Shown: positions 1-64,000 of the stretch, in pieces | Position numbering within the stretch: position 1 is the first letter of the stretch | How the letters are laid out: the number at the start of each line of letters is the position of its first letter | DNA from: Alcanivorax borkumensis SK2 | Lineage (GTDB): Bacteria; Pseudomonadota; Gammaproteobacteria; Pseudomonadales; Alcanivoracaceae | Length of the DNA stretch: 64,000 nt | Reading direction: 5' to 3' | NCBI RefSeq assembly: GCF_000009365.1 | Contig: NC_008260.1 | Coordinates: 779,501-843,500, forward strand | The notes under the pieces: generated by a model | What the model was told of the DNA's origin: nothing | Seen by the model: the letters and a program-made list of their open reading frames with translations, nothing else | Databases searched by the model: none | Made by a program: the position numbers and the translations under genes

Positions 1-114
1 CGGATCCGTAGCACCAAAATCAAGGGTTGGTGAGTTATCAATACTGCACTGAATAGCCGCGAGCAATTTAAGTGGTGCTATCAGGAAAAAGAGCGCCAAC
101 ATTAACCGTTTCAT
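1..114 (-). CDS. Spore coat U-domain pilin or tip subunit, N-terminal fragment
   Basis: The N-terminus of a secreted protein runs off the left edge of the window. About 38 codons are visible: MKRLMLALFFLIAPLKLLAA is a signal peptide, followed by QCSIDNSPTLDFGATDP. A cysteine soon after cleavage and an LDFG motif are typical of the spore coat protein U (SCPU) fold used by Csu-type pilus subunits. The start overlaps the chaperone stop by 4 bp (ATGA), so it is translationally coupled and last in the visible operon. By analogy with csu operons the last subunit may be the tip adhesin (CsuE-like). That is inference, because the body of the protein is outside the window. Confidence 0.75.
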   Translation of the reverse strand, partial: MKRLMLALFFLIAPLKLLAAIQCSIDNSPTLDFGATDP

Positions 115-818
115 TTCGGGCTATCCTTCACCAAGAGGGTGAATGGGGTTCCATTGATTGATGCTGAAAAAGAGGCAACGGTGCTCTCTGCTGGAACGGT
201 TTCAATTGGGAGGAGCAATTCCCTGCCAGGCAGCACATAACCCACAAGGCCCTCTTGGATAGCAAACTTCTTATCTTGGTTGGGGGCTTGCCAGTAGGCA
301 TTTGATACTCGCGCGTGGGCGGTTCCTGTGTTGCGTATGCGTAGGGTGCCATCCTGGAGCGACACGCTAAGAGTATGATTTTGTTCTGGTGTGCCAACAA
401 ATAGCGGCAAGGACATGCGCAGCAGAACTTTGAGGTTGGCTCCTTGATCGGACTCGGTGTCCGGCACTTCACTGATGACCAGACGGTAGCTCTTCTCACT
501 ATCGGATGGTTGCGGGTTTTTCTGGATTACTCTGACTAGTTGCTCTTCGTTACCTGGAATAAGGGTCACCGGGGGAGTGATGATCAGATCGTCTTGTTGT
601 AGCAAGCGGTTTTCTCCATCGTCTCCTTGTTCCCAAGCAAAAAGCTGGATTTGGTAAAAGCCGTCTTGGGACGAACCGTTCTTGAGTTTATAGGCGGCAT
701 TAGGCTGCGATGGAGACATCTTCATGATTAGGGGCGAAACGGTGAGCTGGCCACACAGCGCAGCAGAAGGTAACAGCGTGAATAGAGAGAGAAATAGCGC
801 CTTGGTAAATATCTTCAT
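111..818 (-). CDS. Periplasmic pilus-assembly chaperone (PapD/CsuC-like)
   Basis: A 235-residue protein with a signal peptide (residues 1-22, ending AALCG) and the two immunoglobulin-like lobes of the PapD family. The N-terminal lobe begins QLTVSPLIMKMSP. The middle RLVISEVP and LRMSLPLFV strands match the conserved subunit-binding G1/F1 region of chaperones of SCPU pili. It should bind pilin subunits in the periplasm and deliver them to the usher encoded just upstream (15-bp gap). The start has an AAGGA ribosome site 9-10 bp upstream. The order pilin-usher-chaperone-subunit differs from the Acinetobacter csu order, in which the chaperone precedes the usher. The family call is firm; the particular pilus type is inferred. 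Confidence 0.88.
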   Translation of the reverse strand: MKIFTKALFLSLFTLLPSAALCGQLTVSPLIMKMSPSQPNAAYKLKNGSSQDGFYQIQLFAWEQGDDGENRLLQQDDLIITPPVTLIPGNEEQLVRVIQKNPQPSDSEKSYRLVISEVPDTESDQGANLKVLLRMSLPLFVGTPEQNHTLSVSLQDGTLRIRNTGTAHARVSNAYWQAPNQDKKFAIQEGLVGYVLPGRELLLPIETVPAESTVASFSASINGTPFTLLVKDSPK

Positions 819-833
819 GGTACACAGTCCTTT

Positions 834-3308
834 TTAACGCGCTGACGGTGGCAAACATTGATAAGGGCCAAGTCGAGGCAGGGTGCCCGGCTTTGCGGCG
901 AAGTTGAATATCACCGTACATAATTCGCCGTTGCTAATGATGTCTATTTCATTTTTACCTTCGGTTATGCCCTGCAAGAATACCTCCCCATCATAGCCCA
1001 CAACTGTGGCGTCTGCGTCTGCCAGCAGGGCTTTGGCTCCTGCCGGAACAGGTTTCCCCTGGGCGTTATGAATCACCACAATGGCACTGTTCTGCCGGGC
1101 AATGTCAAACCGGGCGGTTACCCCGGTAAGCTCTGCGGGTTTGATGGTTAGCGTCCTGGCACCACTTTGTGCATCCACCGGTAGGTCATCAATATCGATG
1201 GCGAGCTCGTTTTCAGTAAAGGGAATGATGTCAGGTAGTAGCAACCTGCCTTTGTGATTGGTTTTGCCGATCACGCGATTCGACTGGCGCACCGGTATGC
1301 CGGCATAGCCACCGGTATCGACGATGGCAAAGCTGTTGTTCATGGTGTTCGCGGCGAACAGGTCTTGGTAGTTGGAGACCAGTGAACCACTTAGGCTGGC
1401 AAAGCTATTGTTCTCGCCATCCTGACCATACACCCCAGCCTGAATGTCGCCATAGGGAGTCCACCAGCGGCCTCTTGCCTGGCGGGTACCGTTGGCGTCG
1501 GGACTATAGGCCAAGTCCCAGCCAAGATCCCAGAAATCCCGCACATGCTGGCGCAATGTGAGCAGTGTTTCGGTTTTTTCGGTTTTTTCGTTGTGGTTAA
1601 TGCGCGCCCCGGCCTGAATCGGTCGGTCGCTGGGCTTGTCCAGGCGGTAGGTAAAGCCGGCCAGCCAGGTTCTGTCGCTGGAGGCTTCCAGGTTTTGGTT
1701 AACGCTCAAGGTCAGTGAAAGTTGCTGCCACAGGCTTCGGCTATGGCCCAGTACTAGAAACCGGGTGTCGGGGCCGTTGAAAAGTCGGGTTTCTAGGTAG
1801 CTTACGTTCAGGTTTCCTTGTTGCCCGAAGCTGACGCTGCCGTTCAATTGTGTGCTGCTCTTAATAGGTATGCGCAGGTCGATGCTGTTGGATAAATCTT
1901 TGTAGCCACGGGTGCGCTCGGTGTATTGGCCGCTGATACTGTAACGTTGTGTGCGAAATTCATGACCAGCAACCCACTGGTTTCCCTGATCGTCGTTATC
2001 GCTGCCGTGGGCAATAGATAGGTTTGATACCCCAAGCAAGCCGGAACGGATCACCATGCCGGCGCCGCCGTTAGTCAATGTGCCGCTGGCGTTCAGGGTG
2101 CTTTCCAGGGTCAGAGTGTTGTTGAAACCATAGCGCGCCACACCGGTTGCCACGACCTGGTTGTCATAGTCGTTGGCGCGCTGCCCGTAAAAGCGCCGGG
2201 GGGCGCCCAGGCTGGCGGAGTAATCCCAATAGCCCTTCTTCAAAAGTTTTGGGCTGACATAAAAAGGCACGGTTTGCGCGGTTTCTCTTCCTAGTGTATC
2301 GGTGGTCACCACTTGCACTTCGCCAAAGCCGGTGACCATAGGCGATGTTTCAACAACAAAAGGGCCTGGCTGCACGGTTTGGTCCGACAGGCGAAGGTCG
2401 TTGACGAACACCTCCAGTGCCGAGGGCAGCGTTGCAGAGCCATGGATCTGTGGCAGGGGGAAGGTGATCAAGTCCGGGCGAGAGGAAAAATTTCTGCCGA
2501 TCTGTACCCCGCCCAAGCGAATTGAGGGCGACCAGGTTAGCGCGTCACTGATGGTGTCGCCCACCATGTAGGTGCGCATGTGGTTCGGGTCTGTATAGCG
2601 CCAGTAACTGTCTAGGCGGATGTAATCGCCGTTATCAGGGGCGCTATCACTCCAGCGCACCACCCCGCTGGAGCTGACCACTCCCCAATCATCGAAAGCG
2701 CGCAGCTCATGGGCAGCAGAGAGGGTTTGTTCACCGTTATCCAGCCAAGAGCTGTATGCATCGTAATTAATCAGTATACCTTGGCCACGTTGCACCGGTG
2801 AGTTAACCAGAGAAAACCCTACTTCCAGCGTTTGTTGGGGAAGCCAATTAGCAGGCACTACCAGGCTGATTTGCTGGGCGCTGTTGTCGTAGTGACCAGT
2901 AATATTAAGTTGCCCTAGCGTTTGCCATTGCTTGCTGCTTGCTTGGGCGGGAAAGGTGACTCCCTGAGAAGCCAGAGCTTGAGTATCAATGGTCAGCTCT
3001 TCACCGTATACCTGTACAGGGAGCATGTAAGCGGTGGGCCGACCGTTGAGGATTAACTGAGGGTAGGCCACATAGGTATTGCCTCCTTGGCCTCTGGCCT
3101 GGGCGCGTAATCGGACAATGTCGGATGGGGAGTACGCGCTGGAAAGGCGGACGACCTGCGATTCATTTGCTGCCCGCTCAAGGGGTGAGCTTTGGGCATG
3201 AATGACGGATGAGACGGATAATAGAGCCAGTAATGCCGCGGCCTTAAAGGCTGCGCTAAGCATACAGGCAGGCAGGGGGGAACAGATCCTGTCATCGCTG
3301 CTATTCAC
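834..3308 (-). CDS. Outer-membrane fimbrial usher (CsuD-like)
   Basis: Usher of about 824 residues. It has an N-terminal export signal (hydrophobic AAFKAAALLALLSVSSVIHA), a POTRA-like N-terminal domain, a 24-strand pore with the plug region near VQPGPFVVETSPMVTGFGE, and C-terminal beta domains ending LGPYQCLPP. It secretes and polymerises chaperone-bound pilins through the outer membrane. I prefer the GTG start at 3308 because AGGAAAGG lies at good spacing before it. An in-frame ATG at 3359 overlaps the pilin stop (TGATG) and would add 17 basic residues (MPLPRCPWRRGKKERRS). Either start is coupled to the pilin. Length and motifs fit the family well. Confidence 0.88.
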   Translation of the reverse strand: MNSSDDRICSPLPACMLSAAFKAAALLALLSVSSVIHAQSSPLERAANESQVVRLSSAYSPSDIVRLRAQARGQGGNTYVAYPQLILNGRPTAYMLPVQVYGEELTIDTQALASQGVTFPAQASSKQWQTLGQLNITGHYDNSAQQISLVVPANWLPQQTLEVGFSLVNSPVQRGQGILINYDAYSSWLDNGEQTLSAAHELRAFDDWGVVSSSGVVRWSDSAPDNGDYIRLDSYWRYTDPNHMRTYMVGDTISDALTWSPSIRLGGVQIGRNFSSRPDLITFPLPQIHGSATLPSALEVFVNDLRLSDQTVQPGPFVVETSPMVTGFGEVQVVTTDTLGRETAQTVPFYVSPKLLKKGYWDYSASLGAPRRFYGQRANDYDNQVVATGVARYGFNNTLTLESTLNASGTLTNGGAGMVIRSGLLGVSNLSIAHGSDNDDQGNQWVAGHEFRTQRYSISGQYTERTRGYKDLSNSIDLRIPIKSSTQLNGSVSFGQQGNLNVSYLETRLFNGPDTRFLVLGHSRSLWQQLSLTLSVNQNLEASSDRTWLAGFTYRLDKPSDRPIQAGARINHNEKTEKTETLLTLRQHVRDFWDLGWDLAYSPDANGTRQARGRWWTPYGDIQAGVYGQDGENNSFASLSGSLVSNYQDLFAANTMNNSFAIVDTGGYAGIPVRQSNRVIGKTNHKGRLLLPDIIPFTENELAIDIDDLPVDAQSGARTLTIKPAELTGVTARFDIARQNSAIVVIHNAQGKPVPAGAKALLADADATVVGYDGEVFLQGITEGKNEIDIISNGELCTVIFNFAAKPGTLPRLGPYQCLPPSAR

Positions 3309-3358
3309 GGAGCGCCTTTCCTTTTTCCCCCGCCGCCAAGGGCAGCGGGGAAGAGGCA

Positions 3359-3886
3359 TCAGTAAGTCAGCGTTACGGTGACGGTATCGGTGAGTGCTAG
3401 GCCCGTGGCATTGAAGGTGTCAGCGGCATCAATGGTCGGTGTCTGAGCCGGGATGCGACCATAAATATCAATGTTCTGGGAGGCGCCGGTGCCATTGAAA
3501 GCAACATCGTCCGTGTCGGTCCAGGCGGTGGTTCTGCCGGAGTCCTGGAAAATTTGATAGCTGACATAGGAGGCGTTGGCAGACTTCATGGCGCGCTCTG
3601 TGGCCACAGGGCCATCGCCGAAATTGGCGCCATTTGTCAGGCCGATGGTGAAGTCCGCACCATTGGAGCAAGTCACCGTCACGGAGTTGGCTGCATCAAT
3701 GTTGCCTGCTACCACGTCGGCATCGGTTTGGTCGCCAAAATCCAGGTCAGTGGTGCTGTCTAGGGTGCAGGACGATTGCAGGTTGAGCAGTACATCAAAG
3801 CTATCTGTCAGTTCAGCGGCAGAGGTAATTACTGCGGTGCTCATTAAGGTGGAGCCGAGAGCCAGAGCGGTAAGTGTTTTTTTCAT
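3359..3886 (-). CDS. Spore coat U-domain major pilin (CsuA/B-like)
   Basis: A 175-residue secreted subunit. A signal peptide (MKKTLTALALGSTLMSTAVI, then TSAAEL) is followed by LNLQSSCTLDSTTDLDFGDQ, the conserved cysteine and LDFG of the SCPU domain. A second cysteine (VTVTCSNGADF) is probably its disulfide partner, and the C-terminus TDTVTVTLTY looks like a donor-strand/usher recognition strand. It is the first gene of the operon and therefore likely the main shaft subunit. The start is ambiguous: ATG at 3886 gives the cleanest signal peptide, ATG at 3898 adds MDKN, and neither has a strong ribosome site. The stop overlaps the possible usher ATG. Confidence 0.85.
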   Translation of the reverse strand: MKKTLTALALGSTLMSTAVITSAAELTDSFDVLLNLQSSCTLDSTTDLDFGDQTDADVVAGNIDAANSVTVTCSNGADFTIGLTNGANFGDGPVATERAMKSANASYVSYQIFQDSGRTTAWTDTDDVAFNGTGASQNIDIYGRIPAQTPTIDAADTFNATGLALTDTVTVTLTY

Positions 3887-3930
3887 GTTTTTATCCATTG
3901 CCAATGAGTCGTTAAGTGACAAATTAATTT

Positions 3931-3946
3931 TGTGATATATGTCACG
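3931..3946 (-). promoter_or_regulatory. CRP/Vfr-like operator upstream of the pilus operon
   Basis: TGTGATATATGTCACG fits the CRP-type consensus TGTGA-N6-TCACA with one mismatch, about 45 bp upstream of the pilin start. It would place the pili under cAMP-receptor-protein (Vfr-like) control. This is pattern matching only. Confidence 0.45.
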
Positions 3947-4238
3947 CTTTGGGTTTGGTGGTTCGACTTTATGAGCGAGGTTAAAAGCGGTAAATCAATT
4001 ACAGGTAATGCGGCAGAAATTGGTGATGAATGGGATTCGTTTTCAGCTAAGGGCTTTCTGCAATGTTTCGGGTGCCCTTGCACGCATTGACTATAGGTGT
4101 GTTATGGATGGGGTGCCGGTGGTGTGAAAACGCTTGCTGAGCGGAAATCCCCGTGCCGCTTCCGGTTGAGTTAAGAGCCTTCTACTTGCCAGAAGTTGAG
4201 TGAGATTGAGCGGGTAGAGAAGAGGGGGATGGAGAAGA
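3947..4238. other. Non-coding region upstream of the pilus operon
   Basis: Intergenic DNA between the pilus operon (minus) and the terminator of the aldehyde dehydrogenase gene (minus). I see no credible gene here. It presumably holds the pilus promoter and any extra regulatory sites; no clear -35/-10 pair stands out. Confidence 0.4.
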
Positions 4239-4264
4239 CGGCAGGCCTGTGAATAGGCCTGCCG
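4239..4264 (-). terminator. Hairpin terminator after the aldehyde dehydrogenase gene
   Basis: Perfect 10-bp stem (CGGCAGGCCT / AGGCCTGCCG) with a 6-nt loop, beginning 9 bp beyond the aldehyde dehydrogenase stop. It lacks a long U-tract, so termination strength is uncertain. Confidence 0.6.
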
Positions 4265-4273
4265 CTTTGAAAT

Positions 4274-5704
4274 TTACGGTGCGGTACGAATCACCAGTAA
4301 ACGCTCTTCAGTCATGTCATTGATGGCCCAGCGAATGCCTTCGCGGCCCAGGCCTGAGTCTTTCACGCCGCCGTAGGGCATGTTGTCCACGCGCCAGCTG
4401 GGCACATCGCCGATCACCACACCGCCCACTTCCAGTTCGTCCCAGGCTTTGTGGGCTTTGTACAGGTCACGGGTGAAGATGCCGGCTTGCAAGCCGAATT
4501 TGGACTCGTTAACGGTGTTCAGCGCTTCGTCGAAATTGGTGAAGCGGCTGATGACGGCAACAGGACCGAAGGCCTCTTCTTCCACGATGTTGCTGCCTTT
4601 AGGGGCGTTTTCCAGCAGGGTGGCTTCGAGCATGGCGCCTTCGCGCTTGCCGCCCACTAATAGGGTAGCGCCGGCGTCCACGGCTTCATTGATCCAGTTT
4701 TCCAATCGGGTAGCTTCGCCTTCCGAAATCACCGGGCCGATGAAGGTTTCTTCATCTTTAGGGTCCCCCATTGTCAGGCTGGCCGTTTTTTCTACCAAAA
4801 GGGTTTTTAGTTCGTCGTAAATGGCATCGTGAATCAATATGCGTTGTACGCCGATGCAACTTTGTCCGGACTGATAGAAGGCACCGAAAGTAATGCGCTC
4901 TACGGCATCGTCCAGATCGGCATCTTCATCCACGATCACCGCCGCGTTGCCGCCCAGTTCCAGAATGACTGGTTTCTTGCCGGCACGGGCTTTCAGGTCC
5001 CAGCCCACGTCTGGGCTGCCGGTGAAGCTGAGCAGCTTGAAACGCTCGTCGGTGGTGAACAGGTCGGCGCCTTCACGGTGACAGGGAAGGATGGAGAACG
5101 CCCCTTTCGGTAGGTCGGTTTCTGCCAGCACTTCACCAATGATGATGGCGCCAATGGGCGTGCGGCTGGCCGGTTTGAGGACAAAGGGACAGCCGGCAGC
5201 AATGGCCGGCGCCACTTTATGGGCGGCCAGGTTAAGTGGGAAATTGAACGGGGAAATAAAAGAGCACGGGCCAATGGGCACGCGCTTGACCATGCCCCGG
5301 TAGCCTTTGGCGCGGGCGGCAATTTCCAGGTTCGGCATTTCGCCATCGATGCGTACAGCTTCTTCGGCGGCGACTCGGAAAGTGTCGATCAGGCGGCCCA
5401 CTTCACCACGGGCGTCCTTGATGGGTTTGCCCGCTTCGATGCACAGCGCTAGGGCCAGTTCTTCAAAGCGCTCTTCAAAGCGCTTAACGCAATGGTAGAG
5501 AATCGCCTGGCGTTCGTAAGGGGCCAGTTGTGCCATGGGCTTGGTGGCTTTGTCGGCCGCGTCGATGGCCTTGTCGATAGTGGCGGCATCCGCCATGGCG
5601 ACACGGGTGGCGACGTTACCGCTGTATTTGTCGGTAACATCCAGATCTTGGTTGGCGAACACAGCTTCGTTGGCCAAGTAGTACGGGTAAGCGTCTTTTA
5701 ACAT
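4274..5704 (-). CDS. NAD(P)+-dependent aldehyde dehydrogenase (GAPN/lactaldehyde type)
   Basis: A 476-residue member of the aldehyde dehydrogenase superfamily. It oxidises an aldehyde to the acid in the cytoplasm through a thiohemiacetal on cysteine. Visible motifs in order: the cofactor-pocket asparagine in SPFNFPLNLAAHK, the phosphate-binding LKPASRTP, SFTGSPDVG, the general-base glutamate in LELGGNA, and the catalytic cysteine in YQSGQSCIGVQR. The C-terminus carries EEEAFGPV and the MPYGGVKDSGLGREG signature. The sequence is closest in style to the GAPN/lactaldehyde/succinate-semialdehyde branch, but the substrate cannot be read from sequence. It lies downstream of, and probably co-transcribed with, a ThDP enzyme (111-bp gap with an inverted repeat), suggesting linked 2-oxoacid/aldehyde metabolism. 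AAGGA precedes the start. Confidence 0.85.
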   Translation of the reverse strand: MLKDAYPYYLANEAVFANQDLDVTDKYSGNVATRVAMADAATIDKAIDAADKATKPMAQLAPYERQAILYHCVKRFEERFEELALALCIEAGKPIKDARGEVGRLIDTFRVAAEEAVRIDGEMPNLEIAARAKGYRGMVKRVPIGPCSFISPFNFPLNLAAHKVAPAIAAGCPFVLKPASRTPIGAIIIGEVLAETDLPKGAFSILPCHREGADLFTTDERFKLLSFTGSPDVGWDLKARAGKKPVILELGGNAAVIVDEDADLDDAVERITFGAFYQSGQSCIGVQRILIHDAIYDELKTLLVEKTASLTMGDPKDEETFIGPVISEGEATRLENWINEAVDAGATLLVGGKREGAMLEATLLENAPKGSNIVEEEAFGPVAVISRFTNFDEALNTVNESKFGLQAGIFTRDLYKAHKAWDELEVGGVVIGDVPSWRVDNMPYGGVKDSGLGREGIRWAINDMTEERLLVIRTAP

Positions 5705-5772
5705 GTTGGTTCCTTAATGGCGTTAGTGAGGCCATGAGGTTGGGGCAATCTATGATTCGCTAGCATGGGACA

Positions 5773-5815
5773 CGCAACATACGGGCACGCAAAAGCTTAT
5801 TGCGTGCTGCGTTGC
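5773..5815. repeat. Nested inverted repeat between the ThDP enzyme and aldehyde dehydrogenase genes
   Basis: Inner stem GCACGCAA (5785-5792) / TTGCGTGC (5800-5807), flanked by an outer GCAAC (5774-5778) / GTTGC (5811-5815). The right half, GCGTGCTGCGTTGC, recurs with one mismatch at 27385-27398, also directly beside a gene end. It looks like a small dispersed intergenic element or processing hairpin. Confidence 0.45.
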
Positions 5816-7456
5816 TCACAACTTGCTGCTGAGTTCGCGGATTTCCCGGTTGAGGATACGGCTGTTGTCGCGGTAATCCACCATGCAGTCGATCACGTGT
5901 ACGCCCCCCTGTTGGTAGCACTCTTCCACCAGCGGGCCCAGTCCGGCAGTGGACTCCACGCGGTGGCCGTTGGCGCCGTAGGCACGGGCATAGGCAACAA
6001 AATCCGGGTTCTGGAAGTCCAGGCCGAAGTCTTGGAAGTCCATGTCGTTCTGCTTCCACTTGATCATGCCGTAGCCATCGTCGCGTAAAATCAGCACTAC
6101 GATGTCGAGCTTCAGGCGTACTGCAGTTTCCAGTTCTTGGCTATTCATCATGAAGCCGCCGTCGCCGACGATGGCCATCACGCGACGGTCCGGGTGTACC
6201 ATTTTGGCGGCCATGCCAGAAGGAAGGCCGGCGCCCATGGTCGCCAAGGCGTTGTCGAGCAGTACCGTGTTGGGTTTGGTCGCTGGGTAGTTACGGGCAA
6301 ACCAGATTTTGTACATGCCGTTATCTAGGGTCAGGATCCCGTCTTCCGGCATGATCTTGCGTATCTCGTCCACCAGGCGTTGCGGGCGGATCGGGAAGCT
6401 ATCGTCCTGTATGCCTTCATGGATGTGTTTTTGCAGCGCATCGCGGATACGGTGGAAATCCGAGAAGCTCCAATGTTCTTGGGGGGCCAAGCGTTCTTTA
6501 AGCTGCCACAGGCTGTTGGCAATGTCGCCGACCACTTCAATTTGGGGAAAGTAGACCGGGTCTACCTGGGCGGAGTTGAAGTTGATGTGAACCACTTCGG
6601 CCCCGCCGGGGCGCATAAAGAAGGGCGGCTTTTCCACCACGTCGTGGCCCACGTTGATGATCAGGTCGGCCTGGTCGATGGCGCGATGCACGAAGTCGCC
6701 GGAGGACAAGGCTGTGTTACCCAGGAAGTGTGGGCCGGTTTCATCAACCACGCCTTTACCCATCTGGGTGGTGATCACCGGGATGCCCAGCTTCTCCACG
6801 AACTGGCGCAGCATTTTACTGGTCAGCTTACGGTTGGCACCGGCCCCGGCCAGCAGCAGCGGTTTGCGAGCACCCTTAATTGCCTCGATGGCCTTGCAGA
6901 TGGCCTTGTCTTCAGCGATAGGCCGGCGGGTAGCACTGGGTTCCGTTACCGGCATGGTGGAGTGTTCGCGGGCAATATCTTCCGGCAGTTCCAGGTGAGT
7001 AGCCCCAGGGCGCTCTTCTTGGGCCAGGCGGAACGATTCGCGGATACGGGTGGGGATGGAGTCGCCACTGACAACTTGTTTAGTGAACTTGGTGAGTGGG
7101 CGCATCATGTCGACCACGTCGATGATTTGGAACTGGCCTTGCTTGCTGGTTTTGATCGGCTTTTGGCCAGTGATCATGACCATGGGCATGGCTCCGAGCT
7201 GGGCGTAGGCGGCAGCAGTAACCAAGTTAGTGGCACCGGGACCCAAGGTGGACATACAAACCCCGGCTTTGCCGGTGAGTCGACCGTAGGTGGATGCCAT
7301 GAAGCCGGCGGCCTGTTCGTGGCGGGTGATCACCAGCTCAATGTTGGAGCCGCGCAGGGACTCCAGCAAATCGAGGTTCTCTTCACCGGGAATGGCAAAC
7401 ACATGTTCAACCCCTTCTGCTTCCAGGGCGCGAACGAACAAATCCGATGCTTTCAT
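5816..7456 (-). CDS. Acetolactate-synthase-like ThDP-dependent enzyme
   Basis: A 546-residue three-domain thiamine-diphosphate enzyme. The Pyr domain contains the catalytic glutamate in TRHEQAAGFMA (about residue 47) and STLGPGATNLVTA. The PP domain contains the Mg/ThDP motif GDGGFMMNSQELETA, followed about 30 residues later by NDM. The family condenses or cleaves 2-oxoacids; acetolactate synthase large subunits and catabolic AlsS are the nearest types. No regulatory small subunit (IlvH-like) is adjacent, which argues against the biosynthetic IlvBH enzyme. The start has GGAG at good spacing. It is paired with an aldehyde dehydrogenase downstream, so its product could be an aldehyde; this is inference. 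Confidence 0.82.
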   Translation of the reverse strand: MKASDLFVRALEAEGVEHVFAIPGEENLDLLESLRGSNIELVITRHEQAAGFMASTYGRLTGKAGVCMSTLGPGATNLVTAAAYAQLGAMPMVMITGQKPIKTSKQGQFQIIDVVDMMRPLTKFTKQVVSGDSIPTRIRESFRLAQEERPGATHLELPEDIAREHSTMPVTEPSATRRPIAEDKAICKAIEAIKGARKPLLLAGAGANRKLTSKMLRQFVEKLGIPVITTQMGKGVVDETGPHFLGNTALSSGDFVHRAIDQADLIINVGHDVVEKPPFFMRPGGAEVVHINFNSAQVDPVYFPQIEVVGDIANSLWQLKERLAPQEHWSFSDFHRIRDALQKHIHEGIQDDSFPIRPQRLVDEIRKIMPEDGILTLDNGMYKIWFARNYPATKPNTVLLDNALATMGAGLPSGMAAKMVHPDRRVMAIVGDGGFMMNSQELETAVRLKLDIVVLILRDDGYGMIKWKQNDMDFQDFGLDFQNPDFVAYARAYGANGHRVESTAGLGPLVEECYQQGGVHVIDCMVDYRDNSRILNREIRELSSKL

Positions 7457-7576
7457 GACTCTTTGTCTCCAGTTTGTCCCGTTTTTGGCTTGCGGCCTTG
7501 CCGGGTTCCACGATGCGTGGCGATAAAATTATTACCGCGTGTGATGCAAAGATGATGCCGCTTTTTCTTTGTTATG

Positions 7577-7593
7577 GTGCATATATAATGCAC
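7577..7593. promoter_or_regulatory. Operator-like palindrome over a TATAAT box
   Basis: GTGCAT-ATATA-ATGCAC is a perfect 6-bp inverted repeat that overlaps a TATAAT (7584-7589). It lies in the 366-bp divergent region between the ThDP enzyme (minus) and the amidohydrolase (plus), and could be a repressor operator for either. The rest of that region has only a short hairpin, AAGGGCAG/CTGCCCTT at 7747-7765, 58 bp before the amidohydrolase start. Confidence 0.4.
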
Positions 7594-7822
7594 ATAAAAG
7601 GTGCGGCGGCTCTAGGTTCGGCTTCACTATAGCGCGCTGAAGAGGCAAGCCGGTATGGGGTTAACGAATCTGTCTGATTGAAAAAGGTGATGAAAGCAGA
7701 AGGGGTTTTGGCCTTAGAGACAGCAAGCTTGTTCTCCGCGGTGGAGAAGGGCAGAGTCTGCCCTTAATGAGTGAAGGCTTGTGGGTGGCTAAATGCACCG
7801 GCCAGCATTGAGAGAGAGAGCG

Positions 7823-9550
7823 ATGAAGAAAGCTGGGTTGTGGGTTGTGGTGGTGGTGATCGCCTTGCTGATCTTAACCGCGGTAGGGGTTCATCGTTGG
7901 TTTAATCCGCCGGCGCCGGCGGCCCAACTGTTCTTCAATGGTACGGTGCTGACCATGGACCCGCAGCAGCCAGTAGCAGACGCGATGCTAGTTAAGCATG
8001 GTGAAATCGTTGCGTTGGGTGAGGCCGAAGTGTTGCGTCAGCAGGTCAGCCGCGATGTGATGGTGATCGATTTGGAGGGCGGCACGCTAATGCCCGGGTT
8101 TATTGAAGCGCATGGATATTTCCCCGGTGAAGGGTTATCGGCAGTGGCGGTGGATGCTAACAGTCCTCCCATTGGCGATTTACACAGCATAGACACTTTG
8201 CTGGAGCGCTTGAGTCTTTTGGCGCAGCGTCGCTCAGAAGGGGTGCTGCTTGCCTACGGTTTTGACCACACGGCTATCGGTGAGCAACGTTACCCCACCC
8301 GCTCGGAGTTGGATTCAGTAAGCGAGACGCGACCGATTGTGGTGATGCATCGCTCCGGGCATTTTGGGGTCGTTAATTCCGCCGCGCTGAGCAGTATGGG
8401 GATCAAGGAAGATGTCACAGATCCTACCGGTGGTTTTTATGGGCGCGATGAAACCGGGCGGCTCAATGGCTTGCTAGCAGAAGCGGCGTTTTATCCAGTG
8501 CGTAGCAAGGCATTGGCGTTGGCAAGCATGGACCTTTTGAAGGTGTTGTCCCGGGCATCGCATATCTATCTGTCCCGTGGCATTACTTTTGCGCAGAATG
8601 GATTGGCAGACCCGGCAGCGATTCGAGCTTTGGAACCGGCGCTACAGTTCGGGCTGATTCCGCTGCGCTTGAGTCTCTGGCCTAACACGGAAGCGGAACA
8701 ACAGCGACAGTCTGGGAAACTCGACATTCCGGAGGGCGATCGTATTCACCTGGGGCCGGTGAAACTGGTCAGCGAGGGTTCGCTGCAAGGCTACAGTGGT
8801 TTTTTCGGCTCGCCGTATTATTCGTTGCCGGATGATTCCCCAGAGGACGATTTGGGGGGGGGCGCGTTATCTCAGCAGGCGCTTAATGATCAGGTGCAAC
8901 AGTTTCATTGCCAGGGCCGGCAGGTGGCCGTGCATGCCAATGGCCATGCCTCCATTGATCAGAGCTTGAATGCTATCGCCGGTGCACGATCGGCCTGCCC
9001 GCAGGTGCGAGTGCGGCCGGTGTTGATTCATGTGCAAATGGCCACCCCGGAGCAGCTGCAAAGAATGGTGGCGCTGGATGTGATTCCTTCTTTCTTCAAT
9101 GTCGATATGTCTTACTGGGGCGATCGCCACCAGGATATTTTCCCGGGGCAGGAGCCGGCACGGCAGGTAAGTCCGCTGGCACAAGCGGCACAAGCCGGCT
9201 TGCGCTTTACCCTGCATGCAGATTCCCCAATGGTACCGTTTGAGCCGTTGCAGCTGGTGTGGAACGCGGTTGAACGCAAGACCGCCTCTGGCGCTTTGTT
9301 GGGCCCGGCACAGGCAGTAGGCGTGGAGCGGGCGTTGCAAGCGGTGACAGTGGATGCGGCTAAACAGCTTGGGGTGGCCGATCAGGTGGGGCAGTTGCGC
9401 CCAGGAATGCGTGCGGACTTGGTTTGGATGGACCGGGATCCACGGGAAGCCATTGGTGACTGGAGGGAGATTCAGGTGCTAGGCACGTGGGTGGGAGGGG
9501 TGCGCCGCTACCCGAGCGGGCAGGCGGAGCGGCCAAGGTCAGCCATGTAG
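7823..9550 (+). CDS. Membrane-anchored amidohydrolase (YtcJ-like, amidohydrolase family 3)
   Basis: A 575-residue protein. An N-terminal hydrophobic segment (about residues 4-24, LWVVVVVIALLILTAVGV) anchors or exports it, and a metallo-dependent hydrolase barrel follows. Family motifs: LEGGTLMPGFIEAHG (first metal-ligand strand), VKLVSEGSLQGYSG (bridging lysine region), VAVHANGHASID, RPVLIHVQ and FTLHADSP (metal-binding Asp). It ends with the usual ADLVWMDRDP strand. The HxH motif reads H-G-Y instead of H-G-H, which is unusual (see findings). The ATG at 7823 follows GAGAGAGAGCG and gives the clean anchor. The substrate is unknown; relatives hydrolyse amides or ureides such as N-substituted formamides. 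Confidence 0.82.
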   Translation: MKKAGLWVVVVVIALLILTAVGVHRWFNPPAPAAQLFFNGTVLTMDPQQPVADAMLVKHGEIVALGEAEVLRQQVSRDVMVIDLEGGTLMPGFIEAHGYFPGEGLSAVAVDANSPPIGDLHSIDTLLERLSLLAQRRSEGVLLAYGFDHTAIGEQRYPTRSELDSVSETRPIVVMHRSGHFGVVNSAALSSMGIKEDVTDPTGGFYGRDETGRLNGLLAEAAFYPVRSKALALASMDLLKVLSRASHIYLSRGITFAQNGLADPAAIRALEPALQFGLIPLRLSLWPNTEAEQQRQSGKLDIPEGDRIHLGPVKLVSEGSLQGYSGFFGSPYYSLPDDSPEDDLGGGALSQQALNDQVQQFHCQGRQVAVHANGHASIDQSLNAIAGARSACPQVRVRPVLIHVQMATPEQLQRMVALDVIPSFFNVDMSYWGDRHQDIFPGQEPARQVSPLAQAAQAGLRFTLHADSPMVPFEPLQLVWNAVERKTASGALLGPAQAVGVERALQAVTVDAAKQLGVADQVGQLRPGMRADLVWMDRDPREAIGDWREIQVLGTWVGGVRRYPSGQAERPRSAM

Positions 9551-9556
9551 CCCCCG

Positions 9557-9591
9557 TTTGCGCAGAGCGCGGGGTCGGCGCTCTGCGCAAA
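9557..9591. terminator. Bidirectional hairpin between convergent genes
   Basis: Perfect 14-bp stem (9557-9570 / 9578-9591, TTTGCGCAGAGCGC) with a 7-nt loop, between the convergent amidohydrolase and small acidic protein genes. The A/T ends give weak U-tracts in both directions. Confidence 0.7.
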
Positions 9592-9607
9592 GCGCGTTGA
9601 ATTAGCG

Positions 9608-9820
9608 CTAGTGCCAAGTTCCTTCTAAATTTTCACATTGATCGAGGAATTCCTCGGCGCTCATTTCTATCGTGTTCGGGTCTAGGTGTGATGCCACTTG
9701 CTCTTTCAGTTGCCCGACCACTTTAGACATGACTGTCAGGGTTTCTTCCACCTGCTCAATCGTCTCCAACAGATCTTCGGCTTCTTGCTGGTAATCATCT
9801 CTGTCGTCGTAATCGCTCAT
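9608..9820 (-). CDS. Small acidic coiled-coil protein, unknown function
   Basis: A 70-residue acidic cytoplasmic protein. MSDYDDRDDYQQEAEDLLE is followed by a heptad-like helix (IEQVEETLTVMSKVVGQLKEQ) and a C-terminal segment IEMSAEEFLDQCENLEGTWH. The ATG at 9820 has an excellent AGGAGG six bases upstream, so the open frame further upstream is not coding. No signal peptide, membrane segment or known domain is recognised. It is probably expressed on its own, with a hairpin beyond its stop. Confidence 0.65.
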   Translation of the reverse strand: MSDYDDRDDYQQEAEDLLETIEQVEETLTVMSKVVGQLKEQVASHLDPNTIEMSAEEFLDQCENLEGTWH

Positions 9821-10533
9821 GCGAAGCCTCCTGCGGTTGGAATGAGCCTTGGTACGGGCTCGTCTCCATGTTGCCAATGATGATCACGTAAAACAAACGG
9901 CATTTCCCCGAAACTGCTGAAATTTTGAGCGCTTGTGATGAAAGGTCTCGGGATCTTCGCAGGCGACGCTGCGTTCTTTGGTGGTTGCTTACCTGGGGCT
10001 ACACCTTCTGCCGTCGTTTGAATTACCACGAGTTTCCGAGGCTCCGTTCAGGCAACAAAATGGCAATCACCACGGTATTTGAGTAGCAAGGGTTAGCTTG
10101 AAGAGTTCAAGGTTGAGTCCGTCTTTCAGGCTGCGGATCGTGGACATAGGGGCCTATCACCGTATTTACAGAATGGAATGTATTTAGTTTTAATATTAAG
10201 AAAAGTGATCAATTTTTCGCTATCTGTAAATCGACCCACAGAAGCATTCCTGCTGTTAGAACGCTAAAGCCACTTGGCTTTAATGCGCACCAGCGTGAAA
10301 GGGGGAATGCTGGTTGGTGAGATGAAAAACGCCTGGCACATTGAGCCAAGAGCGATCAAATGAAGGACAAAGCCGACACCACTATTGACGCGTTCAGACA
10401 TGAGCCACACGTCGATATACGCAAGAATGGCCATCCTCCAAAGCAACGGGGAGGAAATCGATCAGTAGCATGAACGGCTTGGAGTTAACTCAGTGCCATT
10501 CAGGCCAGCCCCCTTAAATTACCGCAGGCCAGG
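9821..10533. other. 713-bp region without a convincing gene
   Basis: It contains AT-rich DNA around 10160-10240. A minus-strand frame of 60 codons (10264-10446) encodes a hydrophobic peptide but lacks a well-spaced ribosome site. A plus-strand frame of 37 codons (10360-10473, MKDKADTTIDAFRHEPHV...) also has a poor ribosome site. I cannot support either as a gene; the region may be gene debris. Confidence 0.4.
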
Positions 10534-11097
10534 TCAGGGAAGCGGACGCTCCAGAGTAAAGGCACCGCGTAACTCACCGGTCTGGTACCCCCGGGCTTGG
10601 TCCTGCGGATAATGGGTATCCAGTGCCTGCGTCACCTCGGCGGACAGCTGACTGCCATGGCAGGCGAGGCAGGGCCCTTGAACCATGATCGGTTTCATGT
10701 ATCGCTGCACTGGCTTACCGTCACGGTATTCAGTCTGCAGCACCTCCAGGGAATCCGGCGAGGCTCCGGCATCCAGTTGTGCCTGGAAGGCTTCAAGCTG
10801 TTCGCGCTCCCAGGCATCCGGGGCATTATCCGGGTTGCGAATCTTCAGACTGGTGCGGGCCACAGCCCACTGGCTCTGTTCACTCACCTGTTCGGTAATC
10901 GGCATGGCGGACAGATTGCACACGTCAATGGCCGCCAGCGGTCCCCCTTCCTTCATGGACGCTATCAATGCCTGTTTGAGTGCCCCGCCCAGAGCCATGC
11001 TGGCCTGGCGCGCCTCTTCCCTGTCCGTGAGCGCATCAGCAACGCAAGGGCCAGCCATGAGCATTAACGCCAACCCCGTTACCCGTGTCCGTTTCAT
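10534..11097 (-). CDS. Periplasmic mono-haem c-type protein (DUF3365 family)
   Basis: A 187-residue secreted protein with a signal peptide (MKRTRVTGLALMLMAGPCVA, then DAL) and a single haem c attachment motif CLACH (about residues 143-147). The domain pattern (a CNLSAMPITEQVSEQ helix, TSLKIRNPDNAPDAWE, haem motif, RGAFTLERPL) matches DUF3365, a sensor-like haem domain also found fused to kinases. A free-standing copy could be an electron carrier or redox sensor. AAGGAG precedes the ATG at 11097. It is divergent from a peroxiredoxin, which hints at shared redox-responsive expression, but this is unproven. Confidence 0.8.
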   Translation of the reverse strand: MKRTRVTGLALMLMAGPCVADALTDREEARQASMALGGALKQALIASMKEGGPLAAIDVCNLSAMPITEQVSEQSQWAVARTSLKIRNPDNAPDAWEREQLEAFQAQLDAGASPDSLEVLQTEYRDGKPVQRYMKPIMVQGPCLACHGSQLSAEVTQALDTHYPQDQARGYQTGELRGAFTLERPLP

Positions 11098-11182
11098 CAC
11101 TGACTCCTTTTTCCTGTTGTCGTCTCGCTTGATTGTTGCCTTGCTGGTGTCGGCCTACATTCAGATTAAAAGTGAGCGACAG

Positions 11183-11200
11183 GGTTTATATATCTAAACC
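11183..11200. promoter_or_regulatory. Inverted repeat in the divergent haem protein/peroxiredoxin promoter region
   Basis: GGTTTA-TATATC-TAAACC lies in the 194-bp AT-rich gap between the DUF3365 gene and the peroxiredoxin. Position and symmetry suggest an operator, and the TATATA-rich core could double as a -10 region. Confidence 0.4.
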
Positions 11201-11291
11201 ATATAAGAATATATATTTCAGGAATACGGTCTCCCTTTTATGCTTTTTCTGCAAGCCCGGTCCCCCGCTTTTAATGCAAGGAGAGAGACCA

Positions 11292-11945
11292 ATGGAAGCC
11301 CCAGTACAGCAAACCCGCGGCCTGCCGCAGATCAATGAACCGGCCCCCAATTTCAACGCACTGACCACCGATGGCCAGAGAACCCTGGCAGATTATCGTG
11401 GTAAGTGGTTGGTGCTATTTTCCCGCCCGGCGGACTTTACCCCGGTGTGCACCACCGAATTCATGGCCTTTGCCAAGGCCGCCCCAGAATTTGCCAAGCG
11501 CAACGGTGAACTGCTTGGCTTGTCTATCGGCAGCATCCACTCGCACATTGCCTGGATACGCAATATCAAACAGAACTTCGGTGTGGAGATCCCTTTCCCG
11601 ATCATTGAAGACCTGAAGATGGAAGTGGCCAATGCTTACGGAATGATCCATCCGGGCGCAGCGGATACCTCTGCCGTGCGCGCCACCTTTATCATCGACC
11701 CTAATGGCATCCTGCGTGCCATGGTTTATTACCCGATGAGTAATGGTCGCTCCATTCCCGAATTCCTGCGCCTGCTAGAAGCACTGCAAACCAGTGATGA
11801 AAACGGCATCGCCACCCCGGAAGGTTGGCAGCCAGGAGACAAGGTCATCGTCCCGCCGGCCAAGACCGCGCAAGCGGCCAACGCCCGTGTAGAGTCAGGT
11901 GAATACGACTGCAAGGATTTCTACTTCTGCACCAAATCTTTGTAA
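11292..11945 (+). CDS. 1-Cys peroxiredoxin (Prx6/AhpC-TSA family)
   Basis: A 217-residue cytoplasmic peroxidase that reduces H2O2 and organic peroxides. The catalytic motif PADFTPVCTTEF holds the peroxidatic cysteine (about residue 50). The Prx6-type features RATFIIDPNGILRAM, YYPMSNGRS and the long C-terminal TPEGWQPGDKVIVPPA are all present. The C-terminus ends GEYDCKDFYFCTKSL with two extra cysteines, so a resolving cysteine may exist despite the 1-Cys-type core. The start is set by AAGGAGAGAGACC immediately upstream. A terminator follows. Confidence 0.9.
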   Translation: MEAPVQQTRGLPQINEPAPNFNALTTDGQRTLADYRGKWLVLFSRPADFTPVCTTEFMAFAKAAPEFAKRNGELLGLSIGSIHSHIAWIRNIKQNFGVEIPFPIIEDLKMEVANAYGMIHPGAADTSAVRATFIIDPNGILRAMVYYPMSNGRSIPEFLRLLEALQTSDENGIATPEGWQPGDKVIVPPAKTAQAANARVESGEYDCKDFYFCTKSL

Positions 11946-11961
11946 GCTGAGCAAAACGCCC

Positions 11962-11990
11962 AGCGCCACCATCCGGTGGCGCTCCTCTTT
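11962..11990 (+). terminator. Intrinsic terminator of the peroxiredoxin gene
   Basis: AGCGCCACC-ATCC-GGTGGCGCT hairpin (11962-11983) followed by a pyrimidine-rich CCTCTTTCTCC tract, 16 bp after the stop. Confidence 0.75.
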
Positions 11991-12234
11991 CTCCTTCTTG
12001 CCCTTCATTCAAGCTGAATCGCCAGAATCTGGCTGTCGGAAAATCGAGACTTCTTCATTATTCGCTCCTTGTGCGATCAAAGTAAAATTCTCTACTCAAA
12101 ACCTTGATTAATTTTCGGGGGGGGGTTACAGCTAATCGTGGACACAGGCAGTAATGAAGGGGCAAGAGGTGCGCTGTGTAGATTGTGGCGGAGCGTTGCT
12201 GAGGTGAAGTGTGAGGGCGTTTAGTTGCGCGTTT

Positions 12235-12342
12235 GCGGCTGCGAACGATCCTCTAATGGCAAGAAATCTGTAAGTTACTGATATAAAAAGAGGGCACGTT
12301 ACCGTCTAATGGCAAACGTGCCCTCTCTAATGGCAACTCACA
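12235..12342 (+). repeat. Orphan right end of an earlier related transposon
   Basis: From 12247 to 12342 this matches 14561-14656 base for base except one C/T difference. Similarity decays further left, to about 12235. It contains three CTAATGGCAA motifs (12253-12262, 12306-12315, 12327-12336), an internal 12-bp inverted repeat (12289-12300 / 12315-12326), and terminates ...CTCACA. No matching left end is visible between here and the peroxiredoxin, so the first element is a remnant or its left end has been lost. Confidence 0.75.
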
Positions 12343-12346
12343 CACT

Positions 12347-12440
12347 TGTGAGTTGCCATTAGAGGTATCACTCCACCTCTAGTAAAAACAATAACTTAGC
12401 GATTTCTTGCCATAGGTAAATCGCAGTTCTTGCCATAATA
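12347..12440 (+). repeat. Left end of the transposon with three transposase-binding-like motifs
   Basis: Inward from the tip: TTGCCATTAG (12353-12362), TTGCCATAG (12407-12415) and TTGCCATAA (12430-12438). The middle site extends to a roughly 27-bp match with the innermost site of the right end (TGGCAAGAAATC..TAAGTTATTG on the other strand). Spacing differs from the right end, as in Tn7. Together with the orphan end to its left it makes an 18-bp perfect hairpin (12325-12342 / 12347-12364). Confidence 0.75.
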
Positions 12441-12599
12441 AAAAGCACAGATCGCGCAACTACTTGAATTAGATAGCATAATTCAGAACTTCCAAAACGC
12501 TGAATAGCTGCGAATAGCACGCTTTGCTTGCGTATGAATATATAGTTTTCAGTATATTTATGGACTATAGCGCGCTTATCTGTGCCTATGGAAGAGTCG
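12441..12599. other. Non-coding interior of the transposon
   Basis: AT-rich DNA between the left end and the IS3-like remnant. I see no gene or clear RNA structure in it. Confidence 0.4.
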
Positions 12600-12795
12600 A
12601 AAGGAGAATTCAGAAATGGGGCCCAGTGAGTAAATTGGGCAATGCTCTGGCCTTGGGTAAAGTATAACCTTGATCTAGCACCAAGCGGGCTTGAACTCAG
12701 GAGTAAAGGAACGTCATTTCCTGGTCATCTGACACCTCGCTTAAGGTGATAATTTTACTACCTAAGTTGGTGTCCGGATTCATTAGATCACTACA
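12600..12795 (-). pseudogene. Decayed IS3-family 5' end with broken orfA
   Basis: Reading leftwards from 12795, TGTAGTGATCTAATGAATCC then GGACACC resembles an IS3-family terminus. After it, GAGGTG precedes an ATG (12728) that reads MTRK-stop-RSFTPEFK. That is the usual orfA start with an arginine codon turned into TGA (12714-12716). A shifted frame then reads LVLDQGYTLPKARALPNLL, again orfA-like, before homology is lost. The remnant starts one base after the NTPase stop codon. Family assignment comes from recognised peptide and end patterns, not a search. Confidence 0.55.
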
Positions 12796-12796
12796 C

Positions 12797-14500
12797 TTAT
12801 TGGCTTTCAGGGGGATCTGTATTGAGGCTGATTCCAAACCGTTTTGCTCGAAGTGCATTTAGTTTGCTCTCTTTTGCTATTCTGGTTAGAGCTTGGCGGG
12901 CATTTTGGGCTATCACTTTCTCGTTATCACCAATGTTAGCGATTCGCTCAAAGCGAAGGCAGGCTCGGATATAGCTTGGTAATTTCTCGCCTTTTGTTTT
13001 TTTAAAAATTTTGTAGTACTGCTCGGCCGTTGCCCGTGATAAAAGTATTATGTCTTCTCTTTTCCAAGCGTTGTTATTTACGAAAGTATCAAGGACTTGA
13101 TCTGGATCTCTGTCATCGTTGATTTTCTCGTGTTCCTCTTTGAATCTTTGAAGCAGGGTCTTGTCATTTACCCTTTCTGAAAAAGGGGTCGTGTCTAGAT
13201 CGAAGGTTTCTCTTTTGTCTTGAAATTCGGCTATGTATAGCTCGATGATTTCGTTGGCTTCTTTGTTGTAGCCAAGGTCTCTAAGTAAATCAACGGTTCC
13301 GTTAAGGTTTAATACGCTTATATGCTGGGGGTTCGTCTTAAAGCTGTTAAGTAAGGAGTCGATCAAATCTGATTCATTGTCTTCGAATGTGAAGTGATAT
13401 TTATTCCAGGCTTTTGATATTGAGGCTTCTGATTTTCGGGCTATAAATTTTTCGTTAATTTTTTCTGCTTCTTTTTTTAGGGTAGGCTTGTTGAAAACTC
13501 CCTTTTCAACAGCTTTGGCTATTTCAAGATCGAATGCATCTATATCTTTTAACGAGTAGCCTGACAGAAAGTCATTCCATGCGACTTCTTCTGCTGTCGC
13601 TTTGTCGTTCCCGATGCCCCAGAGTTTTCCGCCTATATTCTTTATGTAGTCGAATGGAGGAACGTCGGGGTTCCCTCCTTGGTAATATGAATATGAAAAT
13701 AATATTAAGCTGTGAAGCCCCTGATTTATTACCCCCGGTTCATAGTCGGAAAGTATTGAGGGAAGCTTTTCTGCTAGCCTGAGGATCTTTCTGATAATTC
13801 GTATGTTGTTTATGTTCAGTTTTGTTGTGAGTTCTGATATTTGTTCGCTGTTTGGTATGGATTCAGGTATGGCGATTTGGGCAGACTCTTTCGCTGAAGG
13901 GGAAAAAACGAGATCAATGTCGATAACCTTTTCTCGATATTTGTTAAGCTCGTTTTCTTCGTTATCACATAACGATTTGTTGTTTAATATCAAAACTATT
14001 TTGCAGTCTTTTTGTTCTTTGAGTAAAGAGACTAAGCCTAGTATGTCCTTTATTTTTAATGAATCACCTTTTCTTTCAATGTCATCAATGCAAATAAGTG
14101 TTTTTCTTAAAGATAGAAAGGATATGGCCTCAAAAACAGGGGAAAGGTCTTTGGCATAAGGGAGGCCTTGAATTGTGCGAACGGCCTTCCTTCCCAGTGA
14201 TTTACTGATTTTTTCCGTGCTTTTCCTGAAGGATTCTAGGCTTGGTTTATGGTTTATTTCCTTAACATCAACTACCTGTTCGAAAATTGAAAACTTAAAA
14301 TTTTCAAGTGAATTGATGCCAAACAAGGATACGTATGAGTAGTTGTCAAGTGAGACAGACTGTGATTCTGCGGCAGCAGTAAGAAAGGTATTCCAAGTAA
14401 AGGTTTTACCTACTCCCCAGTCTCCACGAATTGCCAGCACCTCGGGCGTGTCATCCGCCAAAAATTCTTGAATTTGTTCTTTTACTAATGCGATTGACAT
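12797..14500 (-). CDS. KAP/YobI-like P-loop NTPase, transposon cargo
   Basis: A 567-residue cytoplasmic protein with an N-terminal P-loop domain. Walker A is GDWGVGKT (residues 26-33), Walker B is LICIDDIER (135-143) and a sensor-like strand VLILNN lies at 169-174. These match KAP/YobI-type STAND-related NTPases. Residues about 200-567 are predominantly helical with no recognised effector domain and no obvious membrane segments. The gene is markedly richer in A/T and AT-ending codons than its neighbours, consistent with transfer. AGAGGAG precedes the ATG. KAP-type NTPases occur in several anti-phage systems, so a defence role is plausible but unproven, and no partner gene is present. Confidence 0.75.
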   Translation of the reverse strand: MSIALVKEQIQEFLADDTPEVLAIRGDWGVGKTFTWNTFLTAAAESQSVSLDNYSYVSLFGINSLENFKFSIFEQVVDVKEINHKPSLESFRKSTEKISKSLGRKAVRTIQGLPYAKDLSPVFEAISFLSLRKTLICIDDIERKGDSLKIKDILGLVSLLKEQKDCKIVLILNNKSLCDNEENELNKYREKVIDIDLVFSPSAKESAQIAIPESIPNSEQISELTTKLNINNIRIIRKILRLAEKLPSILSDYEPGVINQGLHSLILFSYSYYQGGNPDVPPFDYIKNIGGKLWGIGNDKATAEEVAWNDFLSGYSLKDIDAFDLEIAKAVEKGVFNKPTLKKEAEKINEKFIARKSEASISKAWNKYHFTFEDNESDLIDSLLNSFKTNPQHISVLNLNGTVDLLRDLGYNKEANEIIELYIAEFQDKRETFDLDTTPFSERVNDKTLLQRFKEEHEKINDDRDPDQVLDTFVNNNAWKREDIILLSRATAEQYYKIFKKTKGEKLPSYIRACLRFERIANIGDNEKVIAQNARQALTRIAKESKLNALRAKRFGISLNTDPPESQ

Positions 14501-14560
14501 TTGCGGCTCCTCTTTTCACTGGCTGGATGTTGAGGCGAAGGGTGGTGCGAGGCTGCTAAA

Positions 14561-14656
14561 GATCCTCTAATGGCAAGAAATCTGTAAGTTATTGATATAA
14601 AAAGAGGGCACGTTACCGTCTAATGGCAAACGTGCCCTCTCTAATGGCAACTCACA
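14561..14656 (+). repeat. Right end of the transposon, nrdB-proximal
   Basis: CTAATGGCAA motifs at 14567-14576, 14620-14629 and 14641-14650, ending CTCACA at 14656. It contains an inverted repeat of 12 bp (AGAGGGCACGTT / AACGTGCCCTCT). One base differs from the orphan copy at 12247-12342. The ACACT target repeat follows at 14657-14661. Confidence 0.8.
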
Positions 14657-14668
14657 ACACTCACACTG

Positions 14669-15961
14669 TTATTCCCAGGAGAGTGCGCCGCCCACCTGGT
14701 ATTCGGTGACCCGGGTTTCGAAGAAGTTTTTCTCTTTACGCAGGTCCATGATTTCGCTCATCCACGGGAACGGGTTGTTCACGCCTTTGAACTGTTCTGG
14801 CAGGCCCAGTTGGGCCAGGCGGCGGTTGGCGATGAACTGCAGGTATTCTTCCATCATCGCGGCATTCATGCCGAGTACTCCGCGTGGCATTGTGTCGCGG
14901 GCGTATTGAATTTCCAGTTCGGTGCCTTCCAGAATCATCTGGGTGGCTTTGTCGCGCATCTGGGCATCCCATAGATGTGGGTTTTCCAGTTTGATCTGGT
15001 TGATCACGTCGATGCCGAAGTTCACGTGCATGGATTCGTCACGAAGGATGTATTGAAACTGTTCGGCCACGCCGGTCATTTTGTTGCGGCGACCCATGGA
15101 CAGAATTTGGGTGAAGCCGCAGTAGAAGAAGATGCCTTCCAGTACGCAGTAGAACGCGATCAGGTTTTCCAGCAGTGCTTTGTCGGTTTCCGGGGTGCCG
15201 GTAGTGAACTCCGGGTCGGATAGGTCTCGGGTATACTGGATGCCCCACTGGGCCTTCTTGGCTACGGACGGAATCTCCTGGTACATGTTGAAGATTTCGC
15301 CTTCATCCATGCCCAGTGATTCGATGCAGTACTGGTAAGCGTGGGTGTGGATGGCTTCTTCAAAAGACTGACGCAGGATGTACTGGCGACATTCTGGATT
15401 GGTGATTAGGCGGTAGATGGCCAGCACCAAGTTGTTGGCCACCAGGGAGTCGGCAGTGGCAAAGAAACCCAGGTTACGCTTGACGATGCGACGCTCGTCG
15501 TCGGTGAGGCCGTCGGCCTTTTTCCACAACGCCAGGTCGGCGTTCATGTTCACTTCCTGAGGCATCCAGTGGTTGGCGCAGCCATCCAAGTATTTCTGCC
15601 AGGCCCAGTCATATTTGAAGGGAACTAATTGGTTCAGGTCGGCGCGGCAGTTGATCATGCGCTTGTCGTCAACTTCTACGCGGCCAGCGGCCCCTTCCAG
15701 TTCGGCAACGCCGTCTTCTATGTCCATCTTTGCCACGGAGGCCTGGGCGCGGGCTACCGCGTCTGAGGCGGCTCGGGCGGCGGCGGTGTTGTCTCGTCGC
15801 TGCTGCTCGATTCCATCATCCGCAGTACTTCCCGTTCCCGGTGCTTTAGCTTCAGGTGACGCTTGGTCAGATACCGCCTTAGGTTCCGGCGGCGTTGCGG
15901 GTGTGGGCTGCGGTTTGGCGACAGGCGTCTCTTGCGCATTGAATTCGTCCCAGCTCAGCAT
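14669..15961 (-). CDS. nrdB: Ribonucleotide reductase class Ia, beta subunit
   Basis: A 430-residue R2 protein that houses the di-iron/tyrosyl-radical cofactor for dNTP synthesis with NrdA. The carboxylate/histidine ligands lie in the [13 protein letters not shown] helix (EExxH with the radical tyrosine four residues on), CVLEGIFFY and [11 protein letters not shown]. The C-terminal tail ends GGALSWE, the peptide that docks on NrdA. Residues 1 to about 85 form a Pro/Ala/Gln-rich extension absent from the shorter enterobacterial protein but usual in pseudomonad-type NrdB. GGAGAG precedes the ATG at 15961; the upstream open frame is not needed. It follows nrdA on the same strand. A transposon end lies 12 bp past its stop. 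Confidence 0.95.
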
Positions 15962-16105
15962 GTGTTCTCTCCATATTCCATTACAAGTTTGGTGGTGTTG
16001 ATTCACCGCTTGCGTATTCTTTATGCCAGCGTGCACGCTTCACGTTTCATGTGGGTACGCAGGAAAATGCGTGCTGCATGGCGCGTGATAGCGTGCGAGC
16101 GTCTC
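15962..16105. other. nrdA-nrdB intergenic spacer with small dyads
   Basis: 144 bp containing several GCGTGC/GCACGC words and short dyads such as ACGCA...TGCGT (about 16055-16070). It probably serves as mRNA spacer or partial terminator and resembles the GCGTGC-rich spacers at 5773 and 27352. Confidence 0.35.
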
Positions 16106-18994
<2,889 letters not shown>

Positions 18995-19069
18995 GGTGCC
19001 CTCTCCATTGTTTGTGCTTTAGCTGTCTGTGTTTGTGTGCTGTGAACCTGGCGGCTTCACTACGCAAAA

Positions 19070-19093
19070 CGCCATGGCCGTACGGCCATGGCG
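19070..19093. promoter_or_regulatory. 24-bp perfect palindrome in the nrdA leader
   Basis: CGCCATGGCC-GTAC-GGCCATGGCG lies 76 bp upstream of the nrdA start on the leader side. It would form a strong mRNA hairpin or bind a dimeric protein. It is not part of the NrdR or DnaA sites further upstream. Confidence 0.5.
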
Positions 19094-19322
19094 CGTTAAA
19101 TCGTGTTTTAGGTAATGCATGGTGGGGTCGTGAGCGCACGAACCACAAGATGTTGTGTCTTATTCATGACGTAATTTTCCCCCTTGCTTGTCAGGAAAGT
19201 GCTAAATCGCTGATGAGATTGCACTTTCCGGTGCGATAGACTGCTTTGTCTTGGGGAGGCGTTAGCTTTATAAAAACCCAACATGTTGGGGTGCGCGCCT
19301 GACTCTGGTACAAGGTATAGTT

Positions 19323-19344
19323 GTGCTTGCTTATTTGCAAGCAC
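19323..19344. promoter_or_regulatory. Hairpin in the nrdA promoter region
   Basis: GTGCTTGC-TTATTT-GCAAGCAC, an 8-bp stem with a 6-nt loop. The neighbouring ACAAGGTATAGTTGTG (about 19310-19325) resembles a weak second NrdR box and may overlap a -10 element on the minus strand. Confidence 0.35.
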
Positions 19345-19361
19345 TTCACCTGGGGAAATCT

Positions 19362-19370
19362 TGTGGATAA
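19362..19370 (-). promoter_or_regulatory. DnaA box upstream of nrdA
   Basis: TGTGGATAA, the exact complement of the consensus TTATCCACA. DnaA control of nrdAB is established in E. coli; a perfect box about 370 bp upstream of this nrdA suggests the same link to replication initiation. Confidence 0.55.
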
Positions 19371-19421
19371 CTTGTGGGGCAATGTGAGTGCATTGAGAAG
19401 GCTTTTTTTTGGGGCATGCCA

Positions 19422-19437
19422 CACTAGATATAGTGTT
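19422..19437. promoter_or_regulatory. NrdR box upstream of nrdA
   Basis: ACACTAGATATAGTGT is a 16-bp palindrome fitting the known NrdR box pattern (ACAC..ATAT..GTGT). NrdR is the ATP/dATP-sensing repressor of nrd operons. It lies about 430 bp upstream of nrdA, implying either a long leader or looping with a second site. Confidence 0.65.
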
Positions 19438-19668
19438 TGTTAATGGGGGTGCTCTTGCAGATTGTTGTATATAAGGCGTCTATATTGGGAGAAGTATGGG
19501 AAAACCACAGGGGCGTTGTTGTCTGTATGATGAGCCGCCTGAGAGGTTGCCGTGTACAACGCGTATGCGTATAAACATACGATAGAGATACGTTTGTTAC
19601 AGTTTGCCGGGTTGGCGTTGGAACAAAACGACAATAACGATACAAATTTCAAGAAGGATAAGGACGGG

Positions 19669-20391
19669 ATGACAACTGTGCAGGATAACCCGCCAGCCAT
19701 CATGATCGTAGAAGACGATGAGCGTCTTGCCGATTTAACCTGTGAATACCTGCAAAGCAATGGCCTTGGTGTGACGGTAGTCAGCGACGGTGAAGAAGCT
19801 ATTCGCCGTATTCGTGCGGATCAGCCGGATCTGGTGGTGCTAGATTTGATGCTGCCCGGTGCCGACGGCCTGACGGTATGTCGTGAAGTGCGCAGTGCCT
19901 ATAAGAATCCCATTCTCATGCTTACCGCTCGCACCGATGATATGGATCAGGTGCTGGGCTTGGAAATGGGCGCCGATGATTACGTGGCCAAGCCGGTTAA
20001 ACCCCGGGTGTTGTTGGCGCGGATCCGTGCCTTGTTACGTCGAGTGGAAACGGATAGTGAGCGTGATAATTCACCGGCACGCTTGGAATTCGGTGCCTTA
20101 GTGATCGATAACTCTGCCCGCGAAGTGACTTTGGCCGGCGATTCGGTGGATCTTACCAGTGCGGAATACGATTTGCTTTGGCTGCTAGCGTCCAACGCGG
20201 GCACGGTGCTGTCACGGGAAACAATTTTCGAGAAACTGCGGGGCATTCAATATGACGGGCAAGACCGCTCTATTGATGTGCGTATTTCCAGGATTCGCCC
20301 TAAAGTAGGGGACGATCCAGAAAACCCCAAGCGCATCAAAACGGTACGCTCCAAGGGGTATCTGTTCGTCAAGGAAATCGGCGCAATATAA
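19669..20391 (+). CDS. OmpR-family response regulator (RstA-like)
   Basis: A 240-residue regulator. The receiver domain has the acidic pocket VEDDE, phospho-acceptor Asp59 (VVLDLMLPG) and Lys108 (YVAKPV). A C-terminal winged helix begins near FGALVIDNSAREV, with the LTSAEYDLLWLL and RSIDVRISRIRPK recognition regions, and ends VRSKGYLFVKEIG. It acts as a DNA-binding regulator phosphorylated by the downstream kinase. The ATG at 19669 follows AAGGATAAGGACGGG; the 39-codon upstream extension is not part of the conserved domain. The best family resemblance is RstA. The regulon is unknown. Confidence 0.85.
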   Translation: MTTVQDNPPAIMIVEDDERLADLTCEYLQSNGLGVTVVSDGEEAIRRIRADQPDLVVLDLMLPGADGLTVCREVRSAYKNPILMLTARTDDMDQVLGLEMGADDYVAKPVKPRVLLARIRALLRRVETDSERDNSPARLEFGALVIDNSAREVTLAGDSVDLTSAEYDLLWLLASNAGTVLSRETIFEKLRGIQYDGQDRSIDVRISRIRPKVGDDPENPKRIKTVRSKGYLFVKEIGAI

Positions 20392-20436
20392 CGGCTGAGT
20401 TGGTCGTTGCGGCGCAGGGATGACGCTGGGTGATGT

Positions 20437-22062
20437 TTGAATAGTATTTTCCTGAGGCTCTACGGGGGCTTGTTGCTGGCGCTGTGTTTGATCGGCGCCA
20501 TCACCTATGGTGCGGTGGAGCTGGTGAACAGTTACCGATCCGACCTGTACCGTGAAAAGATGGCCCGGGGCACCTTCTTTCTGATGGCGGAAGGCTACCA
20601 GCATTATGAGGTTGGCGACCGCGATCGCTGGAGTCAGGTGCTTAGCAAGCTGTTCAGTGCCGAGATCGCGCTGCTCTCCAGTGATGATCTGGCGCTGGGG
20701 TATCGGGAACGTTTGCACCTTGAAGACGGCCTTGTGGTGATGCGTCTGAATGACGATGCGGGCTACGCCGATGTCTTGTTTCAGCTTCCTGGCGAAGATG
20801 TCTATATCAACACGCGGATGACCAAGGTGTCTGAACAACAGGCGCGGGCTACGGCTGTGTTGATCCTTCATTATTTGTCCCATTTCCAAGAATCAGAGTG
20901 GGATCAGGCGTTGACTACTTTGCAGCGTCAGTTCGGTTACCCTCTGACGTTGCTGCAGCGCGATGATGTCTCTCTGGATGATGAGCAAGAACAGCGACTC
21001 GGGCGCCGTGAGGTGGTTATTGCTCTTGACGACAGTACTCGCAATGATTCCAGTATCCGGATTTATGCGCCGGTGGCACAAACCGATAAATTGTTGGTGC
21101 TTGGCCCGCTGAGCTTGTTTGACCGGTTTCCTATTGAGTTGCTGTTGATTGCTGGTATTACCAGCTTGTTGGCGGTGGCGCTGGCCACTTATCTACAGGT
21201 GAGCCCCCTGCAGCGGCGACTCAAGAGGCTTGATAAGGCGGTGAGTCAGTTGGGCAGTGGGGACCTGGGAGCCTATGCCAATATCGAAGGCAGTGATGCC
21301 ATTGGGCAGGTGGCAGCAACCTTTAATGGTATGACGGCACATATTCGTCGTTTGATTGAGTCACAGCGAGAGATGACTCGCGCAGTGAGCCATGAATTAC
21401 GCACCCCGGTGGCGCGGTTGCGTTTTGGGCTGGAGATGCTTGCCGATATTGAGTCGGCGGAGCGTCGCCGTGAAAAGCTCAATGCTATGGATCAAGATAT
21501 CGAACAGCTGGATCAGCTGATTGACGAAATCCTTACCTATGCTCGCTTGGAGCAAGGCACTCCTAATATTGAATTCAAACCGGTGGTGATTGGCGAATTG
21601 TGCGAACAGCTGCGCGATGAGTTGGAAACCATTCGTGATGAAACGGTCATCACCGTGAACAACGCTTGCCCGACCCTCAAAGTGGAAGCGGAGGAACGCT
21701 ATCTGCATCGGGTGCTTCAGAACTTGGTGACCAATGCCTTGCGCTACGCTAAATCCCATATTGTTATGCGGGTTGAGGAGAGTGATGATCTGGTGTTCAT
21801 TCATGTGGATGACGACGGCCCGGGGATTCCAGAGCACGAACGCGAGCGGGTGTTTAAACCCTTTGCCCGTTTGGATAAGAGCCGCCACCGGGCCAGCGGT
21901 GGGTACGGTTTGGGTTTGTCCATTGTGAAACGTATTGTGGATTGGCACGGAGGCGGGATTTGCGTGGATGAAAGCCCGCAAGGTGGTGCCCGCTTTACCG
22001 TGACCTTGCCCAAGGATCAGCAGGGCCAGCATGTGCTAGGGCGGGTGAACGAACTTCATTGA
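20437..22062 (+). CDS. Membrane sensor histidine kinase (RstB-like)
   Basis: A 541-residue kinase. TM1 is at about residues 7-27, a periplasmic sensor domain at 28-228 and TM2 at about 232-252. A HAMP linker follows, then an H-box with His319 (AVSHELRTPVARL), an N-box (LQNLVTNALRYA) and the G-boxes DDDGPGIP and GGYGLGLSIV. It phosphorylates the response regulator encoded 45 bp upstream in the same operon. The start must be the TTG at 20437, because the preceding in-frame codons include a stop and the next candidates fall inside TM1 or beyond. The ribosome site is weak, so translation may be low. The signal sensed is unknown; RstB-type kinases respond to cations, pH or osmolarity in enterics. 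Confidence 0.85.
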   Translation: MNSIFLRLYGGLLLALCLIGAITYGAVELVNSYRSDLYREKMARGTFFLMAEGYQHYEVGDRDRWSQVLSKLFSAEIALLSSDDLALGYRERLHLEDGLVVMRLNDDAGYADVLFQLPGEDVYINTRMTKVSEQQARATAVLILHYLSHFQESEWDQALTTLQRQFGYPLTLLQRDDVSLDDEQEQRLGRREVVIALDDSTRNDSSIRIYAPVAQTDKLLVLGPLSLFDRFPIELLLIAGITSLLAVALATYLQVSPLQRRLKRLDKAVSQLGSGDLGAYANIEGSDAIGQVAATFNGMTAHIRRLIESQREMTRAVSHELRTPVARLRFGLEMLADIESAERRREKLNAMDQDIEQLDQLIDEILTYARLEQGTPNIEFKPVVIGELCEQLRDELETIRDETVITVNNACPTLKVEAEERYLHRVLQNLVTNALRYAKSHIVMRVEESDDLVFIHVDDDGPGIPEHERERVFKPFARLDKSRHRASGGYGLGLSIVKRIVDWHGGGICVDESPQGGARFTVTLPKDQQGQHVLGRVNELH

Positions 22063-22250
22063 ATAGGGAAAGCTTAAATGTTCCTCTATTTAGGCCTTTG
22101 CACAAAGCCGCTGGTAGCCGATAAGGTCTATTGGGTTGGCCGTTATTGTGCAATGTGTCATCCGGTCTTCATTTAAAATACGCTTTCCATGCTATCTCGT
22201 GGCATTTGTTTGATTTCTACCCCCATATGCATAACAAGGTTAGACGAGCC

Positions 22251-23744
22251 ATGCCTTATATCCTTTCCATCGACCAGGGCACTACCAGTTCAAGGGCGAT
22301 TGTGTTCGACGCCAATGGGCACGCTTGCGGGCAGGCTCAGAAAGAGTTTCGCCAGTATTTTCCCGAGGATGGCTGGGTGGAACACGACGCCATGGAAATC
22401 TGGAATGATACCTTGGCCATGTGTCAGCAAGCCTTGCGCAATGCCCGGGTAGAAGCGCAGCAATTGGTGGCCATTGGTATTACCAATCAGCGTGAAACTA
22501 CGGTGTTGTGGGATCGCGAGACCGGTGACCCGTTGGCCCGGGCAATTGTTTGGCAGGATCGTCGTACGGCGTCTACCTGTGAAGCGTTGCGTGATCAGGG
22601 TCATGAAAATCAGGTGCGTAGCAAAACAGGTTTGTTGCTGGATCCATACTTCTCCGCTACCAAGTTGGCCTGGTTGCTGGATAACGTCCCCAATGCGCGT
22701 CAGCGTGCAGAAGCCGGAGAGTTGGCTTTTGGCACTATCGATAGCTGGCTGTTGTGGCAACTGACCCGTGGCAAGGTGCACGCTACTGACGCCACCAATG
22801 CGTCGCGTACCTTATTGTTCAATATTCATGAGCAATGCTGGGATGAAGAGCTGCTGACATTATTCAATGTGCCTGCATCGGTATTGCCCGACGTGCGCGA
22901 CAGTGCCGCTGATTTCGGTACCACCTGCCCGGAATTGTTGGGCGCGGCGGTGCCGGTGACCGGTATTGCCGGTGATCAGCAGGCGGCGTTGGTGGGGCAG
23001 GCTTGTTTTGCTCCGGGGATGGTGAAAAGCACCTATGGCACCGGCTGCTTTATGGTCATGAATACGGGTGAGGCGGTGGAATCCCATAACCGCTTACTGA
23101 CCACCGTGGGCTATCGCCTCAATGGCAAAACCACCTATGCACTGGAGGGCTCTATTTTTGTGGCTGGAGCGGCGATTCAGTGGCTACGAGATGGCTTGCA
23201 TTTAATTCGGGATGCCAGAGAAACCGAAGCCCTGGCCCGCCGCGTCGGTTCTGCCGGAGGCGTGTATCTGGTGCCGGCCTTTACTGGCTTGGGCGCACCG
23301 TGGTGGGACCCCCATGCTCGGGGAGCCTTAATGGGGTTGACCCGTGATACTGGGATTGCCGAGGTGGTCACCGCGGGGCTGGAGGCCGTGTGTTATCAAT
23401 CGCGGGATTTGCTGGATGCTATGGCGGCGGATTGTGGCACCCGGCCGACCACCCTGCGGGTGGATGGTGGAATGGTGGTGAATAACTGGCTGAGCCAGAC
23501 CTTGTCGGATGTGCTGGGCGTCTGTGTGGACCGACCGGTAGTCACCGAAACCACGGCCTTGGGGGCTGCCTATCTGGCTGGCCTGGGGGTCGGGTTGTAT
23601 GCATCACTGGAATCCATAGCAGAGCAATGGCGTTGTGAACGGGGCTTTTCCCCCGCGCTGGCTGAGCCGGAGCGGCAGAAGCGCTATCAAGGGTGGCGGG
23701 ATGCGGTGGCTCGAGTTTGTCAGACCTCACGGGGTGCTAATTGA
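22251..23744 (+). CDS. glpK: Glycerol kinase
   Basis: A 497-residue FGGY-family kinase that phosphorylates glycerol to sn-glycerol 3-phosphate with ATP in the cytoplasm. Hallmarks: the N-terminal phosphate loop [15 protein letters not shown], the substrate loop [21 protein letters not shown], the ATP-binding [12 protein letters not shown], and the FGGY signature region [18 protein letters not shown]. Length matches bacterial GlpK. The ATG at 22251 starts the conserved domain; the 40-codon upstream extension is not expected. No glpF or glpD is adjacent, so glycerol uptake genes must be elsewhere. It is separated from the sensor kinase by 188 bp, so probably has its own promoter. Confidence 0.95.
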
Positions 23745-23891
23745 TGGCTAACTTGCATAAACGTTAAGGATTTCGCTGGCAGTAAAGAGCGCTTTATAAC
23801 GATGGACGGTTCGGTTTTGGGGATGATCAAACTGTGACGTAGTCGACATTCAGTATTATTATTAGCACATCAATAATAATATTATGCTACC

Positions 23892-23929
23892 AGTTGGTGC
23901 GATTGCTAATGGGGAGGGTTGCACCAACT
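23892..23929. promoter_or_regulatory. Inverted repeat just upstream of the first diguanylate cyclase
   Basis: AGTTGGTGC (23892-23900) and GCACCAACT (23921-23929), perfect 9-bp arms with a 20-nt spacer, ending 12 bp before the start codon. It could be an operator or an mRNA hairpin affecting access to AGGA. It does not resemble a known c-di-GMP riboswitch. Confidence 0.45.
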
Positions 23930-23941
23930 CAGGAATCCGGC

Positions 23942-25045
23942 ATGGATCAAACGTTAACGCTTCACCCTGTGGCTTTGCAGTCCCAACAGCTGCGCCGCGT
24001 GCGGTTTGCGATCCTAGCGGGTGGCGGTGCCCATACTCTACTTTGTTGGATCGCTTTACAGCTGGATTTTTTCCGGGGTGGAGAGTTCCTTTTCTATTCT
24101 CTTTTTGCCGGCATTTGGGCGGGTCATCTTCTCTTTATTCTATTCATGCTGATGGGGCTGAATCGCCGTTTGGCGGAGCCTTCCATGATTATGCCGTTAA
24201 TGGTGTGGTCGACCACCGGGTTGCTAATAACGGCGTTATTCGTGGATCAGGTACGCCTGTGTGTCATGCTGCTTTTCTTCGCCATTGTTCAGCTTGGGGT
24301 GTTTCAGGCGTCGTTGCGGCAGTTCATGGCGCTGGCCAGTTATTGCGTGTTGGGCTACGCAATTGTGCTGGGGGTTATTTGTGTGTACTGGCCGGAAGCG
24401 ATTGATGCCCGGGGCGAGTGGATTCAGTGGGGGTTGTTTAGTGTCATGGTGGTGGCGGCCATGTTGTTGGCGTCTGAAATTTCCACTATTCGGTTCCAAT
24501 TGGGCAGGCGTAATCAGCAGTTAGCAGAAATTGTCGAGCGCATTCACGAGATGGCAGTGAAAGATGAATTGACCGGTTTCTATCGTCGCCGCCATGCCAT
24601 GGAGCTATTAAATAATGCGTGCGGACAGTCTGCCCGCGGGGCGTACCAGTTGGCGGTGGTATACCTGGATTTGGATCACTTCAAGAGAACCAATGACCAG
24701 TATGGCCACCGTATGGGCGATGCGGTCTTGCAGCGTTTTGCGGATGTGGCCCGTCGCCACCTGACCAAGCAGGATTTGGCCGCCCGGCTGGGGGGGGAGG
24801 AATTCATGTTGGTGCTACCAGTGACTGACCAGGAGGAGGCACGTAACTTAGTGGAAGGTATTCTGATGAGCATGCGCAGCCAGCGTTTTAAGGATGCACC
24901 GGGGCTGATGGTGACGGTGTCCGGGGGGCTGGCCATGCGGGCGGATGGTGAAACTCCTGCACAATTGATTAAACGAGCCGATCTCGCCTTGTATCGGGCC
25001 AAGGAAACCGGACGCGATAAACTGATTATCGGGGAGACCGAATGA
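23942..25045 (+). CDS. Membrane-bound GGDEF diguanylate cyclase
   Basis: A 367-residue protein. About six hydrophobic segments fill residues 20-190, a short coiled linker follows (NQQLAEIVERIHEMA) and then a GGDEF domain. KDELTGFYRRRH opens the domain, DLDHFKRTND holds the metal site and GGEEF (284-288) is the active site. It should make cyclic di-GMP from two GTP. The RxxD inhibitory site expected just before GGEEF reads TKQD, so product inhibition is probably lost. AGGA sits 7 bp before the ATG; an upstream TTG in frame is less likely. The stop overlaps the next cyclase start by 4 bp. Confidence 0.88.
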   Translation: MDQTLTLHPVALQSQQLRRVRFAILAGGGAHTLLCWIALQLDFFRGGEFLFYSLFAGIWAGHLLFILFMLMGLNRRLAEPSMIMPLMVWSTTGLLITALFVDQVRLCVMLLFFAIVQLGVFQASLRQFMALASYCVLGYAIVLGVICVYWPEAIDARGEWIQWGLFSVMVVAAMLLASEISTIRFQLGRRNQQLAEIVERIHEMAVKDELTGFYRRRHAMELLNNACGQSARGAYQLAVVYLDLDHFKRTNDQYGHRMGDAVLQRFADVARRHLTKQDLAARLGGEEFMLVLPVTDQEEARNLVEGILMSMRSQRFKDAPGLMVTVSGGLAMRADGETPAQLIKRADLALYRAKETGRDKLIIGETE

Positions 25046-26145
25046 AGCATGATTTGCATCAGGCGGAAAAGCTGAGACTGAGCGAGAAACGCTTGATGCA
25101 AAGGCATAGTCGTTCTGCCATGGTAATCATCGCTATGCACACCCTATTGTGCGTGGTTTATTTTCAGCTTGGCTACATGGATATCTCGCTGACGGAGGCG
25201 TTGGTGCTGGCTTTGCTGGTCTGGGGCTCACTGTTGGCTTATCAGTTGCTGATGGCAACAGGCGTCACCTTTAGGCTGCGTGAGCCGAGCTTATCGTTAC
25301 CGTTAATCCTGTATTTTATCGGCGTGTTCATGGTGTCGGGCTATTACGTGGATGAGTTTCGGCTCAGCGTGGTAACGCTATTTTTTTCCGCGTTATTGTT
25401 AGTGTCGTTTCGGCTCAGCGGTAAAGTCATGGTGGCAGTGGCGTTTATGGCCAGTGCGGCCTATGCGTTGATGCTGTGGCTGGCTCTGCTGGATCGTTGG
25501 GTACACTTGAGTCTGTCAGTGGAGCTGTTGCAATGGTTGGTATTTGCCATGATTTCGGTGAGCTTTGCCGTCACCGGTGGCAGTATCAATCGCCTTCGCG
25601 ACGCTCTGGTCGATAAAAATCGTGACCTCGCCAATGCAGTGAAAAAGGTACGGGAAATGGCCATTCGTGATGACCTCACTGGCCTGTTTAACCGCCGCCA
25701 CTTACTGGAAATTCTGGAGCGCCAGAGGGCTTTGTTCAGCAGTAAGAGCGTGCCGTTTGCGGTGTGTTACGTGGATCTTGACCACTTTAAGAAAATTAAT
25801 GATCGTCATGGCCATGACTGGGGCGATCGAGTGCTGCGTCAGTTTTCCGAGTTGGCGTTGTCGGGAATGCGTGATGGCGATCACTTTGGCCGCTTGGGTG
25901 GCGAAGAGTTTCTGCTGGTGTTGCCGCAGAGTGACGCCCAAGGTGCTTTACTGGTGGCAGAACGCTTGCGCTTGCGTTGGCGCGAACAACGCTTCGATGC
26001 TCAAGGTGGGCCGGCGATAGTCAGCCTGTCTGTGGGCGTGGCGGCTTACCAGGAGGGAGAGCGCGTGGACGAGTTGCTTAACCGGGCGGATCAGGGCTTA
26101 TATAGGGCAAAGGCCGGGGGGCGGGACCAGAGCCGAGTTGCATGA
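25042..26145 (+). CDS. Membrane-bound GGDEF diguanylate cyclase, tandem paralogue
   Basis: Also 367 residues with the same architecture: about six membrane segments, a helix linker (KNRDLANAVKKVREMA) and a GGDEF domain with RDDLTGLFNRRH, DLDHFKKIND and GGEEF (286-290). Here the inhibitory RxxD motif is intact (RDGD, four residues before RLGGEEF), unlike the upstream copy. Start overlaps the upstream stop (ATGA), so the two are translationally coupled. Equal length and layout indicate a local duplication that has since diverged. The membrane part is an MHYT/7TM-like sensor of unknown ligand. Confidence 0.88.
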   Translation: MKHDLHQAEKLRLSEKRLMQRHSRSAMVIIAMHTLLCVVYFQLGYMDISLTEALVLALLVWGSLLAYQLLMATGVTFRLREPSLSLPLILYFIGVFMVSGYYVDEFRLSVVTLFFSALLLVSFRLSGKVMVAVAFMASAAYALMLWLALLDRWVHLSLSVELLQWLVFAMISVSFAVTGGSINRLRDALVDKNRDLANAVKKVREMAIRDDLTGLFNRRHLLEILERQRALFSSKSVPFAVCYVDLDHFKKINDRHGHDWGDRVLRQFSELALSGMRDGDHFGRLGGEEFLLVLPQSDAQGALLVAERLRLRWREQRFDAQGGPAIVSLSVGVAAYQEGERVDELLNRADQGLYRAKAGGRDQSRVA

Positions 26146-26285
26146 GTTGAAAGTCGAACAATGCGATCAGCGGGCTCCGCTAGACGATAAACTCCTGTGC
26201 CGCAGAGCAAGTCATTTACGATGGAAAGGGTCTCATTGTTGTAGCGCAGGCCAATATGCACTTTGCATGGTTAGCACTTCAACGT

Positions 26286-27335
26286 TCAATGCGTTTCGAA
26301 CGCTACCAGATGCTTGGTTCCCAGCCGGACATGAAGATTGTCGCCTTCTACCACATTGGTGTGGCTGTCTGTTTGGCAGAGCAGGGTTTCGTTGGCGCCG
26401 ACTCTTAGGTGGTAGAGGATGCTTGCACCGGTGAATTGGCGGCGGGTGACGGGTAGGGCCAGAGGAGCGGATTCGTCGGCGATCACATCTTCCGGTCGTA
26501 GCAGAACTTCCACCTCGGTGCCGGGTTGCAGGGGTGCGCGGCTGCGCCCGGTCACATCGCCAAGGCTTGTGTGAACGGTGTTACCGTCGTGCACCGTGCC
26601 GTGCAGGAAGGTGCCGTAACCGGCGAATTCTGCCACGAAACGATTCGCCGGGGCGTGGTAGATATTGTAGGGGGTATCCCATTGTTCTAGCCGGCCTTGC
26701 TGCATGACCCCCACCCGATCGGCCAACGCAAAGGCTTCTTCTTGGTCATGGGTTACCAGCAAGGTGGTGACTTTTTCCTGACGGAGAATATCGCCTAATT
26801 CTTGGGCCAGCGACCGGCGTAGATCCAAGTCCAGGCTAGCAAAGGGTTCGTCCAGCAACAGCAGGGCTGGCTGGGGGGCCAGTGCTCGGGCTAGGGCGAC
26901 GCGCTGTTGTTGCCCGCCGGAAAGTTCGTGAGGGTAGCGTTGATCAAGGCCGCCAAGGCGCACTCGTTGCAGGCAGGCTTGCACGCGTTCCTGGCGTTGC
27001 GAGCGGCTTTGGTGCCGCAGGCCGAAGGCTACGTTGTCGGCCACGGTAAGGTGGGGGAAAAGGGCATGTTCCTGAAACACCATGCCCAGGCCACGCTGGT
27101 TGGGTGGTAGTTGTTGGTGGGGGCCGGAGACGGTTTTACCCAGAATGCTGATGGAGCCGGAGGTTACTGGTTCCAGCCCGGCAATGGCGCGCAGGGTGGT
27201 GGTTTTTCCGCAACCACTTGGGCCGAGCAGGCACGCGATTTCCCCGGCGGCCAGCGTCAGGCTCAGGTCATTGACGACGGTCTGCTGGTGGTAGCCGCAG
27301 GCCAGATGATTGAGGCTAAGCAGTGGTTCTTTCAT
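26286..27335 (-). CDS. Iron(III)-type ABC transporter ATP-binding protein (FbpC-like)
   Basis: A 349-residue ABC ATPase. Walker A is GPSGCGKT (38-45), the Q-loop VFQEHALFPHLTV, the signature LSGGQ (138-142), Walker B LLLLDEP (158-164) and the H-loop LVTHDQEEA. A C-terminal TOBE-type domain begins near EVLLRPEDV. The closest style is FbpC/AfuC of ferric-iron uptake or other members of the CysA/PotA class. No permease or binding-protein gene is adjacent, so its partners must be elsewhere. It follows argF on the same strand after a hairpin spacer and may be read from the arg operon. Substrate assignment is moderate. Confidence 0.8.
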   Translation of the reverse strand: MKEPLLSLNHLACGYHQQTVVNDLSLTLAAGEIACLLGPSGCGKTTTLRAIAGLEPVTSGSISILGKTVSGPHQQLPPNQRGLGMVFQEHALFPHLTVADNVAFGLRHQSRSQRQERVQACLQRVRLGGLDQRYPHELSGGQQQRVALARALAPQPALLLLDEPFASLDLDLRRSLAQELGDILRQEKVTTLLVTHDQEEAFALADRVGVMQQGRLEQWDTPYNIYHAPANRFVAEFAGYGTFLHGTVHDGNTVHTSLGDVTGRSRAPLQPGTEVEVLLRPEDVIADESAPLALPVTRRQFTGASILYHLRVGANETLLCQTDSHTNVVEGDNLHVRLGTKHLVAFETH

Positions 27336-27351
27336 GATTGCGCAGCTCTAG

Positions 27352-27398
27352 GCTGCACGCAACACGCAAACGTATGCGTGTGAGGCGTGCAGCGTTGC
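27352..27398. repeat. Nested double hairpin between argF and the ABC ATPase gene
   Basis: Outer arms GCTGCACGC (27352-27360) / GCGTGCAGC (27385-27393) enclose an inner CACGCA (27363-27368) / TGCGTG (27375-27380). GCGTGCAGCGTTGC (27385-27398) is one mismatch from 5802-5815. It probably acts as a weak terminator or processing site at the argF end, which is only 3 bp away. Confidence 0.5.
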
Positions 27399-27400
27399 CA

Positions 27401-28309
27401 TCAATGTTGGCCAGTGAGCAGAAATTCCAGCAAGGCTTTCTGCGCGTGCAGGCGGTTTTCGGCTTCGTCCCAGACCACGGCGCGGGGGTCGTCCATCATT
27501 TCGTGGCTGACTTCTTCGCCACGGTGGGCGGGCAGGCAGTGCATGAACAGCGCATCCGGATCGGCTTTGTCCATTAGTTCAGGGGTGACTTGATAACCCT
27601 CAAACGCGTTAAGGCGGGTTTGCTGTTCATCTTCCTGGCCCATGGAAGCCCATACATCGGTCACTACCAGATGAGCGCCTTGCACGGCGGTGGCCACGTC
27701 CGCTTCTAAGCTGACCCGCTCCGGATAGCGGCCCAGCAGGTCGTTATCTGGGGTGAAGCCGTCTGGGCAGCTGATGACCAATTCGAAATCAAACTGGTTG
27801 GCAGCGTTAATGTAACTGGCACACATGTTGTTGCCATCACCGACCCACACCACTTTCTTGCCTTGGATGCTGCCGCGATGCTCTACAAACGTCTGCATGT
27901 CGGCGAGTAGCTGGCAGGGGTGGAAGTCATCCGTGAGGGCGTTTATCACGGGTACCGCCGAGTGGTCGGCAAAGGTTTGCAGGGTGGCGTGGTCAAAGGT
28001 GCGGATCATTACCGCATCGACCATGCGTGACAGTACCCGTGCTGAATCTTCAATCGGTTCACCCCGGCCCAGCTGAGTGTCTCGGGGCGAGAGAAAGATG
28101 CTGGAGCCACCAAAATGGGTCATCGCTACTTCAAAGGATACCCGGGTGCGGGTGGATGATTTTTCGAAAATCATGCCCAGCGTTTTGCCTTTCAATGGCT
28201 CATGGTTCTGGCCGTTGCGCAGCATGGTTTTCAGCTCAATGGCGCGCTGAATCAGGTAGCCGAGTTCATCTGGAGTTAGATCGGTCAGGGTCAGGAAATG
28301 ACGGGTCAT
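27401..28309 (-). CDS. argF: Ornithine carbamoyltransferase
   Basis: A 302-residue enzyme making citrulline from ornithine and carbamoyl phosphate in arginine synthesis. The carbamoyl-phosphate site STRTR is at 52-56, HPCQ at 130-133, and the ornithine-site HCLP at 257-260 is followed by AHRGEEV. The lack of acidic C-terminal extension and the gene context favour the anabolic enzyme over catabolic ArcB. AGGAGG lies four bases before the ATG. The start overlaps the argD stop by 4 bp (ATGA), so argD-argF is a coupled operon. argG is at 36 kb on the other strand. Confidence 0.93.
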
Positions 28310-29487
28310 GCGACCTCCTGCTCATCGGCAAAACGGTGGATCAGGGCAGACAGAGTGTCCACTAGATGCTGCATTTCAGTTTGGTTGATCACTAGCGGCG
28401 GCAGTAGCCGTACCACGGATCCGGCGGTGACATTGATTAGTAGGCCGGCGTCGCGGGCGCGGTTGACCAGCTCGGGACAAGGGCGATCGAGCTGGATACC
28501 TAGCATCAGGCCCCGCTGACGAATTTCGGTGACCATGGGCAGGTCTGAAAACGCCTGAGTAAAGGCATCTTTCAGCCAGGCGCCTTTGTCGGCCACACCA
28601 TCAATGACATCATCGGTGAGCGCATTGACGACGGTCAGGGCAGTAGCGCAACCCAACGGGTTGCCGCCGTAGGTGCTGCCGTGATTACCGGGGCCGAACA
28701 CACCTTCGGCTTTGCCGGCAACCAGGCAGGCGCCAATCGGAAAGCCGTTGCCTAGGCCTTTGGCCGTGGTCAGCACATCCGGAGTGACATTGGCACCCAG
28801 GCAGGCAAAGTAATCCCCGGTGCGGCCGTTGCCGGACTGTATTTCATCGAGCATCAGTAGCCAGTCGTTGCGATCGCACAGGGCGCGCAGGCCAGCCAAG
28901 TAGTCGTCCGCAGGAATGTGGATGCCACCTTCGCCCTGCACCGGTTCTACCAGTACAGCGACGATGTCGCGGTTCTCTGCTAATGCTTCTACTGCCGCCA
29001 AGTCATTGAACGGGACGCGAACAAAGCCGTCCAGCAAGGGTGCAAAACCTTCCTGCACCTTGGCGTTGGCAGTGGCCGACAAGGTGGCCATGGTGCGGCC
29101 GTGAAAGCTGCCTTCCATCACCACCACGGTGGGGCAGGTGATCTGTTTGCGAGAGCCGTACAGGCGGGCAATCTTGATGGCCGCTTCGTTGGCTTCTGCA
29201 CCAGAATTGGAGAAAAACACGTTTGCCATGCCGCTCAACTCACACAGACGCTGCGCCAGCGATTCTTGGGCGGGAATGCGGTACAGGTTGGACGTGTGCA
29301 CTAATTGCCTGGCCTGTTCAGCCAGGGTTCGGGTCACCGCCGGGTGGCAGTGGCCTAGGTTACACACACCAATTCCGGAGATGGCATCCATGTATTTGTG
29401 GTCGTTTTCGTCATATAACCACACGCCTTCGCCCCGCACGAAAGCCACTGGCTGGCGCGCGTAGGTGGGGATCAAATATTGCGACAT
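28306..29487 (-). CDS. argD: Acetylornithine aminotransferase (class III)
   Basis: A 393-residue PLP-dependent transaminase converting N-acetylglutamate semialdehyde to N-acetylornithine. Motifs: the PLP-phosphate loop [24 protein letters not shown], the Asp that contacts the pyridine nitrogen in [10 protein letters not shown], and the Schiff-base lysine in TTAKGLGNG. The ATG at 29487 starts the conserved [13 protein letters not shown]. The reading frame is open for 46 more codons upstream, but that stretch spans a terminator-like hairpin and is unlikely to be translated as ArgD. The ribosome site is weak. It is the first gene of the argDF operon. Confidence 0.92.
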
Positions 29488-29561
29488 AGCAGGCAATTGA
29501 TAATTGGCAATGAATAATTGATAACGAGCCAGTGCGCTCTTATCCGCGTCTGGTTCCCGTC

Positions 29562-29593
29562 CCAAAACAAAAAACGGCAGCCGAGGGCTGCCG
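29562..29593 (-). terminator. Rho-independent-type terminator upstream of argD (possible attenuator)
   Basis: On the minus strand CGGCAGCC-CTC-GGCTGCCG (29593 to 29575) is followed by GTTTTTTGTTTTG. It lies 75 bp before the argD start in the same direction of transcription. It must either end transcription entering from upstream or attenuate the argDF leader. The strand and U-tract are clear; the regulatory role is inferred. Confidence 0.65.
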
Positions 29594-29630
29594 GAACCGC
29601 CGATAATAGCGCAGTTATTGGCCAATAGTT

Positions 29631-29696
29631 AATAGTTGATGCAAGACAATGAACAAGGGCAGACTGCTCTGCATTAGATTTTCGCTATCAACTATT
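29631..29696. promoter_or_regulatory. Large AT-rich dyad in the argD/hydantoinase divergent region
   Basis: AATAGTTGAT (29631-29640) and ATCAACTATT (29687-29696), a perfect 10-bp inverted repeat with a 46-nt spacer. Nearby, AATGAATAATTGATA (about 29507) resembles one half of an enterobacterial ARG box. It is probably the divergent promoter region. Confidence 0.4.
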
Positions 29697-29719
29697 CATT
29701 ATTGACTGCCTATTGCCCT

Positions 29720-31270
29720 ATGAATCCTGTCCAGCTGAGTATTTTTGCCAACCGCCTTGGCGGTATCTGTGAGGAAATGGGTGCGGTATTGCGCCTGAGT
29801 GCGCTGTCCCCGAACATCAAGGACCGACTCGACTTTTCCTGTGCTATTTTTGATGCCCAAGGTCGGCTGTGCGCCCAGGCGGCCCATATCCCGGTGCATC
29901 TTGGGTCCATGGCTTATGCCATGGCGGATCTGGTCACGGGCAGAGAGTGGCAGGCAGAAGATCTGATGGTGGTGAATGATCCCTATTTGGGTGGCACGCA
30001 TTTGCCGGATGTAACGGTGGTTGCGCCGGTATTTCAGTCGCAGACCCTAATGGGCTTCACTGTGACCCGGGCCCACCATGCGAATATTGGTGCCCACAGC
30101 CCTGGATCCATGCCGGTATCTACCCATCTGGAGCAAGAAGGGATTGTTATTGCTCCCAGTTGGCTAAAACGCGCAGGGCAATGGCAGGTGCCTTTGTGCC
30201 GGCGCCTAGCCGGGCTGGAGGAGCACGGGACGTTGCCGGTAGAGACTCCGCGTTTTGCCGACTTTTCTGCCCAGGCTAGTGCCTGTGAGGCGGGTGCCCG
30301 GCGTTTGGCGGAGCTGGCCGATCAGCAATTTGATCTGGTGGCGGCCTTTGATGCCCTCAATGCGTATGGTGAAAAGCGTGCTCGCGCTCGCATCGCGACC
30401 CTGCCGGATGGTTGTTACCGGTTCCAGGATTACATGGACGACGATGGCCAAGGCCAGCAGGGCATCCTCATTACCGTCAGCCTCACGATTTGCGGAGATC
30501 AGGCCTCTCTGGATTTTAGTGGCACGGCAGATCAGGTGGCGGGAAATATCAATTGCCCGTTGTCCGTGGCAGCCGCAGCGGTCTATTACTGCTTTCGCTG
30601 CTTGATGGACGATGACGTGCCTGCCTGCGATGGTCTCTTTCGGCCTATAAAGCTGTCCGCTCCGCCAGGCTCGTTGCTCAATGCCCGCCGCCCGGCGGCG
30701 GTGGCTGCCGGCAATGTGGAAACCAGTTCACGGGTGGTGGATGTGGTGCTGGGTGCGCTGGCTCAGGCGGCGCCGGAGGCAATTCCCGCAGCCAGTCAGG
30801 GAACCATGAATAATGTGGCTATGGGCGCTGGCGGTGACAATGGCTGGGATTATTACGAAACCATGGCCGGTGGTACGGGCGCTCATGCTGGTGGCCCTGG
30901 GCTGTCGGCGGTGCACAGTCATATGACTAATACTCTTAATACGCCAGTCGAAAGCCTTGAGTCTCACTATCCGCTGAGGGTGCACCGTTATCAATTGCGC
31001 AGGGGCAGTGGGGGGAGTGGGCAGTTTATGGGGGGCGAGGGCTTGGTCCGTGAGTTGGAGTTCTTGGCTGATGCCCAGGTCACCCTGCTTACTGAGCGTC
31101 GCCTTTTCGCTCCCTGGGGGCTGGCCGGCGGGCAGAGTGGAGCGGTGGGGGAAAACCGCCATAACGGCCGGTTGTTGCCACCGAAAGCTAGCTTCACCGC
31201 TCGCCCCGGTGATCGGTTGTTAGTGGCTTCACCCGGCGGTGGCGGGTATCGCGGCAGGGAATGCAAATGA
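29720..31270 (+). CDS. Hydantoinase B/N-methylhydantoinase B-like subunit
   Basis: A 516-residue HyuB/oxoprolinase-B family protein. Typical features: DRLDFSCAIFDAQGRLCAQAAHIPVHLGSM, NDPYLGGTHLPDV, and the conserved GNVETSSRVVDVVLGAL and GAHAGGPGLSAVHSHMTNTLNTPVE blocks. These enzymes perform ATP-dependent hydantoin or 5-oxoproline ring opening with a HyuA partner. No hyuA gene lies next to it, so this is an orphan beta subunit or pairs with a distant gene. The ATG at 29720 begins the conserved domain; an in-frame TTG six codons earlier is less likely. Substrate is unknown. Confidence 0.85.
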   Translation: MNPVQLSIFANRLGGICEEMGAVLRLSALSPNIKDRLDFSCAIFDAQGRLCAQAAHIPVHLGSMAYAMADLVTGREWQAEDLMVVNDPYLGGTHLPDVTVVAPVFQSQTLMGFTVTRAHHANIGAHSPGSMPVSTHLEQEGIVIAPSWLKRAGQWQVPLCRRLAGLEEHGTLPVETPRFADFSAQASACEAGARRLAELADQQFDLVAAFDALNAYGEKRARARIATLPDGCYRFQDYMDDDGQGQQGILITVSLTICGDQASLDFSGTADQVAGNINCPLSVAAAAVYYCFRCLMDDDVPACDGLFRPIKLSAPPGSLLNARRPAAVAAGNVETSSRVVDVVLGALAQAAPEAIPAASQGTMNNVAMGAGGDNGWDYYETMAGGTGAHAGGPGLSAVHSHMTNTLNTPVESLESHYPLRVHRYQLRRGSGGSGQFMGGEGLVRELEFLADAQVTLLTERRLFAPWGLAGGQSGAVGENRHNGRLLPPKASFTARPGDRLLVASPGGGGYRGRECK

Positions 31271-31278
31271 GAACTATA

Positions 31279-31296
31279 GCATATTGATATTGATTC
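31279..31296. promoter_or_regulatory. Possible Fur site before the TonB receptor gene
   Basis: Three hexamers, CATATT-GATATT-GATTCT, resemble the repeating unit of Fur boxes, 62 bp before the receptor start. Iron repression would suit a FecA-like receptor. This is a weak match. Confidence 0.35.
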
Positions 31297-31357
31297 TTTT
31301 TCGTTATATCTTCTGCGCGCTTACATTATTTACATTTGCGTCGGGAAGGGAAAAGTC

Positions 31358-33541
31358 ATGTATTTGCAGCGCCGCTTGCTTTGCTGTGCCATCGCCTCCG
31401 CTATGGCCGCTCCAGCTTTTGCTGATCAAGCCAATGAGCTGAAACCGGTACAGATTATTGGGGATCGTCAGAGCACTTTTAGCATCAGTGGCTCTGCCCA
31501 CGTGCTTTCTAACGAAGATTTGGAAGAAAAGGAAAACACCGATGTGCACCGCATGCTGCGCGACGTGCCTGGCGTGTATTTCCAGGAAGAAGATGGATAC
31601 GGCCTGCGCCCAAATATCGGTATCCGTGGTTCCGGCCGAGATCGCTCCAGTAAAATCTCTTTGATGGAAGATGGTGTGCTGATTGCGCCGGCCCCCTATG
31701 CTGCTCCGGCCGCTTATTATTTCCCTAGTGCCGGTCGTTTCTACGGTGTTGAGGTGTTGAAAGGGCCGGATACCTTGCGTTATGGGCCCTTCACCGTGGG
31801 CGGGTCCATTAACTTCCTGTCCACCCCGATTCCTGCCCGTGCGTCTGGCATGGTGAATGTGGAGGGTGGTGAAGATGGATCGCAGCGTGCCCATGCCTAT
31901 TATGGGGCCACCGAAGGTCAGTTTGGTTTCATGCTGGAAACCCATCAACAACGAGCTCAAGGCTTCAAGGATATCGACCGTTCCAACCGCGATAGTGGTT
32001 TTGATAAGCGTGATTATGTCGCCAAGCTGCGCTGGCAGGCCCCGGAAACCGCGGATATTCAACAGGCATTTGAGTTGAAGCTGGAGCATTCCAGTGAGGT
32101 TTCTGATGAAACCTACCTGGGCCTGACCGACCGGGATTTCGAGAATGATGCCAACCGTCGCTACGGTATGAGCGATATCGATCAGATGGATAATGATCGA
32201 GACGCGGTATCTTTGCGCCATACCTTAGTGTTTGACGAGAACACCCAGTTGAACTCCGTGGTGTATCGTAACGAGTTCAACCGTAACTGGTACAAATTGG
32301 CCAGTATTGGTGGCCAGAGCATTGGTGGCTTTGTGGCGGATGCTAACGCTAATGGTGGTACTAAGCAGGCCGTGTTGAGTGGTGCTGCTGATGCCACGGA
32401 TTTGGTATTCAAGAACAATAATCGGGAGTACATCTCTGAAGGTGTGCAGACTGAATTGAATCACCGTTTCCAGACCGGTTCTGTGGACAATGATCTGATT
32501 GTCGGGGCTCGTTACCATCAGGATGAAGTGGATCGTTATCAGCCCACGGACACGTTTGATCAGGTCAATGGCAGCTTGGTGTACCAGTCGTCCACCTTGC
32601 CCACGGGGGGGGATAACCGTCTGGAAAATGCGGATGCTGTGTCTGCCTGGATTATAGATCACGCTTATGTTGGTGATTTTATTGTCACCGGCTCATTGCG
32701 CTACGAGAACGTGGAAAGCAAGAGCAAGCGTTGGGGCGATCCGGCACGTAACACGGTGAGCTCACGCACTGAAAATCGTAACGAAGAACTGATGGCGGGG
32801 CTGGGGGCTACTTGGCTGCTCAATGACAATTGGTCGTTGTTAGCGGGCGTTCACCAGGGCTTTGCGCCGGCAGGTGCGTCTTCCCAGAAAGGCACTGATG
32901 CGGAAAAAAGCGTTAACTACGAAACCGGTTTCCGCTACTGGCAGGAAAACTTCAGTGCGGATGTGATTGCGTTCTACAGCGATTATGAAAATACCATTCA
33001 GAACTGTTCTATTGCTAATCCATGCCCCAATGGCAATGACTTTGGCACCCAGAGCTTTGGTGAGTCGGAAGTACGGGGTCTGGAAGTGGGCTTGAGCAGT
33101 GTGATTTGGGAAGGTGATACCGGCCTGCGAGCGCCGGTACGGCTGGCTTATACCTACACCGACGGTGAAATCACCAAGGATGCGGATGACCTGTCGGTGC
33201 TGGAGGGCGATGTGTTGCCTTACCTGCCTGAGCATTTGGCTAGCCTGACGTTTGGTTTGGAGAAGCCGGCGGCTTGGTCTGCGCTGATGTCAGTCAGTCA
33301 CACCGATGGCATGTGTATCGATAATAGCTGTGACCGCCCGGGAGAAGTCACCACGTTCAAACGCACCAGCGATTACGTGATTGCCGATATCGTGGCGACT
33401 TATCAGGTGAACAGTGATATGGAAGTGTATGTCAAAGTGGATAACGTGTTTGACGATCAAGAAATCGTTTCTCGTGACCCTGCCGGTGCTCGCCCCAACA
33501 AGCCGCGTACTGGCTACGTGGGCATGAAAGTGCATTTCTGA
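31358..33541 (+). CDS. TonB-dependent outer-membrane receptor (FecA-like)
   Basis: A 727-residue receptor. The signal peptide (MYLQRRLLCCAIASAMAAPAFA) is followed by a TonB-box-like region (ELKPVQIIG), a plug domain (DVHRMLRDVPGVYFQEEDGY, NIGIRGSGRDRSSKISLMED, VEVLKGPDTLRYG) and a 22-strand barrel ending in the aromatic-terminated YVGMKVHF. The plug motifs match the FecA/ferric-citrate and related siderophore receptors. It has no N-terminal signalling extension, so it is not a FecIR-type transducer. It imports a ferric chelate with TonB-ExbBD energy. Its own terminator follows. The actual ligand cannot be read. Confidence 0.9.
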   Translation: MYLQRRLLCCAIASAMAAPAFADQANELKPVQIIGDRQSTFSISGSAHVLSNEDLEEKENTDVHRMLRDVPGVYFQEEDGYGLRPNIGIRGSGRDRSSKISLMEDGVLIAPAPYAAPAAYYFPSAGRFYGVEVLKGPDTLRYGPFTVGGSINFLSTPIPARASGMVNVEGGEDGSQRAHAYYGATEGQFGFMLETHQQRAQGFKDIDRSNRDSGFDKRDYVAKLRWQAPETADIQQAFELKLEHSSEVSDETYLGLTDRDFENDANRRYGMSDIDQMDNDRDAVSLRHTLVFDENTQLNSVVYRNEFNRNWYKLASIGGQSIGGFVADANANGGTKQAVLSGAADATDLVFKNNNREYISEGVQTELNHRFQTGSVDNDLIVGARYHQDEVDRYQPTDTFDQVNGSLVYQSSTLPTGGDNRLENADAVSAWIIDHAYVGDFIVTGSLRYENVESKSKRWGDPARNTVSSRTENRNEELMAGLGATWLLNDNWSLLAGVHQGFAPAGASSQKGTDAEKSVNYETGFRYWQENFSADVIAFYSDYENTIQNCSIANPCPNGNDFGTQSFGESEVRGLEVGLSSVIWEGDTGLRAPVRLAYTYTDGEITKDADDLSVLEGDVLPYLPEHLASLTFGLEKPAAWSALMSVSHTDGMCIDNSCDRPGEVTTFKRTSDYVIADIVATYQVNSDMEVYVKVDNVFDDQEIVSRDPAGARPNKPRTGYVGMKVHF

Positions 33542-33561
33542 GGTTGCTCTTTGTGGTAAGA

Positions 33562-33590
33562 AGAAAAGGGGGCTTTAAGCCCCCTTTTCT
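33562..33590 (+). terminator. Terminator of the TonB receptor gene
   Basis: AGAAAAGGGGGC-TTTAA-GCCCCCTTTTCT, a 12-bp stem with a TTTT right side, 20 bp after the stop. Confidence 0.8.
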
Positions 33591-33706
33591 GTTTCGTGCC
33601 TCTTGAAGCTGCGCCTCTGTGACCCCATCTGGGATGGGCAGGGCCATCAGTGGTAGAATAGTGGCCAACCACAGCCAATACACCCCACAACCGCCAGGTA
33701 GTCAGT

Positions 33707-34039
33707 ATGGATGTTATCCAGGTCATCAAAGACCAGATCGAAAAGAACCCGGTGATCCTCTACATGAAAGGGTCCCCCCAGTTTCCCCAGTGTGGGTTTT
33801 CCGCACAGGTGGTGGAAGCGATGACCGCCGTTGGCAAGCCGTTTGCCTATGTGAATATTCTGGAAGCCCCAGAAATTCGTCAGAATCTGAAAGAATATGC
33901 TAACTGGCCGACTTACCCGCAGTTGTGGGTGGGCGGCGAATTGGTTGGCGGCTGCGACATCATTATGGATATGTACCGCTCCGGTCAGCTTAAAGAGATG
34001 GTTGACGGCGTTGCCGTGGAATCGGATGACGACGCTTGA
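33707..34039 (+). CDS. grxD: Monothiol glutaredoxin, CGFS type
   Basis: A 110-residue monothiol glutaredoxin. The active site is CGFS (about residues 29-32) in GSPQFPQCGFSAQ, and the GSH-binding WPTYPQLWVGGELVGGCDI region follows. CGFS glutaredoxins carry and deliver [2Fe-2S] clusters with BolA-type partners rather than acting as disulfide reductases. It is a single gene with its own terminator. A TAGAAT (about 33653) may be its -10. Ends with an acidic ESDDDA tail. Confidence 0.94.
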   Translation: MDVIQVIKDQIEKNPVILYMKGSPQFPQCGFSAQVVEAMTAVGKPFAYVNILEAPEIRQNLKEYANWPTYPQLWVGGELVGGCDIIMDMYRSGQLKEMVDGVAVESDDDA

Positions 34040-34060
34040 ATAGGGCGTTAGTATTACGTA

Positions 34061-34088
34061 AAACCCGGCCTTAGCGCCGGGTTTTTTT
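34061..34088 (+). terminator. Terminator of grxD
   Basis: AAACCCGGC-CTTAGC-GCCGGGTTT followed by TTTT, 22 bp after the stop. Confidence 0.85.
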
Positions 34089-34375
34089 GTCTATAGCGTC
34101 TTTTTTTGTGGCATTCTTGTTGATCTGCTGCAGTTGATTAATACGTGCCCTAGCCCTGAATTGACGGCGTTTTGCGCAAACGATGCAGATTCCTGCTAAA
34201 GAACGCCTTTTGCCTGTTGAAAGCCGGGACACAATCCCCATGATTGTCCAATGCGGCACTAGCCCAATGCAGTATTGCCATGGGCGTTGTATGATCTGCT
34301 GCACTGATTTCAAGCGGCCAGAGAGATGGCACTGCTCTGGCTATATCGTATAAATGGAAACAATGGAGAGAAACA

Positions 34376-34978
34376 ATGGGCGTTCTGGTAGGTAAACCTG
34401 CACCGGATTTTACTGTTCCTGCTGTATTGGGCGATGGCAGCATCGTTGATGAGTTCACCCTGTCTGAAGCCATTAAAGGCAAGTATGGCCTGGTGTTCTT
34501 CTACCCGCTGGACTTCACCTTCGTGTGCCCGTCCGAGCTAATTGCTCTGGATCATCGCATGGACGCGTTCAAAGAACGCAACGTGGAAGTGATTGGCGTT
34601 TCCATCGATAGTCATTTTACTCACAACGCATGGCGCAACACGCCGGTTAACGATGGCGGCATCGGCCCAGTGAAATACACCCTGGCCGCAGACATGAACC
34701 ACGGTATTGCCCAGTCCTATGACGTTGAGTCCGAAGGCGGTATGGCTTTCCGTGGTGTGTTCCTGATCGATCAAAACGGTGTCGTGCGCAGCCAGATCGT
34801 TAACGATCTGCCACTGGGTCGTAACATGGACGAGCTGATTCGTCTGGTTGATGCCCTGCAGTTCCACGAAGAGCACGGTGAAGTGTGCCCGGCGGGCTGG
34901 CAGAAAGGCGATTCCGGTATGAAGGACACCCCGGACGGCGTGGCCGAGTACCTGTCTGGTAATGCCGACAAACTGTAA
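34376..34978 (+). CDS. Typical 2-Cys peroxiredoxin (AhpC/Prx1 type)
   Basis: A 200-residue peroxidase. The peroxidatic cysteine is in FFYPLDFTFVCPSELIALD (about residue 50) and the resolving cysteine in HGEVCPAGWQKGD (about residue 171). The GG(L/I)G-like loop reads DGGIGPVKY and a C-terminal YL is present (EYLSGN), the features linked to over-oxidation sensitivity in eukaryotic-type Prx. It reduces peroxides using thioredoxin or AhpF-type donors; no ahpF is adjacent. GGAGAG precedes the ATG and a strong terminator follows. It complements the 1-Cys enzyme at 11.3 kb. Confidence 0.92.
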   Translation: MGVLVGKPAPDFTVPAVLGDGSIVDEFTLSEAIKGKYGLVFFYPLDFTFVCPSELIALDHRMDAFKERNVEVIGVSIDSHFTHNAWRNTPVNDGGIGPVKYTLAADMNHGIAQSYDVESEGGMAFRGVFLIDQNGVVRSQIVNDLPLGRNMDELIRLVDALQFHEEHGEVCPAGWQKGDSGMKDTPDGVAEYLSGNADKL

Positions 34979-34995
34979 TAATAAGCCGCACAAAG

Positions 34996-35027
34996 AAAAG
35001 GGGCGCTAGAAATAGCGCCCCTTTTTT
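34996..35027 (+). terminator. Terminator of the 2-Cys peroxiredoxin gene
   Basis: A 13-bp stem (AAAAGGGGCGCTA / TAGCGCCCCTTTT) capped by a GAAA tetraloop and followed by TTs. It also lies just beyond the rnt stop on the other strand. Confidence 0.88.
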
Positions 35028-35109
35028 ATGCTGTTTTCTGGATGCTTGAAGCTGGATGACTGGCGTTAAAATCTAGATCAAAAACGCGGCGTATCGTCAG
35101 CTGTTCAAC

Positions 35110-35778
35110 TCAATCCAGTTCTCTCGCCAGAGTTGGCGGGATGGTTTTTGCGGGTGGAGGCGGCCAGCCGCCCAAAGTCTTAAAGCGATTGACCATTGAG
35201 CAGAATAGTTCTGCAGTGCGAGTAGCGTCATACAGTGCGGAGTGGGCCTCGCGCTGGCTGAAGCGGATACCGGCAGCTTCACAGGCTTTCGCCAGCACCG
35301 TCTGCCCGTAGACTAGGCCGGCCAGAGTGGCGGTATCGAAGCTGGAGAACGGGTGGAACGGGTTACGCTTAATGTCGGTACGGTCGGTGGCGGCGTTCAG
35401 GAAGCCCTGATCGAAGAAACTGTTATGTCCCACCAATACCGCACGGCTGCAGGCGTGTTGCTTTATCGCCTTACGCACAGGGTCGAATACACCCTTGAGG
35501 GCGGTTTCTTCCGGTACCGCACCGCGCAACGGGTTGTTTGGGTCGATACCGGTAAAGTCCAGTGCAGCTTGTTCCAGATTGGCTCCGGGGAACGGGTCCA
35601 CATGAAATTGGATACGAGTGGACGGGCGCAGGTTGCCCTGGGCGTCCATTTCAATCAAAACGGCGGCGATTTCCAGCAGCGCGTCGGTTTGGGAATTAAA
35701 TCCCCCTGTTTCCACGTCGATTACAACGGGTAAAAAGCCGCGGAAACGTAGCGCCAGGCTAGGATGCTGATCGCTCAT
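35110..35778 (-). CDS. rnt: Ribonuclease T
   Basis: A 222-residue DEDDh 3'-5' exonuclease that trims tRNA CCA ends and other stable RNAs. The catalytic acids lie in [11 protein letters not shown] (DxE), [12 protein letters not shown] and, with the catalytic histidine, [10 protein letters not shown] (HxxxxD). The C-terminus is slightly longer than enterobacterial RNase T. GGAG lies 7 bp before the ATG at 35778, favouring it over the upstream ATG at 35796. It is convergent with the peroxiredoxin and divergent from argG. Confidence 0.92.
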
Positions 35779-35898
35779 GATCACTCCATCAAACATAAAG
35801 ACCCCGCAGGAACGCTAAGCGTAACGGCGAGGGGGGCTTATGCTACCGGAATAGCTACGCAGGCAACAGACGAAACCGCACGCGCGGCCGTCATGGAG

Positions 35899-35928
35899 GT
35901 GACGGGCAAGGGGGCAGGCGGGTACAAT
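35899..35928 (+). promoter_or_regulatory. Sigma-70-type promoter for argG
   Basis: GTGACG (35899-35904), 18 bp, TACAAT (35923-35928), placing the start of transcription about 70 bp before the argG ATG. Confidence 0.5.
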
Positions 35929-36006
35929 ACGCCCCCTCTATATGCCTCACGATTCATCGGGCGCTGGCTCATGCGCTGCCGGCGACCCATTTGCGGAGTC
36001 TTTTCA

Positions 36007-37230
36007 ATGTCCAAGATCAACAAGGTGGTACTGGCTTATTCCGGTGGCCTGGATACCTCGGTTATCGTCAAATGGCTGCAAGATACCTATGACTGTGAAG
36101 TGGTGACGTTCACCGCGGATATCGGTCAGGGTGAGGAAGTGGAGCCAGCCCGGGCCAAGGCAGAAGCCATGGGCGTGAAAGAGATCTACATTGAAGACCT
36201 GCGCGAAGAGTTCGTCCGTGATTATGTCTTCCCTATGTTCCGCGCCAATGCCATCTACGAAGGTGAATATCTGCTGGGTACGTCTATTGCGCGCCCATTG
36301 ATCGCTAAGCGCCTGGTGGAAATCGCCGAAGAAACGGGCGCCGATGCTATTTCTCATGGCGCCACCGGCAAAGGTAACGACCAGGTGCGTTTCGAGCTGG
36401 GCGCCTACGCCTTAGCCCCCGGCATCCAGGTAATTGCTCCCTGGCGCGAGTGGGACTTGAACTCCCGCGAAAAGCTGATGGCGTATTGTGAAGAGCGCAA
36501 TATTCCGGTGGATTTCTCCAACAAGAAGAAAAAATCCCCGTACTCCATGGATGCCAACCTGCTGCACATCTCCTATGAAGGCGGCAACCTTGAAGACCCG
36601 TGGTGGGAAGCGGAAGAAGACATGTGGCGTTGGAGCGTTAGCCCGGAAGCAGCGCCGGATCAGGCGACTTACATTACTCTGGGCTTCGAAAAAGGCGATA
36701 TCGTTTCTATCGATGGTGAAACCCTGAGCCCGGCCGATGTGCTGACCAAGCTGAACAAGCTGGGTGGAGATAACGGCATTGGCCGCCTGGATATCGTGGA
36801 AAACCGCTATGTGGGCATGAAGTCCCGTGGCTGCTACGAAACACCCGGTGGCACTATTATGTTGCCGGCTCACCGTGCCATCGAGTCTCTGACACTGGAT
36901 CGTGAATCTGCACACTTGAAAGATTCGGTAATGCCCAAGTACGCGGAGCTGCTGTACAACGGTTACTGGTGGAGCCCGGAACGTCTGGCTCTGCAGAAGC
37001 TGATTGATGCCACCCAGGAACACGTGAACGGTGAAGTACGCCTGAAGCTCTATAAAGGCAGCGTGACTGTGGTGGGTCGTCGTTCCGACAATGACAGCTT
37101 GTTCGACGCCTCCATTGCTACTTTTGAAGACGATGCCGGTGCTTATGATCAGAAGGACGCGGAAGGCTTTATTAAGCTAAATGCTCTGCGCTTACGTATT
37201 GCGGCTAAAACCGGCCGTAAGCTTAGCTAA
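36007..37230 (+). CDS. argG: Argininosuccinate synthase
   Basis: A 407-residue ATP-pyrophosphatase-type enzyme joining citrulline and aspartate. The P-loop AYSGGLDTS is at residues 10-18. The conserved [15 protein letters not shown] and [13 protein letters not shown] blocks and the tetramer-forming C-terminal helix are present. Length is as expected. The ATG at 36007 begins [14 protein letters not shown]; the long open upstream frame lies over the promoter and is not coding. It is monocistronic with a very strong terminator. It works with argDF at 27-29 kb. Confidence 0.96.
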
Positions 37231-37257
37231 GAAACGCGGCACGTTGCATGTGCACGG

Positions 37258-37297
37258 AAACCGCCGCGAACCCTGGGTTCGCGGCGGTTTTTTTTGG
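37258..37297 (+). terminator. Terminator of argG
   Basis: A long GC-rich hairpin (AAACCGCCGCGAACC / GGTTCGCGGCGGTTT) running into eight Ts. Confidence 0.92.
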
Positions 37298-37723
37298 CTG
37301 TTTTTCAGCCCCATAGGTCACATGGACATCTGCAAATCGCATTTCGATCGTAGGATCTTTGCCTCGGTAGACGGTAACTATTTGCATTTGCCCTACACGG
37401 CATCGCTGTGAGCGCAGCTGACAGCACGTTTCTGCCTGCTCGTTTGGTCTGGGTGAAAGTGAATACTCACCTGCAACGTATACATGACGACCGTAGGCCG
37501 AAAAGCAGATGTAGATTACCAGGATTCTGTGTTGCTGCTTTGGATCATGTTGCCGAATGCTAGGCTCAGATAGTTCTCTGGCCTTGGCGGGCGTGGGACC
37601 TTACGCGTTAGCTTTACGGTTTTTTTCTTGTTAATTCACCAAACTGACACCACACTCCGCCCTGATAGGGCAGGGCCTGTACAAGCCTTGTAGCGTTCTA
37701 ATATCGTTGGGAGCCATTCTTGC
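37298..37723. other. 426-bp region without a gene
   Basis: Intergenic DNA between argG and gloA. Only a short GCCCT-GAT-AGGGC dyad (about 37661) and a GTTTTTTTC run (about 37619) are visible. It presumably holds the gloA operon promoter. Confidence 0.4.
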
Positions 37724-38107
37724 ATGCGAATCCTGCATACCATGTTGCGTGTGGGCGACCTTGAGGCGTCCGTTGCTTTCTATACTCAGGTGCTGGGAAT
37801 GACCGAATTGCGTCGTAAAGAGTATCCGGAAGGCCGCTTTACCAATGTTTTTGTGGGCTTCCAGCCAGAATCTGAGGGTGCGGTGCTGGAGTTGACCTAC
37901 AACTGGGATCAGAGCGCCTATGATCTGGGCGACGGTTATGGTCATGTGGCTCTTGCCGTGGACGACGTGTACGCTGCTTGTGAGCGTATTCGGGAAAAAG
38001 GTGGCCGTATTACCCGTGAGCCGGGGCCCATGAAACACGGCACTACGGTACTGGCCTTTGCCCAAGACCCGGATGGCTACAAAGTCGAATTGCTGGGACG
38101 CGATTGA
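37724..38107 (+). CDS. gloA: Lactoylglutathione lyase (glyoxalase I)
   Basis: A 127-residue Ni/Zn metalloenzyme converting the methylglyoxal-glutathione adduct to lactoylglutathione. Metal ligands: His5 ([10 protein letters not shown]), a Glu in VLELTYN, a His in GYGHVALAV and a Glu in [11 protein letters not shown]. The short length is the bacterial Ni-type form. It overlaps the next gene (TGATG), suggesting an operon with the zinc-protease homologue and rimK. Confidence 0.93.
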
Positions 38108-38565
38108 TGGTATCGAATGATTCGCAGGCACTTAGCAAGGTGACGGTAGGGTGGCGCGAGTGGGCTACTTTGCCGGAGCTGGGTATTGATGCCATCAAGA
38201 TGAAGGTGGATACCGGTGCTCGTACCTCGGCGTTGCATGCCTATGAGGTAGAAACCTTTGAGCGCGGCGGTAACGAATGGGTACGTTTTTGTATTCATCC
38301 GATTCAAGATCAGAACACCATTCGTGAATGTGAAGCCCCTGTGCTGGATCGCCGAGTGGTCACTGACTCCGGTGGGCACAAGGAAGAGCGGCCCGTGATT
38401 CGCACAGAGATCGCGTTAGGTGGGCGCCAATGGCCCATAGAAATCACCCTCACTGACCGTGAAAATATGAAATTCCGCATGCTGCTGGGACGAACCGCCA
38501 TGGATTTGATAACTGTGGACCCGACAGCCTCATTCCTACTGGGCGGCACAAAAGAGCAACCATGA
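38107..38565 (+). CDS. RimK-associated retropepsin-like protein (ATP-dependent zinc protease family, RimB-like)
   Basis: A 152-residue protein of the PF05618 family, long annotated as ATP-dependent zinc protease. The [13 protein letters not shown] motif looks like an aspartic-protease DTG site, and LLGRTAM is the usual hydrophobic-Gly partner motif. In Pseudomonas such a gene (rimB) sits beside rimK and its product takes part in RimK-dependent modification of ribosomal protein S6. Here it overlaps gloA by 1 bp and rimK by 4 bp. The catalytic mechanism is not settled. Confidence 0.82.
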
Positions 38566-39470
38566 AAATTGCGATTCTTTCCCGAAACAAGCGTTTGTAC
38601 TCTACGCGTCGCCTGGTCGAAGCCGGCGAAGCAGCGGGCCATGAAATGCACGTAATTGACACTCTGCGTTGCTATATGAGCATGGTGGCCCACAAGCCGG
38701 AGATTCACTACAAAGGTGAAGTGCTGGAAGGCTTTGATGCGGTGATCCCCCGTATTGGCGCCTCGATTACCCAGTACGGCACGGCGGTGGTGCGCCAGTT
38801 TGAAATGATGGGCGTGTTTCCGGTGAATGAATCGGTGGCGATCTCCCGTTCCCGGGACAAACTTCGCTCCTTGCAGCTATTGTCCCGTAAAGGGGTTGGC
38901 CTGCCGATTACCGGTTTTGCTCATTCTCCGGATGACATTCCTGATCTGATCAACATGGTTCGCGGTGCGCCGCTGGTGATCAAAATGTTGGAAGGCACCC
39001 AGGGAATCGGTGTGGTGCTGGCGGAAACACGCAAGGCGGCAGAGTCGGTGATCGAAGCCTTTATGGGTTTGAACGTCTCGGTGATGGTGCAGGAGTACAT
39101 CAAGGAGGCCGGCGGTGCGGATATCCGCTGTTTTGTGGTGGGCGGCAAGGTGATTGCGGCCATGAAGCGCCAGGCCGCCCCGGGTGAATTTCGCTCCAAC
39201 CTGCACCGCGGTGGCAGTGCTAGCCTGATCCGTATTACCCCGGAAGAGCGCGCCACTGCGGTGCGTGCTGCGCGCATCATGGGCCTCAACGTGGCCGGTG
39301 TGGATATCCTGCGTTCACACCATGGCCCTGTGGTTATGGAAGTGAATTCCTCGCCGGGCCTCGAAGGCATCGAAACAGCCACCAATAAGGATGTGGCCGG
39401 TTTGCTGATCAAATTTATCGAAAAGGATGCGCGGCCTTATAGAACCCAGACAAAAGGATCCAAAGGCTGA
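38562..39470 (+). CDS. rimK: ATP-grasp alpha-L-glutamate ligase RimK
   Basis: A 302-residue ATP-grasp ligase that adds glutamate residues to the C-terminus of ribosomal protein S6, or makes poly-alpha-glutamate. Features: an N-terminal domain ([20 protein letters not shown]), [21 protein letters not shown], the ATP-binding [19 protein letters not shown] and the Mg-binding [14 protein letters not shown]. Length equals that of E. coli RimK (300). The start overlaps the upstream gene by 4 bp, indicating translational coupling. Confidence 0.94.
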
Positions 39471-39480
39471 CGGAGGTCAC

Positions 39481-39545
39481 CGTAGGAGCCCCTTGAGGGA
39501 CGAAATGGGTAGGCGCCATTGGCCTCTTAAGGGCTCCTGCAGGGA
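39481..39545. repeat. REP-like inverted pair
   Basis: GTAGGAGCCCCTTGAGGGAC followed by GAAATGGG, and an inverted partner CCTCTTAAGGGCTCCTGC, make a near-continuous long hairpin. The first half strongly resembles pseudomonad REP elements (GTAGGAGC..CTTG..GCGAA). It lies between rimK and the aspartoacylase-like gene. Confidence 0.6.
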
Positions 39546-39588
39546 GATCTTTAGCACAACGGTTTTTCTCTAAGGTATTGAATAAAAA

Positions 39589-40647
39589 ATGAAAAATAGT
39601 AGAGAGCCTAAAAATACCCCCTTCGAGATCAACGGCATTACGGTTCAGCCCGGCACTCGGGCGAAAGTGGAATTGCCGTTAGCGCAGCTTTATACCCAAA
39701 CACCGTTAAACGTACCGATCCATGTGATTCATGGGCGTAAGCCGGGACCGGTATTTATGGTCAGCGCGGCTATCCATGGAGACGAACTGAACGGCGTGGA
39801 AATCATTCGCCGCCTGTTGCGCCACTCCGCATTAAAGAACCTTAGCGGTACCGTGCTGGCGGTGCCGGTGGTGAATGTGTTCGGCTTTATCCATAAATCC
39901 CGTTACCTGCCGGATCGCCGGGACTTGAATCGCTGTTTTCCCGGTTCTGAAACCGGCAGCTTGGGCGCGCGAATGGCGTGGCAGTTCAAGACTCAAGTGC
40001 TGGACCGGGTTAGCTATGCGGTGGACTTGCATACCGGCGCTATTCATCGCGATAACCTGCCACAAATTCGGGCTAATCTGTCCAACGAAGATACCGGTGC
40101 CATGGCTAACGCCTTTGGCGTGCCGGTGGTGATTAACTCGGTACTGGGCGAAGGCACCTTGCGCGAAGTGGCAGAAGCTCAAGGCATTCCGGTGATTACC
40201 TATGAAGCTGGCGAAGCGTTGCGCTTTGATGAATCCTGTATTCGTGCCGGCGTCAAAGGCGTGCTCAATGTCATGCATCACCTAGGAATGACCGGTAGCC
40301 GCCGTACCAAAGCCCCGCGTGAGCCTTATATTGCTCGTTCTTCAAGCTGGGTCCGTGCGGAACGCGACGGTGTGTTCTTGTCACTGGTGGCGCTGGGTGC
40401 GTGGATTAAAAGCGGCGATTTGATCGGTCGCATTTCCAGCCCGTTTGGTGGCGACGACGTGGATATTATTTCTCCCGCATCGGGCATTCTGGTGGGTCGC
40501 AATAACTTGCCGCTGGTGAATGAAGGCGAAGCCTTGTATCACATTGCTCGTTTCGAGGAAGTCAGTGAAGTGGCGGAGTCACTGGAAGTCTTTACCTCGG
40601 ATATCGAAGACGGGCCGACGCAATCCGGGCAGCTGCCGATTGTATAG
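39589..40647 (+). CDS. Succinylglutamate desuccinylase/aspartoacylase-family metallo-amidohydrolase
   Basis: A 352-residue M14-type zinc hydrolase. Zinc ligands lie in AAIHGDELNG (HxxE) and VDLHTG (His); the substrate-binding DRRDLNRCFPG and the catalytic-glutamate region ITYEAGEAL are present. A C-terminal beta domain (GDLIGRISSPFGGDD) resembles a lipoyl/biotinyl-like fold. The family deacylates N-acyl amino acids, and members often sit next to rimK, as here. A role in removing or editing glutamyl modifications is an attractive inference only. Confidence 0.82.
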   Translation: MKNSREPKNTPFEINGITVQPGTRAKVELPLAQLYTQTPLNVPIHVIHGRKPGPVFMVSAAIHGDELNGVEIIRRLLRHSALKNLSGTVLAVPVVNVFGFIHKSRYLPDRRDLNRCFPGSETGSLGARMAWQFKTQVLDRVSYAVDLHTGAIHRDNLPQIRANLSNEDTGAMANAFGVPVVINSVLGEGTLREVAEAQGIPVITYEAGEALRFDESCIRAGVKGVLNVMHHLGMTGSRRTKAPREPYIARSSSWVRAERDGVFLSLVALGAWIKSGDLIGRISSPFGGDDVDIISPASGILVGRNNLPLVNEGEALYHIARFEEVSEVAESLEVFTSDIEDGPTQSGQLPIV

Positions 40648-40794
40648 AGCATAGAGCATGGCGCGTTGAATTGAGTCAGGAAAGAATGGGGCTCGCTGTT
40701 CGTGGTAACGGCTTAACGCTTTACAAGGCTCCTTATGCCGGTTTGCGTTTGTCTTATGCCTCATTGTTGGGCCGACCTGACACTCGTCTTTTGT

Positions 40795-40800
40795 TATACT
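40795..40800 (+). promoter_or_regulatory. Candidate -10 box for sat
   Basis: TATACT, 48 bp before the sat start. No convincing -35 is seen at standard spacing. Confidence 0.35.
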
Positions 40801-40847
40801 GCGCCGCTATATGGATGCCTCGTTGATTGAGTATTTGGAGTAACTAG

Positions 40848-42053
40848 ATGGTCGCTTTGGTCAAGCCGCATGGTGCGGATGAATTAACCCCCCTTTACGT
40901 CGCCGATGAAGACGCCCGCGTTGCCTTGCAGCGTGAAGCGGAGACTCTGCCTTCGGTGGTGATCAGTTCCTCGGCCGCCGCCAATGCGGTGATGATGGCG
41001 GCTGGTTATTTTACCCCGCTCACGGGTTATATGAATAAGGCCGATATGTTGTCGGTGGCTGATAACCTGACGACCGCCGATGGCCTGTTCTGGCCTGTGC
41101 CGATCCTCAATATGTTGAAGGATGTTAGCGCTATTGCCGGGGCCAAACGTATTGCTTTGCGCGATCCCAATGTGGAGGGTGAGCCGGTAATTGCGGTGAT
41201 GGACGTGGCGGCCATTGAGGAAGCAACTGACGCTGAGTTGGAAGCCGTTGCGGAGAAGGTTTTTTCCACCACAGACAAGCAACATCCGGGCGTGGCCAAC
41301 TTCCTTGCTGCGGGTAACTTTATTGTTTCCGGCGACATCCAGGTGTTGAATTACTCCTACTTTGCTGACGACTTCCCTGACACCTTCCGCACCGCGGTGT
41401 CCATCCGTAATGAATTTGTTGAACGCGGCTGGAATAATGTGGTTGCTTTCCAGACCCGTAATCCGATGCACCGTGCCCACGAAGAACTGTGCCGCATGGC
41501 CCAAGAAGCGCTGAACGCCGATGGCATCCTGATTCACATGCTGCTGGGCAAGCTGAAAGCCGGCGATATTCCGGCTGACGTGCGCGATGCCTCCATTCGC
41601 AAGATGGTAGACGTCTATTTTCCGCCCAATACCGTGATGATTACCGGCTACGGCTTTGACATGCTATACGCTGGCCCCCGTGAAGCGGTACTACACGCGG
41701 TATTCCGCCAGAACTGTGGTTGCAGTCATTTGATCGTTGGTCGTGATCATGCCGGAGTGGGTGATTATTACGGTGCCTTCGACGCACAAACCATCTTCCA
41801 GGAGAAAGTGCCAGCGGGTGCACTGGAAATTAAAATCTTCGAAGCCGACCACACCGCCTATTCGAAAAAACTCGATCGCGTGGTGATGATGCGCGATGTG
41901 CCTGATCACACCAAAGACGATTTTGTACTCCTGTCAGGTACCAAGGTGCGTGAGATGTTGGGCCAAGGCATTGCGCCGCCGCCGGAATTTTCGCGCCCGG
42001 AAGTGGCACAGATTCTGATGGATTATTATCAGGCGCTGGATGCCGGAAAGTAA
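40848..42053 (+). CDS. sat: Sulfate adenylyltransferase (homo-oligomeric ATP sulfurylase)
   Basis: A 401-residue Sat-type ATP sulfurylase that makes APS from sulfate and ATP. It has an N-terminal PUA-like domain and a catalytic nucleotidyl-transferase domain with VAFQTRNPMHRAHEE (HxxH-type site), VGRDHAGVGDYYG and VMMRDVPDHTKDDFVLLSGTKVRE. It is the single-subunit form, not the CysDN heterodimer common in gammaproteobacteria. No APS kinase or reductase gene is adjacent. GGAG precedes the ATG and a terminator follows, so it is monocistronic. Confidence 0.95.
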   Translation: MVALVKPHGADELTPLYVADEDARVALQREAETLPSVVISSSAAANAVMMAAGYFTPLTGYMNKADMLSVADNLTTADGLFWPVPILNMLKDVSAIAGAKRIALRDPNVEGEPVIAVMDVAAIEEATDAELEAVAEKVFSTTDKQHPGVANFLAAGNFIVSGDIQVLNYSYFADDFPDTFRTAVSIRNEFVERGWNNVVAFQTRNPMHRAHEELCRMAQEALNADGILIHMLLGKLKAGDIPADVRDASIRKMVDVYFPPNTVMITGYGFDMLYAGPREAVLHAVFRQNCGCSHLIVGRDHAGVGDYYGAFDAQTIFQEKVPAGALEIKIFEADHTAYSKKLDRVVMMRDVPDHTKDDFVLLSGTKVREMLGQGIAPPPEFSRPEVAQILMDYYQALDAGK

Positions 42054-42098
42054 TCGGCCCCAAGAGCCGTTGCGCTTGATCGACATTGAGTAAAAGGA

Positions 42099-42126
42099 AA
42101 AAGCCTCTGGAAAGAGGCTTTTTTTT
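42099..42126 (+). terminator. Terminator of sat
   Basis: AAAAGCCTCT-GGAA-AGAGGCTTTT plus further Ts. Confidence 0.9.
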
Positions 42127-42216
42127 GTTTATGGATGGTCGACGTTGGACAGGAAAAAATAAGCAACTATAAGCAACTAAGGAGAGCGGCTGGCCATCGT
42201 CGCGTTTTTAGCCGTG

Positions 42217-42543
42217 TTATTGTGGCTGGTTCGGTCCCGTGCATTGGAAGGTGGCATTGACGGTCCAGCCGATGCAATTTCCATCCTGGGTTTCATTGTT
42301 GCAGGTCCGCTTCGGTTTGCCGCTGGGAATCGCACCGTTATAACCCCAGCCTTGGCATTGGGTGCTGGCTTTCTGCAGGCCCTGTTGCCAATCTATCTGT
42401 GGGTTTTGCATCAGGCTGTAGTCGGTGGCCAGGGTCACGGAGCCTTCGGCTTGGTTGCCATCGGCGACGCGAATCGGCGAGGCGGGGGTTACGCAGGCGG
42501 TCAGCGAAGCAAAGGCAAGAACGGCAATCAATCGAGTGAGCAT
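42217..42543 (-). CDS. YecR-like lipoprotein
   Basis: A 108-residue lipoprotein. The signal MLTRLIAVLAFASLTAC ends in a lipobox (LTAC, lipidated Cys17). The mature part VTLATDYSLMQNPQIDWQQG, QCQGWGYNGAIPSG and RTCNN aligns in pattern with the small YecR family, known in E. coli as a flagellar-regulon lipoprotein of unknown role. Four further cysteines could form disulfides. GGAG precedes the ATG. It is convergent with sat. Confidence 0.75.
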   Translation of the reverse strand: MLTRLIAVLAFASLTACVTPASPIRVADGNQAEGSVTLATDYSLMQNPQIDWQQGLQKASTQCQGWGYNGAIPSGKPKRTCNNETQDGNCIGWTVNATFQCTGPNQPQ

Positions 42544-42807
42544 AAAGCGCTCCAGTCAGTTTGTGAGCATTAACCGGCAAGTTTACGGGCTGGCTTGACG
42601 GACTCAAGCGGCAATCTGTAAAGAAAGCAAAATGGTGATAACGGTAGTGTCTGTATTCCCGCAAAAGAGGCAACAGACCAGTGGAGCCGTTTGACAGAGC
42701 AATGGCGCTGATTGGCAGGTATTATGCTGATTTTACGGGGTGGTTTTTAAGATCCCGTCCGTCGATTTTTCGGGCAGTAGGTCTGCCCAGAACCCAGGGA
42801 AAAGCTG

Positions 42808-43713
42808 ATGACAGTGATTCTGGCCTGCCTGCTAATTTATGCCGGCTGTATTCTTTTTATCCGGATGCGTAATCGCGAGCCGTTTGGCTTGAAGCGCCAG
42901 TTGTCGGATTTTTCCACCTTTATGGTGCCGTTCAATATCCCCGCCTATTTGCTGTCCAAAGTGCCAACCACACCGCGTATCGATTTGTCGTATCTGCCGG
43001 AGCTGCAACTGATTGAAGATAACTGGGAAACCATCCGTGATGAGGCGGTGGCGCTGTACCAAGGTGGTTTAATTACGGCAAAGGATGACCTGCCCGCTAG
43101 CAGCTTCTATAAGGATAACCGTTGGACCAGCTTCTACTTGAAGGTGTACGACAATAAGCTTCCCTCCGCCTACAATTTAGCGCCTAAAACCATGGCGCTG
43201 CTGGAGCAAATCCCGACGCTGAATATCGCCTTGTTCGCGGTGTTGATGCCGGGCAAGAAGCTCAATCGGCACCATGATCCTTTTGCCTACACCTTGCGAT
43301 ACTCCATTGGGTTGAGTACACCCAACGATGAAGGCTGCGGATTGACGGTGGATGAAGAGGATTATATCTGGCGTGATGGCGACAGTATTATCTTTGATGA
43401 AACCTATATTCATTCCGCTTGGAACCGTACCGAGACGCCTCGTATTATTTTGATGACAGACGTGGACCGGCCCATGAAAATTAAATGGGTGCAGAAGAGC
43501 TATTGGTTTTTTGGCTGGTTCTTTAATCGTTTGTTCATGATCGATAACGTGGATAGCAGCCATACGGGTATTGGCAACAAATTGGGCAAGGGGGTGTTGG
43601 CTTACAAAGCGTTCCTTAAGTCCGTAAAAAGAAAGAACAAGCCGTTCTATGTGACAGCCAAATGGATAGTGGTGCTGGCGGTGCTGGGCAGTATCGGTTA
43701 CCGGTTGGTGTAA
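42808..43713 (+). CDS. Aspartyl/asparaginyl beta-hydroxylase-family dioxygenase (LpxO-like)
   Basis: A 301-residue Fe(II)/2-oxoglutarate oxygenase with an N-terminal membrane anchor (residues 2-19) and a hydrophobic C-terminus (WIVVLAVLGSIGYRL). The iron-binding triad is seen as HHDPF (HxD) and DETYIHSAWN (His), with a 2-oxoglutarate arginine just after (ETPRIILMTD). Length and anchors match LpxO, which 2-hydroxylates acyl chains of lipid A at the inner membrane. Some relatives act on other substrates. It is flanked by unrelated genes and appears monocistronic. Confidence 0.85.
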   Translation: MTVILACLLIYAGCILFIRMRNREPFGLKRQLSDFSTFMVPFNIPAYLLSKVPTTPRIDLSYLPELQLIEDNWETIRDEAVALYQGGLITAKDDLPASSFYKDNRWTSFYLKVYDNKLPSAYNLAPKTMALLEQIPTLNIALFAVLMPGKKLNRHHDPFAYTLRYSIGLSTPNDEGCGLTVDEEDYIWRDGDSIIFDETYIHSAWNRTETPRIILMTDVDRPMKIKWVQKSYWFFGWFFNRLFMIDNVDSSHTGIGNKLGKGVLAYKAFLKSVKRKNKPFYVTAKWIVVLAVLGSIGYRLV

Positions 43714-44147
43714 GGAGGGGGCGCTGCCTGCACCCGGTGAGGGTCTGATTTAGCTGCAGCATACCCTCCGACTGCAAGCCTCTTTCTCCTTCTCGGCTTG
43801 CCAACAAACGTGTGTCTTTATTTATGATGTGAACCCCGCAGCATCTGGGGCCGGAGGGTATTTGAGTACCGCGCATGGCTTGTGATGCCAGCAAACAGAA
43901 GCATTGCGCAGGCTGCTGGGGCCGGCATCACTGGTGTGGCACGGCGTTGGAGCAGGCAAACGGGTGTGGATCGGCAGCTCGAGAGTCGGCTACACATGAC
44001 GCCCGTTAGCCCCATATACGTATAGCCTTTGTTATTCCGGCCTGATCGGCGTTTCCCCTGCGCCCATGGCACCGTTATTATGGCCAACTTGATCGGCCGC
44101 CCATTAGGTGGCCTGGGCACACAGACCTGTAAAGCAAGGATCTAACA
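43714..44147. other. 434-bp region without a gene
   Basis: No supported coding frame. It contains a GGCCGCC-CATTAG-GTGGCC dyad (about 44093-44113), just before the next gene, and no clear promoter or RNA motif. Confidence 0.4.
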
Positions 44148-44822
44148 ATGAAAAACGTGGTGGCGATTCCAGCAAACCCGGCGCTGGTGAACAGCACAGA
44201 AGATTTTATTCATGCGGTTGAAAACGACCGTAAAGATAGCGCAGAAAAGTTTATTGAGATGGTGGACCACCTGACCGATCGTGTTATTAGCCTGCTTCTT
44301 TTGGAACCGGCCAACAGGACCGAGCTTTCTGGCGGCCAGAAAAAAGTGATCGATTTTGCCGTTTCAACGGGGAGTAAGGCGTCCAGCATGCTGACTCGCC
44401 AGATTTTCAAAAAAATCACGAGCAAAGAGTTTTCGCGGGTATTGGCCAATGTAAAGGAGATGTACTGGCCGGCCGGTGACGATAACGATAACCAGGCGTA
44501 TATGGCGTTTGCGGTGGATGACGATTTTGCCGAGCGCTTCCATAAGGCCACTGAATTGTGTGCAGCGGGTAAAGGAACCGAAGAGGTGTCGCTGGTAATC
44601 CGTGCAATGAATGATGTGTCGGACAAAGTGATTGATGAGGTTTTTGTCGCCAATACCAAGGAAGTGAAGGTGGGGTTTGTGTCCCAGAAAGCCTTGAATG
44701 TAGGGGTGGACGGTAGCCGCAAAGCGATGCATGCGGTGAACAACAAGGTTTTGAAAGACCTGAGTGATGCCGATCTAAAGGCCTATATGGAGCAGTATCA
44801 GAGCCTGTTGCGCCAGCGTTAA
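44148..44822 (+). CDS. Conserved-looking hypothetical cytoplasmic protein
   Basis: A 224-residue soluble protein with no signal peptide or membrane segment and no family I recognise. It looks largely helical: an N-terminal DFIHAVENDRKDSAEKFIEM helix, a central EFSRVLANVKEMYWPAGDDNDNQAYMAF segment, and a C-terminal KAMHAVNNKVLKDLSDADLKAYMEQYQSLLRQR helix. Codon use matches the neighbours. AAGGATCTAACA precedes the ATG and a strong terminator follows, so it is an independently transcribed, probably expressed gene. Confidence 0.7.
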   Translation: MKNVVAIPANPALVNSTEDFIHAVENDRKDSAEKFIEMVDHLTDRVISLLLLEPANRTELSGGQKKVIDFAVSTGSKASSMLTRQIFKKITSKEFSRVLANVKEMYWPAGDDNDNQAYMAFAVDDDFAERFHKATELCAAGKGTEEVSLVIRAMNDVSDKVIDEVFVANTKEVKVGFVSQKALNVGVDGSRKAMHAVNNKVLKDLSDADLKAYMEQYQSLLRQR

Positions 44823-44840
44823 GGTTTTGGCGTGAGTACA

Positions 44841-44868
44841 AAAAACGGGGCCTGTAGGCCCCGTTTTT
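44841..44868. terminator. Bidirectional terminator between the hypothetical gene and rhlE
   Basis: AAAAACGGGGCC-TGTA-GGCCCCGTTTTT, symmetrical with A and T flanks, between convergent genes. Confidence 0.9.
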
Positions 44869-44912
44869 TGTTCGCCATCAGTTGCCGGGCGTTATGCGTC
44901 TCGCCACGGCAT

Positions 44913-46292
44913 TTAGGCTTTGTTGCCATTGGCGGGGCGGTTGCCTGGGGGACGACGGCGGCGTTGTCCATTTCCGGCAGGTTTGGCGCCATGGCTACTA
45001 TTGCCGCCATTACCACTCTGGTTTCCCTTGCTGCCCTGTTGGGCGCGCTGGCCGTTACCCGAGGGCTGGCCGTTGCGGTTCCTGCCTGCGGAGGCAGGTT
45101 TAGGCTTCTTGGGGCGCTTGCTCTTGGGGGGAAGGGGCGCGCGGCCGGTAGGTAAGGGTTCGCTAGGCTCAAAGCCCGCTACAATTTTGCGTTCCAGCTG
45201 CTGTTGGGTCAGGCGTTCAATGTCTTTGAGCTGCTGGAATTCGTCGGCACTGACCAGAGAGATGGCTTGGCCAGTGGCGCCGGCCCGGCCAGTACGGCCG
45301 ATGCGGTGCACGTAATCTTCGGGAACATTGGGCAGGTCCACATTGACGACCTGAGGCAGCTGCTCGATATCCAAGCCACGGGCGGCGATATCCGTGGCGA
45401 CCAGGGCGCGGACTTTACCACTCTTGAAATCAGCCAGTGCCCGGGTGCGAGCATTCTGGCTTTTGTTGCCGTGGATGGCCGCCGCTTCGATACCGTTGGC
45501 TTCCAATTGCTTGGCCAGTTTATTGGCCCCATGTTTGGTGCGGCTGAATACCAACACTTGGAACCAACCGTTTTCTTGAATCAAATGGGTAAGCAAAGCG
45601 GGTTTGCGCTTTTTGTCCACCGGGGCAATCCACTGTGTCACCAGTTCGGTAGTGGTATTGCGTGGGCTAATATCCACTTCCACCGGGTCGTTGACCAGGC
45701 CTTTGGCCAGCGCGCGAATTTCCGACGAGAAGGTGGCAGAGAACATCAGGTTCTGCCGCTTGGGCGGCAGTTTCGCAAGAATTTTGCGGATGTCGTGGAT
45801 AAAGCCCATATCCAACATACGGTCGGCTTCATCCAGAATAAGCACTTCCAAGTGATCAAACTTCACCGCGTTCTGCTGGTATAGGTCCAGCAGGCGCCCC
45901 GGAGTTGCCACCAGCACATCGCAACCGCCACGCAAGCGTTGCATTTGTGGATTGATCTTCACTCCACCGAATACCACGGTGGACGTTAGGGGCAGGTTCT
46001 TGCCGTAGGTGGCCACACTCTCTGCTACTTGGGCGGCCAATTCGCGGGTCGGCGTGAGCACCAGAGCCCGGACTTGGTTATTGCGGGCGGGTGAGCCCGT
46101 GCGCAGGCGCTCCAGAAGCGGCAACGTAAAGCCGGCGGTTTTGCCGGTACCGGTCTGGGCTGCGGCCATCACATCACGGCCAGAGAGTACGGCGGGAATG
46201 GCCTGAGCCTGAATAGGAGAAGGGGTGTCGTAGCCACGTTCAGCGACGGCCGCTTGCAGGGCATCACACAGCCCGAGATCTGAAAAATGCAT
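44913..46292 (-). CDS. rhlE: DEAD-box RNA helicase, RhlE type
   Basis: A 459-residue ATP-dependent RNA helicase. Q-motif region [13 protein letters not shown], motif [10 protein letters not shown], Ia [29 protein letters not shown], then [16 protein letters not shown] and [10 protein letters not shown] in the second RecA domain. A low-complexity basic tail rich in Gly, Asn, Arg and Pro (residues about 385-459) should bind RNA. RhlE proteins act in ribosome assembly and mRNA turnover, often cold-related. No clear ribosome site precedes the ATG. Confidence 0.92.
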
Positions 46293-46751
46293 GAAGTTGG
46301 GAGGATCAGCTGGAAAAGGGCGGCAAGCCTAACTGATCCGGGCGGTGAACACGAGTAATGCTTGGTAAAGCCGATGACCGGTTTAGGCCGTTAAGAGGTT
46401 GGCATGTTCCCCTGTATAGATTCTTCCTGTTCCTTTTTTTCCTCCTCCCGCTGTTTGTTTTTTGTACTTGCGTTAGCCTAATCCAGTAGTGGATTTTGTT
46501 GTATCGGTATAATTTTTTGCTTACATCGGCGTCATCATTACCGTGCCGAAGTTGAGTATGGCCTGCTGGTGGTCTACAGCCGCTACGAGATTGGCTTAGT
46601 ACATCGTTGATCAAACTTCCTGACACTGTAGTTTCCGCGTTCGTTTAAGAGAGGCACGGAAAAAGAGTGAAATAACCAGTTTAGGGCAGATGGTTAGCTG
46701 CCAGGATTCAGAGATCACTGAGGAAAAGACGGTGTTTCTGCGCAGGGAGGT
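46293..46751. other. 459-bp region between rhlE and recQ
   Basis: It holds the rhlE promoter and leader (minus strand) and the 3' flank of recQ. A minus-strand frame of 106 codons (46306-46626) has no protein-like features and I do not call it. A long polypyrimidine tract (about 46420-46450) is visible. Confidence 0.4.
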
Positions 46752-48893
46752 TTAGCACTGCGCCAAAATGGCTTGACGTACACAATGAAGAACGCCTGTG
46801 GGCCAGTCATCGGCTAGTTGTTCTTTGATCTGGCGGTAGCTGAACGTGTCTTCGGCCAAGTTAGCTTGGCTAAGCAAGGCATCTTGAATAATACCGATTT
46901 CTACGTGGCTAAGGCCCAACGCTTGTTCCAGTGACAACTTACCGCTCACGATTAGTTTGCTCAATGCTCGGTAGATGGTCTGTTCGTTCACGTTCTGTTG
47001 TCGGGCGATAGCGGGTGGATCCATGTTGGCCAGGGCCAGAGTAAGAATGTCGTTGCTGTCGGGGCCGGCAGCGTCTGCCTCGTCGTTGTCATTACCCTCT
47101 GCGTGGCCATTCAGGACAGCTAAAAAGTCGTCACTGTAACGGTCCAGTTTGCGATCGCCCACCCCGCTTACGGCGGAAAATTCCCGATGGTTACGTGGCC
47201 GAATGGCGAGCATGTCCATCAGGGTGGCGTCGTGGAACACTACGTAGGGTGGCACGCCTTCTTCTTCTGCCAACCGTTTGCGACAGGCGCGCAGCGCTTC
47301 CCAGAGTGTGCGGTCGGCCTCTGCCACGTTGGATTGGCTTTTGCGCAGGCCCGCTTTCTTCGCTTTGGCGATTTCCTTGCGCAGGAGCAGGGGCTGCTCG
47401 CCGCGCAAATAAGGGCGGCAAGCATCGGTGAGCTGGAGAGCCCCGTAACCATTCATGTCCACGGTGAGAAGCCCACGGGCTACCAGTTGACGGTAAATGC
47501 TGCGCCACTGGGTAGCGCTGAATTCGTTACCGATGTTCCAGGTGGACACATGGTCGTGGCCGGCGCTGGCGACTTTGTCCGAGCGGTTGCCGGTAAGGAC
47601 GTCGATTAAATGGTTGACGCCAAAGCGTTGTCCGGTGCGATACACACAGCTTAGGGCTTTTTGAGCTGCCTCGGTGGCGTCGAAGGTTTCCGGTGGGTGC
47701 AGGCAGGTGTCGCAGTTGCCGCAGGGTTTTTCCAGGGTTTCGCCAAAATAATGTAGCAGGGCCTGACGGCGGCAGTGGGTGATTTCACATAGCCCTAGCA
47801 TGCTTTCCAAACGCTGGTTTTCATTGCGCTTGTGTTGCTCGTTGCCGCTGCCCTGGGCGAGCATCTGTTTTAATTTGATGGCATCTTCCAGTCCATAGGC
47901 CATCCAGGCGGTGGCCGGATTACCGTCGCGGCCGGCACGGCCAGTTTCTTGATAGTAGGACTCGATGCTTTTAGGTAAATCCAGGTGTGCCACAAAGCGT
48001 ACATCGGGCTTGTCGATACCCATGCCAAAAGCAATCGTTGCCACCATGACGATGCCGTCTTCGCGTAAAAACCGCTGCTGATGTTTTTCCCGCATGGGAC
48101 CAGACAGCCCGGCGTGGTAGGGCAGGGCATTGATGCCTTGCTGGCATAACCATTCAGCCACCCGGTCCACCTTGTTACGTGACAGGCAGTAGACGATGCC
48201 GGCTTCGCCGGCGTGTTCTGCGCGCAGCAGGCGCAGTAGTTGGTTGCGGGCGCCGTCCTTGCGTTCGATGCGGTACTGGATATTGGGGCGATCAAAGCTG
48301 GAGACAAAATGCCGTGCCTGAGTTAGGTCGAGTCGCTCGGCGATTTCCGTGCGGGTGCGCTGGTCCGCGGTGGCGGTTAGCGCAATGCGCGGCACATCCG
48401 GAAATTCCCGGTGCAGCAAGGATAGCTGCAGATAGTCGTTGCGGAAGTCATGGCCCCATTGGGAAACGCAGTGGGCTTCATCAATGGCGAACAGGGCAAT
48501 CTCAGCCTGTTTCAGCAGCGCCAGGGTGCGCGGTTGTATGAGCCGTTCGGGGGCGATGTAGAGCATGTCCAGCTCACCCTGCAGCAGGGCGCTTTCCAGC
48601 GCCCGGGCCTGATCGTGCGCCAGGGTGGAGTTAAGAAAGGCCGCTCTCACCCCTAACGCTTTAAGGGCGTCCACTTGGTCTTGCATCAGTGCAATCAATG
48701 GGCTGATCACTACACCGGTACCTGTGCGCACCAGTGCGGGAATCTGGTAGCAAAGAGATTTACCGCCCCCGGTGGGCATGAGCACTAAGGCGTCGTCACC
48801 TTGTATCAGGGTATCGATAACGGTTTGTTGTTCACCACGGAATTGATGATAGCCGAAGACATGTTCGAGCACGGAGTGGGCATTGGATTGCAT
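46752..48893 (-). CDS. recQ: ATP-dependent DNA helicase RecQ
   Basis: A 713-residue 3'-5' DNA helicase for repair and fork processing. Motif 0/[11 protein letters not shown] and [16 protein letters not shown] motif [17 protein letters not shown] and motif [12 protein letters not shown]. The zinc cysteines lie in [15 protein letters not shown] and CGNCDTC. RQC, then an HRDC domain ([19 protein letters not shown]), then an extra C-terminal helical domain of about 90 residues ([20 protein letters not shown]...) resembling the helix-turn-helix domain found at the end of some RecQs. The ATG at 48893 is chosen because conserved sequence starts there; it has a poor ribosome site. Confidence 0.93.
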
Positions 48894-48993
48894 GGTCGGG
48901 AGTATACCTGCAGGGCGGAAACGATGACATCCGTCTGACACTACGGTGTGGTAGCGTTTTGGGTACAACTGATAATAGGTGTGAGTGCAGTTA

Positions 48994-50136
48994 ATGACCG
49001 ATATTTTTCGGCAGTTTTTGTTGTTGGGTTTGATCAGCTTTGGCGGGCCGGCGGCGCACGTGGGCTATTTCCATCAGCGTTTCGTGGTGCAACTGCAATG
49101 GCTGAATGACGAGGATTTTGCGCGCTTGTTGGCGCTTACCCAGTTTCTACCGGGGCCGGCATCCAGCCAGTTGGGCTTTGCTATCGGTCGGTTACGGGGT
49201 GGGGTGGCTGGCGCTTTTGTGGCGTTTATAGGCTTTACGCTTCCGTCTTTTCTCTTGATGGGGTTGCTGGCCCTTTATGCCAACGCATTGCCGCTCTGGC
49301 TGCAGGGGGGAGTGATCAGCGGGCTTAAGTGGCTGGCGGTGGTCGTGGTTGCTGATGCGGTATGGAATATGGGGCGGCGCTTCTGTACCCATAAATTGAC
49401 CCGGTGTTTGGCAATGGTGGTGGCGTTACTGTTAATCGGTTGGCCTACCCTCTACGGGCAAGTGATCGCGTTGCTGTTAGCGGCGATTGTGGGGGGGCGT
49501 TGGTTGCGCCCAGTGCTAGCCGGCCCAGCTGTGGGCAAGCCCGTGCTACGGCGGCGTCCTTTGGTGCTGTTTGGGCTATTAGTGGTGGCGGCGCTGTTAA
49601 CTGACGGACCGTTGCTGGCGCTGTGGAATGATTTCTTCACCGCCGGCGCCTTGGTTTTCGGCGGCGGCCATGTGGTTCTCCCCTTGCTGCAGGAATTGGT
49701 GGGCTCACGGCTGAGCCCGGATGCCTTCCTCACCGGCTACGCCGCCGCGCAAGCGGTGCCCGGGCCGATGTTCTCATTGGCCTCCTACTTAGGGGCTGTG
49801 TTATTGCCGGCTAGCCCGTGGTGGGGCGCATTGATTGCCACCCTGGCCATTTTTTTGCCCGGTTTCTTACTGGTGTTGGGGTTGATGGACGCTTGGCAGT
49901 GGTTGTCTTCTCGTCCTGCACTAGCCGGGGCGGTGGCGGGCATCAATGCGGCAGTGGTTGGGTTGCTGTTGGCGGCGCTTTATCAGCCTGTGTTTGTTTC
50001 CGCGGTGCATGATGTTTGGGATCTGTTGGCGGTGTTGACTGGTTTATTGTTGCTGTACAGCGGCAAGGTGCCGCTATGGGGGATGGTGCTGTGCATGACG
50101 ATGCTGGGCGTGCTGGCACAGACCATGCTGAACTAA
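48994..50136 (+). CDS. chrA: Chromate transporter family protein (two-domain ChrA)
   Basis: A 380-residue membrane protein with two homologous CHR domains. The N-terminal signature [18 protein letters not shown] plus [14 protein letters not shown] is repeated in the second half as [19 protein letters not shown] and [22 protein letters not shown]. About ten to twelve membrane helices are visible. The family exports chromate by proton coupling, though many housekeeping members may carry other oxyanions. An alternative GTG start lies three codons upstream. It is divergent from recQ. Confidence 0.88.
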
Positions 50137-50195
50137 GCTTTTTTCTGGCGCCACATTGGTGCCCTTGGGACTTGTCCTCGGGGCTACCAAGTAAG

Positions 50196-50211
50196 GAGAG
50201 GTTCGCCTCTC
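50196..50211. terminator. Small hairpin between chrA and parA
   Basis: GAGAGG-TTCG-CCTCTC with a stable UUCG loop, between convergent genes, but no T-tract. Possible weak terminator. Confidence 0.4.
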
Positions 50212-50238
50212 ACGAAAAGCCCCCCCCGCCTAGAGAAA

Positions 50239-50985
50239 CTATAATTTCAATTTTCCGACAATCTCGAACCACATGGCGCGAAAAGCTTGGGCGCTTGGGG
50301 TGTAGGGGGCAAACTCGCCTACTGGGGCTCTGTGGTCGCCCATCTGCTCCACGTGAGTGGAATAGGGAATCCAGGTTTTTAGCCCGCCTTTCATTGCCTT
50401 GGGGCGCTTCACCAGCATTTCCACGTGTAGATCCCGGTGGCGATCCACCATGTTGAAAAACGGCACTACGGTTAGGTTCTTGTAGTTTTTGCTGTCCAGC
50501 CAGTCGAGAACCTGCTGGAAAGCACGCACTGACAGGTGAGTGGGAATCACTGGGACAAACAGATAATCAACCGCAGCGAAGATGCTTTCGGCCATCGGGC
50601 TTAAGGTGGGAGGGCAATCCAGAATAACCAGCTCGTAGCTTTCCCCCAGCGGAGCAATCAATTGTTTCAGGCGGTTTTTGGCGCCGCCATTTTCGATTAG
50701 CTTGATGTCCGCATTACGCATGGAAAGATCGGCAGGGATAGCATCCAGGTTGCTCCAGCGGGTTTCCCGTTTTAGTCGGCCGATCGGTTGTTTGCCTTTG
50801 ATCAAGTTGCCTGCTTTGTAGCCATCGCCATCATCTACGCCCAAGTAGAAGCTGGCGGCACCTTGTGGGTCTAGGTCCCAAAGCAGAGTGCGGTGTTTCC
50901 AGCGAGCAGCATGCCAGGCAATGTTCACTGCTGTTGAGGTCTTACCTACACCCCCTTTCAGGTTGTAAAAGGCAATGGTTTGCAT
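50239..50985 (-). CDS. ParA/MinD-type ATPase, orphan
   Basis: A 248-residue deviant-Walker ATPase: FYNLKGGVGKTSTAVN (signature lysine and P-loop, residues 7-16), LWDLDPQGAASFYLG (switch I/A') and VILDCPPTLSPM (Walker B). Such proteins position plasmids, chromosomes or large complexes by ATP-dependent DNA binding. There is no ParB or cargo gene next to it, so the cargo is unknown. AAGGAACGCC precedes the ATG at 50985; the longer upstream frame is not coding. It is divergent from a DUF4062 gene. Confidence 0.85.
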   Translation of the reverse strand: MQTIAFYNLKGGVGKTSTAVNIAWHAARWKHRTLLWDLDPQGAASFYLGVDDGDGYKAGNLIKGKQPIGRLKRETRWSNLDAIPADLSMRNADIKLIENGGAKNRLKQLIAPLGESYELVILDCPPTLSPMAESIFAAVDYLFVPVIPTHLSVRAFQQVLDWLDSKNYKNLTVVPFFNMVDRHRDLHVEMLVKRPKAMKGGLKTWIPYSTHVEQMGDHRAPVGEFAPYTPSAQAFRAMWFEIVGKLKL

Positions 50986-51031
50986 GGCGTTCCTTTCCTG
51001 TAAACTTTGGAAGTGTATTGCGGGCAAGTTG

Positions 51032-51134
51032 TTGAAAAGCCCCATAGGGCAAGGGGAAGGGCTTTTCAAAGCCTGCGTGGGCTTCCTTTGCCGCCGGTGC
51101 AATCAGCCATTATAGCGGCCTTGGCCGCGTTATA
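51032..51134. promoter_or_regulatory. parA promoter and leader with two dyads
   Basis: On the minus strand TATAAT (51114 to 51109) could be the parA -10. It is followed downstream by an 11-bp inverted repeat (51032-51042 / 51059-51069, TTGAAAAGCCC). A GCGGCC-TT-GGCCGC palindrome (51115-51128) overlaps the promoter. Together these could be an autoregulatory operator and leader hairpin. Confidence 0.4.
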
Positions 51135-51290
51135 GACTGGGCTCAGGCTAGCATGAACCAGTTAAATGTCCATGTCGGGTGTATGCTGGGCTTTCAGGCT
51201 ACCAGGCTGGCTTGTGATCGGGGCAGTCAGGCGTTTTAATAACCATCCGCCGACCGAACCCAATGGGCCGGAATTACAAAGAATGAGGTC

Positions 51291-52337
51291 ATGATCAGGG
51301 TGAGCGCGACAGCCAACAAATGCTATCAAGCCTTTATCAGCGCCACGTTTCCCGATATGCGGGGAGCGCGCCAGGCGTTGATGCCGCCCATGTTGGCTAG
51401 TGGCCTGATTCCCACCGGATTGGACAGTGCTGCTGCAGAATGTAATACGCTGTTGCCGGTCATCCAGACGCTGATTGATAGCAGTGATTATTTCATTCTG
51501 ATTGTGGGAGGTCGTTACGGAACGCTCTCTCCTATGGGCTTGAGTGAGATACATCGCGAGTACATTTTCGCCGCGACTAAACGCAAACCTATCATCGCGT
51601 TTATTCATGATAATCCTTCTGAGCTGTCGGAAGCACAACGCGAGCCCACCCGTGAAGGGCAGGTGCGACGAGACGATTTTGTTCGCCTGCTAGAAGAAAA
51701 AGTGGTCTGTTATCGGTGGAGTACCGAAGCGGGCTTGAATGCGCTTGCTGGTAAGGTTATCCCTAACTTTATTCGGGATCACCAAGCGGTGGGGTGGGTA
51801 CGTGCCGATCAGGTTGGTGAGGGCCTCGGCGCCTCGAGTGAAGCGCTGAAGGCGCGTATTGAAATGCTCGAAAAAGAGCGGGAAGAGGCCTTTAACCAAG
51901 CACGCCCACCATTGAGGACTCTAGCCCGAGGTGGGGACCGGGTGGCACTGGATTATTCTTGTAATGTTTATGAGGGCGGTGACTGTAAGCTGGCCACGGT
52001 GACTACTAAAATTAGCTGGGACCAGGCGTTTTCTTGTGTGGCGCCACTAATGCTGAACCCGGTGGCTGAGTCGGTGTTACAGAAGGCTCTGGAAGGTTTT
52101 ATTGGCCGTAAAGCATTGGGGGATGTGCAGGCAGATTTTCCGCGAGCTCATGCGGTACGCAACGTGGTGCTGGCAACGCATGCTTTTAATCAGGTGAAAA
52201 TTCATCTGCGAGCACTGGGGCTGATTAACCGCTCCGCGGAAAAAGATAGCCGAGGCCTACCGCTCTGGCAATTGACGGCCCACGGCGACAATACCATGAG
52301 CCAAGTGATGGCGGTAAAGCGGAGCGTTAAGGTCTAG
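51291..52337 (+). CDS. DUF4062-domain protein
   Basis: A 348-residue cytoplasmic protein. Residues 10-105 form a DUF4062 domain (YQAFISATFPDMRGARQALM, LIDSSDYFILIVGGRYGTL, SEIHREYIFAATKRKPIIAFI), a Rossmann-like fold related to TIR/SEFIR-type modules. A short coiled coil (EALKARIEMLEKEREEAFNQ, about 183-202) leads to a C-terminal domain of about 140 residues with no assignment. DUF4062 proteins are scattered, often in stand-alone or NTPase-fused proteins of suspected immunity function; that role is not established. GAGG lies just before the ATG. Confidence 0.75.
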   Translation: MIRVSATANKCYQAFISATFPDMRGARQALMPPMLASGLIPTGLDSAAAECNTLLPVIQTLIDSSDYFILIVGGRYGTLSPMGLSEIHREYIFAATKRKPIIAFIHDNPSELSEAQREPTREGQVRRDDFVRLLEEKVVCYRWSTEAGLNALAGKVIPNFIRDHQAVGWVRADQVGEGLGASSEALKARIEMLEKEREEAFNQARPPLRTLARGGDRVALDYSCNVYEGGDCKLATVTTKISWDQAFSCVAPLMLNPVAESVLQKALEGFIGRKALGDVQADFPRAHAVRNVVLATHAFNQVKIHLRALGLINRSAEKDSRGLPLWQLTAHGDNTMSQVMAVKRSVKV

Positions 52338-52379
52338 CTGATAATTGATAACAGCGCGAATGGGCCGTTGGTGATTCTC

Positions 52380-52428
52380 AAAAGCAAAGAGGCCGCGCCC
52401 ATTCTATGGGCGCGGCCTCTTTGCTTTT
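52380..52428. terminator. Very long perfect bidirectional terminator
   Basis: A 23-bp perfect stem (52380-52402 / 52406-52428) with a 3-nt loop between the convergent DUF4062 and proS genes. AAAAGC and GCTTTT ends make it work both ways. Confidence 0.88.
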
Positions 52429-52473
52429 CGAGGAATGACTTACTGTCTTACGACAGCTACCTATTCTTAATGA

Positions 52474-54192
52474 TCAATTCATTCCCATCTTCTCTTTCAG
52501 GAACGCCACAATCTCGTCCATGGCCACCTCGGTCTTGTCCGCATCTCGGCGGCCCTTGTACTCAAGCACGCCGTTGTCCATGCCACGTTCAGCGATCACG
52601 ATGCGATGGGGGATGCCCAGCAGTTCGGTGTCGGCCAGTTTCACGCCCAAGCGTTCTTTTTCCCGATCATCGAACAATACTTCAATACCCATGGCGGTGA
52701 GTTCTGCGTAGAGCTTTTCCGCTAGCTCTCTCTCACGGGGGCTCTTTTTGATGTTCACCGGCACTAGGGCCACCTGGAACGGTGCAATGGCTTCTGGCCA
52801 GATGATGCCCCGGTCGTCGTTGTTTTGTTCAATGGCAGCGGCGACTACGCGGGTGACACCAATACCGTAGCAGCCCATGGGCATGACCACCGATTTACCA
52901 TTCTCATCCAGTACGGTGGCACCCAAGGCTTCGGAGTATTTGGTGCCCAGCTGGAAGATATGACCAACCTCAATACCGCGTTTGATGGTCAGCGTGCCGC
53001 TACCATCTGGGCTTGGGTCGCCGTCCACCACATTGCGTAGGTCAGCAATTTGCGGCAGCGCCACGTCGCGCTCCCAGTTGATATTGAAGTAGTGTTTGCC
53101 GTCTTCGTTGGCGCCGGCGCCGAAGTCGCTCATCACTGCCACGCTGCGATCAGCGATAACCGTAAATGGTAGGTCTACGGGGCCTAGGGAGCCGGGGCCT
53201 GCACCTACTGCTTTGCGAATCTCCTCTTCGCTGGCAAATTCCAGCGGTGTGGCGACGGCATCCAGTTTCTCGGCTTTAATATCGTTCAGTTCGTGATCGC
53301 CACGCACCAGTAATGCTACCAGCTGGCCTTCTTCTGCCCCTTTAACAACCAATGTCTTGATGGTTTTTTCAATGGGCAGGTTGAATTGAGTCACCAGCTC
53401 TTCAATGGTTTTAGCGTTGGGGGTGTCTACCTTTTCTATGGCCGCGCCTGGGGCCGGGCGTTCGCTGGTGGGTGCCAACGCCTCCGCCAGTTCTACATTG
53501 GCCGCGTAATCGGAACCATCGGAAAAGGCGATATCATCCTCACCCGACTCGGCCAGCACATGGAATTCATGGCTGGCGGCCCCGCCGATGGCACCGGTAT
53601 CGGCTTCTACCGGGCGGTAATCTAGGCCCAGGCGATCAAAGATGGCGCAGTAGGCGCGGTGCATGATCTGGTAGGTGTCTGCCAGGGAGTCCATATTAGT
53701 GTGGAAGGAGTAGGCGTCCTTCATGATGAATTCGCGAGAGCGCATGATGCCGAAACGCGGGCGAATTTCGTCACGGAATTTGGTTTGAATCTGGTAGAAA
53801 TTGGCGGGGAGCTGTTTGTAGCTGTGCAGCTCATTGCGCACCATGTCGGTGATCACTTCTTCATGGGTGGGGCCCAGGCAGAAGGGATTGTTGTGCCGAT
53901 CGGTAATACGCAGCAGTTCAGGGCCATAGGCCGGAGCGCGGCCGGACTCTTCCCACAGCTCCATGGGTTGAACCACTGGCATCAGCACTTCCTGAGCGCC
54001 GGCCCGGTCCATTTCTTCCCGGATCACCTGCTCCACTTTGCGTAATACCCGTAACCCGGATGGCAGCCAAGTATAAAGACCGGAAGCCAGTTTGCGGACC
54101 ATGCCGGCACGCAGCATTAGCTGGTGGCTGGTTACAACGGCGTCTGCAGGAGTTTCTTTAACGGTAGCAAGCAAATACTGGGAGGTGCGCAT
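52474..54192 (-). CDS. proS: Prolyl-tRNA synthetase, bacterial type with editing insertion
   Basis: A 572-residue class II synthetase charging tRNA-Pro. It has an N-terminal [19 protein letters not shown], motif 1 around [17 protein letters not shown], motif 2 [28 protein letters not shown], an INS editing domain for Ala-tRNA-Pro (about residues 225-400), motif 3 [12 protein letters not shown] and a C-terminal anticodon-binding domain. Length and domain order match E. coli ProS. The ATG at 54192 is fixed by the conserved N-terminus. No ribosome site is visible before it. Confidence 0.96.
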
Positions 54193-54339
54193 AAAAGGAG
54201 TCTTCGGCCAATTGATTCGATAAGCCCTCCATTCTATGGGCAAAGGGCACGGCTAACCAGTCATCCGCGTTTTCCTGCACTGTGTTTATTTGTTCGGCTT
54301 TCGTATGCTTGGGCTCTCTGAGTTAATTGAGAAATAGAT

Positions 54340-54747
54340 ATGCTGAATGCACAACAAGTGCAGGATCTGATTTACCAAGGTTTGCCGGCGGCTTCGCAAG
54401 AGGGGCTGCAGATCGAAGCGGTAGGGGAGCAAAGGGCGCGATTGCGCTCTCCGTTTCGACCTTCGACCCTGCGCCCCGGCGGTAGTATCTCAGGGCCAAC
54501 CATGATGGGACTGGCCGATGCGGCCATGTACGCGGCAATCTTGGCTGAGTTGGGCCAGGTGGAGATGGCCGTAACGCAGAACCTGAACATCAATTTTTTG
54601 TCACGCCCGGCGCCAGCGGATCTGATTGCTGAAGCGGTGATCTTGCGGTTGGGCCGGCGCGCTGCGGTATTGGAAGTACAGCTGTTCAGTGAGGGTAATG
54701 ATGAAATGGTGGCTCACGTCACCGGGACCTACGCGCTGCCGCATTGA
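54340..54747 (+). CDS. PaaI-type hotdog-fold thioesterase
   Basis: A 135-residue single hotdog-domain protein. GGSISGPTMMGLADAAMYAAILAELG matches the central helix with the catalytic Asp (ADAA) of the PaaI/YbgC-like acyl-CoA thioesterases. NLNINFLSRPAPADLIAEA supplies the next strand. It likely hydrolyses an acyl- or aryl-CoA in the cytoplasm; substrate unknown. Divergent from proS. Confidence 0.85.
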   Translation: MLNAQQVQDLIYQGLPAASQEGLQIEAVGEQRARLRSPFRPSTLRPGGSISGPTMMGLADAAMYAAILAELGQVEMAVTQNLNINFLSRPAPADLIAEAVILRLGRRAAVLEVQLFSEGNDEMVAHVTGTYALPH

Positions 54748-54851
54748 GTTACACGTTACGAAAAAAGATAGGGAAAGGCGGAAAAGTGCGTGCTTTCTAC
54801 AGGAGGCTTTATGCTACCTGGCGGCTAGTAGCTCAGCGCTAGTCGCTGCTG

Positions 54852-57800
54852 TTACCTCAGTTCTTTCTCCCAGATCACATCAATGCTGTTAGCTTCGCTG
54901 CTAGAGCGTGCTTCCAGGTGCAAGCTTCGTGTCAGGGTGTAGCGCAGGATGACGGTGGAAATGGCGTCGAACAAGCCTACCGCATAGGTCAGATATAAGC
55001 GTTCTGAGAGTTGTTTGCCGAGCATCAGGGCAGCGTCATCGCTTTCCCAGTCGCTGCCGACGCTGATCTCATCTACCCCCAGTTTGTCGCCGATTTTCTC
55101 GGTGACACCACTGCCTCTTTCCAGCCCGTACAATGCCAATGCCTGGGCGATTTTATTACCCTCGCTCTTGGAGCCGCTTTCTAATGGTCGTCCGGTGAGC
55201 AGATAAGACATGGCCTGGCTTTGTTCCATGCTGGGGTCAGAAAACAGTGATGCATTCGGTTCTTGCAAGGTGCCACTCAATTGCACACCCGCCACGACCC
55301 CTTCGCTGGGAATTTTGCGGATGGCGCGAATATCTAGGCCGGGGTTCTCCGGCGGCCCTTGGAAAATCAGCTGGCCGTCGCTGATGGCCAGGTTCTGACC
55401 GTAGGCTCGGTAGCGCCCTTCGAGGATGATTAGCTCGCCATTGAGTTGTGGTGGACGCTGGGGTTTCTGTTCCACTTGCAGAGCGCCTCCGAGCATGGCA
55501 TCGAGCCCGAACCCATTAAAATGCACCTTATCTCCCAGGGTCAGGGTTACATCCATGGCCAGCGGAAGAGGAGTGGTGCTGTCCGCCTGTTGGTGCACCA
55601 GTACTTGGTCTTTGCTGACGGTGATGGCGCCTTCTGGAATTTCCACTGGGCTAATTTCGGCTTCAGGTATGGTCAAGGAGCCGCTTAGGGTCAGCCCTTC
55701 CAGTGAGCCTGTCAGAGTCAGATCCGGTGTTAACAAAATGCGAGCATCGGGCCGGTCGGCGGCGAGAAGACGGTCGCCGCTGAGGGTAAGTTGCATGGGG
55801 ATATTCGGCTGGCTGGGATCCACAGCACCATTAAGTGCCACGGTGTTCGATCCCATTTGCGCAGAACCGATGATATCCAGCTGGCCCTGGGGGTTACCCT
55901 GAATGGCTACCTGTACATCGGCTATATCCACTCCGAGGAAGGGAATCAATGTTTGCCCATTCTGCAGCGTGATAGCACCGTTTATGATGGGTTGGCGGAG
56001 ACTGCCGGCCAGGGAAAAGTCGCCGTTGATGCTCCCTTTAACTTCACGGAGGTCGGCGGTGAACAGTTCCACGAAGGCTAGGCTGCTCAGATCAAAATTC
56101 ACGTCGCCTTGCAACGTGGCGTCGAGCCCCAGCCCATGTTCCAGTTGTGCATGGGCATTGCCTAGCGCGGTGGTCAGGGTTAGCGCGCTGTTGACTCGTT
56201 GATTGGCCAGGTTGCCGTGCAGGCTTAGTTGTTTGATTTCCAGCGGAGGGGGCGCATCCGCCGTATTGATGGTGATATTGGCCTCTCGGCTTTGCAGGGC
56301 AAACTGACCTTTCGGGTTGTCCAGCGGACCCTGCACTGAAAGGTTCGCATCGACGGTGCCCTCCATCGATAGAGTGGGGCCAAGCAGAGTATTGATCAGG
56401 GCCAGTGGCAGGTCGGCCAAGCGGGCTTGAGCTTCTAGGGTATTGGCGGCGTGATTACCTTGCAGACACAGGCGGCTGGGGGCCTGAACCAGGCAGAACG
56501 GACTCAAAGATTGTGACTGGGCCGATAGGCGCAGGGTGCTGTCGGTATCCTGTTGCCAGATGCCGAGCTGAAGGTGTTGTAGCCGGGTGTCGGCAAGAGT
56601 GCCTTGCCATGTGTTACCTGCGGTATTCATGCCCCCCTGCAAACGGGTGTTCAGTTCCACCGTATCGCGGCGGGCGCTAGCGGTGAGTTGGTGCTCGGCC
56701 CAAGTGCCGTCGGCGCTGAGGGCAAAAGTGCCGACGTGCTCGGTGTTGGCCTGCGTTAGCTGGTGACCGTTCAAGGTGAGTGACATCGATCCTGGTTGGG
56801 ATGTCTGTGGTAGCCGTAATTGCGAAAAACGGCTTTGCATTTGATCCAGAGACCAGTCTTGCCAACTTAGGTTATTGCCAGTGAGCTGGCCGCTGAGGGC
56901 GGGGTCGTTGTAACGGCCGTTAAGTTGAATTTGCCCTGCCACGCTGCCTGCCAGGCCGGGGTAGAGTTGTTCTAATCGTGTGAGGTTCAGCTTGCTGCGT
57001 AGTTGCCACTGTGGCCATACCTGGCCATTGGCTTGAAGCCAGTTATCGCCCCAGCGTCCTTGGCTGCGTAACTGCAGTTGTTGTTTGCCATTGGCCGTCT
57101 GGCTTTGCACTGTACTGGTCACGGATAAAGGTTGTTGGCGAACGTCCCCGCGCAGGGTGAGCTCACTGGGAGACAGGGACCAGCGGTCGCCGTCCCACTG
57201 TCCTTTGCTGTGGCCGTCGATGGCCAACTGGCCGGGCAAAAGTGGATGCAGCAGGGCGGTATCCAGGTCGCCGCTTAAATCCAGATCCCAACTTAACGGA
57301 CTGAACAGGACTTGCCCGCGGCTGCCCAGCGTTTGCTCGCCGTCCTTGACGGTTAGGTCGTGCAGAGTAATGCCGCCGGGTATCAGGGCGCTATCCAGAG
57401 TGATTGCTACCTTGCGCTCCCCACTGGCGAGGCCAGTGTGTCCTTTCAGCTGCAGTGCGTCGAGTGGCCCATGGGTGCCTAGCTCCCCTTTGCCCAGCGC
57501 CAACGGTTGCGGCAGGGTTAGCGGCAATGCTTGAGCGGGCCAGTGGTGCTGTAAAGCGATTTGCCACTGGCCATCTTTTAGCAGCCATTGCCCCTGGCTT
57601 TGCAGTTTCACCGGGCCGCTAAGCTGGTGATGGATCTGGAGCTGACTCAATGGGCCGGTCAGGGTGAGCTGGCCATTGGCATGGCTAGCTTGCAGGGTGT
57701 CGCTTTCGGGTAGCGGCAGAGCCCAGCTGGCGGTGCCCTGCACATCAAAGGGGGCGGTGAGTTTGCCCTGGGCGGTGGCTTGTACGTTGGCGCCGGCTAA

Positions 57801-58349
57801 GGTGAGGGTTTGCAGGCGGGCGATCTGGAAGCGCCGCCAGGCGGCCAGGTTGTCTGCTTCCAGCTGGCGAATCAGAACAGTGTCGTTTAGCTGGAAGGTA
57901 CCCACGGTGAGTGCGTCGATGCGGATACCGAAAGGCAGTAGCAGGCTATCGGGCAGGGAGTCCGGTTGTGGCGGGGTATCATCGGCGGGCGGCAAGGTAA
58001 CGTGCAAGGTCCCCAGTGAGAGCGACGTCAGTTCCAGCCAGCCTTTCAGTAGGGCGTGCGGTGCCAGCTCAGCGCTGAGCTGGTCCAGGCGGATATTGAG
58101 TTCCTGATAGCGGTAGTCGATATGGTTCAGGGTGATCCCGCTGAGCAGGCTGCCATGCCACTCACCCACAGTAAGTTCGCCGGGGATAAAGGGGGTAGCT
58201 TGTTCCAGTATCCAGCGGTTGCCGGTGGCGGTGCCCAGCAGCAACGCCAGGGCCAGGAGGCAGACCAATAACAGGCTGAGCAACACCAGCAAGCCGCGGG
58301 TCAGTATTTGCCCCATGGCAAAGCCGTACAGGCGTTGGCGGCTGATCAT
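54852..58349 (-). CDS. tamB: Translocation and assembly module inner-membrane component TamB
   Basis: A 1165-residue protein with an N-terminal membrane anchor (LTRGLLVLLSLLLVCLLALALLLG) and a very long periplasmic beta-rich body of repeating AsmA/DUF490-type strands. It ends in the conserved TamB C-terminal domain (SYLLTGRPLE, GVTEKIGDKLGVDEISVGS, TLTRSLHLEARSSSEANSIDVIWEKELR). It forms a lipid-conducting groove across the periplasm, partnering TamA in outer-membrane protein and lipid homeostasis. The start overlaps the tamA stop by 4 bp. Length is slightly under that of E. coli TamB (about 1259). Confidence 0.93.
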   Translation of the reverse strand: MISRQRLYGFAMGQILTRGLLVLLSLLLVCLLALALLLGTATGNRWILEQATPFIPGELTVGEWHGSLLSGITLNHIDYRYQELNIRLDQLSAELAPHALLKGWLELTSLSLGTLHVTLPPADDTPPQPDSLPDSLLLPFGIRIDALTVGTFQLNDTVLIRQLEADNLAAWRRFQIARLQTLTLAGANVQATAQGKLTAPFDVQGTASWALPLPESDTLQASHANGQLTLTGPLSQLQIHHQLSGPVKLQSQGQWLLKDGQWQIALQHHWPAQALPLTLPQPLALGKGELGTHGPLDALQLKGHTGLASGERKVAITLDSALIPGGITLHDLTVKDGEQTLGSRGQVLFSPLSWDLDLSGDLDTALLHPLLPGQLAIDGHSKGQWDGDRWSLSPSELTLRGDVRQQPLSVTSTVQSQTANGKQQLQLRSQGRWGDNWLQANGQVWPQWQLRSKLNLTRLEQLYPGLAGSVAGQIQLNGRYNDPALSGQLTGNNLSWQDWSLDQMQSRFSQLRLPQTSQPGSMSLTLNGHQLTQANTEHVGTFALSADGTWAEHQLTASARRDTVELNTRLQGGMNTAGNTWQGTLADTRLQHLQLGIWQQDTDSTLRLSAQSQSLSPFCLVQAPSRLCLQGNHAANTLEAQARLADLPLALINTLLGPTLSMEGTVDANLSVQGPLDNPKGQFALQSREANITINTADAPPPLEIKQLSLHGNLANQRVNSALTLTTALGNAHAQLEHGLGLDATLQGDVNFDLSSLAFVELFTADLREVKGSINGDFSLAGSLRQPIINGAITLQNGQTLIPFLGVDIADVQVAIQGNPQGQLDIIGSAQMGSNTVALNGAVDPSQPNIPMQLTLSGDRLLAADRPDARILLTPDLTLTGSLEGLTLSGSLTIPEAEISPVEIPEGAITVSKDQVLVHQQADSTTPLPLAMDVTLTLGDKVHFNGFGLDAMLGGALQVEQKPQRPPQLNGELIILEGRYRAYGQNLAISDGQLIFQGPPENPGLDIRAIRKIPSEGVVAGVQLSGTLQEPNASLFSDPSMEQSQAMSYLLTGRPLESGSKSEGNKIAQALALYGLERGSGVTEKIGDKLGVDEISVGSDWESDDAALMLGKQLSERLYLTYAVGLFDAISTVILRYTLTRSLHLEARSSSEANSIDVIWEKELR

Positions 58350-60106
58350 AAGTCTGGCCCCATGCTCAGGTGCACCCGCCAGTCGCGATGCTCATCCACA
58401 GCTCGGGCCATGTCCAACCGGATGGGGCCCAGTGGCGAGCGCCAGCGAATACCCAGGCCGGCACTGTGGCGGGCTTCAAATTCATCGAATTCATTGAAGG
58501 CATTGCCGGCATCGGTGAACACGGCCAAGTGCCATTTTTCAGTAAGTGAGTGGTCGTACTCCAGGCTGCCAGTGGCCTGGTTGCGCCCGCCGATGACCTC
58601 GCCATTGCTGTCTTCAGGGCCCAGAGAGTCATAAGCGAAACCACGCACACTGGAGTCGCCGCCGGCGAAGAAGCGAATAGAGGCGGGGAGTTCGGTCACA
58701 TCAGTAACTTCGGTATAACCCAGGTCGGTACGCATCAATACGCGCCCGCCCAGTAAGGGAAAAAGAATTTTTGCGCCACTGGTGAACTGAAAAAAGTCCG
58801 CGGTGGATGACAGGCTCTGGGTAGCAAAACGCATGGCGGTGCTGAGACGCCAGCCGAAGGTAGGGTAGACCGGGTCGTCGGCTTTGACGCGGCTTAACTG
58901 GAAACCGGGTATCAACAATTCGGCTTGATCTACTTGGTCTGCGATTTGATAAGTCTCACGCAGGAACTCCAGGGAGGTGGTCGCTACCCAGTGATTTTCC
59001 AGCTCGACGATATAATCGGCCCCAGTGCTCCAGCGTTCGTTTTCGTTGCTGTCGGTGTTTTCGTTGATAAAACTGGTGTGCAGATCGAGCCGTTCATGGA
59101 GCGGGTCTTTGAGCGGAATTTGGTAGCTCGCCCCGGCGCCCTGTTGCACTTTAGACAGTTCGGTTTCTGCCCGGAAGCGGTGCCCCGCTTCGTTCACCCG
59201 GCGGTTTTCCACGCCCAGCCTCACCCGCGGCCCGGTATCGGTACTGACACCTATGCCCGTGAGTAGCGACCAACGGTTGTTGTCGGTGAGCGTAATGCTG
59301 ACGGGAATCCGGCGGGTGGTGTCGTTGGGCTTCCCTTTTTGAACCTGCACCGCGCTGAAATAGCCGGCGCCCAAAAAAGCCTGCTGGGTTTGTAACATGC
59401 GACCACTGTCGTAGGGCTCGCCTTCCTGAAAACTTACATAGGCGTTGACCAGCGAACGCTCAAGCACGCTGCCGGTTAGGCTGATCTCGCCGAAGTGATA
59501 GCGCGGCCCGCTGTCCACATGAAGGGTGATGCTGGCGCGGTGTTGTTTGGTATCCACCTCGAGGGTGTGCACGGTCAGTTCGCCTTGAACATAGCCGCGG
59601 CTGATCAGGTGCTGTTGCAGGCTTTTCTTCAGGTTGCTGTAGCGATCATGCTGAAGCCGTTGGCCGATGGCCAACTGGGTTTTTTCCAGCAGCGTGGAGA
59701 ACGCCGGATCCTGGGCTGCATCGCCAGTAATTTCCACTTTTAGGTGCGTGAGTATCACCGGGGGGCCAGTGTTCACATCCAGGGTGAAGCTGACGCAATT
59801 GCTGTTTTCATCGGTGGACAGGTTTAGCTGGCTATCGTAATAACCCATAGCCTGTAATGCACCGGTGCTGTTGGCAATGATCTGCCGGCGAATCAGCCCA
59901 TATTGGGCCTGGGGGGGGTGGCAAGGGTAGCGTGAGAGATCGATCAGGGCCTGTATATTATGAGTCACCGCTTCGCTGGCGTTGCCGGTAATTTCTAGGC
60001 TCGGCGCGGTTTTGCTGAACGCGAGAGCAGGCAATAGCATCAGTAGTATTAGGGCGATCGCCCTGCTCTGCCATTTGTGGTGTCGATGGTGCGCCAAGCT
60101 CTGCAT
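58346..60106 (-). CDS. tamA: Outer-membrane Omp85-family protein TamA
   Basis: A 586-residue protein: signal peptide (ALILLMLLPALAFS), three POTRA domains (about residues 33-270) and a 16-strand Omp85 barrel. The barrel carries FFAGGDSSVRGFAYDSLGP (the lid-lock VRGF motif) and ends GPIRLDMA...HLSMGPDL. It works with TamB in autotransporter and outer-membrane assembly. Length is the same as E. coli TamA (577). It is first in a coupled tamAB pair, 68 bp after regA on the same strand, so all four genes may share transcription. Confidence 0.93.
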   Translation of the reverse strand: MQSLAHHRHHKWQSRAIALILLMLLPALAFSKTAPSLEITGNASEAVTHNIQALIDLSRYPCHPPQAQYGLIRRQIIANSTGALQAMGYYDSQLNLSTDENSNCVSFTLDVNTGPPVILTHLKVEITGDAAQDPAFSTLLEKTQLAIGQRLQHDRYSNLKKSLQQHLISRGYVQGELTVHTLEVDTKQHRASITLHVDSGPRYHFGEISLTGSVLERSLVNAYVSFQEGEPYDSGRMLQTQQAFLGAGYFSAVQVQKGKPNDTTRRIPVSITLTDNNRWSLLTGIGVSTDTGPRVRLGVENRRVNEAGHRFRAETELSKVQQGAGASYQIPLKDPLHERLDLHTSFINENTDSNENERWSTGADYIVELENHWVATTSLEFLRETYQIADQVDQAELLIPGFQLSRVKADDPVYPTFGWRLSTAMRFATQSLSSTADFFQFTSGAKILFPLLGGRVLMRTDLGYTEVTDVTELPASIRFFAGGDSSVRGFAYDSLGPEDSNGEVIGGRNQATGSLEYDHSLTEKWHLAVFTDAGNAFNEFDEFEARHSAGLGIRWRSPLGPIRLDMARAVDEHRDWRVHLSMGPDL

Positions 60107-60174
60107 CCCTGTTCGTGTCAGCCCACAGTGTAAGCCAAGGGGAAGGGGAACGAGAACCTTAACGGTGAAGGTGG

Positions 60175-60828
60175 TTAGCCTTGTGGGGTGGGTTTGTTGG
60201 CAGTAGGGCTAACGTGCTGCTCTGTTTGTTTTTCTTGTGGAGCCTCTCTCTGAGAGTCACGTAAATAGTCGCTGGCGCTGGGACGCTTTTTCAACCGACG
60301 CTGCAGCGTGCGGCGGTGAATACCAAGGGCCTCTGCCGCACGCGAGATATTGCCGTTGTGGGCATCCAGAGTACGCTGGATGTGTTCCCACTCTAGCCGT
60401 TGCAGTGATGGAGGGCTGTCGGGTAGAGGTAAGGTCTGGCTGGCAGGGTCTGCATTAAGCGATTGCAGAATGTCGTTGGCACTCGCGGGTTTGGTCAAAT
60501 AATTGTGGGCGCCACGGTGGGTGGCGGCGACGGCGGCGGCAATGCTGCCGTAGCCTGTGAGCAGAATTACCCGACAGCGGGGAAACTGTTGCCGAATCGG
60601 TTCGATCAGATCAAGACCGTTATCGTTTCCCAGATTTTGATCGAGAATGGCGCCATCGGGTGGGGTGCCCTGTGCGTTGAGTTCAGCGATCACGAGTAAG
60701 GCCTGTTCGCGACTGTGAGCGACATGAACTTGGATGCCATGACGACCCAGAGCCCGTGCGGTTTGCTCAGCCAGTAGGTCATCGTCTTCTACTAGCATCA
60801 GGTGGCGGATGGAAATGGCGTTGCTCAT
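60175..60828 (-). CDS. RegA/ActR/PrrA-family response regulator
   Basis: A 217-residue regulator. Receiver domain with VEDDD, phospho-acceptor Asp63 ([17 protein letters not shown]) and Lys113 (YLTKPAS), then a Fis-type helix-turn-helix (about 158-181, [25 protein letters not shown]). The C-terminal 35 residues (about 183-217) are a polar tail longer than usual for the family. It is the partner of the kinase whose stop it overlaps by 4 bp. RegA-type regulators govern respiration and redox balance in many proteobacteria. Confidence 0.88.
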
Positions 60829-62027
60829 GATCCAGCTCCAGGGCTATCGGTGTGGGCCCAGTGAATTCGGGCTTGGGTCCAGCTATGACCAAAGTCCATT
60901 TCCAGTTCAGCGCCAATGTGTGCCAAGGCGGAATGCACTAAGGTCAACCCCATGCCAAGACCTTCGCGTTCTGAATCCGGGTGGGCTGGGCCATCGTCAC
61001 TGAGTTGCAGCCGGTATTGCGATGCATGGTCGCTGACGATGATATCCAAGCGGGTGGCGCCTGCATCCATGGCGTTATAACCCAGATTACACAGTACTCG
61101 GTACCAGCTCTGACTATCGACCACAATGGGGTCTGCTTTCAACGTATGCGTCACGCTGAGCGTAGGGGCCAGATGACGCAGGTGCTGTTGTAATCGCTGT
61201 ATCAGTATGCTCAGCGGCAGCCCGGATTCTAGCTGAGCTTCATTGCCTTGTTTAAGACGGTTGGCCACGTTGCGGGCCAGGTGATCCATTTGTTCCACTT
61301 CTGGACGCAGGGAGTCGGGCATCTCGGGAGCATGGATAAGGTTATCGGCCAGCATCACCAAAGTGCCTAACGGGGTGTTCAGTTCATGGGCCTGATCGGC
61401 CAAGGTCGCAGCTACTTGGTACATGTGCTCACGGCGACCGGCTAGATCCAAAGCCTGTTCTTGTTGCTTTTGTTGTTGCTGTATTAGCCGTTGAATTACT
61501 TGTCCGAGCACACTGAGCATGACTAGTAGGGCGATAAAAACAGCCGCCATTCCGGTGCTGTGAAGACCGCTGAGTTGATGAGTGAGAGCGTGTAGCGGGC
61601 TGTTCATGGCGGGCATTTGGTACCAGCTTAATGACACCATGTATCCTGCTAAAGCTAATAGCGCCACCAGTATGCCGTTGGCCATGGGTAAAGTCAGGGA
61701 GGCCATCAAGGCGGGCACTAATAAATAAAAGGAAAGGGGGTTGCCGGCACCACCGAAGCCTTGAATCAAACCAGCAAACAAAATCGCGTCCATGGCCAAT
61801 TCCAACGTCAGCAATTGGCTGTGGCGCTGGGAAGGGGCTTTGCGAGTGAGTAGGGTGACAAGGTTTGGTAATAACAGCGCGCCCAGCCAGCCTAGTTCAG
61901 CCAGCTGATAGCCACTGTGGCCGAAACGTTGCAGCACGATTAGGGCGAGTGTGATGGCCAGTACTAGCAGGCTGCGCAGCCAGATGAGACGCAGGCGCCA
62001 GTTTAATAAGGGGGGGCGGTTATCCAT
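60825..62027 (-). CDS. RegB/PrrB-type sensor histidine kinase
   Basis: A 400-residue membrane kinase. About six transmembrane helices fill residues 13-175, with the quinone-site motif GGAGNP (92-97) followed by LSFY. A Gln-rich linker (QQQQKQQEQ) precedes an H-box with His214 ([15 protein letters not shown]), an N-box ([13 protein letters not shown]) and a G-box ([13 protein letters not shown]). It phosphorylates the RegA-type regulator downstream. The only cysteine lies in the N-box (about residue 317), so the redox-active cysteine of classical RegB is absent. Confidence 0.86.
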
Positions 62028-62094
62028 GGCCGCTATTGTAACGGTAAATTGGGGTGCAGAGGTGTGGCAGTTTGTCCCGCTGAGTAGGGCGCGA

Positions 62095-62138
62095 GTTAAA
62101 AGTTGAAACCCGAATTAACGCGCGTTCCAACTTTTAAC
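62095..62138. repeat. Inverted repeat beyond the methyltransferase gene
   Basis: GTTAAAAGTTG (62095-62105) and CAACTTTTAAC (62128-62138) with a 22-nt spacer, 24 bp past the methyltransferase stop, followed on the plus strand by CTTTTTTG. Possible terminator or regulatory dyad before regB (minus). Confidence 0.45.
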
Positions 62139-62162
62139 GTTGAGCTTTTTTGTTGCGCCTCT

Positions 62163-62780
62163 TCAGGGCCGCAGCAATCGCCCTTCGTATAGCTCGCCAG
62201 CAAAGGCGGGCAGTTTGGGGTGGCGATGCTGGCGGGCAGTATCGGCCTGGAAGCCCGCGCGCTGGAAAATGCGCGCGGTATCACGGGTGAGCTGGCAGCC
62301 GCAAGCTAACGGTTTCCAGGCCGGATTCAAGGTTTTCTGTAGGCGCTGTATCCAAGGACGTTCGCTGAGAACATGCTCTAGCGATAGCAGACTGCCGCCT
62401 GGCTTAAGGACGCGGAACGCTTCCTGCGCGGCCTGATTCGGATCCGGGATGGTGCAGAACACTAGGCAGGCAATCACGGTATCAAAATGTTGATCAGGAT
62501 AAGGCAGCTGTTGAGCGTCGCCTTCCTGGATGTGGAAGCGTTCGGGTGCGACGCACTGTTGCGCACTGTCGTGGGCCAAAGCAAGCAGCCCGCCGGCGGG
62601 TTCGATGCCGTGAATTTCCGTGGCGGCAGGGCTGTAAAAAGGAAAATTGGCGCCGGTGCCGACGCCCAGTTCCAGAACCCGACCCGTGGCTTGGGCGAGT
62701 AAACGTTGGCGGTCCCGGTAAACTGGGCGGGTAGCCCAGTTCAGTAATACTGGGAACAGCTTGTCTTCATAAAGAGACAT
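62163..62780 (-). CDS. Class I SAM-dependent methyltransferase
   Basis: A 205-residue Rossmann-fold methyltransferase. Motif I VLELGVGTGANF (about 35-46), the acidic loop IHGIEPAGG, DAQQLPYPDQHFDTVIACLVFCTI (motif II/III) and FRVLKPGGSLLSLEHV (post-motif). It resembles the UbiE/methyltransferase-11 type and small phospholipid or thiol methyltransferases (METTL7-like). The substrate cannot be told. It follows the repeat-protein gene by 11 bp, likely in the same operon. Confidence 0.82.
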   Translation of the reverse strand: MSLYEDKLFPVLLNWATRPVYRDRQRLLAQATGRVLELGVGTGANFPFYSPAATEIHGIEPAGGLLALAHDSAQQCVAPERFHIQEGDAQQLPYPDQHFDTVIACLVFCTIPDPNQAAQEAFRVLKPGGSLLSLEHVLSERPWIQRLQKTLNPAWKPLACGCQLTRDTARIFQRAGFQADTARQHRHPKLPAFAGELYEGRLLRP

Positions 62781-62791
62781 GGGGTTGCCTG

Positions 62792-64000
62792 TTAGTTGCG
62801 TTTTGGGAGGATGTATTTTTCCGGGTTATTGAGCATCTCCATGCTCAGCGGATCGCTGATGATGCTGGTCAGGTTCCGATCCGTCTTCTTGCTGTACTTG
62901 CGACGCAGTTTCTCGAATTTGCGAAAACTACGGAAGTTCAGCGCATACAGCCTTACTTCCTGTAAACGTTTGTAGGAATACATGACGTCCAGCGCATCCA
63001 TGGAAAATTCCGGGCGAATTTTCATGGCTTTTTCCAAATAACTGATTGCTTCATTTAGATCGCGTTTGCGATTCATGTAGATCAGCGCATTAGCGTATTC
63101 GTAATTGACGATGGGAATGTCCGGGGCGAGTTTGAGCGCGTCAGCAAAAGATTCTTGCACCGTGGTGGTTCGTGCGCCGTAAGTCATGCGGCCGGTGAAT
63201 TTGCCCACCCGGCGCATGATGCCGGCGTCCACACCGGCACGGAAGGCATGCCCCAACGGCTGATCGGGCATGATTTCAACCACTTCTTCCGCACTGTTCT
63301 TGATCTTGCCGATATAGCGTCGGGCGACAACGATCGGTACCGGTGACTCTTCGGCGATACGAGCGATGGCGTAGGCGTATCCCAGCTTAATAGAGGCAAC
63401 AATGGGGGCAACGGCCGGATCGTCAGCCGCCTCCTCCATGTCGTCGAAGTATTCCTTTGCTTGGTTGGCCACGTCCTGGAGCATCATGTACTTGGTACTC
63501 TGGCGGTCAGCCAAGTAGATAGCGTACATCAGCTGGGAAAACAGGGCGGGAATCTTACCGATGGGGCCTAGTTGTAAGCCCTCTTCGCGGGCTTCCTGAA
63601 AGTCACCGGCAAAGAATTTACGCCAGACTCGCAGACTACGTGCTTCAAGTGCCTGGTAATCGCCATCCCAACCTATGATGCCTTCTTTCATGAAGGGATA
63701 CTTCGTGAACTGTTCTTCCATGTAGGCAGCAGAAGGGTAAGGTACCTTCAGGCCGCGTACCAAGTATTCCCACTTGTCACGTATCTGCTTGTCTGTGTAG
63801 GTGAAATAGCTTTTCTTGTAAGGCACTTCGTTCCATTTTTCGACGAAAATACGCTCATCCACCGGGATGTCCTGCATTTGCAGTTCTTCTGGAGAGACGT
63901 CGTCTATGTCATCTTCGGCCTTATCATCGCTGGCCGCATGGAGTTGCAAGCTGATCGCGCAGAATGCGATTAGGCACAGGGAGCGCCAAAAGGGTGCAGA
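62792..64000 (-). CDS. Secreted TPR-like repeat protein, 5' end outside window
   Basis: At least 402 residues are visible. The frame remains open to the window edge, and the codons before the apparent TTG read FWRSLCLIAFCAISLQLHAAS, a signal peptide with an AxA-type cleavage site. So the true start lies beyond 64000 and the protein is periplasmic. After an acidic linker, helical repeats are seen, including a TPR-like unit YANALIYMNRKRDLNEAISYLEKAMKI near residue 300. The basic C-terminus (FRKFEKLRRKYSKKTDRN) is unusual. Function is unknown; it probably scaffolds an envelope complex. Confidence 0.7.
   Translation of the reverse strand, partial: SAPFWRSLCLIAFCAISLQLHAASDDKAEDDIDDVSPEELQMQDIPVDERIFVEKWNEVPYKKSYFTYTDKQIRDKWEYLVRGLKVPYPSAAYMEEQFTKYPFMKEGIIGWDGDYQALEARSLRVWRKFFAGDFQEAREEGLQLGPIGKIPALFSQLMYAIYLADRQSTKYMMLQDVANQAKEYFDDMEEAADDPAVAPIVASIKLGYAYAIARIAEESPVPIVVARRYIGKIKNSAEEVVEIMPDQPLGHAFRAGVDAGIMRRVGKFTGRMTYGARTTTVQESFADALKLAPDIPIVNYEYANALIYMNRKRDLNEAISYLEKAMKIRPEFSMDALDVMYSYKRLQEVRLYALNFRSFRKFEKLRRKYSKKTDRNLTSIISDPLSMEMLNNPEKYILPKRN

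Follow-up and report, generated by a model that had tools for sequence, protein, structure and literature searches.

Attachment genes of Tn7-like transposons include glmS and yhiN, and mobile insertion cassettes are passenger genes between inverted repeats without a transposase. In passages of the main text of PMC8649781, Tn7-like transposons are described with site arrays at their ends, a fixed distance to the attachment gene and defence cargo. The large cargo survey reported there takes the transposase gene as its entry point; by that description, it would not see families in which just the ends and the cargo remain. The main texts of PMC10293859 and PMC8649781 contain no word starting with "nrd", and in the open-access literature we found neither nrdB as an attachment site for Tn7-like elements or defence islands nor non-autonomous Tn7-like cassettes that are moved in trans or carry defence genes at attachment sites. 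Publications on Alcanivorax and Tn7, judged by title, held nothing on nrdB cassettes.

Here we analyzed a 64-kb window, i.e., bases 779,501–843,500 of the complete 3,120,143-bp genome of Alcanivorax borkumensis SK2 (G000). It contains a transposon-like element next to nrdB, with the following features (positions within the window).

12247–12342, minus strand: R1, the right end belonging to an older member of the family (99% over 96 bp)
12342–12346, no strand: left copy of the 5-bp duplication ACACT, its first base common with R1
12347–14656, no strand: complete element of 2,310 bp, defined by tips, duplication and length
12347–12364, plus strand: left tip, 18-bp perfect inverted repeat
12353–12440, plus strand: left array of three putative transposase-binding sites (starts 12353, 12407, 12430)
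12662–12795, minus strand: decayed fragment reading like an IS3-type OrfA, also present in the G002 element
12797–14500, minus strand: cargo gene for a 567-aa P-loop NTPase, KAP-like, PADLOC PDC-S49 candidate
14566–14650, minus strand: right array of three putative transposase-binding sites (minus-strand starts 14650, 14629, 14576)
14601–14642, minus strand: hairpin in the right end, putative substitute terminator (fold z −6.2)
14639–14656, minus strand: right tip, 18-bp perfect inverted repeat
14657–14661, no strand: right copy of the duplication ACACT
14669–16036, minus strand: nrdB, encoding the small chain of ribonucleotide reductase; its stop codon and the right tip are 12 nt apart (span as given, start codon position provisional; the Pfam Ribonuc_red_sm match covers 14669–15973)

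The original prediction of a complete 2,310-bp element with perfect tips was borne out, the tips being identical, in inverted orientation, at 18 of 18 bases. The longest perfect inverted repeat in the region measures 19 bp, because a base of the duplication happens to pair and extends the 18-bp tips by one. Repeats of at least 18 bp occurred in none of 500 first-order Markov resamples (maximum 15 bp). Within its own genome the right end matches the nrdB locus only, which rules out generic repeats scattered without cargo. An origin of the tips as chance repeats or as scattered genomic repeats is therefore practically negligible. The predicted ACACT direct repeat is perfect on both sides and supports insertion with a 5-bp duplication; the pre-insertion sequence proposed along with it (...CTCACACTCACACTG) was wrong, and ...CTCACACACTCACACTG is expected instead. 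On the nrdB strand the duplication reads AGTGT. Because the left flank of the element is itself the right end R1, R1 and the left ACACT overlap by a single base, at 12342. The NTPase gene is the only long open reading frame that fills the element. As had been claimed, the ORF list and profile searches revealed no transposase gene; tniA, tniB, tniQ and tniR are all absent from the element, and nothing except the ends speaks for the proposed Tn5053 type.

Both ends carry three TTGCCATTAGA-like sites, at tip offsets of 7, 61 and 84 on the left and 7, 28 and 81 on the right. These offsets agree with the prediction, and the two inner left sites, with two to three mismatches to TTGCCATTAGA, are weaker than it implied. 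TTGCCATTAG occurs eight times in the window compared with a resampled mean of 0.13; one of the eight copies, at 18828, stands isolated within another gene. The spacing of the right array is the same in R1 and in the right ends of four other Alcanivorax genomes (G002, G006, G007 and G013), and that of the left sites is kept in G000 and G002; in a further genome, G005, only the first and third left sites were found within three mismatches. The ends of relatives thus keep their site spacing. TGT tips together with site arrays at both ends point to the TnsB-class architecture that had been proposed.

Our main reading, to which we assign a probability of about 60%, takes the element for a cargo cassette that is non-autonomous, has Tn7-like (TnsB-class) ends, uses nrdB as attachment site and is moved by a helper in trans. 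The element itself displays intact tips, a 5-bp duplication, three sites per end, a defined position and orientation relative to nrdB, adjacency to R1 and no transposase gene; a helper, movement in trans and a defence function are what we infer beyond these.

Three things had escaped the original prediction, namely R1 in tandem with the element, the attachment site at nrdB and related elements that carry different cargo. The 106 bp to the left of the element (12237–12342) are a direct copy of its right end (97%). Going outward from nrdB, 12 nt precede the right end, which is followed by the cargo and the left end, and a further 4 nt separate the left end from R1. The similarity of R1 to the solo right end of Alcanivorax sp. 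DG881 (G007) continues to about position 12131 (212 bp, 90%), which suggests that R1 was inherited by both lines. Most simply, R1 would be an old insertion inherited by the G000 and DG881 lines, and the complete element would have come later in G000. The claim of recent movement hence holds in a relative sense only, given the perfect duplication and the absence of the element from the DG881 site. Target immunity of the Tn7 type should disfavour insertion beside retained sites. The complete element directly adjoins R1, which retains all three of its sites.

To follow the family within the genus, we searched 17 genomes, all of which possess nrdB. The right end matched in five of them (G000, G002, G006, G007 and G013), and each hit adjoins nrdB. 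The left end matched in four (G000, G002, G005 and, via its right end, G007), and that of G006 was recovered by direct comparison and profile. G005 has a divergent right end 3′ of nrdB and a left end on a separate contig beside an nrdB-type hairpin, and DG881 has a right end only. The cargo of G002 (A. jadensis T9) comprises a Mrr-type nuclease and an endonuclease/exonuclease/phosphatase protein, that of G006 two ORFs, neither with a Pfam or NCBIfam match. The metagenome-assembled genome (MAG) G013 has Gp49-like, HTH and SecB-like genes, presumably in the order of a toxin-antitoxin-chaperone set, and G005 has a DUF3800 protein together with one that lies beside its left end and matches RWP-RK below threshold.

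To look beyond the genus, we built a covariance model from six right ends, and four of the 390 genomes of the order matched it (G000, G002, G288 and G358). With a second model of nine right ends, including the new ones of G288 and G358, matches were obtained in 2 of 21 genomes from the family to which G358 belongs and, at E ≤ 0.01, in 6 of the 390; new among the latter are weak matches in G068 and G138, neither of which matches at E ≤ 0.001. In G288 the right end lies 12 nt behind the nrdB stop and the left end 4.1 kb further on, with HipA, HTH and Mrr_cat between them. In G138 the right end, 11 nt behind the nrdB stop, is followed by DndF-like (57 residues scanned) and DndBCDE genes, and no left end was seen before the contig end. 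In G358 the right end is not at nrdB. Its neighbours are Vsr, cytosine methylase and MvaI/BcnI-type genes, and a left-like tip 3.85 kb from this end has neither a matching duplication nor inner sites. In G068 the nrdB stop and a left end are about 9 kb apart; HipA_C, AbiEi/AbiEii and SIR2-nSTAND genes occupy the region 3′ of nrdB (L125 11697–19900, L130 1–885), and no right end was recognised. Its stretch directly 3′ of the stop resembles one beyond the G288 left end and may be a further type of end.

The exact 18-bp tip occurred in six stretches of genome_contigs, three of them in the family (DG881, A. jadensis T9 and the G013 MAG); those in Bacteroidales, Erythrobacter and Lachnospiraceae have a single site each and were taken as chance. 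G006 has the exact tip and yet is absent from these matches, so the collection does not cover every relative. The tip gave no match in viral_contigs, nor did the right end in plasmids or the whole element in phages. A pattern of the nrdB end plus TGTG matched 16 of the 390 genomes of the order; 11 of the 15 genomes besides G000 have no such end at the match (G029, G159, G265 and G318 were left out). A two-site pattern matched 27 of 369 genomes of the class, and among the loci returned only that of G000 looked like an end.

Altogether, we found ten right ends of the family in nine genomes from two bacterial families. Nine of the ten, with G358 as the exception, lie behind the nrdB stop with the right end facing nrdB, at distances of 9–13 nt (G000 12, R1 11 before the second insertion, G002 11, G005 9, G006 12, G007 10, G013 13, G138 11, G288 12). 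The cargo differs per element, i.e., Mrr nuclease, toxin-antitoxin-SecB-like, HipA, Dnd, DUF3800 or ORFs without match, and element size is 2.3 kb in G000 and about 1.9–4.1 kb in the three complete relatives measured (1.9 kb in G006). Both ends are on one contig at nrdB in four cases; G000 and G006 show perfect 5-bp duplications, the latter reading ATAAA, and G002 and G288 have none. In the G013 MAG (assembly 4% contaminated) both states of the nrdB region occur, possibly from two strains, i.e., a filled junction on one of the contigs C213 and C67 (L017, L037) and, on the other, an uninterrupted region whose corresponding position reads AACAG; the two contigs differ by a few bases nearby.

A single preferred site with variable cargo would also result from a tyrosine or serine recombinase that integrates cassettes at nrdB. 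The TGT tips, the site arrays and duplications of different letters (AGTGT, ATAAA), i.e., variable target letters, fit a TnsB-class DDE transposase better than a site-specific recombinase; moreover, no recombinase gene was recognised inside the elements, and we regard this explanation as extremely improbable. Alternatively, cargo may have been swapped by homologous recombination between common ends and the nrdB flank, without transposition. The left ends of the G000 and G002 elements are indeed alike over about 460 bp, their right ends over 96 bp, and the cargo they enclose is unrelated; the absence of duplications in G002 and G288 would be accounted for as well. As the whole explanation this is nevertheless improbable in view of the perfect duplications of different letters in G000 and G006 and of R1, retained beside the new copy in G000. 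Homologous recombination may act in addition to transposition.

Inspected by eye, 9 of 11 genus genomes without the element (G001, G004, G008, G010, G011, G012, G014, G015 and G016) have a GC-rich hairpin and T-run soon 3′ of the nrdB stop; G009 has another insert within this hairpin, and G003 has a different sequence there. The left ends of G002, G005 and G006 abut the GC hairpin that in most element-free genus genomes is found directly 3′ of nrdB. Insertions would accordingly separate nrdB from its terminator, and the right-end hairpin may replace the displaced terminator in some copies. Tn7, similarly, inserts into the terminator of glmS. In the window, a T-rich stretch adjoins the right-end hairpin on the side away from nrdB. 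It is absent from the list of the terminator scan, perhaps because the T's pair within the stem. When nine right ends were folded (G138 left out) and compared with shuffles, eight surpassed nearly all of these (z −2.8 to −7.1), unlike G005 (z −1.25). The T-rich stretch 3′ of the stem, away from nrdB, is present in G000, R1, G002 and G007, short in G006 and missing in G013. Both-side changes affect one pair and two pairs in the two alignments, and this covariation does not exceed that of shuffles, of which 75 of 500 and 175 of 500 reach the observed pairing. A search of Rfam gave no match. Cargo runs in the direction of nrdB in G000, G005, G013 and for most G288 genes, and opposite to it in G002 and G006; a terminator can hence not generally be explained by shielding of the cargo.

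The cargo NTPase matches the PADLOC PDC-S49 profile over residues 24–436 (E 1.2e-23), which agrees with its prediction as a single cargo gene and defence candidate, and it probably acts in defence. Its KAP match is barely above the cut-off (20.7 versus 20 bits). Against the PDB it gave no match by sequence profile and generic AAA+ matches by fold, the latter over residues 1–283 only. If the NTPase were a TnsC/MuB-like transposition factor, it would not be a passenger at all. In the fold search, however, ORC/Cdc6 chains take equal or higher ranks, and RdrA appears as well. The protein has no TniB, TniQ or Mu-transpos_C match in profile searches and matches PDC-S49 instead, and no such transposition factor appeared among the proteins scanned in other elements, which makes this assignment very improbable. 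Stretches similar to the decayed fragment beside the NTPase gene, which we take to be IS3-type OrfA-like, occur at four other places in the genome, and the G002 element contains a counterpart of it.

We searched for a helper in the 46 genomes of the family, where PF09299 matched in three genomes and PF06527 in four. Among the six element-bearing Alcanivorax genomes a TniQ match was found in G002 only, and the whole G000 genome yielded neither a TniQ nor a Mu-transpos_C match. Mu-transpos_C is not a safe test, because it missed a 717-aa protein in the TnsB position of G008, in an operon that was detected by TniQ. Candidate loci are TnsAB/TnsC/TniQ of G002, a TniQ beside a TniB-like piece in G012, and TniA/TniB/TniQ-like sets as well as a TnsABCD-like operon in G008. 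At the G002 locus (L051 7842–12698), TnsAB-fusion-like, TnsC-like and TniQ genes precede a small ORF, and a presumably comF-like gene is close by. On the short contig C67 of G008 (L054, 4941–11291) two similar TniA-/TniB-/TniQ-like sets stand in succession. ORF lists, site clusters and the right-end profile revealed no end of the nrdB-cassette family at the tns/tni loci of G002, G012, G008 and G042, for which ORF lists and in part also the sequence were read. The own ends of the G002 operon were not found either. No transposase was recognised among the ORFs listed between the ends of relatives, part of which were scanned against the library; G013, G005 and G138 run into contig ends.

No full-length relative with tnsAB or tniABQ genes and these ends was found in the genomes, contigs and loci searched. 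Movement in trans, which the original prediction had put as a necessity, is hence no more than probable. Each copy could instead be a decayed full Tn7-like transposon that lost its own tns genes by internal deletion, so that the small elements would not be mobile in trans. The solo right ends R1 and G007, the IS-like fragment inside the G000 and G002 elements, the missing duplications of G002 and G288 and the failure to find a helper are all compatible with such decay. Still, the G000 and G006 elements, of just 2.3 and 1.9 kb, respectively, have retained both ends together with a perfect duplication, no tns remnant was recognised in any copy, and cargo differs while both ends are kept. We consider decay unlikely and retain the non-autonomous cassette as the best explanation, against which stand the absence of a helper with these ends from everything searched, G002 and G288 without duplication, and the G358 end off nrdB.

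For such a cassette, the helper in trans would consist of a TnsB-type transposase, a TnsC-type regulator and a TnsD/TniQ-type selector. The selector would read the conserved 3′ end of nrdB and thereby direct insertion to a fixed distance from the gene, i.e., between nrdB and its terminator, for which the right-end hairpin would stand in. More broadly, and tentatively, we suggest that the nrdB 3′ end could be an undescribed Tn7-type attachment site for dispersed transposase-less cassettes with interchangeable, mostly defence cargo and an unseen helper, the right end serving as substitute nrdAB terminator and rendering insertion harmless. As the family is traceable by its ends and one gene, it offers a simple route to defence-like cargo in marine Pseudomonadales. 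It lets one ask whether such elements move in trans and is a test case for how site-specific elements spare the operon upstream of their landing point.

An autonomous element with these ends was not found in genome_contigs, viral_contigs or the candidate loci, a limited sample. G008, of the same genus, contains a full Tn7-like element whose ends are different (contig C59, L053, 1–6167). Its TnsABCD-like operon is preceded by three AATAAAGTTTGTAC-like sites between tnsA and a gene that we take to be flavoprotein-like. Like the cassettes, it has a site array just 3′ of the stop codon of a gene; unlike them, it encodes TnsA-, TnsC- and TnsD-family proteins as well as the 717-aa protein in the TnsB position, and its site sequence is not theirs. 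The cargo NTPase resembles PADLOC PDC-S49 candidate defence proteins by its profile match, with a function that is likewise candidate; its KAP match is just over the cut-off. With mobile insertion cassettes the element has in common that it consists of inverted repeats and a passenger gene only, without a transposase, whereas its TnsB-class arrays and fixed attachment gene set it apart from cassettes with the ends of a known insertion sequence. With Tn7 and Tn7-like transposons it has in common the TGT tips, the 5-bp duplication, arrays at both ends, a right end toward the attachment gene at near-constant distance and variable cargo. In contrast to these, it is small, lacks tnsA, tnsB, tnsC and tniQ/tnsD and adjoins nrdB, whereas comM is another attachment gene of Tn7-like elements. 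We conclude that the element works like a Tn7-type cassette and, lacking the core genes, does not strictly qualify as a Tn7-like transposon.
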